DNA from: Desulfofustis sp. PB-SRB1
Lineage (GTDB): Bacteria; Desulfobacterota; Desulfobulbia; Desulfobulbales; Desulfocapsaceae
Direction of reading: 5' to 3'
Assembly: GCA_016722945.1 (NCBI GenBank)
Contig: JAEQMT010000022.1
Location: forward strand, 1 to 64,000
DNA length: 64,000 nt
Shown here: in pieces, positions 1 to 64,000 of the stretch
How positions within the stretch are numbered: the first letter of the stretch is position 1
Layout of the letters: each line of letters opens with the position of its first letter
Translations under genes and position numbers: made by a program
The notes under the pieces: model-generated
Told to the model about the DNA's origin: nothing
Database searches by the model: none
The model's input: only the letters and a program-made list of their open reading frames with translations

Positions 1-109
1 TCTGGGTTGATTCTTTGTTATATTCGACCTGTGAGGCTGTGGATTGTCGTACATAGACAAATGCCTGTCGCTGCAGGTGGGTTGGTTGAATTTTATTAGT
101 ATCGATCAT
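1..109 (-). CDS. Serine recombinase, N-terminal start only (runs off the left edge)
   Basis: Reading the minus strand from the ATG at 109 gives 36 residues with the core VYVRQSTASQVEYNKEST. This matches the start of large serine recombinases/resolvases, in which the R-x-S motif carries the nucleophilic serine. The rest of the catalytic domain and the DNA-binding part lie beyond base 1. The start overlaps the stop of the small upstream gene by ATGA, so the two are translationally coupled. A role in excision or integration of a mobile element is known for the family. Which element it serves cannot be seen here. Confidence 0.75.
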   Translation of the reverse strand, partial: MIDTNKIQPTHLQRQAFVYVRQSTASQVEYNKESTQ

Positions 110-273
110 TTCCAGCCTCCTTGGTCGGTTCCGTCTTCCTGTGTAACAACTATTTTGTGGATCAGGTGGGCCAGTGATGATTGTATGTGTTCTTGTAGTT
201 GTGGGTCCAGGGATTGCCAGATTTTTTGTCTGTTGTCTTTTCCTGTCGGCCACAGTGGTAATTGTTTTGGCAT
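106..273 (-). CDS. Small acidic/helical protein coupled to the serine recombinase
   Basis: 55 codons starting MPKQLPLWPTGKDNRQK and ending just inside the recombinase start (ATGA overlap at 106-109). It has a Trp, several Leu and Gln, and a predicted helical centre (IWQSLDPQLQEHIQSSLAHL). Small proteins of this look often precede serine recombinase genes in mobile modules, but I do not recognise a named family. The open frame continues upstream to 444 into the repeat unit. The ATG at 273 is preferred because upstream codons fall in unrelated repeated DNA. Function unknown; the coupling suggests an accessory or DNA-binding subunit. Confidence 0.5.
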   Translation of the reverse strand: MPKQLPLWPTGKDNRQKIWQSLDPQLQEHIQSSLAHLIHKIVVTQEDGTDQGGWK

Positions 274-523
274 GGGCCTCTTTCTTGAAGCTGTTTGTGT
301 TTCTTGCTTTGCCGAAAGAAGAGAATCTACAATGTTGCGTAAGAGTAACAAACTTGATGCCGTGGCAATAAGTTCAGGATGTTGTGTAAAGGCGGGTAGC
401 GAGAATTTTTGTGGGCAGATTTTGTGCAGTGAGGTGGACCCCAAGTCAAGGACAATTTTCCCCTGAATTTAAGTTATTTCCTTTCCTTTATTCGCAGCGG
501 ATTAGCGCTGCCCAGTTCCTCTT

Positions 524-570
524 TCCGGTACCATTTCGGTGGAGCGAAGCGGAGCCGAAATGGTACCGGA
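524..570. terminator. Perfect 16-bp hairpin inside the IS left end
   Basis: TCCGGTACCATTTCGG (524-539) and its exact reverse complement (555-570) are separated by 15 bases. It lies between the orfB stop and the left terminal repeat. A strong stem here could stop transcription entering or leaving the IS. There is no T-run, so it is not a canonical intrinsic terminator. A small nested insertion is an alternative explanation. Confidence 0.5.
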
Positions 571-593
571 GCTATCCGTGTTGAAATGATCCT

Positions 594-1461
594 TTATTTC
601 CGCACCCCGCCCGTGCCCGCTCGATAGACTGATGCGGGCGTAAGGTAGCCCAACGCCTGATGGGGCCGCTCATCGTTATAAAGGTGAAATACGCTCGGAG
701 GCCACGGTACAACTCGGCAAAGAACTCGTACCCCTTAAGGTAAATATCCTCATATTTGACGCTACGCCACAACCGCTCGACGAAAATATTATCCAATGCC
801 CTGCCCCGTCCATCCATGCTGATCGCAATCTTTGCATCCGTGGAGTACCTTCGTAAAAAGCCGTACTGGTAAATTGAGCCCCCTGGTCAGTGTTGAATAT
901 CTCAGGCGCACCATACGTACGGAGTGCTTCTTCCAGGCAGTCGATACAGAAGCCTGAATCAAGCGTATTGGACAACCGCCAGGCCAAGACACGACGAGAA
1001 TACCAGTCCATGATCGCCACCAGATAGGCAAACCCGTGGGCCAACCGGATATAGGTGATATCGGCGCTCCACACCTGGTCTGGTCGCGTAATGGCCACAC
1101 CACGCAGCAGGTAAGGATAGATCTTATGGGTGGGATGCGGTTTACTGGTATGAGGTCCGGGCAGCATGCCGGCAAGTCCGAGTACCTTCATCAAACGCTG
1201 TACCCGTTTTCGGTTGACCTGATACCCAGCATCACGTAACGATAAGACCATTCTCCTGCTGCCGTAAAAGGGACGGCGAGTGTACTCGGCATCAATTAAC
1301 CTCAGCAGTTTCAGATCCAGCTCGCTGACCGGAGTGTCACCCTTCCAGCACCGATAGACCCCTGAGCGGGTTACTCCGGCCAGTTCACACTGGCGACTCA
1401 GCGATGGAGCTGAGGATTGGCCTGCTGGAGCAGGCTCTATCCAGGTTTGTCGAACGCTCAC
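594..1461 (-). pseudogene. IS3-family transposase OrfB (DDE integrase), two frameshifts
   Basis: Reading from 1461, the HTH-like region (CELAGVTRSGVYR) and the integrase core are clear: VWSADITYI with the first Asp and IFNTDQGAQFTS with the second. The frame then breaks near 840-845, where the family sequence continues as DAKIAISMDGRGRALDN in another frame up to YRGLRAYFTF. It breaks again at 680-682, a missing T in a T-run. The last frame gives YNDERPHQALGYLTPASVYR and a stop at 594-596. The glutamate-containing end is therefore not joined to the first two Asp residues. The start at 1461 overlaps orfA by ATGA. Confidence 0.9.
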
Positions 1462-1751
1462 CGGCTCAGTCCGGACTTTTTTTTCAACCAGTCCAGCTCC
1501 ATGTTCAACCGGCCGATTTCCGTGTATAATCTATCCGGCTCAGTGGCTTCGTCGCGTTTTTTGCGTCCCCGCTTGGTTTCAAACAGTGTCCCGGCTTGTT
1601 CGGTGATCGCCTTTTTCCAGTGGCCGACTTGCACCGGATGGACACCGTATGCCTGGGCAATTTCGTTAGTAGTCTGTACCCCACGGATCGCCTCCAAGCC
1701 AACCTTTGCCTTGAATGCCGCGGTGTAGGTCCTGCGCCTTTTTTCTGTCAT
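1458..1751 (-). CDS. IS3-family OrfA, helix-turn-helix transposase subunit
   Basis: 97 residues, starting MTEKRRRTYTAAFKAKVGLE, with a helix-turn-helix (TNEIAQAYGVHPVQVGHWKK) that recognises the IS ends. A C-terminal leucine-rich segment (LYTEIGRLNMELDWLKKK) is of the kind used for dimerisation. The last codons contain A-AAA-AAG (about 1477-1484), the usual slippery site at which ribosomes shift -1 to make OrfAB in this family. OrfA is intact, in contrast to OrfB, so it could still act as a repressor of related copies. Confidence 0.9.
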   Translation of the reverse strand: MTEKRRRTYTAAFKAKVGLEAIRGVQTTNEIAQAYGVHPVQVGHWKKAITEQAGTLFETKRGRKKRDEATEPDRLYTEIGRLNMELDWLKKKSGLSR

Positions 1752-1998
1752 TTTTCAGTATCCCCGTTATGGTGAGGAAAATAACTTAATTTGCTGTCCC
1801 ATTTTTGGGGTCCACTATACAGATCGGTCCAGGAAGCTGGGATTTCAGCCCTGCTTCCATCTGGGAAAACCAAAGTGAGATATAGGTGTTTGTTTCGGTA
1901 TCGCCATCTGAAAAGGTTCAGTTGTTTGCCTTTTAGTGGGTGATATTCCCTGATGATTTTGACCTTTTTCGGATACCCCTCGAGGTGGGTAGTGTGTC

Positions 1999-2865
1999 GT
2001 GTGTTCCTTCGACAGTATGGATCATGATTGGACGTTACGCTTTCTGCAACATCGGGTAGGTGATAAACGATTGTTGCGGCTGATCCGAAAATGGCTGAAA
2101 GTTGGGGTAGCAGAAGATGGCAAACGGGTAGAACAAGAAATTGGGGCTCCGCAAGGGGCGGTTATTTCACCCATTCTTGCAAATATCTATCTGCATTATG
2201 TTTATGATTTATGGATTAACCAGTGGCGAAAGCACAATGCGACCGGCGATATAATAGTTATCCGGTACGCAGATGACACCATACTGGGGTTCCAATATAA
2301 GCGTGATGCCGACAGCTTGCTCAAGTTGTTAGAGAGCCGGCTGGCGGGTTTTAGCCTTTCACTTCACCCTGCTAAGACGCGATTACTCCAGTTTGGACGG
2401 TATGCCCAAGAACGCCGTGCCAAAAACGGCAAGGGCAAACCAGAAACCTTCGATTTTCTTGGTTTCACTCACTACTGCAGTCGTGCCATAAAAAATGGCT
2501 GGTTTAAAGTTGTGCGAAAGACTGTTGCCAGGCGTATGAGGGTTCAGTTGCAGGAGGTAAAGACTGAGTTGCGTCGTCGCCTGCACCGTCCATTGCCAGA
2601 AACTGGTCGATGGTTGGGCCAGATTATTAGGGGACACATGGCATACTATGCAGTTCCCGATAATATTGGCAGCGTCAGCTCATTTGTATATCACGTGAGA
2701 TGGTTATGGTATCGCGCACTCTGCCGTCGAAGTCAGCGCCGGAGGATGAACTGGACGAGATTCAACAAAATCTGTGAAAGATTCTTTCCTCCCGTGCGAA
2801 TAATGCACCCACAACCTTTGCATCGTTTTGACGCCAAAACACGAGAGAGGAGCCCAGTGCGTTAG
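1999..2865 (+). pseudogene. Group II intron reverse transcriptase/maturase, 5'-truncated (copy 1)
   Basis: 288 residues from a GTG at 1999. Homology starts inside the RT palm at FDSMDHDWTLRFLQHRV (RT block 3). It continues through GAPQGAVISPILANIYLHYV, the catalytic YADD box (RYADDTILGF), the DFLGFTHYCSR block and the maturase X region (MNWTRFNKICERFFPP). Complete enzymes of this type have roughly 130-150 more N-terminal residues, so finger blocks 0-2 are missing and the enzyme should be inactive. The upstream 1823-1998 sequence shows no intron 5' end. The intron RNA tail follows directly. Confidence 0.88.
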
Positions 2866-2922
2866 CAGCGCACGCTGGGATCTGTGCGGGGGGTGCCGGG
2901 TAACCGGCATTCCTACCGCGAC
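2850..2922 (+). ncRNA. Group II intron domains V and VI with 3' splice end (copy 1)
   Basis: Domain V is the 33-nt hairpin from GAGCCCAGTGCG (2850) to CGCTGGGATC (2882), with the catalytic AGC near its 5' side. Domain VI follows: a long stem closed by GUAA, (TGCCGG/CCGGCA) and a bulged A in CCTACCGC, 8 nt before the end AC at 2922. These are the hallmarks of bacterial group II intron 3' ends. Without domains I-IV and the intron 5' end this copy cannot self-splice in cis. Confidence 0.85.
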
Positions 2923-3201
2923 CGACAATGTTGCGTAAGAGTAACAAACTTGATGCCGTGGCAATAAGTTCAGGATGTTGTGTAAAGGCGGGTAGCGAGA
3001 ATTTTTGTGGGCAGATTTTGTGCAGATCGGTCCAGGAAGCTGGGATTTCAGCCCTGCTTCCATCTGGGAAAACCAAAGTGAGATATAGGTGTTTGTTTCG
3101 GTATCGCCATCTGAAAAGGTTCAGTTGTTTGCCTTTTAGTGGGTGATATTCCCTGATGATTTTGACCTTTTTCGGATACCCCTCGAGGTGGGTAGTGTGT
3201 C

Positions 3202-4068
3202 GTGTGTTCCTTCGACAGTATGGATCATGATTGGACGTTACGCTTTCTGCAACATCGGGTAGGTGATAAACGATTGTTGCGGCTGATCCGAAAATGGCTG
3301 AAAGTTGGGGTAGCAGAAGATGGCAAACGGGTAGAACAAGAAATTGGGGCTCCGCAAGGGGCGGTTATTTCACCCATTCTTGCAAATATCTATCTGCATT
3401 ATGTTTATGATTTATGGGTTAACCAGTGGCGAAAGCACAATGCGACCGGCGATATAATAGTTATCCGGTACGCAGATGACACCATACTGGGGTTCCAATA
3501 TAAGCGTGATGCCGACAGCTTACTCAAGTTGTTAGAGGGCCGGCTGGCGGGTTTTAGCCTTTCACTTCACCCTGCTAAGACGCGATTACTCCAGTTTGGA
3601 CGGTATGCCCAAGAACGCCGTGCCAAAAACGGCAAGGGCAAACCAGAAACCTTCGATTTTCTTGGTTTCACTCACTACTGCAGTCGTGCCATAAAAAATG
3701 GCTGGTTTAAAGTTGTGCGAAAGACTGTTGCCAGGCGTATGAGGGCTCAGTTACAGGAGGTAAAGACTGAGTTGCGTCGTCGCCTGCACCGTCCAATGTC
3801 AGAAACCGGTCGATGGTTGGGCCAGGTCATTAGGGGACACATGGCATACTTTGCAGTTCCCGATAATATTGGCAGTGTCAGCTCATTTGTATATCACGTG
3901 AGATGGTTATGGTATCGCGCACTATACCGCCGAAGTCAGCGCCGGAGAATGAACTGGACGAGGTTCAACAGGATCTGTGATAGGTTCTTTCCTCCCGTGC
4001 GAATAATGCACCCACAACCTTTGCATCGTTTTGACGCCAAAACACGAGAGAGGAGCCCAGTGCGTTAG
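3202..4068 (+). pseudogene. Group II intron reverse transcriptase/maturase, 5'-truncated (copy 2)
   Basis: Same 288-residue fragment as copy 1, exactly 1203 bp downstream, and truncated at the same point. It differs by a few substitutions (for example I/V after DLW, S/G in LLE-RLAG, L/M near LHRP, Y/F in HMAY-AVP). The YADD box is intact. The open frame is free of stops in both copies, which is more than expected for long-decayed DNA. However, it lacks the N-terminal RT fingers needed for activity. Confidence 0.88.
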
Positions 4069-4125
4069 CAGCGCACGCTGGGATCTGTGCGGGGGGTGCT
4101 GGGTAACCAGCATTCCTACCGCGAC
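4053..4125 (+). ncRNA. Group II intron domains V and VI with 3' splice end (copy 2)
   Basis: Domain V (4053-4085) is identical to copy 1. In domain VI the stem reads TGCTGG-GTAA-CCAGCA instead of TGCCGG-GTAA-CCGGCA, so a C-G pair has become U-A by two compensating changes. The bulged A and the terminal GAC (4123-4125) are kept. Confidence 0.85.
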
Positions 4126-4144
4126 CGACATTCTGGATCCCCGA

Positions 4145-4870
4145 TTATGCATGGTTATAAATGACTGGCATCTTCCCTTTCCATTCATCCCACAGCTCTG
4201 GGTCTATAGCCAAGTCGGACATGAAATCTGCGACATTTATGCGACTTGTTGAGCCCGCGTTAAATATAACATTTCGTATCGGGGAGGTTACAATCTCATA
4301 GTTGCTGACTTCATCATCGTCGATGAGTCCATCGGGTCGAACCGCTACCCATTCAATCTTTTCATGGTGTTGTCCAACTTTGAGACGAAGAAAATCGGCA
4401 GCGTTTTCATTATCCGAGTGTGGAGGAAGCAGTACACGCAGTAGAGAAATAATAATGGTCTGGGAAAATGGAGGCTTTTCAGCTATATCACGATTGCTGT
4501 TTCCTGCTGTATTCATCAGGATGATCTTCACCTTATTCTTTGAGTCAATTGACTCAATTGCTTGTACCACTTTTTTAACAGCATTGGTGACAAGACGGCG
4601 TGGATGTCCAAACACACCTTTGAAAGTTAGGTTGTGACCCAGACACGAAAAAACAGTATCACATTCTTTTAGATAGTGAGCAAGTTCGTTTTCAGATATT
4701 TCGGATATGTCTGCCTCAACTATTTGCAGGCCTGGATGATGGTTGTCCATGTTTGCAAGCGAATCTGAATCACGAACAACCGCAATAACCTCGACACCTT
4801 TTTGGAGCAGTAACTTGACAAGCAACCGGCCAGTGGCGCCATTCGCACCTATCACTACTGTTTTTTTCAT
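4145..4870 (-). CDS. Atypical SDR / NAD(P)H-binding protein (NmrA-like)
   Basis: 241 residues with an N-terminal dinucleotide-binding loop (VVIGANGATGRLLVKLLL, G-x-x-G-x-x-G). Alternating strands and helices follow, including VEADISE and VFSCLGHN, as in the NAD(P)-binding SDR/NmrA/biliverdin-reductase-B-like group. The Tyr-x-x-x-Lys pair of classical SDRs is not evident. No signal peptide. It is a single gene directly after the duplicated intron units and reads towards them. Base composition is more AT-rich than the core genes of the window, which fits an accessory region. Substrate unknown. Confidence 0.8.
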   Translation of the reverse strand: MKKTVVIGANGATGRLLVKLLLQKGVEVIAVVRDSDSLANMDNHHPGLQIVEADISEISENELAHYLKECDTVFSCLGHNLTFKGVFGHPRRLVTNAVKKVVQAIESIDSKNKVKIILMNTAGNSNRDIAEKPPFSQTIIISLLRVLLPPHSDNENAADFLRLKVGQHHEKIEWVAVRPDGLIDDDEVSNYEIVTSPIRNVIFNAGSTSRINVADFMSDLAIDPELWDEWKGKMPVIYNHA

Positions 4871-5108
4871 TGTATCACGCGGTATTTAGTAAAGTCCTTA
4901 ATTGGTCAATCGTCCCACGGCAATTCGGCCGTTCGCGCCGCTTAACGGGGCACAGGCAAAGCTGGCCGGCGCAAAATAGTGGAGCAACCTGTGCTGTATA
5001 AACCTTTTGCGTCCTCGTTCAGGGCCGGGTTAGATATGTTTATATCCAGCGCCTTGTATTCTTACAATAGTGAACATATTTTTCTTCGAACATTCTTTGC
5101 AATCTTCA

Positions 5109-5249
5109 GGGAGCCTTGAAAAATGGCCTTTTCGCCCAATCTCCGCGTTGCTCAAAAAATTTTATCCTGGCGATATCAGCCATACGCCTGCGGTAAAATT
5201 TTCCTCGCACCTTGATCTTGAACGAAAATTCTCATTTTTCAAGGCTCCC
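5109..5249 (+). mobile_element. MITE-like element, copy 1 (141 bp, perfect 17-bp inverted ends)
   Basis: It begins GGGAGCCTTGAAAAATG and ends with the exact reverse complement. Inside is a second inverted pair, AAAATTTTATCC and GGTAAAATTTT, so the transcript would fold into a long branched hairpin. Homologous copies lie at 8604-8746 (same orientation) and 43436-43576 (reverse). No coding capacity. The transposase that would move it is not in the window, and target duplications are unclear. Confidence 0.85.
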
Positions 5250-5282
5250 TTAGGGGGGCGGAAAAAACTTCGGTTTCCGGCG

Positions 5283-5400
5283 TCTAAGGATCGTTTTGAC
5301 TGCTCGACGTACTTGTTGCGATTGCCAGCTCAAACTGACCACCACTCATCGTGGGGCGCCTATTACGGAGCTGTCCCAAACTGTTTAGCGGATTTTTTTC
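5283..5400 (+). repeat. Diverged direct repeat left of the binding-protein gene
   Basis: It shares with 6413-6515 the ordered blocks GGATCGTTTT-A-TGCTC-AC-TAC, CC-CCACTC-TCGT-G-GCGC, and AGCT-TCCCAAAC followed by GCGGA-TTTTT. The pair flanks the amino-acid-binding protein gene. Confidence 0.5.
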
Positions 5401-5436
5401 AGTTCACCAGACTAATAAAAGAAAAAAGGAGAAACC

Positions 5437-6297
5437 ATGATACCAAGACTTCTGGCTGCTGTTGTCATGCTTACCACCATCTTTGTCGCCCCCCTGGCGG
5501 CCCGGGATGTAACCGGGACACTGGCGAAAATTGACACCACGGGGACAATCACCATCGGCTACCGTGAATCGCAACCCCCCATGTCCTTTGTTGACGATTC
5601 GGGAGCACCCGTGGGATATTCCCTAGATCTGTGTCGGGAAATCGTCGCGGAGATAGAAACGGAATTGGGAAAAGCCGTAGCCATCGACTACCTCCCAGTC
5701 TCCGCGATAGAACGTTTTACGGCAGTAGAAAGTGGCAAGATCGACATTCTTTGCGGGTCGACCACCGTCACTCTTGCTCGCCGCGAGCGTGTCGATTTTA
5801 CCCTTCTCACCTTTGCCACCGGTGGCTCTTACATGGCTCTTAAGGGGAGTAACGTGGTGAACAACTTCGCGGGAAAGAAGATTGGAGTTGTCAAGAACAC
5901 CACGACCCTTACGGCACTCAAAGAACTCTTCAAGGAGACCGGAACCGTGGTGGAGATTGTCGAGTTTGATTCCACGGAGCAGGGTTTTACTGATTTGGTG
6001 TCTAAAAAAATTGATATTTTTTCCGCTGACCAGGTGGTTCTCATCGGCTTAGCGCTCAAATCGGGGCGTGCTGGAGATTTTACCATTCTCCCCGATTTGT
6101 TCTCTTTTGAGCCTTTCGCTCTGGCAATAGGCCGAAATGACGCTGATTTCCGGCTGGTTGCCGACAAGGCGTTGACCAGGATCTACCGCTCTGGCGCAAT
6201 AGATCTCATCTACGACAAATGGTTTGGCCGATTTTCTAAATCGATGCCCTCAGCCCTCAAGTCTATGATTAAACTCAATTCCATACCGGAAAAGTAG
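5437..6297 (+). CDS. Amino-acid ABC transporter periplasmic binding protein
   Basis: 286 residues: a cleavable signal peptide (MIPRLLAAVVMLTTIFVAPLAA) followed by a complete family-3 solute-binding domain. It opens with TGTITIGYRESQPPMSFVDD and GAPVGYSLDLC. The mid-domain motif is GKIDILCGSTTVTLARRERVDFT and the hinge region GKKIGVVKNTTT. These bind a polar amino acid in the periplasm and deliver it to an ABC permease. No permease or ATPase is adjacent, so it is an orphan that must use a distant transporter or act as a sensor. RBS AAAGGAGAAACC precedes the ATG. The gene is flanked by diverged direct repeats. Confidence 0.9.
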   Translation: MIPRLLAAVVMLTTIFVAPLAARDVTGTLAKIDTTGTITIGYRESQPPMSFVDDSGAPVGYSLDLCREIVAEIETELGKAVAIDYLPVSAIERFTAVESGKIDILCGSTTVTLARRERVDFTLLTFATGGSYMALKGSNVVNNFAGKKIGVVKNTTTLTALKELFKETGTVVEIVEFDSTEQGFTDLVSKKIDIFSADQVVLIGLALKSGRAGDFTILPDLFSFEPFALAIGRNDADFRLVADKALTRIYRSGAIDLIYDKWFGRFSKSMPSALKSMIKLNSIPEK

Positions 6298-6660
6298 CGT
6301 CGCGGATTTCAGCGCAAAAAGCTCACTACTGGTGGGAGGGGCTGCTGATGCTGAGCCATGTCCATTCTTCCTGGTGAAGCATGATGCTGTTTTAGAGACT
6401 TCGCACTTGGTCTCAAGGGATCGTTTTAATTGCTCAACCTACCCGGTATGTCGGCGCGGTTAAAACGCCCCCCACTCCTCGTTGAGCGCATTTTCTCAGC
6501 TATCCCAAACAGGCGGACTTTTTGCGAATGCATCACGCACAAGAGAACTGCATGGAGTAGCTATGTAGATGGTTATTGTGCGCATTAATATCAAGATTGT
6601 TTTGCTTGATGTTTAGTGCCGTTCTCACATACATTGGTCTGCATAACATGCCGACTTTTA
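6298..6660. other. Intergenic stretch with the second diverged repeat
   Basis: It holds the partner (6413-6515) of the repeat at 5283-5400. No other feature is supported. The two flanking genes converge here. Confidence 0.55.
6413..6515 (+). repeat. Diverged direct repeat right of the binding-protein gene
   Basis: Same block order as 5283-5400, with many substitutions and small indels. It ends GCGGACTTTTT. It is probably a relic of an older duplication or insertion that brought in the binding-protein gene. Confidence 0.5.
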
Positions 6661-7833
6661 TCAATATTCCCGCTCTTCAATGAAAAACACCAGGGGGATG
6701 CCGGCTAAACCGACAATACCGGCGATGATGAAGGTCTGCTGCAGGCCGACCTGATCGGCAATGAAGCCGACGAGTACCACGACCGCCGATCTGGCCAGAA
6801 AACTGATCATCATGAATACCCCGTTGGCCGCCGAGGAGCCGCTTCCCGAATACTCCTGGATCATCGCCAGCATCACCGGGGTGGTGGAGAGCAAAAAAAA
6901 GCCGCTTACCAGCAGCACCAGCAGCTGCATGAGTCCGGACACCGCGGTGAACGTAAGCAGAGACAGCGGCGCGATCACCAGACAACAGCCCAGCAGCTTT
7001 TTCCGGCCCAGCAGGTCACTGAGGCTGCCCACCGCCAGGATGCCCGCTACCCCGGCCGCCTCGAAGATCGACAGGGCGATTCCGGCGAGCCATACATCAC
7101 CGCTTCTGGAAAGGATGTAAAGCGGCAGAAAGGCGCTCAAACAGGCGTGCATAAAGCCGCGGACGACGACAATGCCGGAGAGCGGCAACAGGACGGCGCG
7201 CATCTGAAGACACGTTTTTCTGATCGAGGATTGTGAACGCGGATTGATGGTCACCGGCATGTTTTTGAACTTGAAATACATCACCACCGATGCCGCCATT
7301 CCAAATACCATCACCGGGTAGTACCCCTCGAAACCAAGCAGTGACACAGCACCGATAATGGTCATCGGTCCCAGTGTCCGGGCGAGTTCGCCGCCCGTCA
7401 TGTACAGACTCATGCCCCGACCGGTCTTGTCGCCGGCAACCTTGTAAATAAGGGCCGGGGCCGGCACGTGAAACAGAGACACACTGATGCCCGCGCAAAA
7501 CAGCAGAACCAGAACAACCCCATAGCTCGGAGCGACACCAAGCAATGACATGGGTACCGCGGTCATGGCGGGGGCGAGGATAATGAAATATTTGACGCTC
7601 ACCCGATCCGCCAGTTTGCCGATAAAGGGGTTCATCAGCGCCGGAAGCTGCATCACCGTAGAGGCAAAACCCGCCTGGGTGAGGGACAAACCGAATTTTT
7701 CGATGATAAAGGGCAGCAGCGGCGCCAGAAAACTGGAGTAGACATCATGGATAAAGTGGCACAAAGAAAGCAGCAGCACTTTTCCCCGGTCAAATGATCT
7801 CTTTTCCGGCGTGGACATTGGGCGCCGTGGCAC
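6661..7833 (-). CDS. MFS transporter, fosmidomycin-resistance (Fsr)-like
   Basis: 390 residues with about 12 membrane segments. The opening LLLSLCHFIHDVYSSFLAPLLPFI and FGLSLTQAG are typical of the Fsr-type MFS group. The loop 2-3 motif GKLADRVSVKY and the equivalent SLSDLLGRKK in the second half are the usual major-facilitator signatures. Family members export small drugs or metabolites with proton exchange; the substrate here is unknown. The ATG at 7818 (MSTPEKR) is an alternative start. Monocistronic, convergent with the binding-protein gene. Confidence 0.85.
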   Translation of the reverse strand: MPRRPMSTPEKRSFDRGKVLLLSLCHFIHDVYSSFLAPLLPFIIEKFGLSLTQAGFASTVMQLPALMNPFIGKLADRVSVKYFIILAPAMTAVPMSLLGVAPSYGVVLVLLFCAGISVSLFHVPAPALIYKVAGDKTGRGMSLYMTGGELARTLGPMTIIGAVSLLGFEGYYPVMVFGMAASVVMYFKFKNMPVTINPRSQSSIRKTCLQMRAVLLPLSGIVVVRGFMHACLSAFLPLYILSRSGDVWLAGIALSIFEAAGVAGILAVGSLSDLLGRKKLLGCCLVIAPLSLLTFTAVSGLMQLLVLLVSGFFLLSTTPVMLAMIQEYSGSGSSAANGVFMMISFLARSAVVVLVGFIADQVGLQQTFIIAGIVGLAGIPLVFFIEEREY

Positions 7834-8158
7834 TCCTAAAGGTTTTGAGGTTCAGCGTACAGCTGTTCTGCTAATGGCCAGGGCTCAGGAGACTCACTGT
7901 CTCTTCATTGACGGCTCGCATGAAAGAAGATAGCCTGGAAATCCGACATGAATCGTGAGTGCAGTTGTACCAGAAATTCTTCATGATACAATGCAATGAG
8001 ATTGAGATGGTGCATATTAACAACTTTTTTCAATGCACCCTCAGGCCCCGGCCGGCCTGATTCTGATCCAAGCGGGACAGCGGGGCGCCGCTGTGTCACT
8101 GCTGATCGAACCGGTAACTTTTCAAGCAGGCTGATGGGTCAATAACCATGAGAAAAAA
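7834..8158. other. Intergenic stretch, nothing recognised
   Basis: No repeat, RNA or convincing reading frame was found between the MFS gene and the antiporter remnant. Confidence 0.5.
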
Positions 8159-8530
8159 ATGAATGTCGAGTGGATTGTTCTTATCCTCGGGGTATTGCTG
8201 CTGGCGGTGGTGCTGTGCAGCAAGCTCGCCGAAAAAGTGGGGGTGGTGTCTCTGGCGCTCTTTCTCATGTATGTTGCCCGGCCACTCAGCACTACGCTCT
8301 CTTTGCTGCCGCCTCGATCCTGATCAAATGAGTCGGCTCACGCTGCATGGGCGGGCCTGCGTGGCTTGGCGCCAATCGTTCTGGCGACCTTCCCGGCTAA
8401 TCTGCTCCATTGCCGGCGTCGTTCAGATCTTCAGGGTGATTTTCTTTATCGAGTTGGCTTCCGTTTCATACAGGGGTTGCGCCCTCGTCCCCGCCGCCAC
8501 ATGGCTGAATGAGGTGGCATATAAAGCGCT
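8159..8530 (+). pseudogene. Remnant of a CPA1-type K+(Na+)/H+ antiporter (NhaP2/CvrA-like)
   Basis: The ATG at 8159 opens MNVEWIVLILGVLLLAVVL and SKLAEKVGVVSLALFL, the first helix of NhaP2/CvrA antiporters, and stops at 8323. About 20 bases later WAGLRGLAPIVLATFP appears, the conserved helix near the family's membrane-domain C-terminus. After a frameshift it continues as SIAGVVQIFRVIFFIELASV and CALVPAATWL. About 300 central residues and the cytoplasmic TrkA-C domain are missing. The gene therefore suffered an internal deletion plus at least one frameshift and is dead. Confidence 0.75.
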
Positions 8531-8580
8531 AGGCATGATGAGAAATGTGGCCTTCCGTGCTGAGCTTGCTTAAAAAATTA

Positions 8581-8601
8581 ATGTATACTGTAACTATACA
8601 T
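8581..8601. promoter_or_regulatory. Inverted repeat, possible toxin-antitoxin operator
   Basis: ATGTATA, 7 bases, TATACAT: a perfect 7-bp inverted repeat containing a TATACT hexamer usable as a -10 element. Phd-type antitoxins autorepress through such palindromes. The site is separated from the antitoxin gene by the MITE at 8604-8746. The operator role is inference. Confidence 0.35.
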
Positions 8602-8603
8602 CC

Positions 8604-8746
8604 AGAGAACCTTGCAAAATGGCCTTTTCGCCCAATCTCATCGTTGCTCTGGAAAATTTTATCCTCGGGATATCAGCCATATGCCTGCGGTAAAATTTTC
8701 CTCACGCCTTGATCTTGAACGAAAATTCTCATTTTTCAAGGCTCCC
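8604..8746 (+). mobile_element. MITE-like element, copy 2
   Basis: Same orientation and internal structure as the 5109 copy. The left end has degenerated (GAGAACCTTGCAAAATGG), while the right end is intact (CATTTTTCAAGGCTCCC). It ends 20 bp before the antitoxin ATG, between the palindrome at 8581 and the gene. Confidence 0.82.
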
Positions 8747-8766
8747 TTTAGAAATGGAAGTAATCA

Positions 8767-9009
8767 ATGAAAGCGACCGTGGTAGATTTAAGATACAAGA
8801 TGAAGGATGTACTAAAGGCACTAGACAGGAATGAAAAAGTGACGGTTCTCTATCGTGGAAGAGTCAAAGGGATTTTGATCCCAGCTGGAGGAAGCAGTCA
8901 GCAGAAAATAATAGAGCATCCATTTTTCGGAATGTCATCTTCAGATGAAAGCCAGCCCGTGGGGGATATCATGGCTCAATTGAGGAGTCCACGATACAAT
9001 GATATTTGA
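8767..9009 (+). CDS. Type II antitoxin, Phd/YefM-like
   Basis: 80 residues starting MKATVVDLRYKMKDVLKALD, then VTVLYRGRVKGILIP. This is the short N-terminal DNA-binding fold of Phd/YefM antitoxins, in which a strand-helix region is followed by a statement of 'no control by default' hydrophobic strand. The C-terminal tail (HPFFGMSSSDESQPVGDIM) should wrap the toxin. It overlaps the PIN toxin gene by 11 bp, the usual antitoxin-first layout. Expected role: neutralise VapC and repress its own operon together with it. Confidence 0.85.
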   Translation: MKATVVDLRYKMKDVLKALDRNEKVTVLYRGRVKGILIPAGGSSQQKIIEHPFFGMSSSDESQPVGDIMAQLRSPRYNDI

Positions 9010-9373
9010 CACGGATATTTTTATCTGGGCACAACGCGATAATGAAAAGCTGGCAAAACTATTTGAGAAAGAAGAGAGATATCTCTCGATTCAGAGCTAC
9101 ATGGAGCTATTGCAGCATGCAAAAAATAAAACACAGTACAAACATACAAAGGATTTTTTAACGGTTTTCGACTTTACTGTCCTTCCCTTGACGGAGAATA
9201 TTGGGCACCGAGCTGCCATATACATTGAGCAATACACGTTGTCCGCCGGCCTTGGCTCGGGTGACGCCATCATAGCGGCCACGGCAGTCGAAAATAATAT
9301 GATGCTTGCCTCAAGTAACACCAAACACTTCAGGATAATAAAAGAACTGCAGCTTAAAGTATTTAAACCGTGA
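8999..9373 (+). CDS. PIN-domain toxin, VapC-like ribonuclease
   Basis: 124 residues of PIN fold. The first acidic cluster is FDTDIFIW (D4, D6), the second a Glu in SYMELLQ, and the last GSGDAIIAATAVENNMMLAS. Together they form the metal site that cleaves RNA, often tRNA in this family. It ends HFRIIKELQLKVFKP, the usual C-terminal strand. The length is typical. It is translated from within the antitoxin's last codons. It lies in a strip of AT-richer DNA between pseudogenes, consistent with horizontal gain. Confidence 0.87.
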   Translation: MIFDTDIFIWAQRDNEKLAKLFEKEERYLSIQSYMELLQHAKNKTQYKHTKDFLTVFDFTVLPLTENIGHRAAIYIEQYTLSAGLGSGDAIIAATAVENNMMLASSNTKHFRIIKELQLKVFKP

Positions 9374-9416
9374 GAATGTGGGAGCCGTCGTGTTGCGGGG
9401 CTACTGCTTCCAAGAT

Positions 9417-9575
9417 GCCCCCTGATAGCCGGGCCGGGCGGCGACGAGCTGGACGACACTGATGGAGCGTTCGCGAAAGCCACCCTCGCAGTAGCTCAGA
9501 TTAAAGCTCCAGGATTCGTCTGAAGCAATCTTCGAAACCGTGCTGCGCCAGGCGCATTAAAGTCGCACCGATGAG
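9417..9575 (-). pseudogene. 3' remnant of a second cfa-like gene
   Basis: Bases 9417-9499 are identical to 10847-10929, the last part of the intact cfa gene. Further upstream on the minus strand the remnant is only similar. One frame reads LMRLAQHGFEDCFRRILEL where the intact gene has RLKKHGFDERFKRLWEF, then a stop. An 83-bp perfect block attached to a diverged paralogue suggests gene conversion, or recombination that brought in the azlCD segment between the two copies. Confidence 0.75.
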
Positions 9576-9628
9576 CTTGGATGCTATGCGTTTATTTGTA
9601 GAGAACGACCGAGTAAGAGTAAATAGCT

Positions 9629-10345
9629 ATGTTTAGAAGAATTCTGATATCCAGCAGTACAAATATTAGCTTAGAATCTGCACGGATAGGCGTTGTCACT
9701 AGTCTGCCAGTAGCGCTTAGTGTTTTTGCCTATGGCCTGGTGTACGGATTACTTACCAAGGAAGCCGGTCTGAACCTGATGGAAGCTGCCCTTTCCAGTG
9801 GCGTCATCTTTGCCGGTTCCGCCCAGTTCGTAGCTTTGGACATGTGGATTCACCCTCTCCCGGTAAGTGCTCTTATTTTCACCACTTTCGTCGTCAACCT
9901 ACGCCACGTCCTGATGAGTGCATCTTTAACGCCGTGGCTTCGTAAAGCTGTCCCGCAAGTAAGATATCCCTTGCTTTTCTTTTTGGTGGATGAAAGCTGG
10001 GCACTTACGTATAGCGCTCTTGTCAGAGGCAAAGTGGATCTTGGTTTTTTACTTGGCAGTGGCGTATTGCTTTGGATTACATGGGTAAGCGCAACTCTTT
10101 CAGGCCGTACTGTTGGAGCTGTTATCTCTGATCCAGCACAATTTGGGCTGGACTTTGCGTTCACAGCAGTGTTCTTGGTTTTGCTTTTCGGGCTATGGAA
10201 AGGGAAAGAAGATATTCCTGCGTGGGCAATTGCTGCGACGACCGCGCTTGTTGTCCATTATTTCATTCCTGGCAAGTGGTATATAGTTATTGGCGGACTT
10301 ACTGGAAGCATGACCGGCCTTTGGAGGTCAAATGCACTTAGATAG
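9629..10345 (+). CDS. azlC: AzlC-family branched-chain amino-acid exporter, large subunit
   Basis: 238 residues with about 7 membrane segments. The motif FAYGLVYGLLTKEAGL followed by ALSSGVIFAGSAQFVALDMW is the core of AzlC proteins. FTTFVVNLRHVLMSASL and FFLVDESWAL follow. With AzlD it forms a two-subunit exporter for branched-chain amino acids or analogues (known for AzlCD and YgaZH). The azlD start overlaps the stop by 14 bp. The segment sits between two copies of the cfa 3' end. Confidence 0.9.
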   Translation: MFRRILISSSTNISLESARIGVVTSLPVALSVFAYGLVYGLLTKEAGLNLMEAALSSGVIFAGSAQFVALDMWIHPLPVSALIFTTFVVNLRHVLMSASLTPWLRKAVPQVRYPLLFFLVDESWALTYSALVRGKVDLGFLLGSGVLLWITWVSATLSGRTVGAVISDPAQFGLDFAFTAVFLVLLFGLWKGKEDIPAWAIAATTALVVHYFIPGKWYIVIGGLTGSMTGLWRSNALR

Positions 10346-10634
10346 TTGGCTCGCCATTGGAGGCATGGCCCTGGCAACCTATCTGACGCGTATCAGCGGA
10401 CCATTTCTGGTCGGTTTTGTTCAAGGCAACGAACGCCTTGAAAACTGCTTGGCAAAGCTTCCTGGTAGCATCCTGGCGGCTTTACTGGCTCCGCTTGTTT
10501 TTATGTCTGGTACGGCTGAAATTGTTGGAGCTGTTGGTACGCTGATAGTTGTTTATTTCACGAAAAATATGCCGCTCTCATTAATTGCTGGTGTTGGGAC
10601 TGTCGCCATGCTCAGATTATTCTGGGGTTTATAA
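10332..10634 (+). CDS. azlD: AzlD-family exporter, small subunit
   Basis: 100 residues with three to four membrane helices. ATYLTRISGPFLVGF and LAKLPGSILAALLAPLVFMSG are the family signature, and it ends VAMLRLFWGL. It pairs with AzlC encoded just upstream with a 14-bp overlap, indicating coupled translation. A 61-bp inverted-repeat element lies about 80 bp downstream and may end the transcript. Confidence 0.9.
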   Translation: MHLDSWLAIGGMALATYLTRISGPFLVGFVQGNERLENCLAKLPGSILAALLAPLVFMSGTAEIVGAVGTLIVVYFTKNMPLSLIAGVGTVAMLRLFWGL

Positions 10635-10713
10635 AATCAAATGGCAGTCTTGATTGACTCGTAAACAATCGAACTTGCAGCTAAAGATGGCTAAGTGAAA
10701 ACACAGCTCTGCT

Positions 10714-10774
10714 AGGAGGCTGTCCGAAAATCGTTTTTTTTTGAGAATAAATGTCTATTCTCGGGCAGCCTCCT
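10714..10774. repeat. 61-bp element with 14-bp inverted ends
   Basis: AGGAGGCTGTCCGA at the left and TCGGGCAGCCTCCT at the right pair with one mismatch. An inner pair, TTGAGAATA/TATTCTC, extends the fold. It contains a run of eight T. It could be a tiny MITE (the end resembles IS tips starting GGCTGTCCGAAAA) or act as a terminator for azlCD. Confidence 0.6.
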
Positions 10775-10833
10775 GGAGCCTACATAGATCTAATATCTGA
10801 CCCCCTACTGCCGGCCAAACCGGTTAACGGAAG

Positions 10834-12078
10834 CTATCTCCCCAACGCCCCCTGATAGCCGGGCCGGGCGGCGACGAGCTGGACGACACTGATGGAGCGT
10901 TCGCGAAAGCCACCCTCGCAGTAGCTCAGGTAAAACTCCCAGAGCCGTTTGAACCGTTCGTCAAACCCATGCTTTTTCAGGCGGGGGAAGGCCCGCACAA
11001 AGCGGGTGCGCCAGTGGGCCAGGGTGCGGGCGTAATCAAGGCCGAAATCCTCCAATCCATTCACCATTAAATCGGTTTTGTCTCTGAGCAGGGTCAGCAT
11101 GTGGCTGTTAGATACCAAGCAACCGCCGGGAAAGATGTGTTTCTGGATAAAATCCACGTGGCGCAGATAGCTCTGGTAATACTGATCGCGCATGGTGATG
11201 GCCTGGATCAGCATCTGACCGTCTTTTTTGAGCAGCGAGCAGCACTTATTGAAAAATCCGGGCAGATAGCTGTAGCCCACCGCCTCGATCATCTCGATAC
11301 TCACCAGTTTGTCATAGGCACCGCTGAGATCCCGGTAGTCCTGTTGAATCAGCTTGATCTTGTCGGTAAGCCCTGCTGCCTCGATGCGCCGTTTGGCCTC
11401 TTCGTACTGGGCGTCTGAAATGGTCGTGGTGGTTACGTGACACCCGTAGTGAGTGGCGGCGTGAATGGCAAAACCGCCCCAGCCACCGCCGATTTCAATG
11501 ACCCGATCACCCGGGGTCAGCCGTAGCCGCCGGCAGATGTGATCGAGCTTGAAAATGGCCGCTTCATCGAGAGTGGTATCGGCGTCAGGGTAGATGGCTG
11601 AGGAGTAGGTCATGGTTGGATCGAGAAACGACTGATAGAGCTCATTGCCCAGGTCGTAGTGAGAGATGATGTTTTTTTTCGATCCGGTCCGGCTGTTGAA
11701 GCGGCGCAAGTGGGTGATGATGCTCATCGGCCTGAGCAGCCATGCCAGCGGATGCTTTTCAAAACGAGCCAGCATCCGCCGGCTACGCACCAGGATGCGG
11801 ATCAGGCTGGTGAGGTCGTCGCTGCCCCACAGCCCTTCCACATAGGTTTCACCGGCGCCGATGGTGCCGCCTAAGAGCAGTCGCGGATAGGCCGCCGGAT
11901 CATGGATGATGATGTTTGCCGACGGCGACGCGGAGGCGCCGAAACGGTATGATGCGGTGGGTTCTTCAATGGTGATCCGGCCCTCTTCAAGCCGGTCGAG
12001 GATAGCAAACAAGGCCCGCCGTGCCCACGCCTGGGGAATCGATGATGAACGGATTTCTATATCGGCACTACCACTCAT
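10834..12078 (-). CDS. cfa: Cyclopropane-fatty-acid-synthase-like SAM methyltransferase
   Basis: 414 residues of the CFA synthase type. An N-terminal lipid-binding region (residues about 1-110) is followed by the SAM-binding fold: NIISHYDLGNELYQSFLDPTM, then VIEIGGGWGGFAIHAA. The C-terminal HVDFIQKHIFPGG and NGLEDFGLDYARTLAHW motifs line the active site. It transfers a methylene or methyl group from SAM to unsaturated acyl chains of membrane phospholipids. It is last in an operon of overlapping genes. In this gene company, related proteins are tied to singlet-oxygen or envelope stress. Its 3' end is duplicated at 9417. Confidence 0.92.
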   Translation of the reverse strand: MSGSADIEIRSSSIPQAWARRALFAILDRLEEGRITIEEPTASYRFGASASPSANIIIHDPAAYPRLLLGGTIGAGETYVEGLWGSDDLTSLIRILVRSRRMLARFEKHPLAWLLRPMSIITHLRRFNSRTGSKKNIISHYDLGNELYQSFLDPTMTYSSAIYPDADTTLDEAAIFKLDHICRRLRLTPGDRVIEIGGGWGGFAIHAATHYGCHVTTTTISDAQYEEAKRRIEAAGLTDKIKLIQQDYRDLSGAYDKLVSIEMIEAVGYSYLPGFFNKCCSLLKKDGQMLIQAITMRDQYYQSYLRHVDFIQKHIFPGGCLVSNSHMLTLLRDKTDLMVNGLEDFGLDYARTLAHWRTRFVRAFPRLKKHGFDERFKRLWEFYLSYCEGGFRERSISVVQLVAARPGYQGALGR

Positions 12079-12809
12079 GATGTTTTCCTTTGATAGGGAA
12101 CGTATGGTACCTTTTTACAATAAAGCTTCAATGCCTGCCAGTAAATGGCCGTGAGCATAAAAGCGGTCATGACCGGTTTTTTTAGCAGGTATCGTTTTAC
12201 CACGGCCGGCTCAAAGGGGCGCCGGATAAGGTTGAGTCCGGCCGTGAAGACGTGGCCGCGTTCGTCCGATACGTGGATTCCCAGGCGCAGCGTCTTAGAC
12301 GGCGCTTCGATATACCACCGATAATGCTGGTTGACGGGATTGAACGGAGATACCTTGAACACCTTGGGGTGATTGGGCCCATCGTCGCCGGCAAGCACAT
12401 GGCCGTAGCAGTGACGCTCGTTCCACGGGGTGTTGGACACCTCCGCCAGCAGATGAGTGCACTCTGCCTTGGTGTTGTAGCCGAAGTAGAAATTGACCGG
12501 GCTGAAATAGAGCCCGAGGCTGCGCAGGTTAAGCAGTCCGTACACATCACCGGTCACCGGCGTGCCGGTAAGCTCATGCAGACGATTCTTGACGCTGATA
12601 TGAAGCGGCTCGGTTGGATCGCCAAAGTAGTCGGGCCGGTAATAGCGGGTCAGGGCGAAACGGCGGCTGGACAACCAGCGGCCGACATCGGGGAGTTGGT
12701 CTATGCGGTCGAGATTGAGAAACCACATGAAGAATCGGTATGAAAACCCATGTTTCTTCGGGATGAAGCGGTTGTGGGTCACCGTGCCGGTGTAGAGCGC
12801 CGCATTCAT
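12075..12809 (-). CDS. DUF1365 protein
   Basis: 244 residues. MNAALYTGTVTHNRFIPKKH followed by FSYRFFMWFLNLDRIDQLP is the standard opening of DUF1365. The conserved LRSLGLYFSPVNFYFGY and NTPWNERHCYGHVL and the late KVFKVSPFNPV are all present. Biochemical role unproven. The family nearly always sits between an FAD amine-oxidase-like protein and a Cfa-like enzyme, so it is taken as part of the same lipid modification. It overlaps both neighbours by 4 bp (ATGA). Confidence 0.92.
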   Translation of the reverse strand: MNAALYTGTVTHNRFIPKKHGFSYRFFMWFLNLDRIDQLPDVGRWLSSRRFALTRYYRPDYFGDPTEPLHISVKNRLHELTGTPVTGDVYGLLNLRSLGLYFSPVNFYFGYNTKAECTHLLAEVSNTPWNERHCYGHVLAGDDGPNHPKVFKVSPFNPVNQHYRWYIEAPSKTLRLGIHVSDERGHVFTAGLNLIRRPFEPAVVKRYLLKKPVMTAFMLTAIYWQALKLYCKKVPYVPYQRKTS

Positions 12810-14032
12810 GGAGTCACTCCCAGCATGGCGCAGACGCGCAGGCCGCTTTTTACACCGTCTTCATGAAAACCGTTGAACCAGTATGCCCCACAATAGTGGA
12901 TTCCCCCCACCCCCGATATCTCCGCCCACCGTGCCTGGGCCGCCACCGCCGCCTCGGTGTAGCGGGGATGACCATAGGTGAAGCGGGCCAGTTCGTACTC
13001 AGGAGATATATCCGCATTGAGGCTGACGAGATAGGTATGGTGGGTGTCGAGCCGCTGAAGGATATTCATGTCGTATGTCAGGGTCGGCTCCTCCGGTTGG
13101 GCCGGGTCAACCCGGTAGTTCCAGCTCGCCCAGGCCCGTCGGCTCTGCGGCAGCAGCCTGGTGTCGGTATGGACGATGGCCTCGTTGGTACTAAAGGTAA
13201 ATGCACCCAGCACCTCACGTTCGCGCTCGGAAGAGTCCACCCGCATGGCCAGCGCCTCATCACCATGGCAGGCGAGAATGACTTGATCGAAGCGATACTC
13301 ACCTTTTGCGGTGGTGAGCAGAACGGAGTCGGTTTCGGGGGTGGCGGCGCGAACCTGCTCGCTCAGATGAATCTTGTCCGCAAAGGGTGCGGTGAGCGGG
13401 GCGATATAGGTGCGTGAGCCGCCGATGATGGAATACCATTGCGGCCGATTGAACAGATCGAGCAGTCCATGGTTGTTGAAAAATTTAACGAAAAAGGGCA
13501 GGGGAAAATCACGTGCCTGGTCAATCCCCATGGACCAGATGGCCGCCACCATAGGCAGCAGATAGTTACCGCCAAACAATGCGCCATAGCCGCCGCTGTC
13601 GATAAACTCTCCCAGGGTGACCGGGATGTCTGTCGCCTGTCTGGCACTGCGGTTAAAACGAATGATGTCGGCGATAAAGCGGAGAAAGGCCGGCTTGACG
13701 ATGTTGGTGCGCTGGGCAAAGAGGCCGTTTAGATTGTTGCCGTTGTATTCCAGCCCGATACCATCGTTGCGCACCGAGAATCCCATACTGGTGGGCTGAT
13801 AGGCAACCCCCAGCTGACTGAGAAGCGCCATGAAATGTGGGTAGGTACGGTCATTGAAGACGATGAAGCCGGTGTCGATGGCGCTCGCCTCCCCCTGATA
13901 CTCAACATCCACCGTATGGGTGTGGCCGCCGATGTAATCGTTTGCCTCGAACACTTCCACTTCATGTTCTCGGCTGAGATAGTAGCCACAGGTGAGTCCG
14001 GCGATGCCGGTGCCGACGATGGCGATCTTCAT
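12806..14032 (-). CDS. FAD-dependent amine-oxidase-like oxidoreductase
   Basis: 408 residues with an N-terminal FAD-binding loop (AIVGTGIAGLTCGYYLSREH), EVFEANDYIGGHTHTV and TGFIVFNDRTYPHF, as in the 'NAD/FAD-binding' proteins that partner DUF1365. The C-terminus GIHYCGAYWFNGFHEDGVKS is the second FAD-contacting motif. It is expected to oxidise or desaturate an acyl or polyisoprenoid substrate; the exact reaction is unknown. It has 4-bp overlaps upstream with the SDR gene and downstream with DUF1365. Confidence 0.9.
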   Translation of the reverse strand: MKIAIVGTGIAGLTCGYYLSREHEVEVFEANDYIGGHTHTVDVEYQGEASAIDTGFIVFNDRTYPHFMALLSQLGVAYQPTSMGFSVRNDGIGLEYNGNNLNGLFAQRTNIVKPAFLRFIADIIRFNRSARQATDIPVTLGEFIDSGGYGALFGGNYLLPMVAAIWSMGIDQARDFPLPFFVKFFNNHGLLDLFNRPQWYSIIGGSRTYIAPLTAPFADKIHLSEQVRAATPETDSVLLTTAKGEYRFDQVILACHGDEALAMRVDSSEREREVLGAFTFSTNEAIVHTDTRLLPQSRRAWASWNYRVDPAQPEEPTLTYDMNILQRLDTHHTYLVSLNADISPEYELARFTYGHPRYTEAAVAAQARWAEISGVGGIHYCGAYWFNGFHEDGVKSGLRVCAMLGVTP

Positions 14033-14751
14033 GAGCCTTTGATCATCTTCATGCCGATCCGCTTCCAGATGCCACGCGGCAGCAGCGAGAGTGTTTTTAG
14101 GATATAGGTAAATCTTTTGGGGAAGTGGATCTCCGCCTGCCGTTTATCGATACCGCGGCGGATTGCCCTGGATGCCTGTTCCACCGAGATCCGCATGGGC
14201 ATGGCAAAATCGTTTTTATCGGTAAGCGGCGTCTTGACAAAGCCCGGACAAACAAGGCTGACATCGATCTGTTCGGGGCTAAGGGTGATCCGCAGGGTTT
14301 CAATGAGATAGGCGACAGCCGCCTTCGAGGCGCCGTACGCCTCAGCCCTTGGCAGCGGCAGATAGGCCGCCGACGAGCCGATGCCGACCAAATGAGGGCG
14401 CGATGCTCGACGCAGAGCGGGGAGCAGCGCCTCGATGCTGTGGCCCATGGTTTCCACATTGATGCGCATGACCCGTGCCAGCAACGCTGAGTCAAAGTTC
14501 GGCATATCGATGTATTCGCAGGAGCCGGCCGAGAGAATGGCCAGATCCACGGAGTCGAACCGGTTGCCCCAGGCCAGGGTCTGCTCCCGGTTCAGCAGGT
14601 CAACCGATTCGGTGTGGATACCATGCGCTGCCAGTTCGGCCAGTTGCGCTTCGTTGCGGCCGATGCCCCAGACCACGTGGCCCTGGGCGCCATAGTCGAT
14701 GGCAAGTTGTTTGCCGATGCCGGAGGTGGCGCCGGTGATAACGATGTTCAT
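14029..14751 (-). CDS. Short-chain dehydrogenase/reductase
   Basis: 240 residues of classical SDR. ITGATSGIGKQLAIDY binds NAD(P), LAILSAGSCEYI stands at the NNAG position, and GIGSSAAYLPLPRAEAYGAS K supplies Ser, Tyr (YGASKAAV) and Lys. It ends in a membrane-friendly basic helix (ILKTLSLLPRGIWKRIGMKM). This could tether it near the lipid substrate. Fourth gene of the overlapping operon; a probable carbonyl or alcohol step in the lipid modification. Confidence 0.88.
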   Translation of the reverse strand: MNIVITGATSGIGKQLAIDYGAQGHVVWGIGRNEAQLAELAAHGIHTESVDLLNREQTLAWGNRFDSVDLAILSAGSCEYIDMPNFDSALLARVMRINVETMGHSIEALLPALRRASRPHLVGIGSSAAYLPLPRAEAYGASKAAVAYLIETLRITLSPEQIDVSLVCPGFVKTPLTDKNDFAMPMRISVEQASRAIRRGIDKRQAEIHFPKRFTYILKTLSLLPRGIWKRIGMKMIKGS

Positions 14752-15176
14752 TTGCTCAGCCGTTTCTTGAAATAACGCACCACACCGCCCAGCAGCGGTA
14801 TGTGCTCGTAGAGCAGGGCGCCACCATCATAGTAGTCGCGGTGACGATATGCCTTGCCATCCTTGTTGAACTCAACAAAACTTGCCCCGGCCACCTCGAT
14901 GGTATCGCCACCCGCCAGTCGGGGATGACAATAGTGCATGAGCCACTGGAGGCTGCCGCCCTGTTCGGCTGGCTGGGCATCCACCAGGGTGAATGATACC
15001 GAGGTGGTGGTCTGGTAGAGGCGGGTAAAGTAGTCGTGCAGGTCGGCACGTCCGACTATGGTGTGAATCGGGTCAATGAATTCTATGTCCTCGCTGTAAA
15101 TATCAGCCAGCAGATGCAGGGAATCCTTGTCGATTCTCTGGTAGATGGCAAAAAAGTGTTGTAACCGCTCCATCAC
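14748..15176 (-). CDS. NTF2-like (SnoaL-type) protein
   Basis: 142 residues of a cone-shaped NTF2-like fold: FFAIYQRIDKDSLHLLADIY, then DIEFIDPIHTIVGRADLHDYF, and the closing strand region HRDYYDGGALLYEHIPLLGG. Such proteins act as small isomerases, cyclases or lipid chaperones. In this operon type they accompany the SDR and Cfa-like enzyme. Overlaps both neighbours by ATGA. Substrate unknown. Confidence 0.82.
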   Translation of the reverse strand: MMERLQHFFAIYQRIDKDSLHLLADIYSEDIEFIDPIHTIVGRADLHDYFTRLYQTTTSVSFTLVDAQPAEQGGSLQWLMHYCHPRLAGGDTIEVAGASFVEFNKDGKAYRHRDYYDGGALLYEHIPLLGGVVRYFKKRLSK

Positions 15177-15706
15177 CGGTTGTCCCTAAGGCCGCTCAGC
15201 AGATCGTCGCGCAGGGAGGTGCTGATGGGCTCATTCTCATTGAGCCAGATGCCGAAATAGACCGACGCAAACACGGCGGATTCGATAACCACCAACGATT
15301 CGTCGTTGAAAGTGAGGGTTGTGCTCCGGGTGGTATCATCATAACACATGAGGTAGACGTCGCCTTTTTTCACGTCGCGGTAGCTCGTGTTGAGGGTGTC
15401 CAGCTCAGACCGGATGCGAGCAATAGTCGCCTCGTCCTGCTGCCTGGCCATGATAATACCAGCCGCTTTGGTGATATCATCCACCTTCACCGAGGCCGCA
15501 TAGGTAAGACGCAGGCAGCGCGGCGTCTCGGCGTTGACAATGGTTTCCGGGGAGGCGTCCGGCGGCGCGAAAAGCTCCGCCTCATATACCTTGAAAATGC
15601 CCATATACCGAACGATACCGTCGCCGCTGAGTGTTAGACCCGGGGGTATCGCGCCGATGGCAGGGGAGGACGCAAGCAAAATGAGAAGAATGATTATGTG
15701 TTTCAC
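15173..15706 (-). CDS. Chalcone-isomerase-like periplasmic protein
   Basis: 177 residues with a signal peptide (MKHIIILLILLASSPAIG) and a chalcone-isomerase-like domain. Key segments are GLTLSGDGIVRYMGIFKVYEAELFAP, then LRLTYAASVKVDDITKAA and the late FASVYFGIWLNENEP. Bacterial members are thought to bind fatty acids rather than flavonoids. Exported to the periplasm. It overlaps the NTF2-like gene by 4 bp. Confidence 0.82.
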   Translation of the reverse strand: MKHIIILLILLASSPAIGAIPPGLTLSGDGIVRYMGIFKVYEAELFAPPDASPETIVNAETPRCLRLTYAASVKVDDITKAAGIIMARQQDEATIARIRSELDTLNTSYRDVKKGDVYLMCYDDTTRSTTLTFNDESLVVIESAVFASVYFGIWLNENEPISTSLRDDLLSGLRDNR

Positions 15707-15725
15707 GAGGGTTTTTCCTGTTCGG

Positions 15726-16268
15726 TTAGTTGATTTTTTGAAAGGCGATGGTGACTTCGCCGACCCGAAAACCGAATTTTTTCATCTCGGCCCGGTTAAG
15801 CAGAATTCCGTCCGGCTGTAGGAACATCCAGTCGTCAAAGGTGATGTTCCAGGTCGATCCGTCAACCTCAAGTGCCACTACATACCCCCAGTTCAGGGCA
15901 TTACCGGCCGATTCGCCGGTTGCTTCGCCGATGATGTCATCAGCCGTGCCGCTGTAGGTGGTGGTGCCGGTTTTAGTGATCGTCCAGATCCGTTTGGTCT
16001 CTTCTCCGTCACTCCAGAAGAAATCCTCATCCAAAACCAGATTGCCATTCTCATCGATGGTTCCCTCAATATCCACCACGAATTGCCGCAGCAATTTACC
16101 GCCGCGGTCCTGAACGATACCCCACCCCTTGGTGGTGCCGGTGAAATAGGCAAAGAGATCGAGCGGCGGTTTGTTGGCGGCGTATTGCCGAACGTCGATG
16201 GTGGAGCAGCCGGCGAGGCCCGCTGTCAGGATCAAAAAAAGTGCAAGTTTTACAGCTACATTATTCAT
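15726..16268 (-). CDS. DUF3833-type lipoprotein, first gene of the lipid operon
   Basis: 180 residues. The lipobox LILTAGLAGCS predicts a lipid-anchored envelope protein. The body contains LFAYFTGTTKGWGIVQDRGG, GNLVLDEDFFWSDGE and WGYVVALEVDGSTWNITFDD, typical of DUF3833. Family members occur almost only in DUF1365/Cfa operons. The 270 bp upstream have no gene and should hold the operon promoter, but no clear sigma-factor motif stands out. Confidence 0.85.
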   Translation of the reverse strand: MNNVAVKLALFLILTAGLAGCSTIDVRQYAANKPPLDLFAYFTGTTKGWGIVQDRGGKLLRQFVVDIEGTIDENGNLVLDEDFFWSDGEETKRIWTITKTGTTTYSGTADDIIGEATGESAGNALNWGYVVALEVDGSTWNITFDDWMFLQPDGILLNRAEMKKFGFRVGEVTIAFQKIN

Positions 16269-16545
16269 GGCATACTGTTAATTATTGTTAATATCTTGTC
16301 CGCTACCCTTTGGTTAACTGACCTATAGCAATAGTAAGTGATCACAAACATTATGGTAGCAAAAACCGTCAAAAATACGCCGAATCAGAAAAATCCTTCC
16401 CTTCTTTATCGGCAACGCTGGTGTCATGCCAAGCTTGACATTATACAATTTTGTCCCAAATAGCGGGAAGAAAAAAGCTCGACGTTTCCCCTATGTCCGT
16501 CTGTTCTGAGCCCTGATCTCTCTACTCTTTAGTTTCCAAGAAGCA

Positions 16546-17931
16546 TTACTGAGCAATCTTTGAAATATTTTGATTGCGTTTGAGCAGCTGCTCATATCGC
16601 GACTCGGTTATTTCATAGCCGCGCATGCGGTAAAGCGCCAGCAACTTAAGAAATATGCATGGTAATCCATACATGAATCCCAGAGCGGCAAGTGCTTGCG
16701 TGCTGTTACCGGGCCCGGCGGTGAAGCCGCACAGGTCAAGAAGCGGAAAGGCAATCCCGATGGCCAGAGCGAAAGAAAGCTTTGTCGTGGTTCCCCAAAT
16801 GGCAAACAGCAGTCCTGGGCGCCGATAGCCATTTTTCGCTGCATCCCACTCCACCAGGTCACCGTTCATGGATGTCGGAATCATAAGATCACAGCCGGTC
16901 GTAAACCCAGTTGCCAGGACTATGATGGTATAGATGACAATATCTCCAGGGTTTAAAAATGGTGTCCAGGCAAAGAGAAGGCACGCCGTTAAAATCGACC
17001 AGCGCCAGGTTTTGTGTTTGCCGACTTTTTTGGCAAGCCATACCCAAAATGGCACCGAAAAAGCGGCGAAAAGAAAATACATAAACAGCAGCATCCCAGC
17101 TTTCTCCGGTACTTGAAGGAAGTAGGAAACGTAGAACAGAAAGAGGGTGGCGGGTATGGCATTGCCGGCACTATTAAGCAGAAAACCTACCAGAAGTGTT
17201 CTGTAAGGTGAGGGCGTAACAATGAGTTTTATGCCGTCTCGTATCTGATTTGAGGGCAGGTGAGTGGGGGTGTTATCTGGAACCCAAAAAAGCAAAATCA
17301 CCGCAATGGTAAAGGTACACATTACCAACAAGGTAATGAAAAAGAGAGCATTGGTGAGGGCGTCTGATCCTGCTTGCCCGGTTATCGCGGTAATTAACAG
17401 AGCTGCAATGGTTCCCGCGAGACCAAAGGCCGCCCGTGTGCCCGTCACCTTGTTGCGCTGATGATAGTCCGGGGAAAGCTCCGCCCCCCATGCATTCATG
17501 GGAATAATCGCCATGGTTCCAGCGATATATATGGCAAGCGTCCAGACAAGAAGATAGGACTTATCCGAATCACCGGAGGGATTAAACAGGGCGTAAGCAG
17601 ATATGCAGATAAGTGGAACGCTGACCACGATCCATATACGCCTTCGTCCTAATCGTTGAGGCGTCTTATCGGATAAAAAGCCGATAAGCGGATCAGTTAC
17701 GGTGTCCCATAACCTGGCAACAAGCATTATTGCCCCAATGGTAGAAAGGCTCATTGCCGTTGCTTCAGCATAGTGCGTGGGCACTATTACCTGCAGTGCA
17801 ATGAACGCGGCGGCAAGAGGAAAGGCGAGAAAGCCATATGCCGAGAGAATCAACGCGCCGGGGCCTTCAGGTGGAGTCTTAATGTGTTTCATAATTGCTT
17901 TTTGGTTCATTCGCTGCGTGATTGCCTGCAT
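16546..17931 (-). CDS. GPH-type (MelB-like) sodium/sugar-symporter-family transporter
   Basis: 461 residues with about 12 membrane helices. LIVARLWDTVTDPLIGFLSDKT and GRRRIWI are the hallmark of the glycoside-pentoside-hexuronide:cation symporter family, including Asp residues used for Na+/H+ coupling in MelB. The second-half CDLMIPTSMNGDLVEWDAAK is also typical. Members of this group without sugar context are common in DUF1365 operons, where they may move a lipid-related molecule. Start uncertain: ATGs at 17931, 17910 and 17892. It stands alone 277 bp upstream of the lipid operon on the same strand. Confidence 0.82.
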   Translation of the reverse strand: MQAITQRMNQKAIMKHIKTPPEGPGALILSAYGFLAFPLAAAFIALQVIVPTHYAEATAMSLSTIGAIMLVARLWDTVTDPLIGFLSDKTPQRLGRRRIWIVVSVPLICISAYALFNPSGDSDKSYLLVWTLAIYIAGTMAIIPMNAWGAELSPDYHQRNKVTGTRAAFGLAGTIAALLITAITGQAGSDALTNALFFITLLVMCTFTIAVILLFWVPDNTPTHLPSNQIRDGIKLIVTPSPYRTLLVGFLLNSAGNAIPATLFLFYVSYFLQVPEKAGMLLFMYFLFAAFSVPFWVWLAKKVGKHKTWRWSILTACLLFAWTPFLNPGDIVIYTIIVLATGFTTGCDLMIPTSMNGDLVEWDAAKNGYRRPGLLFAIWGTTTKLSFALAIGIAFPLLDLCGFTAGPGNSTQALAALGFMYGLPCIFLKLLALYRMRGYEITESRYEQLLKRNQNISKIAQ

Positions 17932-18037
17932 CTGTCAGCCGGCTTCGAGATGAAGCGTGGAGCAAATCCGAAAACCATTTCTTTCTTTCAATAGCCGTTT
18001 TATGCCAAGCTTGAAGCGGTTTTCAGAAGAGTCATTT

Positions 18038-18688
18038 TTATTTGGTTAACCTCATCTTTTTAAACGTCAGCCAGCCAATCCAGAAGAAGGCGGTCAGGCC
18101 GATAGCGCTATAAATCGCCGGGGTCGGGTTTTCCAGTGTACTGATGGCCCCGGAATAGGAGGCGATTATTGCATATGGAACTGAACTGATGAGCCACAGC
18201 GCCAGAAATTTCACAAACCTCATACGCGTTATACCGGCCAGACATGCGGAAACTTCAGGTAAAATTGGCATGGCGCGGGCAAGCAGAATCACTACGGCGC
18301 CGTGGTTTTGAAAGGTCTCGATAGCTTCGCGGCGCTTGTCTGGATCTTTTATAAGAAAATTAACCAGTAAATAGCCATACCTACGACTAATCCAGTAGCC
18401 GCAGACCCCGGCTAGAAGCAAACCCGTTATGGCGGATACCGCCCCGAGCAACGGGCCCAGAAAATACCCGCCCAGAATCATGACGGTTAAGGTTGGTACG
18501 GCAATGAACAAGTCGGCAAAAAGCAGAGCCGTGACAACCGTGCTCACATAAAGCGGATTGGCGCTCTGCGCCGCATCAAGCCAAACCCGGATCTTTTCAA
18601 CGGTAATGAGCCCAGTTGATTTGATCACGATAAACGTAGCGGCAAAGCCCAGCGCCAGCGTCAGCATGATTTTCAGCAGCGATTTCAT
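18038..18688 (-). CDS. TVP38/TMEM64 (VTT/DedA-like) membrane protein
   Basis: 216 residues with about 6 membrane stretches. The core AVPTLTVMILGGYFLGPLLG and VCGYWISRRYGYLL, then LLARAMPILPEVSACLAGITRMRF, is the VTT domain (G-x-x-x-V/I-x-x-x-x-R and re-entrant loops). Related proteins flip or scramble phospholipids or undecaprenyl phosphate in the inner membrane. The next gene on the same strand (DUF2141) is only 25 bp away, so co-transcription is likely. Confidence 0.85.
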   Translation of the reverse strand: MKSLLKIMLTLALGFAATFIVIKSTGLITVEKIRVWLDAAQSANPLYVSTVVTALLFADLFIAVPTLTVMILGGYFLGPLLGAVSAITGLLLAGVCGYWISRRYGYLLVNFLIKDPDKRREAIETFQNHGAVVILLARAMPILPEVSACLAGITRMRFVKFLALWLISSVPYAIIASYSGAISTLENPTPAIYSAIGLTAFFWIGWLTFKKMRLTK

Positions 18689-18713
18689 GGTATTGTTGTT
18701 TTTATCTATTCGG

Positions 18714-19163
18714 TTAGGGGTAGATGATTGGAATCTCGATGGCGTCCTCTATTTCCGCTAAGCTGAGTTTCGCCCGCTTAAATGACGGCGGGCCGGTTAG
18801 GCCCAGCTTCGCACCGCCCGAAAATCCAAGTCCTTCGGCCGGAATTATACCGGTCCAGTTTTTCCCGACCTGCCCATCCATATCCTCATCATGCAGCACC
18901 TTAAATGCGAATTCCTCGATTTCGACTGTAAAGCGAAACGTCATGGTTGCCGTGCCATTTTCAGTTTTCTTGGTCTGTATTTCGATGGCTTGGCCATGGT
19001 CTTTAGGGAATCCTTGCTTGCCAAAAAGCATGACCATAATCTGACCCGGGCGTTCTTTTTGGATAGCCGTGATGCTCACCGTCAGTTCCTTAGCAAGAGC
19101 ATGCGCGGGTGTTAGGGCCATGATCAGGCTTCCGGCGATTGTCATGTGCAGCAGTTTTTTCAT
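18714..19163 (-). CDS. DUF2141 exported protein
   Basis: 149 residues. Signal peptide MKKLLHMTIAGSLIMALTPAHA, then a beta-sandwich-like domain with IMVMLFGKQGFPKDHGQAI, YA-type AFKVLHDEDMDGQVGKNWTGI and PAEGLGFSGGAKLGLTGPPSF, as in DUF2141. Periplasmic or outer surface. No enzymatic role is known. It belongs to a four-gene minus-strand set (SDR, DUF2141, VTT, GPH carrier). Confidence 0.82.
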   Translation of the reverse strand: MKKLLHMTIAGSLIMALTPAHALAKELTVSITAIQKERPGQIMVMLFGKQGFPKDHGQAIEIQTKKTENGTATMTFRFTVEIEEFAFKVLHDEDMDGQVGKNWTGIIPAEGLGFSGGAKLGLTGPPSFKRAKLSLAEIEDAIEIPIIYP

Positions 19164-19169
19164 CTCTTT

Positions 19170-19904
19170 TCAATACCCTTTCATAATCTTTCGAGCCAGG
19201 CCCGGCCAAAGCGCCAGCAGCAGACGCAACAACTTGACTTTGCCGATATTTGTCGGGTTGGTCCCTTTTTGGATGCCCTCAATTATTTTGGCCGCCGCCT
19301 GCCGTGCGGACATCTTGCCCGTACCGCGTCCTTTGGTCATCGGCGTGTCAACCAACGGCAGGAAGGATTGTATGACTTTGATGTTGGTCTCTTCAAGCTG
19401 GTACTCCAGGCTCTGGGAAAAGCTGTTCATTGCCGCCTTGGTGGCGCAATAGACGGCCGAACCGGTTTTCGGAGCCAGTGCCAGACCGGAATTGATAATG
19501 GCGATCACGGCCTCCCGCTTATCATCAAGCAGAGCGGGCAGGAGCAGATAACTCAGGGCGCAGACGGCCGCGAAGTTGAGGTGTATTTCGTAGAGAATTG
19601 TCTCGTAGGCAAAATCATCATCAAGATATGTTGGCGTATGTTGCACCGCCGCATTATTAATCAAGATATCAATATGCGGGTGGTTCCTCATAATCCGGTC
19701 GCCCACCGCTTGATAATTGTCCGGTATTGCAAGATCGGCGGGATAGGTATCACATGATGGGAATTCATCGCTCAACGCGTCAAGCTTCGCTGATGGGCGG
19801 GCAATCGCCACGATGGTGTTGGCGCCGGCAAGCCGCCGCACCAGTTCATAGCCGATTCCCGATGTGGCGCCGGTGATGACCACCGTTTTATCACGTACAT
19901 TCAT
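19170..19904 (-). CDS. Short-chain dehydrogenase (DltE-like)
   Basis: 244 residues. NAD(P) loop ITGATSGIGYELVRRLAG, DILINNAAVQHTPTY and the active-site stretch INSGLALAPKTGSAVYCATKAA, with Ser, Tyr and Lys in place. Closest in type to SDRs annotated DltE-like. It starts divergently from the Crp/Fnr regulator with only 92 bp between, so it is probably a target of it. This is the second SDR in the lipid region; its substrate is unknown. Confidence 0.88.
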   Translation of the reverse strand: MNVRDKTVVITGATSGIGYELVRRLAGANTIVAIARPSAKLDALSDEFPSCDTYPADLAIPDNYQAVGDRIMRNHPHIDILINNAAVQHTPTYLDDDFAYETILYEIHLNFAAVCALSYLLLPALLDDKREAVIAIINSGLALAPKTGSAVYCATKAAMNSFSQSLEYQLEETNIKVIQSFLPLVDTPMTKGRGTGKMSARQAAAKIIEGIQKGTNPTNIGKVKLLRLLLALWPGLARKIMKGY

Positions 19905-19968
19905 AGCGTCCTCCGCTCTCTTGTATATCGTCTCGATCGAATAATAGTGAGAGGAAAATCAATGCGCA

Positions 19969-19982
19969 TTAACCCGGGTTAA
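19969..19982. promoter_or_regulatory. Palindrome TTAACCCGGGTTAA, candidate operator
   Basis: A perfect 14-bp palindrome directly before the ribosome binding site (AAGAGGAG) of the Crp/Fnr-type gene, in the divergent promoter region shared with the SDR gene. A second small palindrome, ATGCGCAT, precedes it. Dimeric Crp/Fnr proteins bind such sites, and the position would block transcription, so autorepression is plausible. Confidence 0.45.
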
Positions 19983-19996
19983 GAGGAGCGATAAAA

Positions 19997-20545
19997 ATGA
20001 GTATTGACCAATTGCTGAAGGAACATGCCCAAACCAAATCCCTGGTCAAAGGCGCCCATGCTTTCAGGCAGGGGGACCGAGATGAGAGCTTGTATGTCGT
20101 CCAAACCGGACTTCTCAAGGCCTACTATATTTTGCCTGACGGAAAAGAGAGCATCAAGACCTTCCTCAAGCCGGGCAGTATGATCGGTAGCCTCAGTGCC
20201 AACTATAACGGCGGGGCATGCACCTTCAATCTTGTCGCGCTGCAAGACGCGAGGCTGAGTCAGCTCCCTTTTACCGTCCTGCTTGAAGGAGCCCGCAAGT
20301 CACACGAGATTGCTCGGGAAGTGATTGAATTTTTACTTGCTCTGTATATGAAAAAGGAACAGCGTGAATATGAGCTTTTGAGTCTGCCGGCGGCCGAACG
20401 CTACCAGAGATTATGCGCGGAAGACCCTGATTTGATCGAACAGGTAACGCAAAACGATATCGCCCTCTATCTCGGGATTACCCCGGTTGCCCTCAGTCGG
20501 ATCAAAAAACGTTTGCAGCTCAGTGAAGATGGCGGCCATCATTAG
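19997..20545 (+). CDS. Crp/Fnr-family transcription regulator
   Basis: 182 residues. Residues about 15-110 form a cyclic-nucleotide-binding-type barrel (SLYVVQTGLLKAYYILPDGKES, FLKPGSMIGSL) with a long dimerisation helix after it. The short C-terminal winged helix (VTQNDIALYLGITPVALSRIKKRL) is the DNA reader. The phosphate-binding Arg of true CRP is not obvious and there is no Fnr-type cysteine cluster, so the signal is unknown. Divergent from the SDR gene over a palindrome; a likely local regulator. Confidence 0.85.
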   Translation: MSIDQLLKEHAQTKSLVKGAHAFRQGDRDESLYVVQTGLLKAYYILPDGKESIKTFLKPGSMIGSLSANYNGGACTFNLVALQDARLSQLPFTVLLEGARKSHEIAREVIEFLLALYMKKEQREYELLSLPAAERYQRLCAEDPDLIEQVTQNDIALYLGITPVALSRIKKRLQLSEDGGHH

Positions 20546-20692
20546 TCGAAGTCCGGCTTCATTTTCCCTGAACCTTCCGGGCAACACCGTGGAGCGAGGA
20601 ACTGCGTATCATGGGCATCGGGTCTGAGCGAATGTGGCGCCGGTTGGCGAAAAAGCCTGGACAGGACGGCGTCTTGTCCAGACATCCACCTG

Positions 20693-21244
20693 CTACTCGT
20701 TGAGGATATTGGCAACAGCCAGAAAGAGATCGGAGTCGCGCAGGGCGCCTACCAGGGTGGTACCATCATATACGGGCATGACGGTTACCTTGAGGCGGGT
20801 CATTGTTTTTAACCCGTCGATCAGCCGGTCTTCAGCCTGGAGTCCTTTGCCTCGTACCTTCAGCATCATATCACCCACAGGCTTTTCTGCATGAGTAATG
20901 GCACGCTGAACAAGTCCGGCGTGCGTCTCGTCCAGATCAGCGGCGCCCTCTTCGGCAAAGGCAACCGACATGCCCATGGCTGAGAGGCGATCGCCGAGGG
21001 AGCCGGCTATTTCAGGGATCAATGTCTTGAGAATTGATTGGAAATCGATTATGCCCACCAGGGTGCCGGCTTCATCGACCACAAAGCAGGTGCGATGGCC
21101 CGCTTCGGTACACTCGCCGGTTTCCACCTCACAATATATCTTGCGCAGATCAAGCACCGCCTCCTTCAACGATTTATCAGGGCGGGTCGTGGCAAAGTCG
21201 GTGATGGGAACCATGATGTCACGAATTTTTCTTCTCAGCGGCAT
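20693..21244 (-). CDS. Tandem CBS-domain protein
   Basis: 183 residues: two CBS motifs, the first IRDIMVPITDFATTRPDKSLKEA with TCFVVDEAGTLVGIIDFQSIL, the second VGDMMLKVRGKGLQAEDRL with VTVMPVYDGTTLVGALRDSDLF. CBS pairs bind adenine nucleotides and regulate a partner protein. There is no attached catalytic or membrane domain. It is divergent from the TauE exporter gene, a pairing that hints at regulation of transport. Confidence 0.85.
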   Translation of the reverse strand: MPLRRKIRDIMVPITDFATTRPDKSLKEAVLDLRKIYCEVETGECTEAGHRTCFVVDEAGTLVGIIDFQSILKTLIPEIAGSLGDRLSAMGMSVAFAEEGAADLDETHAGLVQRAITHAEKPVGDMMLKVRGKGLQAEDRLIDGLKTMTRLKVTVMPVYDGTTLVGALRDSDLFLAVANILNE

Positions 21245-21612
21245 GGGTGATCCTCTTATGTAAGTGGTAGTAGAAAACGACTTCGAGTGAAAGATTAGTT
21301 ATCCTTTGCGGACAATTCCAGCGATACTAGCCGAAAAATCACTATCAGGCAATTTGTTTCACTGTATATGAGCAAAAAAATGAGTCTTCATTCATTTTTT
21401 TTAACAGCGACAGCCTCCCTCTTTTTTCAGCTATTCCAACCTATTGCCTTTTTTGTCAAGCGCAGGGGCGAAGTTATTTGCTGGTGATAAATCTTGACAC
21501 TTCTACACTATTTTACTACGTTCCGGCGCGATTTTAGGATGGTTACACCGTTTTACCCGGCACGAAACTCCATGGGGCCGTGCCGGTTCAATCTACCGAT
21601 GAGGAGAACCGG
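21245..21612. other. Divergent intergenic region upstream of the TauE gene
   Basis: It contains a TTGACA hexamer at 21494-21499 without a convincing -10 partner. The GC-rich hairpin at 21557-21586 lies 26 bases before the TauE start. No gene is seen. Confidence 0.5.
21557..21586 (+). promoter_or_regulatory. 8-bp hairpin in the TauE gene leader
   Basis: CCGGCACG and CGTGCCGG form a perfect stem with a 14-nt loop, ending 26 nt upstream of the ATG. There is no T-run. It may stabilise the mRNA or serve as a protein-binding site. Confidence 0.4.
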
Positions 21613-22587
21613 ATGAATCGACGCAGGATGGTAGGAGCAGGATTGCTCTCGGGGGTGATCCTTGTACTGTGTGCCGGGGTTGCATGCGCCGCAAGCGGCG
21701 AGACGGCCACCGCCGAAGCGGTTACGGGGATGCCGCAAGACGGCACGGCATGGTGGGTATGGCCGCTTGTCTTGTTTGTCGTCACCTTCATTATGGGGAT
21801 CATCGCCGTGCTCGGCGGAGTCGGCGGCGGTGTTCTCTTTGTCCCCATCATCAGTGGTTTTTTCCCCTTTCATTTGGACTTTGTCCGCGGCGCCGGTCTG
21901 CTCGTCGCTCTGGCGGGCGCCCTTGCAGCCGGCCCCGGATTGCTCCGTTCAGGCCTTGCCAGCCTGCGACTCGCCATTCCGGTGGCGCTGATCGCCTCAT
22001 CGTGCGCCATTGTCGGCGCCATGGTGGGACTGGCGTTGCCCACTAATATCGTGCAGATTGCTCTTGGGGTGACGATTTTAGGTATTTGCGTATTGATGCT
22101 TACCGCCAAAAAATCAACGGTACCGGATGTCCCGCAGTCCGATAAACTCTCCTCCGTCCTGAAAATTTACGGGGTCTACCGGGAGGAATCCACCGGTGAG
22201 ACCATCAATTGGAAGGTGCATCGCACCCCCCTTGGCTTGCTGCTTTTTGTGGGCATCGGCGTCATGGCCGGGATGTTTGGTCTGGGCGCCGGCTGGGCCA
22301 ACGTACCGGTACTCAACCTGCTGATGGGGGCGCCGTTGAAAATCAGCGTGGCAACCTCCAAGTTCCTGCTCTCCATCACCGATACCTCAGCCGCCTGGAT
22401 CTATATGAACCAGGGCTGCGTCATCCCCATGATGGTGGTGCCGTCACTGGTGGGCATCATGCTCGGTTCATTCATCGGGGTACGAATTCTGCGCGTCATC
22501 AAACCGACGTTTGTCCGCTGGATGGTTATCGGCATTCTCGCCTTTGCCGGTCTCAAGGCATTGACCAAGGGCCTGGGTATTGGCTGA
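21613..22587 (+). CDS. TauE/SafE-family sulfite/anion exporter
   Basis: 324 residues from the ATG after GAGGAG. Signal-like first helix, then 7-8 further membrane segments. The paired motifs GVGGGVLFVPIISGFFPF and FGLGAGWANVPVLNLLMGAP are the two repeats of the TauE/SafE fold. Known members export sulfite, sulfoacetate or other organic anions. A cytoplasmic insert (SDKLSSVLKIYGVYREE) splits the halves. It is followed by a small membrane gene with a strong RBS, probably its partner. Confidence 0.87.
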   Translation: MNRRRMVGAGLLSGVILVLCAGVACAASGETATAEAVTGMPQDGTAWWVWPLVLFVVTFIMGIIAVLGGVGGGVLFVPIISGFFPFHLDFVRGAGLLVALAGALAAGPGLLRSGLASLRLAIPVALIASSCAIVGAMVGLALPTNIVQIALGVTILGICVLMLTAKKSTVPDVPQSDKLSSVLKIYGVYREESTGETINWKVHRTPLGLLLFVGIGVMAGMFGLGAGWANVPVLNLLMGAPLKISVATSKFLLSITDTSAAWIYMNQGCVIPMMVVPSLVGIMLGSFIGVRILRVIKPTFVRWMVIGILAFAGLKALTKGLGIG

Positions 22588-22691
22588 TGGCGTCGAAAAA
22601 ACTTGCTTTGTTTTTACTTAGCCATCTGAGCGTACAGTTTGACTGTTTACGGGTCGATGATTGCTAAAGGAGAAAGAAAAGGAGATTTACC

Positions 22692-23123
22692 ATGAGTCAG
22701 GAAACACAAGATGTAAAGCTCGGACCGAGTCCCGAACAGGTCCTTTACGCAAATATACTCAACAAGGGTATGCTGATCGGCCTGTTGGTGCTGCTGGTCA
22801 CGTTTGCCATCTACGTGCTCGGCATTGTCTCCCCCTACGTGCCGCTGGATGAGCTGTCCAGTCACTGGAATAAGGGGGTGGGCGACTACCTGCACGATCT
22901 GCATATCCCCGCCGGCTGGGCCTGGATCGGCATGCTGAAGTATTCCGATTTTCTCAATTTCATCGGCATTGCCTTTCTCGCCGGCGTTTCGATTATCTGC
23001 TATATTGCAATCGTTCCCACCCTTCTGAAAAATAACGACACCATCTATGCGGTGCTGGCCATTCTCGAGGTTATCGTGCTCACCGCGGCAGCGACCGGCA
23101 TCTTCGGCAGCGGCGGTCACTAA
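22692..23123 (+). CDS. Small three-helix membrane protein next to the TauE exporter (DUF1634-like?)
   Basis: 143 residues with three to four hydrophobic segments (LIGLLVLLVTFAIYVLGIV; FLNFIGIAFLAGVSIICYIA; VLAILEVIVLTAAATGIFG). The cytosolic start carries VKLGPSPEQVLYANILNKGM, and a loop between helices contains HDLHIPAGWAW. Small DUF1634 proteins pair with TauE exporters in this way, but the match is by context and topology, not a firm motif. A strong AAGGAG site precedes the start. A hairpin follows at 23137. Confidence 0.6.
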   Translation: MSQETQDVKLGPSPEQVLYANILNKGMLIGLLVLLVTFAIYVLGIVSPYVPLDELSSHWNKGVGDYLHDLHIPAGWAWIGMLKYSDFLNFIGIAFLAGVSIICYIAIVPTLLKNNDTIYAVLAILEVIVLTAAATGIFGSGGH

Positions 23124-23136
23124 TTTATCAGTTGAT

Positions 23137-23163
23137 GAGGTTCCGGGGGGTACCCGGAACCTC
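23137..23163 (+). terminator. GC-rich hairpin after the TauE pair
   Basis: GAGGTTCCGGG and CCCGGAACCTC pair perfectly around a short loop, 13 bp after the stop codon. No U-tract follows (TCTTC). A likely transcript end or 3' stabiliser. Confidence 0.6.
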
Positions 23164-23474
23164 TCTTCACCGCTCAGGGCGGCATAACCATACGCAATTG
23201 CTTTTCTCCGGCATTTACTCCGCGTCCACTTCTCTTATAAAAACAGCTGCTCACCGGTGTACGATGCACGGTACCCTTTCTTGCAAATTACTCTTGAAAT
23301 TTCTATTGGGCATGCTATAAAGAGAGGTTTTTAACCAAATTTTAACGCACGGGCGGCGCCACGCGTGCTATACAGAGTGGCTGCCTGCCATTTGCCTCTC
23401 AATTAATAACGGACGTGCGTTGTTTTAGGGGTTGCGGGGTACTGCAGCCTCTTTGTTTTTTAAGTGTTACGGGA

Positions 23475-23608
23475 GACGAACTCGTAAAAACCTCAAAATT
23501 GCCTGCTGCCGTCATTCCCGCGAAAGCGGGAATCCAGTGAATTCAATTAATTATGGGTGTCGGGTCAATTCCGATATTGCGGGAATATGGGTTTTTACGA
23601 CGCCATCA
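23475..23608 (+). repeat. REP/MITE family 2, most complete copy
   Basis: The outer inverted ends are CGTAAAAACC (23483) and GGTTTTTACG (23590). Between them is the hairpin ATTCCCGC-GAAA-GCGGGAAT (23514-23533). Related copies are at 39172-39315 (with a loop insertion) and, decayed, at 35164-35230, 43317-43430 and 59545-59664. The central hairpin is of a kind widely dispersed in proteobacterial genomes. Confidence 0.75.
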
Positions 23609-23691
23609 CGGGGATATTGAGAACTATTTTATAGGGCCAGGCGGGCGAGGCGTCCGCCATGGCAGGTTATGAGCCGTAAAGGAACACCATT

Positions 23692-25776
23692 ATGCAACGA
23701 GATCTGAGCAAGGTAAGAAATATCGGGATCAGCGCCCATATCGATTCCGGCAAGACCACCCTGACCGAGCGCATCCTCTTCTACACCCAGCGCATTCATG
23801 CCATTCATGAGGTGCGGGGCAAGGACGGGGTCGGCGCCAAGATGGATTCCATGGAGCTGGAAAAGGAGCGCGGCATCACCATCCAGTCCGCCGCCACCTA
23901 CTGCACCTGGAAAGATATCGACATCAATATCATCGACACCCCCGGCCACGTCGATTTTACCATCGAAGTGGAACGCGCCCTGCGGGTGCTGGACGGCGCC
24001 ATTCTGGTGCTTTGTTCGGTGGGCGGCGTACAGTCCCAGTCAATCACCGTAAGCCGCCAGATGGCACGCTACAACGTGCCGCGTATTGCCTTTATCAACA
24101 AGTGTGATCGTACCGGCGCCAATCCCCAGCGGGTTACCCGGCAGCTTCGCGAGAAGCTCGGGCTCAATGCCCATCTGCTCCAGTTGCCCATTGGTCTGGA
24201 GGGTGATTTCACCGGTGTGGTTGATCTGATCAGCATGAAGGCGCTCTATTTCGATGGTGACAGCGGTGAGAATGTTCGTGAAGATGAGATCCCGCCGGAG
24301 ATGATGGAAGAGGCCGAGACTCGGAGAGAGGAGCTGTTGGAGGAGATCTCCATGTTCTCCGAAGAACTCATGGAGGCGGTGCTCGAGGGAGGAGATATCG
24401 ACAACGGGCTGATCATGGCGGCCGTTCGCAAGGGCACGCTCGCCCTTGAGTTTACCCCCGTGCTGGTGGGCTCCGCCTATAAGAACAAGGGTATTCAACC
24501 GCTGCTCGATGCGGTTGAATCCTATCTTCCCTGCCCGACTGATGTCACCAATTATGCCCTTGATCTTGATCGCGAAGAGACCGAGTTCAAGGTCACCAAC
24601 GACAGCAAGGAGCCGCTTATCATGCTGGCCTTCAAGCTTGAGGACGGCCGCTACGGGCAGCTGACCTACGTCAGAACCTATCAGGGCGCTCTCAACAAGG
24701 GGGATACGGTATTTAACAGCCGCACCGGCAAGAAGGTGAAGATCGGTCGTCTGGTGCGTATGCACGCCGATGAGATGGAGGAGATCGATGGGTGTGGTTC
24801 CGGTGATATCGTTGCTCTTTTTGGTATTGACTGCGCCTCCGGCGATACCTTTACCGCCGATGGAATATCCGCCTCCATGACCTCAATGCAGGTTCCCGAG
24901 CCGGTTATCTCGCTTGCCGTACTGCCCACCGACAACAAGGCCCAGACCAACATGTCCAAGGCCCTGAATCGATTCACCAAGGAAGACCCCACCTTTCGCA
25001 CCTATGTGGATCATGAAACCGGGGAAACCATTATCTCTGGGATGGGTGAGTTGCACCTGGATGTCTACATCGAGCGGATGAAACGGGAATACAAGGCCGA
25101 GGTTGAGGTCGGGGCGCCGCAGGTGGCGTATCGTGAAACCATCAGTAGCCGTGCCGATTTTGATTACACCCACAAGAAGCAGACCGGCGGCTCCGGGCAG
25201 TTCGGCCGGGTGGCGGGTTATCTCGAGCCATTGGATGAGGGTGAATACGAGTTTGTCGATCAGATTGTCGGCGGGGCTATCCCGCGTGAGTTCATTTCAT
25301 CATGTGACAAGGGGTTTCAGAAGAGTCTGGAAAAAGGCACCCTGTGCGGCGCCGCGGTTACCGGGGTACGGGCGGTGATCAACGACGGCGCCGCCCATTC
25401 GGTGGATTCCTCCGATGTCGCCTTTCAGCTCGCCGCCGTGGGCGGTTTCAAAGAGGCCTACACGAGGGCTAGGCCGGTAATCATGGAGCCCATTATGAAG
25501 GTGGCGGTGGAAGGTCCCACCGAATTTCAGGGTGGTGTCATGGGTAGTCTGAATCAACGCCGGGGTATGATTATTGGAACCACGGAAGAGGGGAATTACA
25601 CGGTGGTTGAGGCGGAGGTGCCGTTATCCGAGATGTTCGGTTACTCCACCACCCTGCGTTCACTCACCCAGGGAAAGGCGGAATTCACCATGGAATTTGC
25701 CACCTTCAAACAGGTTCCCAAATCGGTGAGCGAGGAATTGATCAAGAAGTATCAGGACGAAAAGAAGAATAATTAA
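23692..25776 (+). CDS. fusA: Elongation factor G, mitochondrial EFG1-like type
   Basis: 694 residues, full five-domain EF-G. GTPase motifs: AHIDSGKTT (G1), [10 protein letters not shown] (G2), DTPGHVDF (G3) and NKCDR (G4). The G1 loop has IDSGKTT where the usual bacterial EF-G has [26 protein letters not shown] before switch I matches mitochondrial EFG1 and the spdEFG1 group known from spirochaetes, planctomycetes and deltaproteobacteria. Domain IV ([18 protein letters not shown]) is intact. It should translocate ribosomes. It is not in a str operon (no rpsL, rpsG or tuf beside it), so a second fusA probably exists elsewhere. Confidence 0.93.
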
Positions 25777-25877
25777 CAGTACATCAGGACTTTTATGAGT
25801 TCATTATAATTGCTGATTGCACCGCTTGCCGTCATGGTTCATTTGGTAGGTGGTGCGATCATACGTGGGAGGAAACA

Positions 25878-26570
25878 ATGGATACGCAAGAACTGATCCG
25901 TACTAACCCGTTGCGGGTGCTGGGAATCGACAAAATCGAGGCGTCAGGCCGGGGGCTTGGCCTGGTTATGGCCCGGGCCGGTCTGGGCAAAACCGCAATT
26001 CTGGTACAGATTGCCCTGGATGCGATGATGCGCGGCCAGAACGTCCTGCATGTGGCAATCGGCGAATCGCTGGATAAGACCCGTGAACGCTATGACGATA
26101 TCCTGGCCATGATGGCCGCTGATTTACCCGACGAGACCCGCACGGCCCTGGCCCGGCAACGAATGATCATGACCTTCAAGGAGAATGTTTTCTCTCGCGC
26201 CATCTTCGAGGAGCGGCTCACCGATATGATCCAGCAGAATGTGTTTCAGCCGCATTGCCTGATCATCGACGGCTATGATTTCAGCGATGAGAGTCGGCCG
26301 GCCATGGAAGAGCTTAAACAGCTCATGGCGACCTTACAGATTTCGGTGGCCTGGTTGTCCGCCGTGTGTCACCGTGAAGATCCCCGGATCAGCAGTGACG
26401 GCATTCCGGCCCCCTGTCACGCCATTGCCGATCTGTTCGAGGCGGCTCTGTTGATCAATCCCGCCGATAACGTCATGAATCTGGACATCATCAAATGCAG
26501 TTTCTGTCAGGTGACCCCCGGCACCGCCCTGCGTCTGGATCCTTCCACCATGTTGATTCAGCGCTCCTGA
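25878..26570 (+). CDS. P-loop ATPase, RecA/KaiC-like, function unknown
   Basis: 230 residues. A variant Walker A, ARAGLGKTA (residues 32-40, Ala replacing the first Gly), is followed by ALDAMMRGQNVLHVAIGES. Walker B is CLIIDGYDFSD. It resembles the RecA/DnaB-type ATP-binding core with no added DNA-binding domain. Strong GGAGG site at the right distance. It precedes hisA by 26 bp and may be co-transcribed with it. No membrane segment. I do not recognise a named family. Confidence 0.65.
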   Translation: MDTQELIRTNPLRVLGIDKIEASGRGLGLVMARAGLGKTAILVQIALDAMMRGQNVLHVAIGESLDKTRERYDDILAMMAADLPDETRTALARQRMIMTFKENVFSRAIFEERLTDMIQQNVFQPHCLIIDGYDFSDESRPAMEELKQLMATLQISVAWLSAVCHREDPRISSDGIPAPCHAIADLFEAALLINPADNVMNLDIIKCSFCQVTPGTALRLDPSTMLIQRS

Positions 26571-26596
26571 GTGCCACAATACGTAAACCCATTTAA

Positions 26597-27397
26597 ATGA
26601 AGCTGCGCCCCTGTATCGATCTGCATCAGGGGCGCGTCAAGCAGATTGTCGGCGCTACCCTGTCTGAGAGCAGCCCGGAGGCGCTGCGCACAAATTTTAT
26701 TGCTCAGCATCCGCCCTCCTGGTACGCCCGGCTCTATAAAAAAGATCGGCTCAGCGGCGGCCATCTCATCATGCTTGGCGCCGGCAACGAAACCGCCGCG
26801 ACCGAGGCCCTGGCGGCCTGGCCGGGCGGGTTGCAGATCGGCGGCGGGATTACCGGCGACAATGCCGCTGCCTGGCTCAACCGGGGCGCCTCCCATGTGA
26901 TTGTTACCTCCTGGGTATTTCGTGACGGGCTCATCGACGAGAGCAGATTGGCAAGGCTCACCAGGCTGATCGGGAGAGACCGACTCGTGCTCGACCTGAG
27001 CTGCCGTCGCATGGGTAATGAGTATCTGATCGTTACCGATCGATGGCAGCGGTTCACTAAGGTGCGGGTTGATGGTCAAAGCCTTGTTCATCTTGCCGGT
27101 TTCTGCGCCGAGTTTCTTGTCCATGCGGTTGATGTCGAGGGCAGGCAGGCGGGCGTCGATCTGGAGCTTATCGGCCTGCTGGCTCGGCACAGCCCGATTG
27201 CCACCACCTATGCCGGGGGGGTGCGCAACCTCGACGACCTGGCGGCAATCAACCGGGTCGGGCGCGGTAGAATCGACGCCACCGTTGGCAGTGCTCTTGA
27301 TATTTTCGGCGGTCCCTTCGCCTATGCCGAGGCACTTGCTTTTCACCGGCAACACAATCAATCCACGGAAACGGCCTCAACCCGGTCGCTACGATAA
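26597..27397 (+). CDS. hisA: HisA, eukaryotic (HIS6)-type ProFAR isomerase
   Basis: 266 residues. MKLRPCIDLHQGRVKQIVG and SGGHLIMLGAGNE begin a TIM barrel. AWPGGLQIGGGI, GASHVIVTSWVF and LVLDLSCRR with TYAGGVRNLDDL are features of the plant/fungal HIS6 branch rather than of ordinary bacterial HisA. The first catalytic Asp (CIDLHQG) is kept. The reaction is the Amadori isomerisation of ProFAR to PRFAR in histidine synthesis. No other his gene is nearby. No strong RBS, consistent with coupling to the upstream ATPase gene. Confidence 0.87.
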   Translation: MKLRPCIDLHQGRVKQIVGATLSESSPEALRTNFIAQHPPSWYARLYKKDRLSGGHLIMLGAGNETAATEALAAWPGGLQIGGGITGDNAAAWLNRGASHVIVTSWVFRDGLIDESRLARLTRLIGRDRLVLDLSCRRMGNEYLIVTDRWQRFTKVRVDGQSLVHLAGFCAEFLVHAVDVEGRQAGVDLELIGLLARHSPIATTYAGGVRNLDDLAAINRVGRGRIDATVGSALDIFGGPFAYAEALAFHRQHNQSTETASTRSLR

Positions 27398-27515
27398 GAT
27401 CACCCGAGAGGACCACCTTTCGGAAACGACCCATATTTTCAGAAAATTGCCGGCCTCCAGGCCGACAAAAGCGCGGGTAATGCAGTGTATGGGCCGCCAT
27501 CCGGCCCGAAAATTC

Positions 27516-27544
27516 TTGACACTGCTCCATCATGAGTGTAACTA
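27516..27544 (+). promoter_or_regulatory. Candidate promoter for the Mrp operon
   Basis: TTGACA (27516-27521), 17 bp, TAACTA (27539-27544). It lies between hisA and mrpE. Transcription from it would start just before the hairpin at 27561. Confidence 0.4.
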
Positions 27545-27560
27545 AACCGGCTGGAGTTCG

Positions 27561-27589
27561 GGGAGGCAGCGACCAGCTTCCCGTTTTTT
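27561..27589 (+). terminator. Intrinsic terminator or attenuator before mrpE
   Basis: GGGAGGC (27561-27567) pairs with GCTTCCC (27576-27582), followed by G and six T. It ends 38 bp before the mrpE start. It could end hisA transcripts, or attenuate the antiporter operon. Confidence 0.5.
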
Positions 27590-27627
27590 CTCTGGCACCG
27601 AGCGTGCCGTACCATAAGGTTTTACCG

Positions 27628-28098
27628 ATGCGACACATTCTCGCCCTGTCGACCATGTTGAGCGCGTTCTGGCTGGTGAATTCCGGCCACTACAAACCCC
27701 TGTTGCTGTTTTTCATGGTGGTATCGGTCTTGCTGGTGGTGGGCCTCTGTCATGCCCTGGATGTGGTGGACGGCGAATCGCAGCCGCTTAATCTCACCTT
27801 TACCATTCCCGCCTACTGGCTGTGGTTGATCTGGCAGGTAGTCATTTCCAATATCGACGTGGCCCGCCGGGTCTGGATGGGAGTTGATTCCATCAGCCCA
27901 CAGGTAATTATGGTGACGGCCGATCAGAAAAGTGATCTGGGCATCGTTATCTACGCCAACTCCATCACCCTGACTCCGGGCACCGTGAGCATCGATCTGG
28001 AGGGCAATCAGATCAGTGTCCATGCGCTCACCGAGCAATCGGCCGCCGATCTGCTTACCGGCGAAATGAATCGGCGGGTATGTCGGGTGGAGCGCTGA
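27628..28098 (+). CDS. mrpE: Mrp/Mnh-type cation/proton antiporter subunit E
   Basis: 156 residues from the ATG at 27628 (AAGG upstream). The frame stays open further upstream but lacks homology there. Two to three helices (LALSTMLSAFWLVNSG, LLLFFMVVSVLLVVG), then FTIPAYWLWLIWQVVISNIDVA. The MrpE tail follows: YANSITLTPGTVSIDLEGN and the final ALTEQSAADLL. MrpE is a small membrane subunit required for assembly of the antiporter. First gene of a nine-gene operon; the next start overlaps its stop. Confidence 0.9.
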   Translation: MRHILALSTMLSAFWLVNSGHYKPLLLFFMVVSVLLVVGLCHALDVVDGESQPLNLTFTIPAYWLWLIWQVVISNIDVARRVWMGVDSISPQVIMVTADQKSDLGIVIYANSITLTPGTVSIDLEGNQISVHALTEQSAADLLTGEMNRRVCRVER

Positions 28099-28367
28099 TG
28101 TTTGCGGCAACCTCACTTGCTCTTTTAGTGGTCATGGGCTTGGCGCTGGCCCGTGCTTTTGGCGGACCAACCTTGTACGATCGGATTCTGGCGGTCAATA
28201 ACTTCGGCACCAAAACGGTGCTGCTCATCGCGGTCATGGATTTTCTGGGGGGCCGCCCGGCGTTTCTCGATATTGCCATCGTTTACGCCCTGATAAATTT
28301 TATCGCCATCATCGGGGTGTTGCGTTTTTTTGAGTACTCCACCCGAAAAGATGTGGAGGAAGATTGA
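28098..28367 (+). CDS. mrpF: Mrp-type antiporter subunit F
   Basis: 89 residues from the ATG at 28098 (ATGA overlap, GGTGGAG upstream). An ATG at 28080 in the same frame is the alternative. Three helices; GPTLYDRILAVNNFGTKTVLLI is the MrpF signature, followed by DIAIVYALINFIAIIGVLRF. MrpF contributes to the ion path at the MrpA-F-G interface. Confidence 0.9.
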   Translation: MFAATSLALLVVMGLALARAFGGPTLYDRILAVNNFGTKTVLLIAVMDFLGGRPAFLDIAIVYALINFIAIIGVLRFFEYSTRKDVEED

Positions 28368-28717
28368 TGGTGGCCATGATTCTAGATATCGGCTCCTGGA
28401 TTCTGCTGCTTACCGGCAGCTTTTTCTGCCTGACCGGAGGGCTCGGACTGCTGCGCTTTCCCGATTTCTTCACCCGCATTCATGCCGCCAGTCTCACCGA
28501 CACCCTGGGCGCCAGCCTGATTCTCATCGGGCTCATGCTGCAGGTGGACAGCTGGCTGACCTTCGTCAAGCTCATGCTCATCCTGCTCTTTTCCCTGTTG
28601 GCGGGCACCACCGCCAGCCATGCCATTGCCAGAGCGGCGCTGAAAAGTGGACTGCGGCCGCTGACCGCGGCGAAACTGGCCCAGCAACGAGGAGAATCGT
28701 CATCGAAACCTTCATAG
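28367..28717 (+). CDS. mrpG: Mrp-type antiporter subunit G
   Basis: 116 residues from the ATG overlapping the mrpF stop (TGATG), with GGAGGA before it. Three helices with GGLGLLRFPDFFTRIHAASLT, then DTLGASLILIGLMLQ, the conserved MrpG/PhaG core. The C-terminal 25 residues are polar and basic (AKLAQQRGESSSKPS), and the following gene starts inside them. Confidence 0.92.
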   Translation: MVAMILDIGSWILLLTGSFFCLTGGLGLLRFPDFFTRIHAASLTDTLGASLILIGLMLQVDSWLTFVKLMLILLFSLLAGTTASHAIARAALKSGLRPLTAAKLAQQRGESSSKPS

Positions 28718-29700
28718 ACATCGTCCTGCTCGGATTCCTGGCCCTGACCGCCCTCTCCATCACCCGGCTGCACGATCTGTTCGCGGTGGTCATGATCTTT
28801 GGTATCTACTCTCTGTTGTCCGCCTCGCTCTTTCTCGATCTCGACGCGGTGGACGTGGCCTTTACCGAGGCCTCGGTGGGCGCCGGCATCTCGACGCTGC
28901 TGTTTATCGCCACCCTCAAGCTGGTGCGTCGTCATGAAAAGGTCTATCGATATCGCCCCATCTTCGCCCTGGGAGTGGTGGTGGTCACCGGATCACTGCT
29001 CATCTATGGGACCTTCGACATGCCCTATTTCGGCGATCCGGAAGCACCTGCCCACCAGCATGTGGCGCCGCGCTACCTCAATGATTCCATGGACGAAATC
29101 GGGGTGCCCAACGTGGTTACCTCGGTGTTGGCCAGTTACCGCGGCTTCGACACGCTGGGAGAGGTGATTGTTGTCTTCACCGCCGGCATCGGCGTCATGT
29201 CGCTGCTGCTGGTGTCGAGACAGACAAAACAGCTGGAAAAGGGCCGGGTGCCGGCCGAAATGAAGGGGCAGGTTATTCTCCGGGTTGTCGCCAAGATGAT
29301 GATGCCGCTGATTCTCATGTTCGCGCTCTATGTCCAGTTTCATGGCGACTATGGGCCCGGCGGCGGTTTTCAGGCCGGAGTCATTTTTGCCGCCGGTGTC
29401 ATCCTCTATACCATGCTGTTCGGTCTTTCCAATGCCGAACAGGTATTCAAGCGGGTTGTCATTGAAAAGCTCACCGCCCTGGGAGTGCTGATCTATGCCG
29501 GCGTCGGGATTGTGACCATGGTGCTCGGCTACAATTTTCTGGACTATAACGCGCTCGCCCACGATCCGGTGCACGGCCAGCACTATGGCATCCTGCTGGT
29601 TGAGCTGGGGGTCGGGATCACGGTGGCGGCGGTGATGATGAACATGTTCTTTAAATTTACCTGGCGCATCGTCAAGCACAAGTATAGCGTGGAAAAATGA
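28702..29700 (+). CDS. mrpB: Fused DUF4040 (MrpA C-terminal/MbhD-like) and MrpB subunit, non-standard start codon
   Basis: About 332 residues. The N-terminal half is DUF4040 (LLGFLALTALSITRLHDLFAV and DVAFTEASVGAGISTLLF). After YRGFDTLGEVIVVFTAGIGV comes MrpB (FALYVQFHGDYGPGGGFQAGV). Homology begins right at 28702-28711, but no ATG, GTG or TTG is available there in frame; the only in-frame ATG upstream is at 28330, deep in another gene. A GAGGAGA site at 28689 lies 7 bases before ATC at 28702 (ATC also at 28696), so an AUC start is the best fit. The MrpA N-terminal ND5-like part is encoded separately. Confidence 0.8.
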   Translation: METFIDIVLLGFLALTALSITRLHDLFAVVMIFGIYSLLSASLFLDLDAVDVAFTEASVGAGISTLLFIATLKLVRRHEKVYRYRPIFALGVVVVTGSLLIYGTFDMPYFGDPEAPAHQHVAPRYLNDSMDEIGVPNVVTSVLASYRGFDTLGEVIVVFTAGIGVMSLLLVSRQTKQLEKGRVPAEMKGQVILRVVAKMMMPLILMFALYVQFHGDYGPGGGFQAGVIFAAGVILYTMLFGLSNAEQVFKRVVIEKLTALGVLIYAGVGIVTMVLGYNFLDYNALAHDPVHGQHYGILLVELGVGITVAAVMMNMFFKFTWRIVKHKYSVEK

Positions 29701-30122
29701 ACATTATCGGCCACTACAACTACTGGATCGTGGTGATCCTGATGATGATCGGCTTTTATATCGTCATCGCCCACGGCAACCTCATCAAAAAGCTGATGGG
29801 GCTGTCCATTTTTCAGACCGCCGTCTTTTTCTTCTACATCAGTATCGGCAAAATCACCGGGGCGACGGCGCCGATTCTCGATCCGGACTTTGAGCTCTAT
29901 TCCAATCCACTTCCCCATGTCCTGATTCTCACCGCCATCGTCGTCGGCATTGCCACCACCGCCCTTGGCCTGGCCCTGGTGATTCGTATTCAGGAGGCCT
30001 ACGGTTCCATTGAGGAGAGTGAAATTCAGGATCAGGATACCCAGGATCAGATGGAGTGCCAGCTCGAGGCATACGGGTATCAGAAACATAGTATGATGAG
30101 CGTCAAAACCCTGGACGAGTGA
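29697..30122 (+). CDS. mrpC: Mrp-type antiporter subunit C (NuoK-like)
   Basis: 141 residues, ATGA overlap with the previous gene. Three helices as in NuoK/MrpC: GFYIVIAHGNLIKKLMGLSI then FQTAVFFFYISIGK, and HVLILTAIVVGIATTALGLAL. The last 35 residues form a Glu/Gln-rich cytosolic tail (ESEIQDQDTQDQMECQLEAY) longer than usual. It helps hold the MrpD-type channel to the rest. Confidence 0.9.
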   Translation: MNIIGHYNYWIVVILMMIGFYIVIAHGNLIKKLMGLSIFQTAVFFFYISIGKITGATAPILDPDFELYSNPLPHVLILTAIVVGIATTALGLALVIRIQEAYGSIEESEIQDQDTQDQMECQLEAYGYQKHSMMSVKTLDE

Positions 30123-31600
30123 GTACTCAACTAGCCATCCTGCCGGTGGTGGTGCCGCTGCTCGGCGCCCCGCTCTGCATACTTCTGCGTATCCCGCGAC
30201 TGGTGGGTCTGTTTGCCATTGTCGTGGCAACGCTCTCCTTTATTGCCAGTTGCCTGCTCCTGCTGGCGGTGCAGAACGCAGGCGGCCTGCTGATCTATGA
30301 AATGGGGGGGTGGCCGGCGCCCTGGGGGATCGAGTATCGGATCGATTATCTCAACGCCTATCTGATTCTGCTGGTCTCCGCCATGGGCGCCATTATTCTG
30401 GTGCCGGCCCAGACCAGCATCCGGCGCGAACTTCAGGAAAACCGCCACACCTATTTCTACACCGCCTACCTGCTCTGCCTTACCGGTCTGCTGGGCATTC
30501 TCTCCACCGGTGACGCCTTCAACGTCTTCGTCTTTCTCGAAATTTCCTCGCTCTCCTCCTACACCCTGATTGCTCTGGGCAGCGACCGGCGCGCCCTTAC
30601 CGCCGCCTACCAATACCTGATTATGGGCACCATCGGCGCCACCTTCATCATTATCGGGGTGGGGCTGATGTATATGATGACCGGCACCCTCAATATGTTT
30701 GATCTGTTTCAGCGGCTGCCGGAGGTGCATAATTCGCGCACGGTGCTCTCGGCGGTGGGGTTTTTCATTGTCGGCGTCTGCCTCAAACTGGCCCTGTTTC
30801 CGCTCCATCTCTGGCTGCCCAACGCCTATGCCTATGCGCCTTCGGTGGCCACCGCCTTTCTGGCGGCAACCTCCACCAAGGTGGCGGTGTATGTGCTCAT
30901 CCGCTGTATGTTCTCGATTTTCGGCATCGAGTTCGTGGATACCGTTCTGCCGCTTCAGCAGATATTTATCGTCCTGGCCCTGGCCGGTATTTTTGCGGCC
31001 TCCATCAGCGCCATCTATCAGCTTAACATCAAGCGGCTCTTTGCCTACTCCAGTGTCGCCCAGATCGGCTACATGATCCTCGGGCTTGCCATCGGCACCG
31101 AGCTTGGCATCACCGCCACCATGCTCCACCTGTTCAATCACGCCCTGATGAAGGCGGCCCTGTTTCTTGCCATCGGCTCGGTGGTGTATCGGATCGGCAG
31201 CGCCCAGCTCAATCACTATGCCGGACTGGGCAAAAAGATGCCGCTTACCATGGCGGCCCTGGTGGTGGGCGGTTTGAGCCTCATCGGGGTGCCGCTGACG
31301 GTTGGTTTTGTCTCCAAGTGGTACCTGGTGGTGGCACTTATCGACAAGGGCTGGTGGCTGGTGGTGGTACTCGTGCTGATCAGTTCGCTGCTGGCAGTTA
31401 TCTATGTATGGCGGATCATTGAGTGGGTCTACTTCGTGCCGCCGCGTATTATCGTCGATGAGGTGCGGGAGGCGCCGCTGAGCCAGCTTATTCCGGTGTG
31501 GCTGCTGGTGGGCGCCAATATCTATTTCGGTCTCGATACCACCCTTACCGTCGGCGTCAGCGAGGCTGCCGCCGCCGCTCTATTTGGGATGTTGCCCTGA
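30119..31600 (+). CDS. mrpD: Mrp-type antiporter ND4/ND2-like subunit D (first of three)
   Basis: 493 residues from a GTG overlapping the mrpC stop. About 14 helices. E141 (VFVFLEISSLSS) and K223 (VGVCLKLALFPLHLWLPNAY) match the Glu-Lys pair that carries protons in MrpD and in complex I antiporter subunits, and K254 (TSTKVAVYV) lies in the next conserved helix. AYSSVAQIGYMILGLAIG is the broken-helix region. It moves H+ in exchange for Na+ across the inner membrane as part of the complex. Confidence 0.92.
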   Translation: MSTQLAILPVVVPLLGAPLCILLRIPRLVGLFAIVVATLSFIASCLLLLAVQNAGGLLIYEMGGWPAPWGIEYRIDYLNAYLILLVSAMGAIILVPAQTSIRRELQENRHTYFYTAYLLCLTGLLGILSTGDAFNVFVFLEISSLSSYTLIALGSDRRALTAAYQYLIMGTIGATFIIIGVGLMYMMTGTLNMFDLFQRLPEVHNSRTVLSAVGFFIVGVCLKLALFPLHLWLPNAYAYAPSVATAFLAATSTKVAVYVLIRCMFSIFGIEFVDTVLPLQQIFIVLALAGIFAASISAIYQLNIKRLFAYSSVAQIGYMILGLAIGTELGITATMLHLFNHALMKAALFLAIGSVVYRIGSAQLNHYAGLGKKMPLTMAALVVGGLSLIGVPLTVGFVSKWYLVVALIDKGWWLVVVLVLISSLLAVIYVWRIIEWVYFVPPRIIVDEVREAPLSQLIPVWLLVGANIYFGLDTTLTVGVSEAAAAALFGMLP

Positions 31601-33078
31601 TGATGATGTCTGCCGAGATGATGCTGATTGCAACCATGGTGCTGCCGATGGCGGCGGTGGTTCCCATTGTCGCGGCGCACCGCTATGCCAACCTGCGTGA
31701 AGCGGTCTCCATCGTAACCGCGCTCATCCTCATCTATCTGGTGGTACAATTGTATGGTCTCACCTCGGCGGGAGTGGTGGTAGCCGTTGCCAGTGCGCCA
31801 CTGTTTGCCGGCCTGCGTCTGGCCTTTGCCATCGAACCGCTGGGTATGCTCTTTTCCCTGGTGGCAAGTATCTTGTGGCTGGTGACCACAATCTACGCCA
31901 TCGGCTATATGCGTGGTCACCACGAGCAGAACCAGACCAGGTTCTACGCCTGTTTCGCGGTGGCCATCGGCTCCGCCATGGGGATCGCCTACGCCGGCAA
32001 CCTGCTTACCCTGTTCGTCTTTTACGAGATCCTGACCTTGTCCACCTACCCGCTGGTTACCCACGCCGGTACCGCCGAGGCCAAGCAGGGCGGCCGCATC
32101 TATCTTGGCATCCTGCTTACCACCTCGATTTTGTTTCTGCTGGCCGCCATCATCGGCACCTGGGCCGTCACTGATACCCTGGACTTCAGGCCGGGCGGCA
32201 TTTTCGGCGCCAACGTCACCGCCGCCGCCATTCTTCTGCCGCTCTATATCTTCGGGATCGGCAAGGCGGCAATCATGCCCTTTCATCGCTGGCTGCCCGC
32301 CGCCATGGTGGCGCCTACGCCGGTGTCGGCACTGCTGCATGCGGTGGCGGTGGTCAAGGCGGGGGTATTTGCGGTGCTCAAGGTATCCGTCTATACCTTC
32401 GGCATCGATCTGCTCGCCATTCTACCCACCACCGATTTTTTGTTGTACCTGGCCGCCGCCACCGTTGTGCTCGCCTCGCTGAGCGCCATGCGCAAAGATA
32501 ACCTCAAAGCGCGGCTGGCCTATTCCACGGTGAGCCAACTCAGCTACATCACCATCGGCGCCCTGCTGGCCACCTCCGCCGGGGTGGTGGGCGGGGCCAT
32601 GCATATTGCCATGCACGCGGTGGGCAAGATTACCCTGTTTTTTTGTGCCGGCGCCATCATGGTGGCCTCCCATAAAACCGAGATCAGCCAGATGCGCGGG
32701 CTTGGCCGCCGGATGCCGATTACCATGACCGCCTTTTTCATCGGTTCGCTCTCTATCATCGGCCTGCCTCCCTGCGGCGGTACCTGGTCAAAATGGTATC
32801 TGATGATGGGCGCCATTGACACCCACCACTGGGTTATCATGGTGGTGCTGATGGTAAGCTCGCTGCTCAATATCGCCTATCTGCTGCCCATCCCCCTGCA
32901 TGGTTTTCTCAGCAGCGATGGCACTCAATCCGAGAAGGGGATCAAGGAGGCGCCGCTGCCCGCACTGCTCGCCTTGAGCGTTACCGCAGTGGGCTGTATT
33001 GTCCTGTTTTTCTTTACTCAACCGCTCTATGAGCTTGCCCTGTCATTGTTAACTGCCGCCGGGATCGATCATGGCTGA
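31600..33078 (+). CDS. Mrp-type antiporter ND-like subunit (second of three)
   Basis: 492 residues from the ATG sharing its A with the previous stop codon. About 14 helices. LLTLFVFYEILTLSTYPLV has the TM5 Glu, GIGKAAIMPFHRWLPAAM the TM7 Lys and HAVAVVKAGVFAVLK the TM8 Lys. AYSTVSQLSYITIGALL and MHAVGKITLFFCAGAI follow as in hydrogenase-type and MrpA-type antiporter modules. It probably replaces the ND5-like half of MrpA, whose other half is the DUF4040 domain upstream. Confidence 0.9.
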   Translation: MMMSAEMMLIATMVLPMAAVVPIVAAHRYANLREAVSIVTALILIYLVVQLYGLTSAGVVVAVASAPLFAGLRLAFAIEPLGMLFSLVASILWLVTTIYAIGYMRGHHEQNQTRFYACFAVAIGSAMGIAYAGNLLTLFVFYEILTLSTYPLVTHAGTAEAKQGGRIYLGILLTTSILFLLAAIIGTWAVTDTLDFRPGGIFGANVTAAAILLPLYIFGIGKAAIMPFHRWLPAAMVAPTPVSALLHAVAVVKAGVFAVLKVSVYTFGIDLLAILPTTDFLLYLAAATVVLASLSAMRKDNLKARLAYSTVSQLSYITIGALLATSAGVVGGAMHIAMHAVGKITLFFCAGAIMVASHKTEISQMRGLGRRMPITMTAFFIGSLSIIGLPPCGGTWSKWYLMMGAIDTHHWVIMVVLMVSSLLNIAYLLPIPLHGFLSSDGTQSEKGIKEAPLPALLALSVTAVGCIVLFFFTQPLYELALSLLTAAGIDHG

Positions 33079-33367
33079 GAGGAAACCCTATCTCTTTGAT
33101 AATCCGCGTAACATCAAGCTGGTCATATACGCCCTTTATGCGATATGCGCCGTGCTGGTGCTGCTTGATTTTATCGTTCATCGCCATATCACCCACGAGT
33201 GGGAGGGACTGCTCGGTTTTTATGCCATCTATGGATTCAGCTGCTATGTCTTCATCGTGCTTGGCGCCACATGGCTGCGAACGATCGTGATGCGCGATGA
33301 GGACTATTACGAGCGTGATGATGCCAGGTCAGATGGAGAAGGGGAGGGACGTCATGTGGATGGCTGA
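33071..33367 (+). CDS. Small two-helix membrane protein of the Mrp operon
   Basis: 98 residues. NIKLVIYALYAICAVLVLLDFIV and GLLGFYAIYGFSCYVFIVLG are two helices. An invariant-looking HRHITHEWE lies between them and an acidic tail (MRDEDYYERDDARSDGE) on the cytosolic side. It overlaps the previous gene by 8 bp and the next by 14 bp, so it is translated with them. Not one of the classical MrpA-G subunits; similar small proteins occur in antiporter operons with several ND subunits. Role unknown. Confidence 0.75.
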   Translation: MAERKPYLFDNPRNIKLVIYALYAICAVLVLLDFIVHRHITHEWEGLLGFYAIYGFSCYVFIVLGATWLRTIVMRDEDYYERDDARSDGEGEGRHVDG

Positions 33368-35081
33368 AATTCCCGTCTTCGTACCCTTTTTTGTGGCCGC
33401 CGCCGTCGCCCTGGTCACCCGGGGGCCGCTGCGTTCGGTGCTGATGCTGGCCATCATTGCGGTTTCGGGCCTGCATCTGTGGCTGGTGCCGGCCGGTATC
33501 GAGGTGCGGGTTTCTTTTATGGAGTACGAGCTCATCCCCTACCGGGTGGATGGGCTGAGCCTCGCCTTTGGCTACGTCTTTCATATCGCCGCCTTTATCT
33601 CGGTGCTCTTTGCCCTGCACCTGCGCGACACCATGCAGCATGTCTGGGGGCTGATCTATGCCGGCAGCGCCCTCGGGGTGATCTTTGCCGGTGATCTGCT
33701 CACCGTTTTTGTCTTCTGGGAGATGTTGGCCCTGTCTTCGGCCTTTTTGATCTGGGCGCGCCGCACCGACCGCGCCTTCCGGGCCGGCATGCGCTATCTC
33801 ATCATCCAGGTGGTCTCCGGCGTCATCCTGCTGGCCGGCACCCTTATGTACGCCCATAGCGTGGGTGATCTTGAATTCGGCTTTATCGGCACGGGTAGTC
33901 CTGCCGGCTGGCTGATTCTGCTGGCCTTCGGCATCAAGGCGGCTTTTCCGGTGCTGCACGCCTGGATTCCCGACGCCTATCCCGAGGCTACCGCCACCGG
34001 TACCGTATTTTTAAGCGCCTTTACCACCAAGACGGCCATCTACATGCTGGCCCGAGGTTACCCCGGCACCGAGTGGTTCGTCTACCTGGGCGCGGTGATG
34101 GCCTGTTTCCCCATTTTTTACGCGGTGATTGAAAACGATTTGCGCAAGGTGCTGTCTTACAGCCTGATCAATCAACTCGGTTTCATGGTCTGCGGGATCG
34201 GTATCGGCACCGCATTGTCGCTCAATGGCACGGTGGCCCATGCCTTTGTCCATGTTATCTACAAAGGATTGTTGTTCATGGCCATGGGCACGGTACTGCA
34301 TACCACCGGGACAATACGCGCCACTGATCTCGGCGGGCTGTACAAGACCATGCCGTTCACGGCCCTGTTCTGTATGATCGGGTCGGCTTCGATTTCCGCT
34401 TTTCCGCTATTCAGCGGGTTTGTGGCCAAATCAATGATTATGTCGGCCGCCCTCTACGAGGGGCACCACTGGGTCTGGCTGGCCCTGCTGCTCGCCTCCG
34501 CGGGGGTGCTGGATCACTCCGGTATCAAGATTCCTTATTTTACCTTTTTCGCCCATGACTCCGGTATCCGGGTGAGCACGGTGCCGCGCAACATGATGGC
34601 GGCCATGGCCCTGGCCGCCGCCCTGTGTCTGTTTTTCGGCATCTATCCGGCATGGCTCTATGATCTGCTGCCATTTGACGCCGTTTATAACCCGTACGAC
34701 CTCACCCATGTACTGGCCCAGACCCAGCTGCTCTGTTTTGCCGCCCTGGCCTTTGTCTATCTCAATCTGACCGGTATCTATCCGCCTGAGCTGGTATCCA
34801 CCAACCTGGGGGCCGAGTGGCTCTATCGCAAGCTGGGCCGCCGCCTGATCGGCGCTGTTATGTCCTGGGTACGGGGCCGCGATTCCGGTCTGCGGGCCGC
34901 CGTGATGAAGCGGGTCAACGGGCTGATGCTCTACCTTGCCCAACTCCACTATCCCGGTGGCCGCATGGCCATCACCCGGCCCACCGGCTACATGGTGATC
35001 TGGGTGGCGATCCTGCTGGCCGCCTACCTCTGGCTGCTGCTCAGTTTTCCCAACGAAATGGCCGGCAGCGATCATCATTGA
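33354..35081 (+). CDS. Mrp-type antiporter ND-like subunit (third of three)
   Basis: 575 residues from the ATG after GGGAGGGA. About 14-16 helices. LLTVFVFWEMLALSSAFLIW carries the TM5 Glu and FGIKAAFPVLHAWIPDAYPEA the TM7 Lys. FLSAFTTKTAIYMLARG has the TM8 Lys, and VLSYSLINQLGFMVCGIGIG the broken helix. It is longer than the other two because of a C-terminal amphipathic stretch (WLYRKLGRRLIGAVM) and a final helix. This is the last gene of the operon. Confidence 0.9.
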   Translation: MWMAEIPVFVPFFVAAAVALVTRGPLRSVLMLAIIAVSGLHLWLVPAGIEVRVSFMEYELIPYRVDGLSLAFGYVFHIAAFISVLFALHLRDTMQHVWGLIYAGSALGVIFAGDLLTVFVFWEMLALSSAFLIWARRTDRAFRAGMRYLIIQVVSGVILLAGTLMYAHSVGDLEFGFIGTGSPAGWLILLAFGIKAAFPVLHAWIPDAYPEATATGTVFLSAFTTKTAIYMLARGYPGTEWFVYLGAVMACFPIFYAVIENDLRKVLSYSLINQLGFMVCGIGIGTALSLNGTVAHAFVHVIYKGLLFMAMGTVLHTTGTIRATDLGGLYKTMPFTALFCMIGSASISAFPLFSGFVAKSMIMSAALYEGHHWVWLALLLASAGVLDHSGIKIPYFTFFAHDSGIRVSTVPRNMMAAMALAAALCLFFGIYPAWLYDLLPFDAVYNPYDLTHVLAQTQLLCFAALAFVYLNLTGIYPPELVSTNLGAEWLYRKLGRRLIGAVMSWVRGRDSGLRAAVMKRVNGLMLYLAQLHYPGGRMAITRPTGYMVIWVAILLAAYLWLLLSFPNEMAGSDHH

Positions 35082-35115
35082 GCGTGGCATCTCTGTATCG
35101 CCATCGCGTATTCTC

Positions 35116-35160
35116 CGGGAGGGTCGCTCTCCAGAGCGACCAAAAAAAGCCACGCCATCA
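35116..35160. repeat. Hairpin repeat, copy 1
   Basis: GGTCGCTCT-CC-AGAGCGACC (35122-35141) is a perfect stem, preceded by CCGGGAG-type sequence and followed by A7 and CACGCCATCA. The second copy is 158 bp downstream. On the minus strand the A-run would read as a U-tract, so it could terminate antisense transcripts. Confidence 0.6.
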
Positions 35161-35273
35161 CTGGTGAACTCGTAAAAACCTTGAATTTGCTTGCTAACGT
35201 CATTACCGCGAATGCAGGAATCCAGAAGCGTATACGTGTCACCAAAGCATCTCTTCATGGCCACCACGTTACC

Positions 35274-35319
35274 CCCGGGAGGGTCCGCTCTCCAGAGCGA
35301 CCAAAAAATCACCACGCCG
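35274..35319. repeat. Hairpin repeat, copy 2
   Basis: Same as 35116-35160 apart from one extra C in the left arm (GGTCCGCTCTCCAGAGCGACC) and a few changes in the tail (CACCACGCCGTCA). Confidence 0.6.
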
Positions 35320-35444
35320 TCAATGGAGCGATAATAACCGCGGGCCGGTGCGGCGAGTTTCCTCACAAAGTGTATGTTTATAGCTCTCACCAGATCACTA
35401 TCAGAGAACGCGGTAAAAAAATTTTTACTTTTTGTAAAAAATTC

Positions 35445-35473
35445 TTGACATGGTCCTCAAGGTGCTCTAAAAG
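35445..35473 (+). promoter_or_regulatory. Porin gene promoter
   Basis: TTGACA (35445-35450), 17 bp, TAAAAG (35468-35473). AT-rich upstream DNA (TTTTTACTTTTTGTAAAAAA) acts as an UP-like element. Transcription would start about 85 bp before the porin ATG. Confidence 0.55.
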
Positions 35474-35565
35474 TGGGCGCTAAGGCATTAAGCCGTCTTG
35501 ATTCAGTGGCGGCTTGCAGTTGTTACCAAAGCCCATATGGGCATCATTTGAACAAGGAGAGACAC

Positions 35566-36789
35566 ATGAAAAAAGTAATTGCAGCAGCGGCCGGCCTCTT
35601 TCTGGTCGGCTCAGCGGTCAGCGCCGCCGCCGCCGTCACGCTGTCCGGTGACGCCCGCGCCCGTTGGTACTATGAGAAGTATCAGGACGGTAACCTTGGT
35701 AGGGACAACGCTAAGAAAACAGATGAGCACTGGTCCGGCCGTGTCCGTGTCAAGATCGATGCCGATACCAAGGGCGGCGCCTACATCCGTACCCGTATCC
35801 GCATGGCTGATGCTCGTTGGGGAACCGGCAATACCCGCACAAACAAGGCTAACTCCATTTATACCGACTGGGCCTATATCGGTATGCCGATTGGTCCGGT
35901 AACCTTTGAAGGCGGCTCGATGCCGGTTAATATTACCAAGTGGACGGTCTGGGATGCGCGTGCCGATCAGGCGCTGGTCAAGTACGGTTTTGATGCCACT
36001 GAGTTGATGCTGATCTGGCAGAAGAGGTTCGAGTCTGATCCTGGTCAAGGCGCCGATTACGACGGTGATGATAACGATATACAGAACATCTGGGGTGTCT
36101 GGAAGCAGGGCTTTAGAGATTGGAATTTTACCGGTGCTTTTGTCTATACCGAGGATGGTCTGCCCACAAGTCTAGATTCCTATCCCCCTGGAACTCCGGA
36201 AGTTCCTGAAATAGCTGCCAGAGATTTTAGCGGTTGGGGTGGAACCATCAACGCTGCCGGCCCGATTGGTCCGGTAGCTATCGTGGGTGAGGTGTCGGTT
36301 GTTGAAGACAGCATCAACGGCGCGGTCCCAGATGAAAACGGCTGGGGTGGTTACCTGCAAGCTTCCATGGATTTCGGCGCCGCTTCCGCTACCCTGAACG
36401 GCGGTTGGACCTCGGACGGCTATGTGGCTGACGATGACTTCGGTTTCATCATGATCGGTGGCGCCTCCGCCATCACTCCCGAAGTTTCCGCGCAAGTTGG
36501 TCAGAACGGCGACACCTGGTGGATCGGCGGTATCGGCGGCTATCAGGTCTCTGAGAAGCTCTCTTTGAAAGGTACCCTGGTCTACGCAAATTTCAGCACG
36601 GTCAACAAACCCGACTACACCTTTGGGATTGACGGTAGTGCCTGGGAGATCGCCGGTGAGATAAGCTATGCTGTCTCCGACAATTCTTCCATCGACGTGG
36701 TAGGCGGTTATCTGGGGCTTAGTGTTGACGATTTTGAAAACGAAAAAGACCCGTACGGTGGTGCCGTTACCTTTAACGTGGACTTCTAA
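35566..36789 (+). CDS. Outer-membrane porin
   Basis: 407 residues from the ATG at 35566 with AAGGAGAG before it. Signal peptide MKKVIAAAAGLFLVGSAVSA, then alternating amphipathic strands beginning VTLSGDARARWYYEKY. The C-terminus is the classic beta-barrel end with terminal Phe (YGGAVTFNVDF). Many Asp/Gly-rich turns (DPGQGADYDGDDNDI) form loops and could select cations. Strong promoter and terminator and high-expression codon choice suggest an abundant protein. Cysteine-free, as expected for a barrel. Confidence 0.9.
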   Translation: MKKVIAAAAGLFLVGSAVSAAAAVTLSGDARARWYYEKYQDGNLGRDNAKKTDEHWSGRVRVKIDADTKGGAYIRTRIRMADARWGTGNTRTNKANSIYTDWAYIGMPIGPVTFEGGSMPVNITKWTVWDARADQALVKYGFDATELMLIWQKRFESDPGQGADYDGDDNDIQNIWGVWKQGFRDWNFTGAFVYTEDGLPTSLDSYPPGTPEVPEIAARDFSGWGGTINAAGPIGPVAIVGEVSVVEDSINGAVPDENGWGGYLQASMDFGAASATLNGGWTSDGYVADDDFGFIMIGGASAITPEVSAQVGQNGDTWWIGGIGGYQVSEKLSLKGTLVYANFSTVNKPDYTFGIDGSAWEIAGEISYAVSDNSSIDVVGGYLGLSVDDFENEKDPYGGAVTFNVDF

Positions 36790-36828
36790 GCAGTGTTAAT
36801 AAGGTAACCAGCGGTACGTAGTTTATGA

Positions 36829-36859
36829 GGCGGGCCCATTTGGGTCCGCCTTTTTTTTT
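36829..36859 (+). terminator. Intrinsic terminator of the porin gene
   Basis: GGCGGGCCCA and TGGGTCCGCC pair closely (one G-U) and are followed by nine T (36851-36859). The downstream minus-strand lipoprotein gene stops in the T-run, so the element may serve both directions. Confidence 0.9.
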
Positions 36860-37346
36860 AATCATCACCATTCCATAGTCCCAATCTTACCGGGTCAGAG
36901 CCTGGTTTGAGACGCGGCACGTAAGGGACGATAACCCTGTCACCGGGGAATTCGAACGTTCCCCAGTCAAATCGACCGAACCAGACGCCGATTTTCGTGC
37001 CTGCCGGATCCAGCACATAGGAGCCCCGGTACCGGTTCTGATAGGGCAGGGCAAAGACCTCGCCACGGATCCGATCCAGACGGATCACCCAATTTTTAAG
37101 ATATTCTGAGTTCAGGGCGATGGGTGTCCAGAACTCACTTACTACCTGATAGCTGTTGTCAATGCCGATAATGGCCTTGGTCGCCGTTCCAACCCCGGAG
37201 TAGAAGTAGTTGTAGTCGGGGTTGACGACGCCTTCGCGAAACATCGTCGACACCTCATTGCTTTGCCGAATGGTGCCGAAATTCCCTTTTGCGCAGCTAC
37301 TCATAACGATAGCTGCGGCCATCAGCAAAAATATAGATACTCTCAT
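36858..37346 (-). CDS. Predicted lipoprotein, family not recognised
   Basis: 162 residues. The lipobox AAAIVMSSCAKG puts the lipidated Cys at about residue 18. The mature part has MFREGVVNPDYNYFYSGVG, GIDNSYQVVSEFW and VFALPYQNRYRGSYVLD. Rich in Tyr, Phe and Trp, it probably folds as a beta domain in the periplasm. The second half carries WFGRFDWGTFEFPGDRVIVP. No neighbour suggests a role. Convergent with the porin gene. Confidence 0.7.
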   Translation of the reverse strand: MRVSIFLLMAAAIVMSSCAKGNFGTIRQSNEVSTMFREGVVNPDYNYFYSGVGTATKAIIGIDNSYQVVSEFWTPIALNSEYLKNWVIRLDRIRGEVFALPYQNRYRGSYVLDPAGTKIGVWFGRFDWGTFEFPGDRVIVPYVPRLKPGSDPVRLGLWNGDD

Positions 37347-37604
37347 AATAACTCCACTGGTACAATTTCCTTAATTACCTACTCTTTCTTCCAATACAAG
37401 ACCCAAGATGACCGCTCATAAGAGTGACCATTACCCAACCTCCCACCATCAACGAACCATTCATTATAACGATCATCCGCCTTTGCCATCCTCAGCACAA
37501 TTTGTTTCCCCCCTTACATTAGATGATACTGTAAGACCTTCCACTTTCCTGTTAAGGTGAGGCGATACCATGCACAGATAAACCCGCACCCCTGCTGCTT
37601 GTAG

Positions 37605-39014
37605 ATGGCGCTATCCACTCACTGTAACAACTCAACAGGCCGTCGCCGTCAGGTCTTTATCCTGGTTGGCGCCGGTGTGTTTCTCTCCACCATGGATTCA
37701 AGCATGGTAAACATTGCCCTGCCCACCCTGATGGCCCAATTTGACGCCTCTTTCAATCATATCCGCTGGGTGGTGCTCTGCTATCTGCTGGCTATTACCG
37801 TGAGCCTGCTTTTTTTTGGTATGGCAGCCGACCGGTTTGGCGCCGGAACCATCTATCTGGTTGGGGTGGGTGGATTTGTCTGCGGCTCGCTGGCCTCTGC
37901 CCTTGCCTTTCGCCTGGATATGCTGCTCGCCTGCCGTATCGTCCAGGGGTTGGGGGCGGCCATGTTGATGGCGGCGGGGCCGGCGCTGATCCGCGAGTTG
38001 TTTGCCCCGAACCACCTTGGCCGTGGTCTTGGTCTTGTGGGTATCGCCACCAGTCTTGGTTTGATGAGTGGCCCGCTGGTGGGTGGCATCCTGCTCACCT
38101 ATTTTTCCTGGCGGACGATTTTTCTGGTGAACCTGCCGCTGGGGCTCATCATGCTGGTGGCTGGTTTTGTCTTGTTGAAAGGTGCAAAACCGCCCGTTGC
38201 CCGGCCGCGCTCACTTGATCTAAAAGGCGCTCTGCTGTGGGCGGCAATCATTATCTCCATGGTTGTCTTTCTTGATCTGGCGCCCACCTTTGGGGTCATC
38301 TCCGGCACCTTCGGAGTGGTGTGGCTGGGCGCGCTGATCTCCTATTTTTACACAGCCGAGAAAAGCGGGGCGGTGAATCTGATTCCCCGTCATCTGTTTT
38401 GCGCCGGTTATTACCCCATCGGGCTGATTACCGCAGCCGTTTCCTTCGGGGTGCTCTTTATGGTGCTGCTGATCATGCCGTTTTATCTGTCGCTGATCAA
38501 GGGGCTGGCACCGGATCGCATGGGGTTTGTGATGATGGCGGTACCGGTGAGCGTCGGTGTGGTCGGCCCGGTGGCCGGCATCCTCCATGACCGCTTCGGT
38601 GCCCGCCTCCCCGCCACCAGCGGGCTGCTGCTCTGTGGCGGGGCCTGCATGTTGCTGGCCGGTCTGTCCCCGGGCCATCCGCCTCTTGCTATCGGCTGGC
38701 GGCTGGTTCTGCTGGGCATGGGCCAGGCGCTCTTTCTGGCGCCCAATTCCGCCTCACTGCTCGGCGGCATATCCACCGAAGATGTGGGGATCACCGCCGG
38801 GCTGTTGGCAACCGCACGTAATCTCGGTATGCTGGTGGGAGCCGCGGTGGGCGCCGTCCTGCTTGGTGCACTGTTTCAGCAGCTCAGCGGCGGTGTTCAC
38901 CTGCACGATTTTACCGCGCTCCAGACACCACCGTTCATGACGGCGCTGAAGATAACCTTCTGGGTAGCGGCGGCGGCATCCTTTGGTAATGCGGCACTGT
39001 CGTGGCGCCGCTGA
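37605..39014 (+). CDS. DHA2-family (EmrB/QacA-like) drug:H+ antiporter
   Basis: 469 residues, 14 predicted membrane helices. FLSTMDSSMVNIALPTLMAQF is the DHA2 D1 motif, FFGMAADRFGAGTIYLVG the loop 2-3 motif and LGLMSGPLVGGILLTYFSWR the antiporter motif C. It exports hydrophobic compounds with proton influx. There is no membrane-fusion partner (EmrA) beside it. A second DHA2 gene lies at 59724. Weak RBS; the start may be an in-frame codon slightly downstream. Confidence 0.87.
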   Translation: MALSTHCNNSTGRRRQVFILVGAGVFLSTMDSSMVNIALPTLMAQFDASFNHIRWVVLCYLLAITVSLLFFGMAADRFGAGTIYLVGVGGFVCGSLASALAFRLDMLLACRIVQGLGAAMLMAAGPALIRELFAPNHLGRGLGLVGIATSLGLMSGPLVGGILLTYFSWRTIFLVNLPLGLIMLVAGFVLLKGAKPPVARPRSLDLKGALLWAAIIISMVVFLDLAPTFGVISGTFGVVWLGALISYFYTAEKSGAVNLIPRHLFCAGYYPIGLITAAVSFGVLFMVLLIMPFYLSLIKGLAPDRMGFVMMAVPVSVGVVGPVAGILHDRFGARLPATSGLLLCGGACMLLAGLSPGHPPLAIGWRLVLLGMGQALFLAPNSASLLGGISTEDVGITAGLLATARNLGMLVGAAVGAVLLGALFQQLSGGVHLHDFTALQTPPFMTALKITFWVAAAASFGNAALSWRR

Positions 39015-39354
39015 TTATCTGCCTCAAGTAGCTGTCGCCTCGCACACGCCGTCTATGGTAACATATAAGATCAGGGATTTCAGGGGAGTTGCCGAGGCCT
39101 TTAGTATTCGGGTCATTTCCCCAAAAGAGCTTCCGCGGGAGATACAATGAATGCACTAAGTTTGATGAGTTCGTAAAAACCTCAAAATTGCTTGCTGCCG
39201 TTATTCCCGCCCTCGATAACAACACTCAAGGGCAGGCTGCAGCGGGAATCCAGGGATTTCAATTACTAATGGATGTCGGGTCAATTCCGGTATGACGGGA
39301 ACATGGGTTTTTACGACCCCATCAACCGCGGCGTAGAGATGAGCAGGTTTCCCG
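39015..39354. other. Intergenic stretch with a family-2 repeat
   Basis: Apart from the repeat at 39172-39315 nothing is recognised. The flanking genes converge. Confidence 0.6.
39172..39315 (+). repeat. REP/MITE family 2, copy with an enlarged loop
   Basis: CGTAAAAAC at the left and GGTTTTTACG at the right, as in 23475-23608. The central hairpin ATTCCCGC/GCGGGAAT has a 33-base loop (containing CTCGATAACAACACTCAAGG) instead of GAAA. Confidence 0.7.
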
Positions 39355-41220
39355 CTACGCGCCTTGCGTGGGCTGACTCTCCGGTGAAGGTTTTTCGATA
39401 AAGGTGATGGCGGCAATGGTGCCGTGCGGAGTGTTGGCGCTCAGATGCAGGTGGGCGCCGTGGCTCTCCAGGATCTGTTCCACCAGGGTGAGGCCCAGGC
39501 CGGTGCCGAATGTCTTGGTGGTGTAGAAGGGGTTTGTCACCCGCTGTAAATCGGTACCGGTGATCCCTTTGCCGGTATCTGAAATGCGGATCACGATGCG
39601 GTCGCCGCGGCGGGCGCTGGAGACGTTGAGGATCCCGCCATCAGGCATCGCCTCGATGCTATTTCTGATGATCTGCATAAATGCCTGGCGGATCTTCTCT
39701 TCGTCAAGCGGCAGGTGCGGGTCGTCGCCGGTGAGATCAAGCTGATAGTAGATCCCCTGATTTTTCATGGTGGTATAAAAGGCCATGACGCTGCGCCGCA
39801 CCAGTGCAAAGAGGGGCTGAACAGAAGCGTCTGGCGGACTGCTATCGACAAAGGTGAAGAGATCGGCCAGGGTGGCCTCCAGGGTTGCCGCTTCGGCGGC
39901 GATCAAATCGAGGAATTTTTTGTCCTGACTGTTCTCGGCCCGGCGGGCGAGCAGGCGGGCGGTGCCGCCGATGGCGGTGATCGGGTTGCGCAGGGCGTGC
40001 ACCAACTGGCCGGCCATCTGGCCTAAGGCGGTGTAGCGCTCAGTCTCCACAAGCAGATTCTTGCCCGCCTCCAATTCGTCGGTAACCGTTTTCAATTCCT
40101 CGATGGTGTCATGCATCTCCCGATAGAGATGGGACTGTTCGATGGCAAGGCTTGCCTGACCGGCGAAAATCTCCAGAGCCTCGACATCGAAAGGTGCAAT
40201 GGCCCGGCCGGTAACGAAATTATCCGCAATAATAACCCCATGCTCGCGGCGCGGCGAGTAGAGCGGTACGATCACGAAACAATCCACCCCCAGGGTCTGG
40301 ATAAGCTGGGGGGCGATCTCGATAACACTTTTGCCGCCGGTTACCAGGATGGAGGTGCGATTGATGCAGGCATGGATAAAAGGGTGATCGGTATGGGTGG
40401 CCGGCACCACCAGGCCCTGAACGATTTCATTGACCGCCGTGTCACCCGGCCACGGCGTCCCGTTCAGTTCACCGAACAGATTATGCAGATCGAGACCGCG
40501 GCCGCGCATCTCTTCCCATACCCGCCCCGCCTCTTCCCGGCTGCCCGGCCCGATTGCCAGAACCCCTTTGAGCAGACTTTGATCCTCATTGAACAGGGCG
40601 AGAAAGGCACGGTTGAAACGGAGCCCGTCATCAGAGGTAATGCCCACCAGAATGGCCCGCATGACCTGGTCAATCAGTTCCTGGGCGCCCAGGTAGACGT
40701 TGTTCATCTTGAGGTTGAGCCCGTGCAGAAAGCGTGCCTGTTTATACATGTTGTGCAATTGCTGCTGGGAAACCCGGTTGTCGATGGCCAGCTGCCGCAT
40801 GTGCAGGGTCCTTTTAAGGCTCTCGGTGAGTTGGGCGTAGTCGATGGGCTTGATGAGATAATCATCAGCGCCCCGGCGCAGACAATGCAGCGCTCCTTGT
40901 AAATCGGCCTCATCGGCTACGATGATGATGCCTAAATCCGGATAACTAGTCGCCAGATCAGCCAGAACCTCGTCGCCGGAATGATCCGGCAGCTTCATGT
41001 CGAGGATGACACAGGCGATATGGTATGAGCCGATCAGTTGAAACATGTCGGCGGCGCTGGCCGCCGATGCCACCGCCATGCCGCTCTCGCTCAGGTAACC
41101 GCTGATCCGTGCACCAGATTGGGCGGAACCGTCCACCACCAGGATTACCTCCTCCGGCCGCAGCAAAGAGGTGGAAGAGGTCTTGGAGCTGGAAAAAGTG
41201 GGTGTCGGAATGGCTACCAT
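39355..41220 (-). CDS. Receiver-GAF-histidine kinase (two-component sensor kinase)
   Basis: 621 residues from the ATG at 41220 (AAGGGA upstream). Residues 24-140 form a receiver: phospho-acceptor D74 (CVILDMKLPD) and K124 (LIKPID), but only one acidic residue in VVDGS. A GAF-like domain spans about 190-365. The HisKA box has H408 (QLVHALRNPITAIGG). The ATPase has NSIEAMPDGG, DTGKGI and FGTGLGLTLVEQIL. It is soluble, with no membrane segment. An N-terminal receiver means the kinase is itself an output of another phosphorelay. No response regulator is adjacent. Confidence 0.9.
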   Translation of the reverse strand: MVAIPTPTFSSSKTSSTSLLRPEEVILVVDGSAQSGARISGYLSESGMAVASAASAADMFQLIGSYHIACVILDMKLPDHSGDEVLADLATSYPDLGIIIVADEADLQGALHCLRRGADDYLIKPIDYAQLTESLKRTLHMRQLAIDNRVSQQQLHNMYKQARFLHGLNLKMNNVYLGAQELIDQVMRAILVGITSDDGLRFNRAFLALFNEDQSLLKGVLAIGPGSREEAGRVWEEMRGRGLDLHNLFGELNGTPWPGDTAVNEIVQGLVVPATHTDHPFIHACINRTSILVTGGKSVIEIAPQLIQTLGVDCFVIVPLYSPRREHGVIIADNFVTGRAIAPFDVEALEIFAGQASLAIEQSHLYREMHDTIEELKTVTDELEAGKNLLVETERYTALGQMAGQLVHALRNPITAIGGTARLLARRAENSQDKKFLDLIAAEAATLEATLADLFTFVDSSPPDASVQPLFALVRRSVMAFYTTMKNQGIYYQLDLTGDDPHLPLDEEKIRQAFMQIIRNSIEAMPDGGILNVSSARRGDRIVIRISDTGKGITGTDLQRVTNPFYTTKTFGTGLGLTLVEQILESHGAHLHLSANTPHGTIAAITFIEKPSPESQPTQGA

Positions 41221-41337
41221 ACGGATGAGTCCCTTGTAATCAGTGCTTGATAAACCACTATACCTACAGAGCCGGGTTGAAAAATACCAGTAAAAACCGT
41301 ATAACATCCACACCTTGCCCCCCTCATCCGAGATCAC

Positions 41338-43314
41338 GTGACCGCAACCACCCAAGTGAAGCAATTTTTTTCCCGTCAGGGCGCTCTCGCCGCCTGCCTT
41401 ACGGGTTATGAACCGCGTCCCGATCAGGCAAAAATGGCCGAGGCCATCGCCGCTCTGCTGGCCGCTCCTGATCAGGGTATCCCGGGTCATCCCGGCTATG
41501 CCAAGGTGCTGGTGGTGGAGGCTGAAACAGGCATCGGCAAGAGCCTTGCCTATCTTGTTCCGGTGGCAATGTCAGGCAAGCAGACTGTGATCTCCACCGC
41601 CACCATAAACCTGCAGGATCAACTTATCGAGCATGAGATACCATTGCTTCAGCGGGCTCTGGGCAGAGAAATCGATGCGCTCTGCGTCAAGGGAAGGCAG
41701 AATTACCTGTGCCGCTATCGGTTTTTCCAAGTGCGTGCCGCCCACACCGATATGCTTATCGAAGACTCTGACATCGATCGACTTGTAACATGGGCAGACA
41801 GCAGTGAAACCGGTGACCGGGCCGAGCTTGACTGGCTCGCCGAGCGCAGTCCCCTGTGGCCGAAAATTTCGGCTCACTCTTATCAATGTCTGGGAAGCGA
41901 GTGTCCCGACGCCGCCGAATGTTTTATCAACCGGCTGCGCCGCCGGGCGGCGCGGGCCACCCTGCTGGTGGTCAATCACCATCTCTATTTTTCCGATCTG
42001 TCGGTACGCCTTGCCGGTTACGGTGAGGTGCTGCCGCGCCATGAGACGGTTGTGTTTGATGAGGCGCACCATCTGGAGACGGTGGCCACCACCTTTTTCG
42101 GCGCCTCATTTTCGAATTATCAGGTACTTGATCTGGTTGCCGATATCGAACAGCAGGCTGAACCGAATTGTTCCGCTGAGCAGATAGATCATCTTTTTGG
42201 TTTGACTGGTGGTCTGCGCCATCGAACCGATGAGTTCGCCGCCGCCTTCCCGGCCGAGCGGGGTCGCGGTGCGGCTGAGGCATTGATTCAAGCACCGGAT
42301 TGGCCGCGCCGGATGCAGCCGGTTCTGGATGGCCTGCATCAACTGGCTGATGAACTTGTCGAGTTGTCGCGCCGTCACGACGGCTTTGATGTGCTGGCGG
42401 GCCGGACCGCGCAATTGGCCGAAACCCTCTCATTTATCGGCATGACGCCCGATGAAGAGGCGCCGCCCACCCATGTCCGCTGGTATGAGCGGCGGGAACG
42501 CTCAGTCAGCCTGCAGGCCACCCCGATAACGGTGGCCGATGATCTGCAAACCAGTCTGTACGCTTCCGTTGCCAATTGCATCATGACCTCGGCAACCCTG
42601 TGCACGGGCGGAAGTTTTGATTATATTCGCGAGCGGCTGGGACTTGGTGAAGTCGAGACCCTGCAGCTCAACTCACCCTTTGACTATGAACGGCGTACCA
42701 TTTTGTACGTGCCGGAAAAAAGCTTTCCCGAACCCGGTGTGCCTGGTTACAATGATCAGCTGCACAGTCGTATCGAGACGCTGCTCGCCATGTCGCGGGG
42801 CAGGGCGCTGGTGCTTTTTACCAGTCTGCGTGCCATGGATGAGGCAGCCGAGTATCTTGAGGCAAGGCTCGATTATCCGCTGCTTGTCCAGGGGCAGGCG
42901 TCGCGCTCGCGTCTGCTGGCTCGTTTCCGGGACGATGTCGAATCCGTTCTGCTGGCGGTGGCCAGCTTCTGGGAGGGGGTGGACGTGGTGGGTGAGTCGC
43001 TGAGCGCCGTTATTATCGACAAGCTGCCCTTTGAGGTGCCCACCGATCCGGTGGTGCAGGCCCGTCTGCGTGCCATTGCCCAGGCCGGCGGTAACGGTTT
43101 TATGGAATTTCAGGTGCCCCGGGCGGTGCTTTCCCTGCGCCAGGGAGTCGGTCGTCTGATGCGTTCGACCCGGGATCGGGGAATGATAGCCGTGCTCGAC
43201 AGTAGATTGTATACCAAACGGTATGGCAGTATCTTTAGAAAGAGCATGCCGCCGGCGCCGCTGGTGCGTGAGCTGGCTCAGGTGGCCTCGTTTTTTGGCT
43301 CGGATACTACATGA
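41338..43314 (+). CDS. dinG: DinG/YoaA-like XPD-family DNA helicase with Fe-S cluster
   Basis: 658 residues from a GTG at 41338. Walker A AETGIGKS (62-69) and the DEAH box VFDEAHHLE. Four cysteines, C125, C184, C189 and C195 (NYLCRY; YQCLGSECPDAAEC), fit the XPD-type 4Fe-4S cluster. The C-terminal helicase motifs are FWEGVDVVG and RQGVGRLMRS. It unwinds DNA 5'-3', including damaged, forked or G-quadruplex DNA. Divergent from the sensor kinase over 117 bp. Monocistronic. Confidence 0.9.
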   Translation: MTATTQVKQFFSRQGALAACLTGYEPRPDQAKMAEAIAALLAAPDQGIPGHPGYAKVLVVEAETGIGKSLAYLVPVAMSGKQTVISTATINLQDQLIEHEIPLLQRALGREIDALCVKGRQNYLCRYRFFQVRAAHTDMLIEDSDIDRLVTWADSSETGDRAELDWLAERSPLWPKISAHSYQCLGSECPDAAECFINRLRRRAARATLLVVNHHLYFSDLSVRLAGYGEVLPRHETVVFDEAHHLETVATTFFGASFSNYQVLDLVADIEQQAEPNCSAEQIDHLFGLTGGLRHRTDEFAAAFPAERGRGAAEALIQAPDWPRRMQPVLDGLHQLADELVELSRRHDGFDVLAGRTAQLAETLSFIGMTPDEEAPPTHVRWYERRERSVSLQATPITVADDLQTSLYASVANCIMTSATLCTGGSFDYIRERLGLGEVETLQLNSPFDYERRTILYVPEKSFPEPGVPGYNDQLHSRIETLLAMSRGRALVLFTSLRAMDEAAEYLEARLDYPLLVQGQASRSRLLARFRDDVESVLLAVASFWEGVDVVGESLSAVIIDKLPFEVPTDPVVQARLRAIAQAGGNGFMEFQVPRAVLSLRQGVGRLMRSTRDRGMIAVLDSRLYTKRYGSIFRKSMPPAPLVRELAQVASFFGSDTT

Positions 43315-43639
43315 TTGATTCGTTTACACACTTAAATTGCTTGTTTTCGTTATTCCCGTTAAAGCGGTAACCCGGTAGTTTCAACTATTCATGGATGATG
43401 GGATACTTTGGTATTGGGGTGAACATGAGTATGTCGGGAGCCTTAAAAAATGAGAATTTTCGTTCAAGATCAAGGCGCGAGGGAAATTTTACCGCAGGCA
43501 TATAACTGATATTCCGAGGATAAAATTTTTTGAGCAACGCGGAGATTGGGCGAAAAGGCCATTTTTCAAGGTTCCCTTTTGAGTTAATCAGGTATCATCA
43601 AGATCAGCACACGAGACTTTCACAAGATCAGCCTCACTC
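43315..43639. other. Intergenic stretch made of nested repeats
   Basis: A decayed family-2 repeat (43317-43430) abuts a MITE family-1 copy (43436-43576). No gene. Confidence 0.6.
43436..43576 (-). mobile_element. MITE-like element, copy 3 (reverse orientation)
   Basis: 141 bp, the same length as copy 1. It starts GGGAGCCTTAAAAAATG and ends CCATTTTTCAAGGTTCCC. It reads as the reverse complement of the 5109 and 8604 copies. It sits in or against the right end of a family-2 repeat. Confidence 0.85.
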
Positions 43640-44626
43640 ATGGATATTACCACCTACATATCAGCCCAAACCCGCCATATCGAGAAATTGATTCGTGCGG
43701 ATATCGATAACTGGTCGAAGACCTGCGAGCCCATTCTGGCCGAGATCTGCGCCTATGGACTGCTCTCCGCGGGTAAACGGATCAGACCTGTTCTTGCCGT
43801 GTTGAGTGCGCGTCTGTGCGGCGGTGAACAGCCGTGGCTCTACGCCATGGCGGTGGGGTTTGAGTACCTCCATACCGCCACCTTGTTTCACGACGATATA
43901 ATCGACGGCGCCAAGAGCAGGCGAGGGCAGATCCCGGTGGCGGGCAAATATGGGGTCAATGCGACGATCCTTGCCGGCGACTACCTGCATACCGTTGCCA
44001 TTGCCCATATCAGTAAGTATTGCGGGGACGCCGGTGTTACCGCCTTGAGCCGGGCCACCAGGGCGATGGTGAGTGGTGAATTTACTCAGCAGCGTCTGAT
44101 TGGTGATATCGACCAGAGTGAAGCGGACTATTTTTCCGTTATCACCGCAAAGACCGCCGTTCTGCTCGGCGCCTCCTGCGAAATCGGAGCATTGGCGGCC
44201 GGGGCGACGGCCAAAAAGAGTGAGGCCCTGTACCGCTATGGGCTGACCCTTGGCCGCGCCTATCAGATTATCGACGATATTCTCGATTATATCGGTACCT
44301 CGGGTAAAACCGGCAAGGTTGTCGGCAACGACCTGGCCGAGGGCAAAATAACCCTGCCCCTGCTCCGCGCCTACCAGCGGGCAAACCGGCATGATAAAGA
44401 CAAGCTGCGTGGTATTGTCGCCAGTCCGGATCGTCGTCGCCGCGACTTTGCGGAGGTGGTTCGGATACTCAACGATTATGACGGTTTTGGTGCGGCGCGG
44501 CAGGCTGCTGCGCGTGAGGTGGACAGGGCCAGAGCGGCCCTGCGTGAATGTGAAGTGGGCGCCGATAGTGAGAGCCTCGCCATGCTTACCGAACTGTGTG
44601 AGTTTATCCTCACCAGACAGAAATAG
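43640..44626 (+). CDS. ispB: Trans-polyprenyl diphosphate synthase (IspB-like)
   Basis: 328 residues. The first Asp-rich motif is LFHDDIIDGAKSRRG, the second IIDDILDYIGTSGKTGK. The GKRIRP loop (SAGKRIRPVLAVLSA) binds isopentenyl diphosphate. The length and the small residues before the first motif fit long-chain (C35-C45) quinone side-chain synthases. A supply of geranylgeranyl diphosphate for the carotenoid genes 4 kb away is possible but not demonstrated. It lies upstream of a small membrane gene with a 7-bp gap. Confidence 0.88.
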   Translation: MDITTYISAQTRHIEKLIRADIDNWSKTCEPILAEICAYGLLSAGKRIRPVLAVLSARLCGGEQPWLYAMAVGFEYLHTATLFHDDIIDGAKSRRGQIPVAGKYGVNATILAGDYLHTVAIAHISKYCGDAGVTALSRATRAMVSGEFTQQRLIGDIDQSEADYFSVITAKTAVLLGASCEIGALAAGATAKKSEALYRYGLTLGRAYQIIDDILDYIGTSGKTGKVVGNDLAEGKITLPLLRAYQRANRHDKDKLRGIVASPDRRRRDFAEVVRILNDYDGFGAARQAAAREVDRARAALRECEVGADSESLAMLTELCEFILTRQK

Positions 44627-44633
44627 CATAATT

Positions 44634-44837
44634 ATGGCGGCGCGTTCACAAATCAGAAAAAAAGGTCCGACTCAGACGCGGCGGTCCCGGCCTGCAAAGA
44701 AGAAGCAAACTGGCATATTTACTCCTTCCCGATCCCTATTGGTAAAACTTCTTTGGGCATTTCTGCTCACCGTGCTACTGGCCGGGTCGCTGACGGCACT
44801 GGTCTATGTAATTTTCTTCCGAGTGGTTGTTGCATAA
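44634..44837 (+). CDS. Small basic single-helix membrane protein
   Basis: 67 residues from the ATG at 44634. A very basic start (SQIRKKGPTQTRRSRPAKKK) is followed by one helix (LLWAFLLTVLLAGSLTALVYV), so N-in topology. It is 7 bp after ispB and probably co-transcribed. The basic tail resembles small proteins fused or linked to penicillin-binding proteins, but the match is too weak to name. Confidence 0.55.
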   Translation: MAARSQIRKKGPTQTRRSRPAKKKQTGIFTPSRSLLVKLLWAFLLTVLLAGSLTALVYVIFFRVVVA

Positions 44838-44907
44838 GCTGTCCCCGAAGTAGTTACCGGGATATTGGCCCTTGCGCTAACTGCGTCAATGGCGTATATT
44901 TGTGTTG

Positions 44908-45222
44908 ATGAAGTTTATCGAGACCCCACTATTTACCAAGATACTCCTCGGTTTAATGGAGGATGATGAATACAAGTCGCTGCAAGTTGCCTTGCTGCTG
45001 AGGCCTGAACAGGGTGTTATTATAACAAAATCCGGTGGTCTTAGAAAAATCCGCTGGGCGGCAAGAGGAACAGGAAAGCGAGGTGGTCTTAGGGTTATTT
45101 ATTATTGGGACAAGAAAACGGAGTCTTTTTATATGCTTTATGTGTATCCAAAAAGTAAAAAGGATGACCTGACTCCGGATCAGCTCCGTATCTTGAGTCA
45201 ATTGGTGAAAGAGGAGCTGTAA
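44908..45222 (+). CDS. RelE/HigB-type toxin
   Basis: 104 residues from the ATG at 44908 (TTG at 44902 is possible). KFIETPLFTKILLGLMEDDEY then GGLRKIRWAARGTGKRGGLR and VIYYWDKKTESFYMLYVYPKSKKDDLT are the RelE/HigB fold with basic catalytic residues. It probably cuts mRNA on the ribosome. The antitoxin gene starts within its last codon (TAATG). Toxin-first order is typical of higBA-like pairs. Confidence 0.87.
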   Translation: MKFIETPLFTKILLGLMEDDEYKSLQVALLLRPEQGVIITKSGGLRKIRWAARGTGKRGGLRVIYYWDKKTESFYMLYVYPKSKKDDLTPDQLRILSQLVKEEL

Positions 45223-45512
45223 TGAAAGAGCAAGACTTCAACAATCTACTTAAAAGCGTTAAGCAGGCCGGCAGGATTCGGCGCGGTGAGATAAAGGCGA
45301 GTCGGGTGCATGAGTTTGCCGCAACTGATGTAAAAGCAATTCGGAGTCAACTTGGTAAGTCTCAGTCTGAGTTTGCCATGATGATTGGGGTGAGTGTATC
45401 GACCCTGCAAAATTGGGAACAGGGGCGCCGCTCTCCAGAAGGCCCGGCAAGAGCACTTTTGAAAATAGCCGCTATAAATCCTAAAGCGGTGGAGGATGCC
45501 CTTTCCGCCTGA
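45222..45512 (+). CDS. HigA/NadS-type antitoxin with Xre helix-turn-helix
   Basis: 96 residues. The N-terminal helix region (LLKSVKQAGRIRRGEIKASR) masks the toxin. The C-terminal HTH (IRSQLGKSQSEFAMMIGVSVSTLQNWEQGRRSPEGPA, shown in two parts: residues from IRSQ and from STLQ) binds the operon promoter. ATG overlaps the toxin stop. Convergent with the ilvBN operon, 8 bp away. Confidence 0.88.
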   Translation: MKEQDFNNLLKSVKQAGRIRRGEIKASRVHEFAATDVKAIRSQLGKSQSEFAMMIGVSVSTLQNWEQGRRSPEGPARALLKIAAINPKAVEDALSA

Positions 45513-45520
45513 TTTCTCAG

Positions 45521-45991
45521 CTATTTCTCCATGGCCGACACGCCGGTGCGGGCAATCTCAATGATGTTCTCCCTGCCGATTTCATCTAAGAAACCGTCGA
45601 TGTGGCCGGTGGCGCCGGCCACCTGAAGGATGTGCATATCCTCACTTTTCTTGTCCAGGACCTCGAAGTTGTAGCGGTGGTGAAACTCGTCCAGACGGGC
45701 CGCCTCGATTTCCAGCTTGACGATGGCCACCTCGCGCCAATAGCTGTTGTTGGTGTCGAGCTCTTTAACCGAGATCACTTCAACGAGCTTGGCAAGCTGC
45801 TTCATCACCTGCTCCACCTTGCGCGGATCGTCCTCTTTCAGGGTGATGGTCATTCGGCTGATCCCCTTGATTCTGGAGCTGCAGACGGTCAGCGTATCGA
45901 CGTTGTACATCTTCCGGCGGATGAGCATCGATACCTTGTTGAGGACGCCGGGGCGATCCAGCATGAAGGCCAGCAGAGTTCGCCGTTTCAT
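45521..45991 (-). CDS. ilvN: Acetolactate synthase regulatory subunit
   Basis: 156 residues: an ACT domain (LLAFMLDRPGVLNKVSMLIRR) that binds valine, followed by MTITLKEDDPRKVEQVMKQL and a C-terminal half with TGHIDGFLDEIG. It conveys feedback inhibition to the catalytic subunit. It starts 4 bp inside the ilvB stop (ATGA). Role: first common step of branched-chain amino-acid synthesis. Confidence 0.92.
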   Translation of the reverse strand: MKRRTLLAFMLDRPGVLNKVSMLIRRKMYNVDTLTVCSSRIKGISRMTITLKEDDPRKVEQVMKQLAKLVEVISVKELDTNNSYWREVAIVKLEIEAARLDEFHHRYNFEVLDKKSEDMHILQVAGATGHIDGFLDEIGRENIIEIARTGVSAMEK

Positions 45992-47757
45992 GATGCACCT
46001 CCCTGATCTGCTTCGTCAGTGTCCGGACTGTTCATGGAAAATGAGGTGATCATATCGTTAAAACCACCGCCGGCCGGGATCATCGGTAAAATAAATTCAT
46101 TAGGTTCGCAGACAAATTCGACGACGATGGCGCCGGTATGCGCTATCGCCGCTTCCAGCGCCGGCTTGACATCTTCAAGCTTTTCTACCTTCAGATAGGT
46201 GATGCCGTAGGCCTCGGCAATGAGACCGAAGTTGGGGCTCCGCATCGGGGTGCCGGCGTAGCGCTCGTCAAAGAAAAAGGTCTGCCACTGTCGCACCATG
46301 CCCAGGTGACCGTTGTTGAGTATCAGTATCTTGATGTCGATACCGTACTCCATGACGGTGCCCAGTTCCTGTATATTCATCTGGAACCCACCATCGCCGC
46401 TGATCGACCAGACCCGCTCATTCGGGCGTGCCAGCTTCACGCCGATGGCCATGGGCAGGGACGCTCCCATGGTGCCGGCACCGCCGGAGGCAAACCAGCT
46501 GTTCTCGGTCTGATAATTGTAGAACCGTGCCGCCATCATTTGATGCTGACCCACGTCGGGAACAATCAGATCGCGCCCGCCGGTGAGCTCTGAGAGCTGG
46601 TGAACGATAGACTTCATCAGAAGCTTGCCACCGCTGCCGGTGCCCCGGCTGATTTCCTCTTCCAGATCCGCCGCCATCACGGTGCGGAACTCCTCGATCA
46701 TGGAGAACCATCGCCGCCGTGGCTTATAGGTGAGCATCGGCTCATCCAGCAGGGCCTCCAGGGTGCGGGCCACATCGGCGTTGATGGCGACGCTGGTGGC
46801 CACGTTTTTGTTAATCTCGGAGGAGTCGATCTCCACATGGATAACGTCGGCGTTTTTCGCGTATTCGTTGAGTTTACCGGTTACCCGGTCATCAAAGCGC
46901 ATCCCCAGGGCAATCAGCAGATCCGCCTCCATGATGGCACGATTGGACTCGACGGTGCCGTGCATGCCCATCATCCCCAGACTTAAGGGATGATCCAGGG
47001 GCAGGGCGGAAAGCCCATGCAGGGTGAAGGCAATTGGGATGTTCATTTTCTCGGCAAATTTGCGCAGCAGGGCGCCGGCGTTGGCGTTGATGACCCCATG
47101 CCCGCAGAACAAAAGCGGGCGTTCGCTGCGATTGATCAGGTCGGCGGCACGCTTGATGGCATCTGTTTCCGGGTTCGGACTGTACAAAAAACCGGGAAGC
47201 TGCGGGGTGAAGTTCTCGGCCGCAAATTCATAGTCGGCGGGGGTCTCGTTGTTCTGGATATCTTTCGGGATATCGATCAGCACCGGTCCGCCCCGACCGG
47301 TTTTGGCCACGTAGAAGGCCTCGTGGACGGTAGATTCGACCTCTTCGGGGGATAGCGGCATGTAGGTCTGTTTACAGATGGGCATCATGACCCCCACCAC
47401 ATCGCTCTCCTGAAAGGCATCGGTGGCAATCACCCCGGTGGCAACCTGACCGGTGATCGCCAGCATGGCCACCGAATCCATGTGGGCGTCGGCAATCCCG
47501 GTTACCAGATTCATCGCCCCCGGCCCGGAGGTGGAAAGACACACTCCCAGCTCAGGTCTATCGGTTGAGAGCGCTCCCCGGGTCAGTCCCTGGGCCATAA
47601 AGGCGGCCCCCTGCTCGTGGCGGGCCATGAGAAAGGTCATATCATCAAATCTTTCGATTTCATCAAAAATTGGCATGATCGCCCCGCCGGTGTAACCGAA
47701 GAGATAGCGAACGCCTAAGTCTTTCAGGGCACGAAGCACAAGAGTCTTGCCGGTCAT
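45988..47757 (-). CDS. ilvB: Acetolactate synthase catalytic subunit
   Basis: 589 residues, a thiamine-diphosphate enzyme. The N-terminal domain has RYLFGYTGGAIMPIFDEI with the catalytic Glu in RHEQGAAFMAQG. A central FAD-binding fold follows, and the C-terminal ThDP domain has SGDGGFQMNIQELGT then ILNNGHLGMVRQWQ. It condenses two pyruvates, or pyruvate and 2-oxobutyrate. RBS AGGAA before the ATG. The leader contains a perfect 11-bp inverted repeat. Operon with ilvN; ilvC is not in the window. Confidence 0.95.
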   Translation of the reverse strand: MTGKTLVLRALKDLGVRYLFGYTGGAIMPIFDEIERFDDMTFLMARHEQGAAFMAQGLTRGALSTDRPELGVCLSTSGPGAMNLVTGIADAHMDSVAMLAITGQVATGVIATDAFQESDVVGVMMPICKQTYMPLSPEEVESTVHEAFYVAKTGRGGPVLIDIPKDIQNNETPADYEFAAENFTPQLPGFLYSPNPETDAIKRAADLINRSERPLLFCGHGVINANAGALLRKFAEKMNIPIAFTLHGLSALPLDHPLSLGMMGMHGTVESNRAIMEADLLIALGMRFDDRVTGKLNEYAKNADVIHVEIDSSEINKNVATSVAINADVARTLEALLDEPMLTYKPRRRWFSMIEEFRTVMAADLEEEISRGTGSGGKLLMKSIVHQLSELTGGRDLIVPDVGQHQMMAARFYNYQTENSWFASGGAGTMGASLPMAIGVKLARPNERVWSISGDGGFQMNIQELGTVMEYGIDIKILILNNGHLGMVRQWQTFFFDERYAGTPMRSPNFGLIAEAYGITYLKVEKLEDVKPALEAAIAHTGAIVVEFVCEPNEFILPMIPAGGGFNDMITSFSMNSPDTDEADQGGAS

Positions 47758-48145
47758 AAATGGTTCCTGGTCTGTAGTATTAAAAAAAACGTCCTAGATC
47801 TACACGAAAAGATTGGAAAACACTAATCTTTTCGTCTTACTATCGATCCCTCACCATTAGTTATTCGTGCTGAAAGTGCAAGCTGCGGTGAAAGATCAGA
47901 CCTATTTCTTGGCAAAAGGGTTCACCCAACAATTTCCCCGCCATTCTATTGTCTCCCGCAACCACCGTGGCTCCATGGGGAATTATGGTGATTACTATAG
48001 TAAATAGGTAGATATTCGCAGTGCGGTAAGACAGAGACCGTATCTGTATTGCCATTTGGTGCACGGAAAACGAACTTGCCGCGGTTGGCTGAATGATCAG
48101 GGGTGCATGTCCAGGCGAGCATGAACCCTTATATTGTTAGTATTT
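47758..48145. other. Divergent intergenic region between ilvB and crtI
   Basis: It must hold the promoters of both the ilvBN operon and the retinal operon. The inverted repeat at 47804-47835 is near ilvB. No gene is credible here. Confidence 0.6.
47804..47835 (-). promoter_or_regulatory. 11-bp inverted repeat in the ilvB leader
   Basis: ACGAAAAGATT and AATCTTTTCGT around a 10-nt loop, 47 bases upstream of the ilvB start. In the transcript a T-run follows only after about 15 nt, so it is not a clean terminator. It may be an operator or an attenuator part. Confidence 0.45.
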
Positions 48146-49609
48146 ATGGCAAAAATTGGTGTCATAGGCGGCGGTTTCGGTGGGATTGCGGCGGCCCTGC
48201 GAATGCGAGGCAAAGGCCACGAGGTGGTGCTGTTTGATCGCTGCAGCCGTCTGGGGGGAAGGGCCCAGGTGTTCAGTCGTGATGGGTACCGTTTTGATGC
48301 CGGGCCAACGGTAATCACGGCGCCGTTTCTACTTGAAGAACTGTTTGCGCTCTTTAGCAAACGTATGACCGATTACCTGGATATGGTTCCACTTGATCCA
48401 TGGTATCGCTTCGTCTTTTCCGATGGAGAGGTCTTCGACTACGGTGGCACGGTTGATGATACTCTGGCCCGGATCGCCCGCATATCTCCCCAGGATGTAG
48501 CGGGGTATAAAGGGTTGCTGGAGGAATCCCGGCGCATTTTTACGGTGGGGTTCGAACAACTCGCCGACCAGCCGTTTCATCGGCTGAGCACGATGATTGG
48601 GCAGATTCCGGCAATGATCAGGCTCGGCAGCTACCGTTCCATGTATAGCTTGGTCTGTCGTCATCTGGTGGATGATCGGCTCAGGCAGGCCTTTTCGATT
48701 CAGCCGCTGCTGGTTGGCGGCAACCCGCTAGATACGACCTGTATTTACGGACTTATCCACTATCTCGAACGCAAGTGGGGGATCCACTTCGTGATGGGGG
48801 GAACCGGCGCCCTGATCGACGCTCTGGCTGCATTGATGAGAGAAGAAGGGATTGAGCTTTGTCTTGATACCACCATCACCTCCATACAAACCTCGGCCGG
48901 AAGGGTTCATGGGGTCATCACCGACAACGACACCAGGGTAAAGCTCGATGCGGTGATCGCCGATGTCGATCCCGTCCAACTCTACCGCGACCTTATACCC
49001 ACTCGTGAACAGACTCTCATGGTGAGGATGAAGCGGCGCTTTGCCACCTCGTCCATGGGGCTCTTTGTGCTCTATTTTGGTTCGAGCCGAACCTATCCGG
49101 ATGTCTGCCATCATACGATTGTACTTGGCCCACGCTTTGCGGGGCTGCTCGAAGACATATTCTCCCGGAAGGTACTGCCGGATGATTTTTCTCTCTATCT
49201 TCATCGCCCGACGGCTACCGACCCCTGTTTTGCACCGGCTGGTCACGACTCATTTTATGCGCTGGTTCCCGTCCCCAATCTCAGTGCCGATATCAACTGG
49301 CAGCAGCAGGCTGAACCATTTGCTGATCGGATTGTCTCGGTTCTCGATGCCACGGTGCTGCCCGGGTTGAGAGAAAGCATACGGTGCCGGTTCCAGATGA
49401 CCCCGGCGGATTTTCAGACGCGCTACCTCAGCACCCTGGGAAGCGGGTTTTCTATTGCACCGTTGCTGCACCAATCGGCCTGGTTACGGTTTCATAACCG
49501 TGGTGAGGGGGTGAACAATCTCTACCTGGTGGGGGCCGGCACGCATCCCGGCGCGGGATTGCCCGGGGTGCTCTGTTCCGCGAAAGTCGTGGAAAAACTC
49601 ATAGATTAG
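48146..49609 (+). CDS. crtI: Phytoene desaturase
   Basis: 487 residues from the ATG at 48146. FAD loop KIGVIGGGFGGIAAALRM with VVLFDRCSRLGGRAQVF, then YRFDAGPTVITAPFLLEELF, the CrtI signature. The C-terminal FAD-contact motif is NLYLVGAGTHPGAGLPGVLC. It converts phytoene to lycopene in several steps. First gene of the retinal operon (crtI, crtB, crtY, blh), 9 bp from crtB. No obvious RBS. Confidence 0.93.
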   Translation: MAKIGVIGGGFGGIAAALRMRGKGHEVVLFDRCSRLGGRAQVFSRDGYRFDAGPTVITAPFLLEELFALFSKRMTDYLDMVPLDPWYRFVFSDGEVFDYGGTVDDTLARIARISPQDVAGYKGLLEESRRIFTVGFEQLADQPFHRLSTMIGQIPAMIRLGSYRSMYSLVCRHLVDDRLRQAFSIQPLLVGGNPLDTTCIYGLIHYLERKWGIHFVMGGTGALIDALAALMREEGIELCLDTTITSIQTSAGRVHGVITDNDTRVKLDAVIADVDPVQLYRDLIPTREQTLMVRMKRRFATSSMGLFVLYFGSSRTYPDVCHHTIVLGPRFAGLLEDIFSRKVLPDDFSLYLHRPTATDPCFAPAGHDSFYALVPVPNLSADINWQQQAEPFADRIVSVLDATVLPGLRESIRCRFQMTPADFQTRYLSTLGSGFSIAPLLHQSAWLRFHNRGEGVNNLYLVGAGTHPGAGLPGVLCSAKVVEKLID

Positions 49610-49618
49610 AAAATATCA

Positions 49619-50515
49619 ATGGATGAAGGATCAGCCGTTGAGGTTCTGCAAAGACATGGCAAAACCTTCCGCTATGCCCAGCGTTTACTCGGCAGGCGGC
49701 GCGGTGGTGCGATCGCCCGGCTGTATCGTTTCTGTCGCTATATCGACGATCTGGCCGATGAGCATGGCGATGTGGAAGTATCCCGGCGTAAGTTGGGTTC
49801 TCTTCTGGATGAACTCGACAACCGTTCCGCCCACGACTCTATTGTGCGGGATTTTCTTGTCCTGGCCGATCAGTGGGGGCTCGATCTGCGCCGTGGCAAA
49901 GAACTGGTAAGGGGGGTGATGGGTGATCTGGATACGGTAACGATTGCAGACGAACCCGAACTGATGCGCTATTGTTTTCATGTGGCCGGAACCGTTGGAC
50001 TGATGATGTGCCCGCTACTCGGAGCGGCACCTTCGGGCATGCCGTTTGCGGTGGATCTCGGCATCGGCATGCAGCTCACCAATATTGCCCGTGACATACA
50101 TGCCGATGCCGTGCAGCAAAGGCGCTATCTGCCTGGCCAGTGGGTAAAAGAAATCAGTGCCGAAAAGATAGTGAGCGCCGGCGCAAAGGAACGGATTCTG
50201 GTTATAGATGGTATCAGGCGTCTGCTCGATCTAGCTGAGGTGTATTATGCAAGCGGTATGAACGGCCTTGTATATTTGCCGCTGCGCAGCCGGATCAGCA
50301 TCGCGGTGGCGGCCACTACCTATCGTGAGATTGGGGTGAAATTGCGCAGGCACGGGTGTAAGTGGTGGCAGGGCCGCGTCTCGACCACCGGGCTGGAGAA
50401 GACACGGCTGGCTGCCATCACCGCATGTTCTCAGGTGCTTCTTCTGCACCGCCCACCACCAGTTCATGACCGGAGTTTGCATCGGTATATCGATGATCTT
50501 GTCAACCCTTCCTGA
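49619..50515 (+). CDS. crtB: Phytoene synthase
   Basis: 298 residues. The first Asp motif, YRFCRYIDDLADE, and the second, QLTNIARDIHADA (D-x-x-x-D), bind diphosphates through Mg2+. RRYLPGQW follows as in squalene/phytoene synthases. It joins two geranylgeranyl diphosphates head to head. The crtE gene making that substrate is absent nearby. The crtY start lies inside the last codons. Confidence 0.93.
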   Translation: MDEGSAVEVLQRHGKTFRYAQRLLGRRRGGAIARLYRFCRYIDDLADEHGDVEVSRRKLGSLLDELDNRSAHDSIVRDFLVLADQWGLDLRRGKELVRGVMGDLDTVTIADEPELMRYCFHVAGTVGLMMCPLLGAAPSGMPFAVDLGIGMQLTNIARDIHADAVQQRRYLPGQWVKEISAEKIVSAGAKERILVIDGIRRLLDLAEVYYASGMNGLVYLPLRSRISIAVAATTYREIGVKLRRHGCKWWQGRVSTTGLEKTRLAAITACSQVLLLHRPPPVHDRSLHRYIDDLVNPS

Positions 50516-51725
50516 ACAGCTGGCCGAGTTGGCCGGAATGCACACCGATGTTGCCGTTGTTGGCGGTGGCTCTGCCGGGCTTGCCCTGGCTTATCACTGT
50601 ATTACCGACGAAGCGGGCGTGCCAGTCACCATTCTTGAGGAGCGGCCAAAATATGAAAATGACCGTACCTGGTGTTTTTGGGATTTTGCCGAAATTACCG
50701 GCGAACTCCAGGGGCTGATCCGCCATCGCTGGCACCGCTGGCTATTTTCAGGAGGGGGTGAACACGTGATCCATCACAGTCACGCCCATCCCTATTGTGC
50801 CATTGCCGCCGGTGATTTCTACCAGATGGTGAGGCAGCGCATCCTGGCAAGCGATTCCGTGCATCTTGTTACCGGCTGCCGGGTGGATGCCATCACCCGG
50901 TACGAGAACGGCGGCTTCGTCATCCAGACAGAACGGGGAACGCTGCGTTGTCGGCGGGTTATCGATACGAGGCCGCCATATCCCGAATACCTTGTGGGGA
51001 TGACCGATGCAACCGCCCGGCAGATACCCGAGAAACTGGCCGGTACCCCCATATTTCAGGTGTTTTTGGGATATGAGGTGGAAACTGAGAGGCCCTGTTT
51101 CGATCCCACCACGGCGTGGTTGATGACCGATATGAAAAGCGACGGGGATGGGCTAAGATTCGTCTATATGCTGCCCTACACAAAAACCTCGGCACTGATT
51201 GAATACACGCTGTTCTCAACGAAATTCATGGTACCGGTGCAGCTCCATGACGCCTGTGCTCAGGCAGTGTCTGAGCTCTGCGGCACTGGTGGGTATACGG
51301 TGGTGCGAAGGGAGGGGGCGGTATTGCCCATGGGATTGTTGCTAAAGCCCGGGCACGGGAACCATTGGCTGCAAGCGGGTATCGGCGGCGGCGCCCTGCG
51401 AGCCTCCACGGGTTATGCCTTTATTCGTACCCAGCGATGGGCGGCGGCCTGTGCCGCGGCCCTGGGCGCCGGCCGGCCGGCTTTGCCGCACCATGAAGAT
51501 GGGAGGATTATGCACTATCTCGACCAGCTATTCCTGGATGTTTTGTCGGTCAAGCCGGGTCGTGCAAGGCAGATGTTTATGGGTATGGCTCAAAACCTGC
51601 CGGCCGACTGTTTTGCCCGTTTCATGATGGAACAGAGCACCTGGCGCGACTATCCGCGAGTGATCCGGGCGATGCCGGCACAACCCTTTATCACCCGCTT
51701 TCTGGCACGGCTTGTGGGGAGGTGA
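50493..51725 (+). CDS. crtY: Lycopene beta-cyclase (CrtY type)
   Basis: About 410 residues. The dinucleotide loop DVAVVGGGSAGLALAY and the family mark NDRTWCFWDF, then RRVIDTRPP, and the C-terminal IGGGALRASTGYAFIRTQRW of CrtY. It closes both ends of lycopene to give beta-carotene. The start is uncertain: ATGs at 50466, 50493 (chosen; overlaps crtB by 23 bp) and 50538 (MHTDVAVVGG). It overlaps or abuts blh. Confidence 0.92.
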   Translation: MILSTLPEQLAELAGMHTDVAVVGGGSAGLALAYHCITDEAGVPVTILEERPKYENDRTWCFWDFAEITGELQGLIRHRWHRWLFSGGGEHVIHHSHAHPYCAIAAGDFYQMVRQRILASDSVHLVTGCRVDAITRYENGGFVIQTERGTLRCRRVIDTRPPYPEYLVGMTDATARQIPEKLAGTPIFQVFLGYEVETERPCFDPTTAWLMTDMKSDGDGLRFVYMLPYTKTSALIEYTLFSTKFMVPVQLHDACAQAVSELCGTGGYTVVRREGAVLPMGLLLKPGHGNHWLQAGIGGGALRASTGYAFIRTQRWAAACAAALGAGRPALPHHEDGRIMHYLDQLFLDVLSVKPGRARQMFMGMAQNLPADCFARFMMEQSTWRDYPRVIRAMPAQPFITRFLARLVGR

Positions 51726-51726
51726 G

Positions 51727-52629
51727 GTGAGGCGAAGCTTTTGCAAAACACGGTTTAATCGTAACACCATTACCCTGGTGTACAGTGCGGTTTCGCTGCT
51801 GGTCATCGGCGCGCTGGTGAGCGCTGAACCACTGCCAAGCCAGGTGCAGCTAATTGGTATTGTCCTGCTCATTGCGGTTTGTGGGTTACCACATGGCGCC
51901 CTTGATGCGGAAATTGGTACCTTCCTTGACTTGACCCACACCATAAGAGGCGCGTTCTTGTTTTTTATGGGGTACGTCCTGCTTGCCCTCAGTGGTATCG
52001 CATTATGGTTGTGGCTACCGCCCCTGGCACTTTCCCTGTTTCTGGTAATTTCCATCTTTCATTTCTCAGATGACTGGCAGAGCAGACTTGGCCGACCCAT
52101 GAGTGTGGCTCTGGCCGTTGCGGTAGTGGGGCTTCCGGCCATCGGCCAGCCTGATGCGGTTGCCCAGATATTGACCTGGCTGTTCATTCCCGCCCCTCTG
52201 GCTCCGATGTTTGTTACCATCCTGGCCTTTGGCGCCGGTATCGGACTGCTGCTTGTTGTCGGTACCGTGATGGTGTCGCACCGGGGGCGCTGGCCGGTGA
52301 TCGTGGAAGTTAGCCTGCTCAGCATCAGCGCCCTGGTCATGTCGCCGGTGCTCTATTTCGCCCTTTATTTCTGCCTGATTCATGCACAGCGGCACATGCT
52401 TGATTGCTCCCGGCTCCTTGATCTCTCACTGGCGCAGTGCTATCTCAAATCGCTGCCCATACTGTTTCTAACCGTGTTATGTGGTGGTGCGAGTTATTGG
52501 CTATTTGCCTCCGCGGGGCTTTCCACCAATCTCATTCGCTGGCTGTTCATCGGACTCTTTGCCCTGACTCTGCCGCATATGGCATTGATCACCTACTGGA
52601 ACAGGCGCCGCGGTTCTGATCACCGGTAA
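51727..52629 (+). CDS. blh: Beta-carotene 15,15'-dioxygenase, Brp/Blh family
   Basis: 300 residues from the GTG at 51727, 1 bp after the crtY stop, with GGGGAGG before it. About 8 membrane helices. The iron-binding histidines lie in GLPHGALDAEIG, IFHFSDDWQ, HAQRHMLD and LPHMALITY. It splits beta-carotene into two retinals using O2. It completes the retinal pathway for the rhodopsin 214 bp downstream. Confidence 0.92.
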   Translation: MRRSFCKTRFNRNTITLVYSAVSLLVIGALVSAEPLPSQVQLIGIVLLIAVCGLPHGALDAEIGTFLDLTHTIRGAFLFFMGYVLLALSGIALWLWLPPLALSLFLVISIFHFSDDWQSRLGRPMSVALAVAVVGLPAIGQPDAVAQILTWLFIPAPLAPMFVTILAFGAGIGLLLVVGTVMVSHRGRWPVIVEVSLLSISALVMSPVLYFALYFCLIHAQRHMLDCSRLLDLSLAQCYLKSLPILFLTVLCGGASYWLFASAGLSTNLIRWLFIGLFALTLPHMALITYWNRRRGSDHR

Positions 52630-52843
52630 ACTGCGGGGAATTAAGGATCCGCGCATGCAGCGGCGCCATGTCCAAAGCGCCTGAATTTTAGGCCATACCT
52701 TGAATTTTGTGATGCTGGTATTAATTGTAAGATAGGATATTAGAGCATTAGTCTCGTGCAATTTAGCTTGCAGCGAGCTACTGGTTTAACATGCATGATA
52801 TCTCAAATCTTACTTATCTCAGCTCATCATACAGGGAGATGAT

Positions 52844-53647
52844 ATGAATACCGAACTTTTTACTATCTCGATTGAAGGCTTTGAGATAGTCAATCACATC
52901 CTCACCTTGGGCTATGCCACCATGGCGGCTGCCCTGTTTTTTTTCATTCTCACCAAAAAGAATTGCCTGCCCAAGTACCGTATGTCATCGGTCATCTCGG
53001 TGGTGGTAATGGTTTCTGCATTCCTGCTCCTGTTTATTCAGAAAGAGAGCTGGACCGCGGCATACGCCTTCAACGGCGCGGCCTATGTACTGAACCCCGG
53101 CGCCGATCTGTTCACCAATGGCTACCGCTATCTCAACTGGCTTATCGACGTGCCCATGCTGCTGATTCAGATACTCTTTGTTGCCGAGATTGTGGGTTCG
53201 GACCGCGTCCGCTACATGACCAGGTTCTCAGTTTCCGGCTGTATGATGATTCTGCTGGGCTACATCGGTCAATTTTACGAGCCCGGTCGGCTAAATGAGA
53301 GCATATTCTGGTGGGCGTTCTGGGGATTGGCCTCAACCGGCTTTTTCATCTATGTACTGATTCTCATCACCCGCGTTATCAAGGAGGGTGCGGCGAAGAT
53401 GGATGGCCCGGCGCAATCGCTGTTCTCCGCCATTTTACCGCTTTTTTATATCTCATGGTGGCTCTATCCCATCGCCTATGCGGCACCGGTGCTTATGGAA
53501 GCAGGCGTATCCTACCAGTTCACCATTGTCAGCCAGCAGGTGATTTATACCATCGCTGATATCAGCTCGAAGGTGGTTTACGGGGTCATGCTTACGGTAA
53601 CTGCATCAATGATCAGCGAAAAACAGGGATATGCGGTGGACGGCTAG
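52844..53647 (+). CDS. Light-driven sodium-pump rhodopsin (NDQ motif, KR2 type)
   Basis: 267 residues, seven membrane helices. Helix C reads NGYRYLNWLIDVPMLLIQ, with N98, D102 and Q109 at the positions of Asp85, Thr89 and Asp96 of bacteriorhodopsin. NDQ is the signature of Na+ pumps such as Krokinobacter KR2 (N112, D116, Q123). R95, D239 and the retinal lysine K243 (IADISSKVVYGV) are present, and D88 and H18 match KR2 D102 and H30. It should export Na+ in light, or H+ when Na+ is scarce. AGGGAG site 7 bp before ATG. The 214-bp gap from blh may hold its own promoter. Confidence 0.95.
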   Translation: MNTELFTISIEGFEIVNHILTLGYATMAAALFFFILTKKNCLPKYRMSSVISVVVMVSAFLLLFIQKESWTAAYAFNGAAYVLNPGADLFTNGYRYLNWLIDVPMLLIQILFVAEIVGSDRVRYMTRFSVSGCMMILLGYIGQFYEPGRLNESIFWWAFWGLASTGFFIYVLILITRVIKEGAAKMDGPAQSLFSAILPLFYISWWLYPIAYAAPVLMEAGVSYQFTIVSQQVIYTIADISSKVVYGVMLTVTASMISEKQGYAVDG

Positions 53648-53747
53648 ACTTGGTATCAGAACAGCAGGCGTAGTGGTATGGCAAGAGATGCATGAAAGAC
53701 ACTGCATATGATGCGATTTCAGTTGTATCCATGGATCTTTTTTTGAA

Positions 53748-54830
53748 CTACAATTTGAATCCAGCCGCCTGCAGCTTGTTTTTGATATCGTCTATATCAG
53801 CTGCCTTGATATACGCCTCCTCAGGTTCGACCACCTGCTTGCGGACCAGATCTAACAGATGAGCGTTGAGCATTTGCATGCCAAATCTGCCGCCGGTCTG
53901 GATGGCGCTGGGAATCTGGTGGCTCTTGCCCTCTCTAATGCAGTTGGCCACTGCCGCATTTACCACCATAATCTCCAAAGCTGCGATCCGCCCCTTACCG
54001 GTCTTGCGGCGCAGCAAGTTTTGGCAAATAACGCCTTTGAGCGATGAGGAGAGCATCATGCGAATCTGGCTCTGCCTGGCAGCGGGGAATTGATCGACGA
54101 TACGATCAACGGTGCTGGACGCCGTGGAGGTATGAAGGGTGCCCAGCACCAGATGGCCGGTTTCGGCGGTCTCAATGGCAATTTCGGTGGTCTCCAGATC
54201 TCGCATCTCGCCCACCAGAATAATATCAGGGTCTTGTCGCAGGGCGGCCCGCAGAGCGTTTTTAAAACTCTCGGTATGGCGGCTTACTTCACGCTGGTTG
54301 ATCAGGCAGCGTTTGTTGGCATGGACAAACTCGATGGGATCTTCGATGGTGACCACATGATCATGGCGCTTTGTGTTGATGTAGTCGACCATGGCGGCAA
54401 GTGTCGTTGACTTGCCACTGCCGGTCGGCCCGGTCACCAGAACCAGCCCTTTGCTCAACTGGCAGAGCTCTTTGAGCACCGGCGGCAGGCCCAACTCGTC
54501 AATCGACATGATTTTTTGTGGAATATGGCGAAACACCGCACCTATTCCTTTGAGATCCTGAAATACATTTACCCGGTAGCGTCCAACCCCCTCGATGGCA
54601 TAGGCAAAATCCGTATCTCGCCTGGTATCAAACTCCTCACTGTTACGCGGTGGCATAATCTCCCTGAGCAGCGTTTCGATCTGGTCCGGTTTCAGGGCAT
54701 GTCCCGAATCTCCACCGGTGGCGCGCATGGTACCGTCAATACGAAACGACGGACGGCTCGAGGAGCTGAGATGCAGATCAGACGCGCCCGCCTTGGCCAT
54801 GAAAGTGAGGTATTTATCAACCGTAGCCAT
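53748..54830 (-). CDS. pilT: Twitching-motility ATPase PilT
   Basis: 360 residues. Walker A VTGPTGSGKSTTLAAM, Asp box TIEDPIEFVH, Walker B DPDIILVGEMRDLETT, His box ETGHLVLGTLHTSTA. AIRNLIRE-type C-terminal AANCIREGKSHQ-like NCIREGKSHQI is present. It retracts type IV pili from the cytoplasmic side of the inner membrane. It is 8 bp downstream of the cyclic-nucleotide-binding gene, so the two form an operon. Confidence 0.93.
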   Translation of the reverse strand: MATVDKYLTFMAKAGASDLHLSSSSRPSFRIDGTMRATGGDSGHALKPDQIETLLREIMPPRNSEEFDTRRDTDFAYAIEGVGRYRVNVFQDLKGIGAVFRHIPQKIMSIDELGLPPVLKELCQLSKGLVLVTGPTGSGKSTTLAAMVDYINTKRHDHVVTIEDPIEFVHANKRCLINQREVSRHTESFKNALRAALRQDPDIILVGEMRDLETTEIAIETAETGHLVLGTLHTSTASSTVDRIVDQFPAARQSQIRMMLSSSLKGVICQNLLRRKTGKGRIAALEIMVVNAAVANCIREGKSHQIPSAIQTGGRFGMQMLNAHLLDLVRKQVVEPEEAYIKAADIDDIKNKLQAAGFKL

Positions 54831-54838
54831 GCGTTACC

Positions 54839-55546
54839 TCATCTACCTTCATCATCCATGGTTGACGGTGTAGCTCCTTTAGGCAGGGCGGCCGAGACGA
54901 TGGCATGGTAGGGTATGAAATATATACGACCGTCAGGCACTGCCACGAACAACTCAAAACCCGAATCGTGCGTTTCCGCCTTCATGATGACACCTTTGAG
55001 TTGTTTGCCGTTGACCAGCTCTATCTCGATTTCAGCCCGGTCGATGATCAGCCGGCTAATGTCCAACCCGGCGAGACCGGATACCTGCATGGTCCACATG
55101 ATATTTTGTCGAAGGGTGTCGGTAAGCAGTCGCCTGCGCTGGGCAATTGTCGCCATGAAGCAGCGTAGCAGCTTATTCCCTAGCCCCTGATGTTTTTCGA
55201 TCAGATCATTGATTTTTTGATGTTCAAAGGCGTACAGTACGCAACTCTCGGCGACCCGTGCGGCCACATCATCAACCGTTTCGCCCACCAGATGAGTCAG
55301 GCCTATGAAGCCGCCCGGGCGAACCGTCAAAAGCGTCTGTTCCAGTTGATCTTCCAGCCTGGCGAACAGATCAATGGAACCGCTTTTCAGCAGATAAATG
55401 GTGTCACGGGGAGAGTGCAGATCAAATAGCAGGTAACCTTGTTCATATTCACATCGTACGGCCGTCTCCGCCAGGATAGTGATTTCATCCTCACCGACAG
55501 CCAGATCGGGATAGTGGGTGCGCAACAGCGCTTCTAGTCCAGCCAT
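54839..55546 (-). CDS. cNMP-binding-domain protein with a C-terminal small beta domain, upstream of pilT
   Basis: 235 residues. Residues about 15-125 are a cyclic-nucleotide-type barrel (YLLFDLHSPRDTIYLLKSGS, GGFIGLTHLVGE). After a helical linker (RRRLLTDTLRQNIMW), residues 175-225 form a small strand-rich domain (EIEIELVNGKQLKGVIMKAE, then GRIYFIPYHAIVSA) that resembles LSm/PRC-type barrels. No HTH is present, so it is not a transcription factor of the Crp type. Linkage to pilT suggests control of pili by a nucleotide or by protein contact. Confidence 0.7.
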   Translation of the reverse strand: MAGLEALLRTHYPDLAVGEDEITILAETAVRCEYEQGYLLFDLHSPRDTIYLLKSGSIDLFARLEDQLEQTLLTVRPGGFIGLTHLVGETVDDVAARVAESCVLYAFEHQKINDLIEKHQGLGNKLLRCFMATIAQRRRLLTDTLRQNIMWTMQVSGLAGLDISRLIIDRAEIEIELVNGKQLKGVIMKAETHDSGFELFVAVPDGRIYFIPYHAIVSAALPKGATPSTMDDEGR

Positions 55547-55621
55547 GCGTCCTCCTTCGCCCGGTGGCTACCTATCGCTTTGATAGTGTTTTGAGCTGGT
55601 TACGGTTTCTCTGTGACGCCG

Positions 55622-56911
55622 TTAGTGTTTGAAAGAACGTTTACCGGTAAAACGCATGGCCACCGGCGGCTCAGCCTCATTGCAGGCCTCGATAACCTCA
55701 TAGTCGCGCATGGAGCCGCCGGCCTGAAGGATTGCCCCGACCCCCTCTCTGATGCCGACATCGGCGCCGTCGCGGAAGGGGAAAAAGGCGTCTGAGATCA
55801 TGGTGGCGCCGATCAATCCACCTTTTTCCTCGCGCACCTGTTGATCAATCTCGGTGAGATCGCCGGTGGGTCGCGTGCTGTCTGAGACCTCTTTTTTCAG
55901 CTCGGCGTAGGGGATACCGAATCGCCGCCAGGCAAGGCGGTCGGCATATTTTATATACGCCTTGTGTACGGCGATCTCCGCCACTCCAACCCGGTCCTGC
56001 TCGCCGGTACCAATCCCCACCGTGCAGCCGTCTTTAACGTAGATTACCGAGTTGGAGGTCACCCCATGCTCCACCGCCCAGCCAAAGAGCATATCAGCTG
56101 TTTCCGCGGCGGTGGGTTCACGGAAACAGCGATACTCCCTGCCCTTGTGAGTAGCGACTGCCGGCAGCAGGTCGGCGGCGGTGCGGATGTTATTCACCGC
56201 TGATTGCTGGACGATCAGACCGCCGTCCATGAGGCTTTTGAAGTCGAGATAGCGAACCTTTTCATAGGCGGCCAGCTGATCGATGCGACCGATTCTGATC
56301 ACCCTGAGATTTTTGCGCTGCCTGATAATCTCCAGGGCATCAGCGTCAAATTCGGGGGCACAGACAACCTCCAGATAGTTACCGGCCAACAATTCGGCGG
56401 TATCTCGGTCGCAGGCCCGGTTGCAGACCACGGCACCACCGAAGGCGGCGATACGATCGGCCTCATGTGCCCTGGCAAAGGCCTCGGCAAGGCTGTCGGC
56501 GGTGGCAACCCCGCACGGATTGTTGTGCTTGAGAATCACGGCGGCGGGTTGATTCATCAGATAGCGGATGATGTTGAGACCGTTGTCGATATCGGTGAGA
56601 TTGATCTTGCCGGGATGTTTGCCGACCTGCAGCATGTCTTCCACCGAAACAGCCGATACCAGACCGTTGCCCGGATTGATATAGGCGCACTCACCCAGTA
56701 CCAGATTGCCCCCGGTAAGTTCGTAAAGGGCCGCCTCCTGGTCAGGATTCTCGCCATAGCGCAGGCCTCGCTCCTCGATAGAGCCATCAGGGCCGACGAT
56801 ACCCCAGGTGCGCTTGCGATAGACCAGGGTATGCGAACCAAAAGAGATGGTGAGACTATCGGGGAACTGATCGGCCAGAATGGTGGTGTATATCTTTTTG
56901 ATATCGGTCAT
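55622..56911 (-). CDS. purH: AICAR transformylase (PurH C-terminal half as a separate protein)
   Basis: 429 residues from the ATG at 56911. GLRYGENPDQEAALYE, VILKHNNPCGVATADSL with the catalytic Lys-His, AFGGAVVCNRACD and SDAFFPFRDG are the transformylase domain. It lacks the N-terminal IMP cyclohydrolase domain (about 200 residues) of standard PurH, so the last purine step must be encoded elsewhere. It uses 10-formyl-THF to make FAICAR. Its start overlaps the glmU stop by ATGA. Confidence 0.9.
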   Translation of the reverse strand: MTDIKKIYTTILADQFPDSLTISFGSHTLVYRKRTWGIVGPDGSIEERGLRYGENPDQEAALYELTGGNLVLGECAYINPGNGLVSAVSVEDMLQVGKHPGKINLTDIDNGLNIIRYLMNQPAAVILKHNNPCGVATADSLAEAFARAHEADRIAAFGGAVVCNRACDRDTAELLAGNYLEVVCAPEFDADALEIIRQRKNLRVIRIGRIDQLAAYEKVRYLDFKSLMDGGLIVQQSAVNNIRTAADLLPAVATHKGREYRCFREPTAAETADMLFGWAVEHGVTSNSVIYVKDGCTVGIGTGEQDRVGVAEIAVHKAYIKYADRLAWRRFGIPYAELKKEVSDSTRPTGDLTEIDQQVREEKGGLIGATMISDAFFPFRDGADVGIREGVGAILQAGGSMRDYEVIEACNEAEPPVAMRFTGKRSFKH

Positions 56912-57978
56912 GAGCCTGCATTGGGTTGGGAGGTATACGGGGGCTTGTTTTTCTGTGGATTGCCGAGATAGGTAAGTGGTTCGATGGTGGCATGCTCTGC
57001 TATCTTGGTGTAGCGGATGACGCTGTAGGCGCCGAGCTGGGCGTTTTTGCCGATGATCGATTCGTGCACCAGCACGCCGGGCTCCAGCCGGCACCCTCTA
57101 CCCAGGTGTGATGCTCCGGTAACCTGGACGCCCGCGCCCAGGACGCAGTCAGCTTCAATTCGGGCACGAGGATCGACGGAGGTGGTGGCCGGCTCGAAAA
57201 TGGTGACGCCTTCCTGCATCAGGCTCTGGTTGCGCCGTGCCCGCAGGAGCGCTTCGGCCGCCGCCAGTTCGGCCCGCGAATTGATGCCCAAAGCGTGCAG
57301 CGGTTGGGGGTGTTCATAGGTGGCAACGGTGAGCTCATCTTTTATGGCGATTTCGACAATATCGGTGAGATAGAGCTCTCCCTGGCTGTTATCGGCGGTG
57401 ATGCGCTCCAGGGCGCTGAACAGAAACCCCTTGTCCACACAATAGATGCCGGCGTTTATCTCGCCAATCAGACGCTGCTCAGCAGTGGCATCCTTTTCTT
57501 CGACGATGCGCACCACCTGGCCCGATTCATCGCGGAGGATGCGGCCATAGCCGGTGGGATCGGCGGGCGTCGTGGTCATGATGGTGAGCAGGGCGTAGTG
57601 GGCATGATGGTGGGCCAGCATCCGGGAAAGTTCTGTATGCTCCAGCAGCGGCACGTCGCCATAGAGAATCATCACCACTCCGTCAAAATCAGCGAGGCTC
57701 TCCCTGGCGCAGGCCACCGCGTGACCGGTACCATCTTGCCGGGCCTGGATGGCAAAGCTCACTTCAAATCCGGCCAGTACCGCCTCCACCTCCTGGCGCT
57801 GATGGCCCACAACGACCACGGTTGGCCGCGGTTGCAACGGTTTGACGGTCTCCATTACGTGATGCACCATGGGCCGATAGAACAGGGAGTGGAGCACCTT
57901 GGCCCGGTTTGACTTCATCCGGGTGCCCTTGCCGGCGGCCAGGACAATCACCGCCGGGGGCTCAATAAGCTTTTTCAT
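56908..57978 (-). CDS. glmU: UDP-GlcNAc pyrophosphorylase-like GlmU with a short C-terminus
   Basis: 356 residues. The uridyltransferase domain is complete: VIVLAAGKGTRMKSNRAKVL, ILYGDVPLLEHTEL, GEINAGIYCVD, SQGELYLTDIVEIA. The left-handed beta-helix has only a few turns (VDPRARIEADCVLGAGVQV to LGAYSVIRYTKIAEH), about 100 residues short of usual GlmU. The acetyltransferase active site should be missing. A separate acetyltransferase, or a different sugar substrate, is implied. Overlaps the transformylase gene by 4 bp. Confidence 0.85.
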   Translation of the reverse strand: MKKLIEPPAVIVLAAGKGTRMKSNRAKVLHSLFYRPMVHHVMETVKPLQPRPTVVVVGHQRQEVEAVLAGFEVSFAIQARQDGTGHAVACARESLADFDGVVMILYGDVPLLEHTELSRMLAHHHAHYALLTIMTTTPADPTGYGRILRDESGQVVRIVEEKDATAEQRLIGEINAGIYCVDKGFLFSALERITADNSQGELYLTDIVEIAIKDELTVATYEHPQPLHALGINSRAELAAAEALLRARRNQSLMQEGVTIFEPATTSVDPRARIEADCVLGAGVQVTGASHLGRGCRLEPGVLVHESIIGKNAQLGAYSVIRYTKIAEHATIEPLTYLGNPQKNKPPYTSQPNAGS

Positions 57979-58050
57979 AGGAAAATCTCGTAGGAGTCAA
58001 GTAGTGATTATGAGCCTATCGGCTTGGTATTCCCATGTCAACAGTGATGG

Positions 58051-58635
58051 CTATTTCTTTTTGATAATGGCGCGCCAGCCGGTTACCGGCTGCATGATCG
58101 GGCGGTAGACGTTGCTTACCGAGCCGGCCTGTTCAGTAACGTAGAAGGCCTGATTATCGATTGCGACAATGCGTTTCAGCAGTGATCTGAGATCGCGGCG
58201 GCGGCAGACGATGTAGAGTTCGGTGACCGGGCCGGAGCGCCCCTCGCCGGTGAAGGTGGTGACCCGATAGCCGGCCTCGCGCAGGGAATGAATCAGTTCG
58301 GCGGTGTTGAACCGGCTGATCACCCTGAGAATGAGGTTGCCCAGGGCGAGCACCCGTTCGATTTTGATACCCACCAGATTGCCGGTGGCAAATCCCAGGG
58401 CATAGACCACCCCTAACAATGGCTGTTCAACAACTGTGGGGACGATGGTGGAGACCACCGCCAGCCAGACGGCTGATTCAAAAAATCCCAGCCAGAAGGC
58501 AAGGGTGGTGCGGCCATGCACGATGGCGATGGTGCGCACCGTCCCCAGCGATACATCGATAATCCGGGCACAGAAAATAAAGAGCGCATAGAGCAGGGTA
58601 GCCGGTTGAAAAAGTTGGAGGAAGATCTGGTCCAT
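58051..58635 (-). CDS. UPF0316/DUF2179 membrane protein
   Basis: 194 residues. Three helices ([60 protein letters not shown]) as in UPF0316. A soluble DUF2179 domain follows ([36 protein letters not shown]). Function unknown. 72 bp upstream of glmU on the same strand. Confidence 0.88.
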
Positions 58636-58759
58636 TCTGTTCTGATCACATAGTCTGTGGTAATAAAAAAACAGCGGTTAGATGACGGCGCCGAGTATAC
58701 CAAGGCTCTAGTAGTCACGACAACAACGGTGCATATTTTGTCAATAAAAAAAGGTGGTG

Positions 58760-59551
58760 ATGGAAACACCCTGCAAAGATCTCATTGACACCCACTGCCA
58801 CCTGGATGCGGCCGTATTCGCCGGTGACCATGAGGCCGTCCATGAACAGGCCCGGCGTGCCGGGGTGACGACCATGGTGGTGCCGGGGATTAGCTGCCGG
58901 GGCTGGTGGCGGCTGCTCGATCTGTGCACGCGGCTGGTCGGCTGCTACCCCGCCCTGGGGCTTCACCCCCTGTTCCTCGGGGATCATTGTGGTGAACATC
59001 TGGGCGAATTGGAGCGGCTTATCGCCACTCACCCGGTTTGTGCGGTTGGGGAGATCGGGCTTGATTTCTGGGATAAAGAAGCTGATTCGGAAAGCCAGGG
59101 AAAATTGTTCGCCGATCAGGTTGCCATCGCCGCCCAGGCGAAGTTGCCGCTTATCCTGCATGTCCGTAAGGCACACGACCAGGTTTTGGCGATGTTACGG
59201 CGTCTGCGCTTTTCCCACGGCGGTATTGTCCACAGTTTCAGTGGCAGCCTGCGGCAGGCGCACCGCTACGCTGAACTGGGTTTTTGCCTTGGAGTAAGCG
59301 GTACCGTTACCTATGAGCGTGCCACCCGGGTGCGTGGGGTTGTTGCCGCCATGCCCCTTGCCGACCTGGTACTGGAAACAGATGCACCTGATATCGCCCC
59401 CGCCGGGTGCCGAGGCGAGCGCAACAGCCCGGCCAATCTGCCCCTTGTTCTTGAAGCGCTCAGTGTCATCCGCTCTGAGTCTGGCGCGGATATCGGGGCC
59501 GCTACCAGTGCCAATGCCCGTAGACTTTTTGGTATTGGCGCGATTGATTGA
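58760..59551 (+). CDS. TatD-family metal-dependent hydrolase
   Basis: 263 residues from the ATG at 58760 (GTGs at 58754 and 58757 are also possible). Metal ligands: DTHCHLDAAVF, the Glu in GEIGLDFW, HVRKAH, HSFSG and ETDAPDIAP. TIM-barrel nuclease of the TatD type, acting as 3'-5' exonuclease or on D-aminoacyl-tRNA in relatives. Monocistronic. Confidence 0.9.
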   Translation: METPCKDLIDTHCHLDAAVFAGDHEAVHEQARRAGVTTMVVPGISCRGWWRLLDLCTRLVGCYPALGLHPLFLGDHCGEHLGELERLIATHPVCAVGEIGLDFWDKEADSESQGKLFADQVAIAAQAKLPLILHVRKAHDQVLAMLRRLRFSHGGIVHSFSGSLRQAHRYAELGFCLGVSGTVTYERATRVRGVVAAMPLADLVLETDAPDIAPAGCRGERNSPANLPLVLEALSVIRSESGADIGAATSANARRLFGIGAID

Positions 59552-59664
59552 CTCGTGAAAATTCCTCTTTGAGTCAAGCAGGAGTTGACCAGAAATTCCT
59601 GGATTCCCGCATCCGCGGGAATGACGGTAGATAGAAAATTCAGGGCTTTTGCGACGCCACTGCA
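59545..59664 (-). repeat. REP/MITE family 2, decayed copy
   Basis: The central hairpin ATTCCCGC-ATCC-GCGGGAAT (59603-59622) is intact. The outer parts (GACTCGTGAAAATTCC; CAGGGCTTTTGCGACGCCAC) only resemble the complete copy. Confidence 0.6.
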
Positions 59665-59723
59665 ATCGAAAGAGATTGATCAACGATGGTATCAACGCGA
59701 TAACAATGTTATAGTAACATCTT

Positions 59724-61142
59724 ATGAGCGCCCCATCCGCCACTACTACTTCCCTTGAACGATCCGCTCTAATCGTGGCGGTGCTGACCTCATTTATGGG
59801 GCCGTTCATGATATCTTCGGTCAACGTCGCCCTGCCGACCATTCAGGCCGATTTTGATCTGGGTGCGGTGCAGTTGAGCTGGATATCCACCGCCTATCTG
59901 CTGGCGGTGGCGGTGGGACTGGTGCCGGCCGGTAAGGTGGCCGATATTTATGGACGAAAGATAGTCTTTGTTGCCGGTCTATTTCTGTATACCATTGCCG
60001 TGGGTGGCGCCGCTATTGCCACGAGCGGCGGCTGGCTGATTGGGGCACGGGTAGGGCAGGGGCTGGGGGCGGCGATGTTCGTCACCACCGGTATGGCCAT
60101 CATCACATCTGTTTTTCCACCAAATCGGCGGGGTCGGGTGATCGGCATCTATGTGGCGGCGGTCTATATCGGCCTCTCGGCGGGGCCTTTTTTCGGCGGC
60201 ATCATCACCCAGCAGTTTGGTTGGCGGGCGCTCTTTTATCTGGTGTTCCCCTTTGGTGTTTTCCTGATCCTCTTGACCCTTGGCTACCTCAAAGGGGAAT
60301 GGCGCGGCGAGCCCGGCCAGCGTCTGGATGTGGCGGGCTGCGTTCTCTATGGGACGGCTCTGTGTTGTCTGGTCTATGGCGCCACCCGGTTGCCGTCAAT
60401 CATCGGCGCCCTGCTTGGCGGCGGCGGTGTTATTCTGTTGATTGTTTTTGTGCGGCATCAATTGCGGGCATCGTATCCGGTGTTCGAGGTGCGGCTCTTT
60501 GCCGCCAACAAGACCTTCGCCTTTTCAAGTCTGGCGGCGCTGCTCAACTATTCCGCCACCTTTGCCGTAACCTTTCTGCTCAGTCTCTATCTCCAGTATA
60601 TAAAAGGCATGTCACCGCAAAGTGCCGGTTCCATCCTGATGGCACAGCCGGTAATGATGGCCCTGTTGTCGCCGGTAGCGGGTCGCCTGTCCGACCGAAT
60701 CGAGCCGCGTCTGCTGGCCACCGCGGGGATGAGTGTGACGGTGGTGGGCGTGATGTTTTTTATCATGATCGATACGGCTACCCCGGTTGGTCTTATTGTC
60801 GCCAATCTGATCATACTCGGCACCGGTTTCGCACTGTTTTCCTCGCCCAATATGAGCGCCATCATGGGAGCGGTGGAACAGCGTCTCTACGGGGTGGCTT
60901 CGGGTGCGGTGGCAACCATGCGGCTTCTGGGGCAGATGGCGAGCATGGCCATTGCCACCGTGGTGTTGTCGCTGCTTATCGGTTCCCGGGCCATCACCCC
61001 GCCACTGTATGATCGATTTCTTGACAGTCTGCACCTGGTGTTTGCGATCTCGGCCCTGTTATGCAGTGCCGGCATCTATTTTTCCTGGTTCCGCGGTTCG
61101 CTGTTTGATCCGGAAAACGGCAAGAGCGAAGGTGAGTTTTGA
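59724..61142 (+). CDS. DHA2-family MFS efflux transporter (second)
   Basis: 472 residues, 14 helices. GPFMISSVNVALPTIQADF, GKVADIYGRKIVFVAG and YIGLSAGPFFGGIITQQFGW are DHA2 motifs. It differs clearly from the 37605 protein (no Asp in the helix-1 motif, where ISSVN stands for LDSSMVN), so the substrate differs. Monocistronic; a family-2 repeat lies just before it. Confidence 0.87.
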   Translation: MSAPSATTTSLERSALIVAVLTSFMGPFMISSVNVALPTIQADFDLGAVQLSWISTAYLLAVAVGLVPAGKVADIYGRKIVFVAGLFLYTIAVGGAAIATSGGWLIGARVGQGLGAAMFVTTGMAIITSVFPPNRRGRVIGIYVAAVYIGLSAGPFFGGIITQQFGWRALFYLVFPFGVFLILLTLGYLKGEWRGEPGQRLDVAGCVLYGTALCCLVYGATRLPSIIGALLGGGGVILLIVFVRHQLRASYPVFEVRLFAANKTFAFSSLAALLNYSATFAVTFLLSLYLQYIKGMSPQSAGSILMAQPVMMALLSPVAGRLSDRIEPRLLATAGMSVTVVGVMFFIMIDTATPVGLIVANLIILGTGFALFSSPNMSAIMGAVEQRLYGVASGAVATMRLLGQMASMAIATVVLSLLIGSRAITPPLYDRFLDSLHLVFAISALLCSAGIYFSWFRGSLFDPENGKSEGEF

Positions 61143-61375
61143 CGATCATGTCGATCGCGGCAACATTGAGCAAGTTTCTTTAACTTTTCCCGCCAGTCTG
61201 GTCTGTGATCTTGCATTCACTCATAGCTCATCTCTGGTGGGGTGGGGCTAATCATCTCCCCATAGCTGTTGCCAACTAATACGCAACGTGGTATCACGTC
61301 GGGGCGATAGTGAGATATCCTGAAAATATCGCGTCTGGCAGCAGTTAATCCAACCCTGAGAAAAAGGAGGAAACG

Positions 61376-62404
61376 ATGAAACGTCTAGCAAGTTCAGTCG
61401 TGGTTGCACTTCTGCTTACGGTTTTTTCCGCCCCCGCCTGGTCGGACAACGGCGATACCCTGAAGGCTATCAAGGAGAGAGGGTACATGATGGTGGGTGT
61501 TAACGGCGATCTGTTCGGCTTCGGCAAGGCCGATCAGAAAGGCGTCTGGCAAGGTCTCGACGTGGACACGGCGCGGGCCGTGGCGGTTGCCGTGTTCGGT
61601 GATCTCAACGATCGGATCCGCTGGGTGCCGCTTACCGCCAAGACCCGTTTTACCGCCCTGCAGTCCAAGGAGATTGATGTCCTGACCAGAAACGCCACCC
61701 AGACTCTGACCCGTGACACTGCTCTGGGGCTTAATTTCGTCCAGGTGAATTATTATGACGGCCAGGGCTTCATGGTGCCCAAGGCGCTGGGGGTGAGCAG
61801 CGCCTCGGAACTGGCCGGCGCCACCGTCTGTGTCTTGCCCGGCACCACCACCGAGCAGAATGCCGCTGATTATTTCCGCTCCAATGACATGGAATGGAAC
61901 ACGGTTACCATCGAGTCCACCGCCGAGCTTGCCCAGGCCTTTTACGCCGGGCGCTGCGACGTGATGACCTCGGATGCCTCACAGCTTGCCGGCCTGCGGG
62001 CCAGTGCTCCCAATCCCGGCGACTATATGATCCTGCCGGAGATTATCTCCAAGGAGCCCCTGGCCCCGGCGGTGCGTCATGGCGATGACCAATGGATGGA
62101 TATCGTCAATTTCTCCGTGCTGGCCATGATCAACGCCGAGGAACTTGGTATCACCTCGGAAAATGTTGACGAGATGCTCTCCTCCAAGAATCCCAAGATC
62201 CAGCGTTTCCTTGGTGTTTCACCGGGCAATGGCGAGGCCCTCGGCCTCGATGAGAAGTTTGCCTACAACATCATCAAGCAGGTGGGCAACTATGGCGAGG
62301 TATTTGAGCGCAACGTCGGCGTCAATACGCCCCTTGGCCTGGAGCGTGGCCTCAATGCGTTGTGGACTAATGGCGGGTTGATGTATTCGCCGCCGTTCAA
62401 ATAG
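61376..62404 (+). CDS. aapJ: General L-amino-acid ABC transporter binding protein, AapJ-like
   Basis: 342 residues. Signal peptide MKRLASSVVVALLLTVFSAPAWS, then GYMMVGVNGDLFGFGKADQ, GLDVDTARAVAVAVFGD and TRNATQTLTRDTALGLNF, the AapJ/BztA type. The mature body ends NVGVNTPLGLERGLNALWTN as in AapJ. It captures various L-amino acids in the periplasm. AAGGAGG directly before the ATG. Followed by aapQ. Confidence 0.93.
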   Translation: MKRLASSVVVALLLTVFSAPAWSDNGDTLKAIKERGYMMVGVNGDLFGFGKADQKGVWQGLDVDTARAVAVAVFGDLNDRIRWVPLTAKTRFTALQSKEIDVLTRNATQTLTRDTALGLNFVQVNYYDGQGFMVPKALGVSSASELAGATVCVLPGTTTEQNAADYFRSNDMEWNTVTIESTAELAQAFYAGRCDVMTSDASQLAGLRASAPNPGDYMILPEIISKEPLAPAVRHGDDQWMDIVNFSVLAMINAEELGITSENVDEMLSSKNPKIQRFLGVSPGNGEALGLDEKFAYNIIKQVGNYGEVFERNVGVNTPLGLERGLNALWTNGGLMYSPPFK

Positions 62405-62518
62405 CAGTCGTTTCCGGTTCCCGGGCCCATTTCCTGGTCTGTATCGAAAAGAAGTGACGAGCGCACCCCTGCTCTCTCTAATCCGGGGTGCGCTCAGCCC
62501 TGAAGGCGTCGCCATCTC

Positions 62519-63697
62519 ATGAACGCCGAACAACTCCATCCCGCCAAGAGTCATTTTTACAACGACGAGCGTTTTCGCGCCGTCATCTACCAACTTGTCA
62601 CCGCCCTGCTGGTGGCGGCCCTTGGCTATTACCTGATATCCAATGTTCAGGAAAACATGGCCAAACAATCCATCGCCAGCGGGTTTGGCTTTGTCGATAA
62701 AGAGGCGGCGTTTGAGATCGGTGAATCGCTGATCGACTATTCCGCCGCCGACACCTACGGCAGAGCACTGTTGGTGGGGGTTATCAATACCCTGAAGGTG
62801 TCTGCTATCGGGATGGTGCTGACCACCATTCTGGGCGCCTTTATCGGCGTCTGCATGCTTTCGTCAAACTGGCTTGTTTCCCGTCTCGGCTTCATGTATG
62901 TGGAGCTGTTTCAGAATATTCCGGTGTTGCTCCAACTTTTTTTCTTCTATGCCCTTTTCTATGAGGCGTTTCCCGGTCCGCGGCAGGCCCTCAACCCGAT
63001 CCCCGGTCTCTTTATCACCAATCGCGGCATCGATTTCGGGGTGCCGGCCGCCGATCCGGTCTGGGGTATGGTTATCTGGGTACTTGTCGGCGCCGTTTTG
63101 CTTTCCTATGGACTGAAACGCTGGGCCACCTGGCGCCAGCGCACAACCGGTCGCCAGTTCCCGGTATTCTGGGTCTCGACGGCGATGCTTCTGTTTCTGC
63201 CGCTTGTTGTCTGGCTCGCCGGCGGCGCCCCGACCGAGATGGATGTGCCGGTGCTCAGCGGGTTTAATTTCAAGGGCGGGCTCAATATCAGCCCGGAGTT
63301 TTCCGCCCTGCTTATCGGCCTGGTGCTTTATACCGCTTCCTTTATTGCCCAGATCGTCCGCGCCGGGATTCAGTCCATCAACCGCGGCCAGACCGAGGCG
63401 GCCATGTCCATCGGGCTCAAGCCGGGGCTTGTCCTGCAGCTGGTTATTTTTCCCCAGGCCCTGCGGGTGATTGTGCCGCCGTTGACCAGTCAGTTGCTCA
63501 ATCTCACCAAGAACAGTTCGCTGGCGGTGGCCATCGGCTATCCCGATTTTGTCCAGGTGGCCGGTACCACCATCAATCAGACCGGTCAGGCGGTGGAGGG
63601 CGTAGCCCTGATGATGATGGTCTATCTGAGTTTCAGTCTCACTACATCGGCCTTTATGAACTGGTATAACCGCCGTATCAAGATTGTCGAGCGGTAA
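62519..63697 (+). CDS. aapQ: Amino-acid ABC transporter permease, AapQ-like
   Basis: 392 residues. The N-terminal helix ALLVAALGYYLISNVQENMA, the His/Glu/Gln-permease domain (GRALLVGVINTLKVSAIGMV, VELFQNIPVLLQLFFFYALF), a long family-specific insert, and the ABC-contact EAA loop RGQTEAAMSIGLKPG with PQALRVIVPPLTSQ. It forms the channel with AapM. 114 bp after aapJ. Confidence 0.92.
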   Translation: MNAEQLHPAKSHFYNDERFRAVIYQLVTALLVAALGYYLISNVQENMAKQSIASGFGFVDKEAAFEIGESLIDYSAADTYGRALLVGVINTLKVSAIGMVLTTILGAFIGVCMLSSNWLVSRLGFMYVELFQNIPVLLQLFFFYALFYEAFPGPRQALNPIPGLFITNRGIDFGVPAADPVWGMVIWVLVGAVLLSYGLKRWATWRQRTTGRQFPVFWVSTAMLLFLPLVVWLAGGAPTEMDVPVLSGFNFKGGLNISPEFSALLIGLVLYTASFIAQIVRAGIQSINRGQTEAAMSIGLKPGLVLQLVIFPQALRVIVPPLTSQLLNLTKNSSLAVAIGYPDFVQVAGTTINQTGQAVEGVALMMMVYLSFSLTTSAFMNWYNRRIKIVER

Positions 63698-63704
63698 CCG
63701 GTCG

Positions 63705-64000
63705 ATGAACACTATGGAATCCAGCCGGGAAATCAGGCCCCCCTCCAACAATGTGGGGGTGGTCGGCTGGCTCAAACACAATCTTTTTAACGGTGTCTTT
63801 AACTCAATCATTACCCTGGTGGTCCTTGCCGTTCTGATCAGGGTCGTCCCGCAGTTTATCCAGTGGGCCTTTATCGATGCGGTATGGTTCACCTCCGGCA
63901 AAGAGTGTCACGAAGCCTCCGGGGCCTGCTGGTCGGTGGTCACCAAGAATATTCGCTTTAACATTTTTGGTTACTATCCCTACGATCAGCAGTGGCGGCC
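63705..64000 (+). CDS. aapM: Amino-acid ABC transporter permease, AapM-like (cut by right edge)
   Basis: 98 residues before the window ends. Opens MNTMESSREIRPPSNNVGVV, then WLKHNLFNGVFNSIITLVVL and VPQFIQWAFIDAVW, as at the start of AapM permeases. 7 bp after the aapQ stop. The rest, and an expected aapP ATPase, lie outside. Confidence 0.85.
   Translation, partial: MNTMESSREIRPPSNNVGVVGWLKHNLFNGVFNSIITLVVLAVLIRVVPQFIQWAFIDAVWFTSGKECHEASGACWSVVTKNIRFNIFGYYPYDQQWR

Follow-up and report, generated by a model that had tools for sequence, protein, structure and literature searches.

A retinal biosynthesis cassette beside a predicted light-driven sodium pump in the genome of a sulfate-reducing bacterium

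Sulfate-reducing bacteria are usually regarded as living in the dark and free of oxygen. Retinal supply is organized in proteorhodopsin cassettes in such a way that crtEBIY-blh is located beside the proteorhodopsin gene. Among the light-driven sodium pumps with an NDQ motif, KR2 of Krokinobacter eikastus (PDB 3x3b, 4xtn) serves as reference here. The original prediction had placed NDQ pumps mainly in marine flavobacteria, a range that proved too narrow: they are also recorded in Balneolota (PMC6243061) and Erythrobacter (PMC11006869), and according to PMC5459899, BeNaR, an NDQ rhodopsin from Bellilinea of the Chloroflexota, pumps Na+ when expressed in E. coli. As defined in PMC11006869, Subgroup 1 of the NDQ pumps carries L or I at the position of KR2 L74 and Subgroup 2, the ErNaR type, Glu.

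The table in PMC10608830 links each of the KR2 residues S64, S70, Q78, H30, D102, and S254 to function, and lists R243Q as reducing Na+ pumping and stability and Y25F as abolishing the Na+ site between the protomers. According to the KR2 work in PMC7195465, the E11-E160-R243 cluster may serve stability and not the ion route, KR2 with an alanine or polar replacement of E11, E160, or R243 still pumps Na+, and KR2 pumps H+ when Na+ is absent. In the open-access literature, to which most subscription journals do not belong, our searches met with no sulfate reducer for which a rhodopsin of this type had been described.

Genes of the cassette and the supply of its precursor

Homologues of crtI, crtB, crtY, and blh are present together on the forward strand of the window, which is the whole analyzed stretch of 64,000 nt. 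The start codons given in the following are judgement choices. The first gene (48146..49609, ATG start) encodes a crtI-family phytoene desaturase of 487 aa with an Amino_oxidase match in Pfam (1.4e-25) and 529 bits to the NCBIfam model crtI_fam TIGR02734, the cut-off being 238. After a 9-bp gap follows crtB for phytoene synthase (49619..50515, 298 aa), the product of which matches SQS_PSY (5.6e-53) over the Pfam cut-off and contains the DxxxD motifs DDLAD at 43 and DIHAD at 159, albeit with only 151 bits to NCBIfam CrtB, under the curated cut-off of 480. The crtY-type lycopene cyclase gene (50538..51725, 395 aa) is separated from crtB by 22 bp when the likelier ATG at 50538 is used, whereas the start of the longest open reading frame at 50466 would result in a 50-bp overlap; its product is also over the Pfam cut-off (Lycopene_cycl, 2.1e-48), with an NCBIfam match under the curated cut-off. 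The gene blh for beta-carotene 15,15'-dioxygenase (51727..52629, 300 aa; BCD, 5.4e-39; TIGR03753, 150 bits with a cut-off of 95) probably starts with the GTG at 51727, which is preceded by GGGGAGGTGAG, while the longest reading frame opens at the TTG at 51712. The rhodopsin gene (52844..53647, forward strand, 267 aa) is preceded by AGGGAGATGAT; Bac_rhodopsin was identified in Pfam (1.9e-36) and no NCBIfam model matched.

A cassette with little or no gap between the genes had been predicted. This agrees with the head-to-tail order of crtI, crtB, crtY, and blh but not with the 214 bp (52630..52843) between blh and the rhodopsin gene. A consensus scan of positions 47700-53900 yielded five promoter-like sites compared to 5.0 expected, no excess over shuffles, and eight terminator-like sites compared to 5.4 expected, nothing above chance; Rfam families and tRNAs were not found in the 64,000-nt window. 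Genes for acetolactate synthase subunits are located upstream of the cassette; the downstream neighbors encode a cNMP-binding protein and an ATPase of the T2SSE type (PilT-like). The Pfam scan covered 22 window proteins, a subset of the genes.

The cassette itself does not contain crtE, as had been noted. The original prediction had deduced that geranylgeranyl diphosphate (GGPP) comes from another locus, yet a polyprenyl diphosphate synthase of 328 aa (43640..44626, forward strand), identified by Pfam with no NCBIfam model at cut-off, is encoded only 3.5 kb upstream of the cassette and inside the window. Its first Asp-rich motif, a feature that we take to be indicative of chain length, reads HTATLFHDDIID and is IspB-like. 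The genome search found only one other polyprenyl synthase, which is FPP-synthase-like and outside of the window. Judged from this gene content, GGPP must derive from one of the two, and the enzyme encoded in the window is a possible source.

Residues and clade of the rhodopsin

The NDQ triad (N98, D102, and Q109), the retinal lysine K243, D88, and D239 were all placed in the 267-aa protein as predicted. Together with R95 they complete the RNDQDK set R109-N112-D116-Q123-D251-K255 of KR2 as R95, N98, D102, Q109, D239, and K243, and the alignment indicated that S64, S70, Q78, H30, D102, and S254 of KR2 are also retained. The counterion position is occupied by D102 and not by the threonine of the NTQ motif of chloride pumps. 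In phmmer the protein came closest to sodium pumps of solved structure, with 239 bits for 8jh0 and 228 for KR2, whereas no chloride-pump entry exceeded 166 bits and xanthorhodopsin reached 127. An AlphaFold model with a pLDDT of 91.9 was used for Foldseek, and the best 50 of 1271 matches were all KR2 or IaNaR. Fold comparison was rejected as a test of the ion type, KR2 and the chloride pump 5b2n being tied at a Z of 33.6 each.

The phylogeny named as a check of the original prediction placed the rhodopsin inside the NDQ clade (support 98/95, 46 NDQ rows). The single NTQ row and the remaining 10 rhodopsins, including the proton-pump type, fell outside, and several of these outgroup branches are long. 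This tree comprised 57 rows, 53 of the 93 alignment rows plus L105, L113, L124, and L125; ErNaR is absent from the tree and BeNaR from the alignment. Inside the clade, the window rhodopsin belongs to a separate subgroup (support 99/99). The 93-row alignment contains 83 NDQ rows, of which all 18 members and none of the 65 others share the replacement of KR2 R243 by Q and of F122 by I plus a longer D-E loop, 12 to 15 residues compared to 8 or 9. The position of KR2 L74 is occupied by L in all 18 rows, as in Subgroup 1, and the window rhodopsin does not have the Glu of Subgroup 2.

These changes surround an extracellular site that was formerly proposed as the Na+ exit. E160 is retained in all 18 rows and Q is found in each of them at position 243, but the E11-E160-R243 triad as a whole is not present in the window rhodopsin. 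The N-terminus is shorter and does not contain a conserved equivalent of E11; E4 of the window protein is N in L005 and T in L009. This comparison included 48 proteins, the window protein and those of 47 of the 80 loci. Among the 83 NDQ rows, N-terminal lengths are meaningless for L019, which begins inside helix A, and for two PDB stretches beginning at residues 23-24; for the others they depend on a script that took the most distant ATG up to 40 codons away as the start. Y25F is a natural substitution in the window rhodopsin, and N61 and G263 of the uptake filter are replaced by S and T, respectively. By its residues, the window rhodopsin is no ordinary relative of KR2: it belongs to a sister subgroup that is altered on the extracellular side.

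A pump of altered selectivity, for H+, K+, or a mixture of Na+ and H+, comes into consideration because the release triad of KR2 is missing from the subgroup, with R243Q, F122I, and the longer D-E loop in 18 of 18 rows, and because the uptake filter is variable; KR2 itself is also able to move H+ without Na+. Nevertheless, N112, D116, Q123, D251, R109, S70, and S64 (KR2 numbering) are all retained, S/T at positions 61 and 263 also occurs in 8jh0, the title of which names a light-driven sodium pump, and KR2 continues to pump Na+ when E11, E160, or R243 is exchanged for alanine or a polar residue (PMC7195465). A Na+ pump is the preferred reading, and altered selectivity is rather improbable, albeit the strongest of the alternatives.

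Host genome, relatives, and gene exchange

The assignment of the DNA to a deltaproteobacterium was borne out. The genome belongs to the family of a Desulfocapsaceae MAG and contains dsrA and dsrB over the cut-offs plus a DsrD domain, which characterizes a dissimilatory sulfate reducer. A PurH-like protein encoded 2 kb from the rhodopsin gene has its 15 best foreign matches all in the same order (67-72%), the very best of them in other families of that order. An origin of the cassette from assembly or binning contamination might be suspected in an assembly of 71 contigs with 3.83% estimated contamination, small contigs bearing additional, fragmentary cyd and NQR/Rnf genes, no more than 2 rhodopsin-bearing genomes (over the cut-off) among the 93 in the host family, and a GC content of 51.1% of the rhodopsin gene compared to 54.6% in the rest of the window. 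The location on a contig of 107,680 bp close to the PurH-like gene, the GC content of 55.3% of the cassette, and rhodopsin relatives with 77-84% identity in six other deltaproteobacterial MAGs, three of them with dsrA over the cut-off, make contamination very unlikely.

The window rhodopsin and seven others in two phyla share 74-84% identity, compared to 28-45% for CrtY and Blh. The trees of the rhodopsin and the carotenoid genes conflict, so the pump gene was exchanged independently of the genes for its retinal; the AU-tested clades were named only after the identities had been seen. In this comparison, L004 is without crtI and L009 without crtY and blh because the contigs end. A search of 20 genomes, that of L017 being left out, found blh in six of the seven deltaproteobacterial genomes, those of the host and of L004-L008; in the remaining one, L009, the contig stops inside crtY. 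One scan of viral contigs yielded no rhodopsin relative, and a plasmid search yielded three rhodopsin records with 27-29% identity, two of which are in the tree, both outside the NDQ clade, and no match to Blh. The candidates G063, G266, and G469 were rejected as rhodopsins due to weak PF01036 matches under the cut-off (E 6.5e-4 to 9.3e-4), and tblastn of their loci L003, L084, and L085 gave nothing.

A sensory role of the rhodopsin, or a silent gene, with carotenoids serving oxygen protection, would suit a separate expression across the 214-bp gap but is scarcely credible since the flanking genes encode no transducers, blh serves retinal and not carotenoid shielding, and the full pump motif is retained at an identity far above that of CrtY and Blh, even if part of this closeness may stem from recent exchange.

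Two intact cydA and one COX1 gene, the product of the latter over the Pfam cut-off but with 617 bits below the NCBIfam CtaD cut-off of 671, represent the O2 reductases of the genome. Na+-NQR is encoded by nqrA, B, C, D, and F, all over the cut-offs, with an ORF of 201 aa at the place of nqrE. Rnf is encoded twice, by rnfC-rnfD-rnfG, of which C and D are over the cut-off, and by a second, more diverged set with E over the cut-off. In subunit c of Na+-coupled ATP synthases, the ligands are Gln, Glu, and Ser/Thr. The subunit found here has the Glu-Ser pair, but the phmmer alignment places I29 at the Gln of 2wie, which makes direct use of a Na+ gradient for ATP improbable; a Na+-coupled ATP synthase is not claimed as the gradient user.

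Proposed function and comparison with known systems

Taken together, a complete retinal pathway likely supplies a pump that exports Na+ in the light, in a sulfate reducer that tolerates oxygen. Either the polyprenyl synthase in the window or the FPP-synthase-like enzyme encoded elsewhere would deliver GGPP, which would be converted to phytoene by CrtB, lycopene by CrtI, and beta-carotene by CrtY, followed by O2-dependent cleavage to retinal by Blh, which should occur only while O2 is present, and binding of retinal to K243. Light would isomerize retinal, the Schiff-base proton would move to D102 (D116 of KR2), and Na+ would pass the Q109/S52 gate, bind near N98, D102, and S58, and move outward past R95 and D239. 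A release site of the KR2 E11-E160-R243 type is probably not involved, given the Q at position 243 and the shorter N-terminus. The resulting gradient may add to that of Na+-NQR and Rnf and power symport, antiport, and motility in the light. As KR2 turns to H+ when Na+ is absent, the window rhodopsin might also move H+ in certain situations.

If this is correct, retinal-based use of light energy enters a group treated as light-independent anaerobes, with a chromophore requiring O2 in a host that shuns O2 in its metabolism. The subgroup, with R243 replaced in all 18 members seen here, also provides a natural experiment on a disputed question in the mechanism of Na+ pumps, the role of the E11-E160-R243 cluster in stability or in the ion route. 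A wider interpretation, for which we see about as much reason to accept as to doubt it, is that sulfate reducers from two or more orders live as facultative phototrophs by means of rhodopsins of a third, so far uncharacterized NDQ subgroup (R243Q, F122I, long D-E loop) releasing Na+ independently of the KR2 cluster; that the pump gene spreads apart from the retinal genes; and that retinal is produced with O2 leaking from neighboring phototrophs, light then driving the export of Na+ at times of poor sulfate respiration.

Compared to KR2, the window rhodopsin has 47% identity, with a TMq of 0.89 to 6rf0_D, is alike in fold, the RNDQDK set, H30, S64, S70, Q78, D102, and E160, and differs by Y25F, N61S, T87A, F122I, R243Q, and G263T, the longer D-E loop, and the shorter N-terminus without a conserved E11 equivalent. 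IaNaR (PDB 8jh0), the top phmmer match, shares S/T at KR2 positions 61 and 263 but, unlike the window rhodopsin, retains R243, F122, and a short D-E loop. The NDQ motif is common to ErNaR, although the ErNaR type has E where the window rhodopsin has L at KR2 L74, and ErNaR retains, as described in PMC11006869, the triad E5-E149-R234, which is not complete in the window rhodopsin; the ErNaR-type 8qle reached only 150 bits in phmmer. BeNaR is likewise an NDQ pump outside of the Bacteroidota, with a D101-D230 spacing of 129 as listed in PMC10608830 compared to 137 for D102-D239, and the Chloroflexota rows L020, L025, and L055 of the alignment retain R243, unlike the window rhodopsin. Proteorhodopsin cassettes also combine carotenoid genes and blh with a rhodopsin gene, but here an NDQ rhodopsin stands beside a cassette without crtE, in a sulfate-reducing host.

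The retinal cassette and its host

Five intact genes, crtI, crtB, crtY, blh and a rhodopsin gene, occupied positions 48146 to 53647 on the plus strand. All five products were assigned by Pfam; in the NCBIfam scan of the cassette proteins, the CrtI family and Blh passed the cut-offs, CrtB and CrtY matched at a lower level, and the rhodopsin was without any match. The residues named in the original prediction for the 267-aa rhodopsin (52844 to 53647), among them N98, D102, and Q109 of the NDQ triad, were found at these positions. The tight packing noted for the whole cassette held from crtI to blh, where the genes were spaced by 9, 22, and 1 bp when the likely starts ATG 50538 (crtY) and GTG 51727 (blh) are assumed, but not for the rhodopsin gene, which followed blh after 214 bp and was preceded by a Shine-Dalgarno-like stretch of its own. 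Upstream of the cassette were genes for acetolactate synthase subunits. Those downstream of it encoded a T2SSE-type ATPase, a protein that binds cNMP, an AICARFT/IMPCHase-domain (PurH-like) protein 2 kb from the rhodopsin, and a nucleotidyl transferase carrying hexapeptide repeats. A RelE-like toxin and an HTH antitoxin-like protein (44902 to 45512) were located between the polyprenyl synthase and acetolactate synthase genes.

The contig that begins with the 64-kb window is 107,680 bp long and comes from an assembly of 4.69 Mb that is 97.6% complete. The deltaproteobacterial assignment, on which the original prediction had been made conditional, was borne out by dsrA (570 bits, cut-off 393) and dsrB (505 bits, cut-off 341.5), by a DsrD domain adjoining both, and by the PurH-like protein, which was matched in 374 of the 395 genomes of the phylum sample and had as its 15 best foreign matches (67 to 72%) all 15 same-order members of this sample, 3 of them from the family of the host (69 to 71%). 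Additional fragments of cydA and of nqrB/rnfD-type genes were present on small contigs of the host assembly (G000:C22, C53, C55, and C59) and may represent a second strain or low-quality contigs.

Of 93 genomes in the family, two had the rhodopsin domain PF01036 over the cut-off, the host and G040; in the phylum sample of 395 genomes, the host alone did. The rhodopsin of G040 was identical to that of Desulfocapsaceae bacterium MO_192.B14 (loci L002 and L006, respectively), which identifies the family and is classed in Desulfobulbales by NCBI; G040 and genome G503 had the same dsr place. In genome_contigs, 141 relatives were confirmed by scanning, and 80 of them were kept. The closest came from six deltaproteobacterial MAGs (L004 to L009; 77 to 84%), by name four Desulfobacterales, one Desulfocapsaceae, and L005, just "Deltaproteobacteria," followed by Ningiella ruwaisensis (74%), one MAG each of Planctomycetota (69%) and Spirochaetaceae (64%), MAGs resembling Bacilli and Acholeplasma (53 to 59%), and Chloroflexota, Bacteroidota, and Balneolota at about 50%. 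When dsrA was searched under eight genome handles (the host, G040, and those of L004 to L009, with G040 and that of L006 being one genome), it was over the cut-off in the host, L004, L005, and L007, present in part and below the cut-off in L009, and represented by weak matches only in L006 and L008. L005 was filed under Myxococcota by the tree tool, yet its dsrA exceeded the cut-off.

In the accessible parts of the open-access literature, with subscription journals mostly outside this scope, no report of an NDQ or sodium-pump-type rhodopsin in a sulfate reducer was found, and the rhodopsin passages retrieved for sodium-pump rhodopsins and Deltaproteobacteria concern other phyla. Rhodopsins are reported to be "widely distributed" in MAGs from Lake Barkol (PMC12174138).

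Genes for retinal supply and oxygen use

Twenty genomes holding NDQ rhodopsins of the subgroup described below or of Chloroflexota were searched for blh. It was over the cut-off in nine (the host, L004 to L008, Ningiella, the Planctomycetota MAG, and an Ardenticatenaceae MAG), weak in one (L055, Chloroflexota), and not found in 10: L009, the contig of which ends inside crtY, the Spirochaetaceae MAG, L020 of Chloroflexota, and seven small genomes (0.6 to 1.4 Mb). These seven were all of the small Bacilli/Acholeplasma-like genomes searched, and their retinal may be taken from neighbors.

Blh cleaves beta-carotene with the use of O2. The host is equipped for O2, as judged from two intact cydA genes and one COX1 gene, and cydA was present in all seven deltaproteobacterial genomes, the host and those of L004 to L009. 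Two polyprenyl synthases found in the host genome are candidate sources of GGPP. The first was over the FPP synthase cut-off, with CrtE as the next best model (338 bits, below the cut-off of 460), and adjoins xseB; the second, at 43640 to 44626 of the window, is IspB-like. In the Desulfobacterales MAGs L008 and L009, a polyprenyl synthase gene stood directly before the rhodopsin gene with mevalonate-pathway genes upstream (L008:1567-6461 and L009:2236-4265, both adjoining the retinal cassette), as if the isoprenoid supply had travelled with the cassette. One of these genes, in L008, encodes an HMG-CoA reductase joined in a single protein with a GHMP kinase and a NUDIX domain; further GHMP kinases and diphosphomevalonate decarboxylase are encoded at these loci.

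Descent of the rhodopsin and of the retinal genes

In an IQ-TREE analysis of 57 rows, 46 NDQ rows formed one group (98/95) and the window rhodopsin fell within it, as the original prediction of a sodium-pump type had implied. Within this group it belonged to a subgroup of 18 rows (99/99), the sister of which (85/92) contained KR2, IaNaR, and the Bacteroidota, Balneolota, and Chloroflexota rows. The order among the outgroups is not trustworthy because their branches are long (up to 10). The window rhodopsin grouped with those of L004, L005, L007, L008, and L009, with 99/97 in this tree and 88/93 in a 10-row tree.

The rhodopsin and the carotenoid genes gave different neighbors. Pairwise identities of the rhodopsin were 84% to L004, 81% to L005, and 77% to L006, the Desulfocapsaceae MAG. 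CrtB, CrtY, and Blh shared 55, 45, and 42% with L006 versus 28 to 41% with cassettes of the Desulfobacterales type (CrtB compared in five, CrtY and Blh in four), and CrtI 65% versus 54 to 59% (four cassettes). The concatenated carotenoid tree joined the window with L006 (100/100). AU tests rejected a joining of the window with the others for the carotenoid data (P = 2e-7) and the grouping of the window with L006 for the rhodopsin data (P = 0.0028), both values being somewhat flattering because the groups were named after the identities had been seen. The rhodopsin gene was last in the cassette in the window and L004 but first in L005, L006, L008, and L009; in L007, the carotenoid genes were on another contig, and that of the rhodopsin ended 0.8 kb upstream of it; in Ningiella, the rhodopsin was divergent. 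As judged from these comparisons, exchange of the rhodopsin gene has been separate from that of the retinal genes. Ningiella ruwaisensis also possesses a second, DTE-type (proton-pump-like) rhodopsin between the retinal cassette and the NDQ rhodopsin (L010:5467-8792).

Predicted sodium pumping and comparison with KR2

Three observations speak for the predicted Na+ pumping: the core residues tied to Na+ transport in KR2 are kept, among proteins of solved structure its closest relatives are Na+ pumps, and the predicted model (pLDDT 91.9) had KR2 as its best Foldseek match. VIA-align gave the same Z for KR2 and a chloride pump and was not decisive on the ion. The host genome contains a Na+-NQR operon, with nqrA, B, C, D, and F over the cut-offs and an ORF in the place of nqrE, and two Rnf-type sets; Na+ export by NQR is therefore part of the host energetics. 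The second Rnf-type set (L145, G000:C43) was more diverged, its matches to the Rnf C, D, and G models all being below the cut-offs and its RnfG being nearest to a Desulfovibrio-named exception model. In the c subunit of the host ATP synthase, the set of Na+ ligands was not recognizable in full.

A 93-row alignment contained 83 NDQ rows, 18 of the subgroup and 65 others, and residues were counted in every one of these, in KR2 numbering. Position 243 was Q in 18/18 subgroup rows and R in 65/65 others, position 122 was I in all 18 and F in all 65, and 12 to 15 residues lay between E160 and position 169 in every subgroup row versus 8 or 9 in every other row. Of the 17 subgroup rows reaching the stretch before H30, 16 had 12 to 19 residues there and one had 25; at least 27 were present in 60 of the 65 others. 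Position 25 was F in 14 of the 18 subgroup rows and also in 8 of the 65 others. E160 was present in all 83 rows, and D102 in 10 of the 18, being lost in the eight Bacilli-like rows (L013 to L019 and L032).

Positions 243 and 122 and the E160-169 length are located at, or close to, helix C and the extracellular E11-E160-R243 cluster. This cluster was once proposed as the Na+ exit, and in KR2 replacements of E11, E160, or R243 are reported to lower activity and stability but not to abolish pumping (PMC7195465, PMC10608830). By its sequences, the subgroup appears to be a natural variant that manages without R243, and its Na+ exit route would probably differ from that of KR2.
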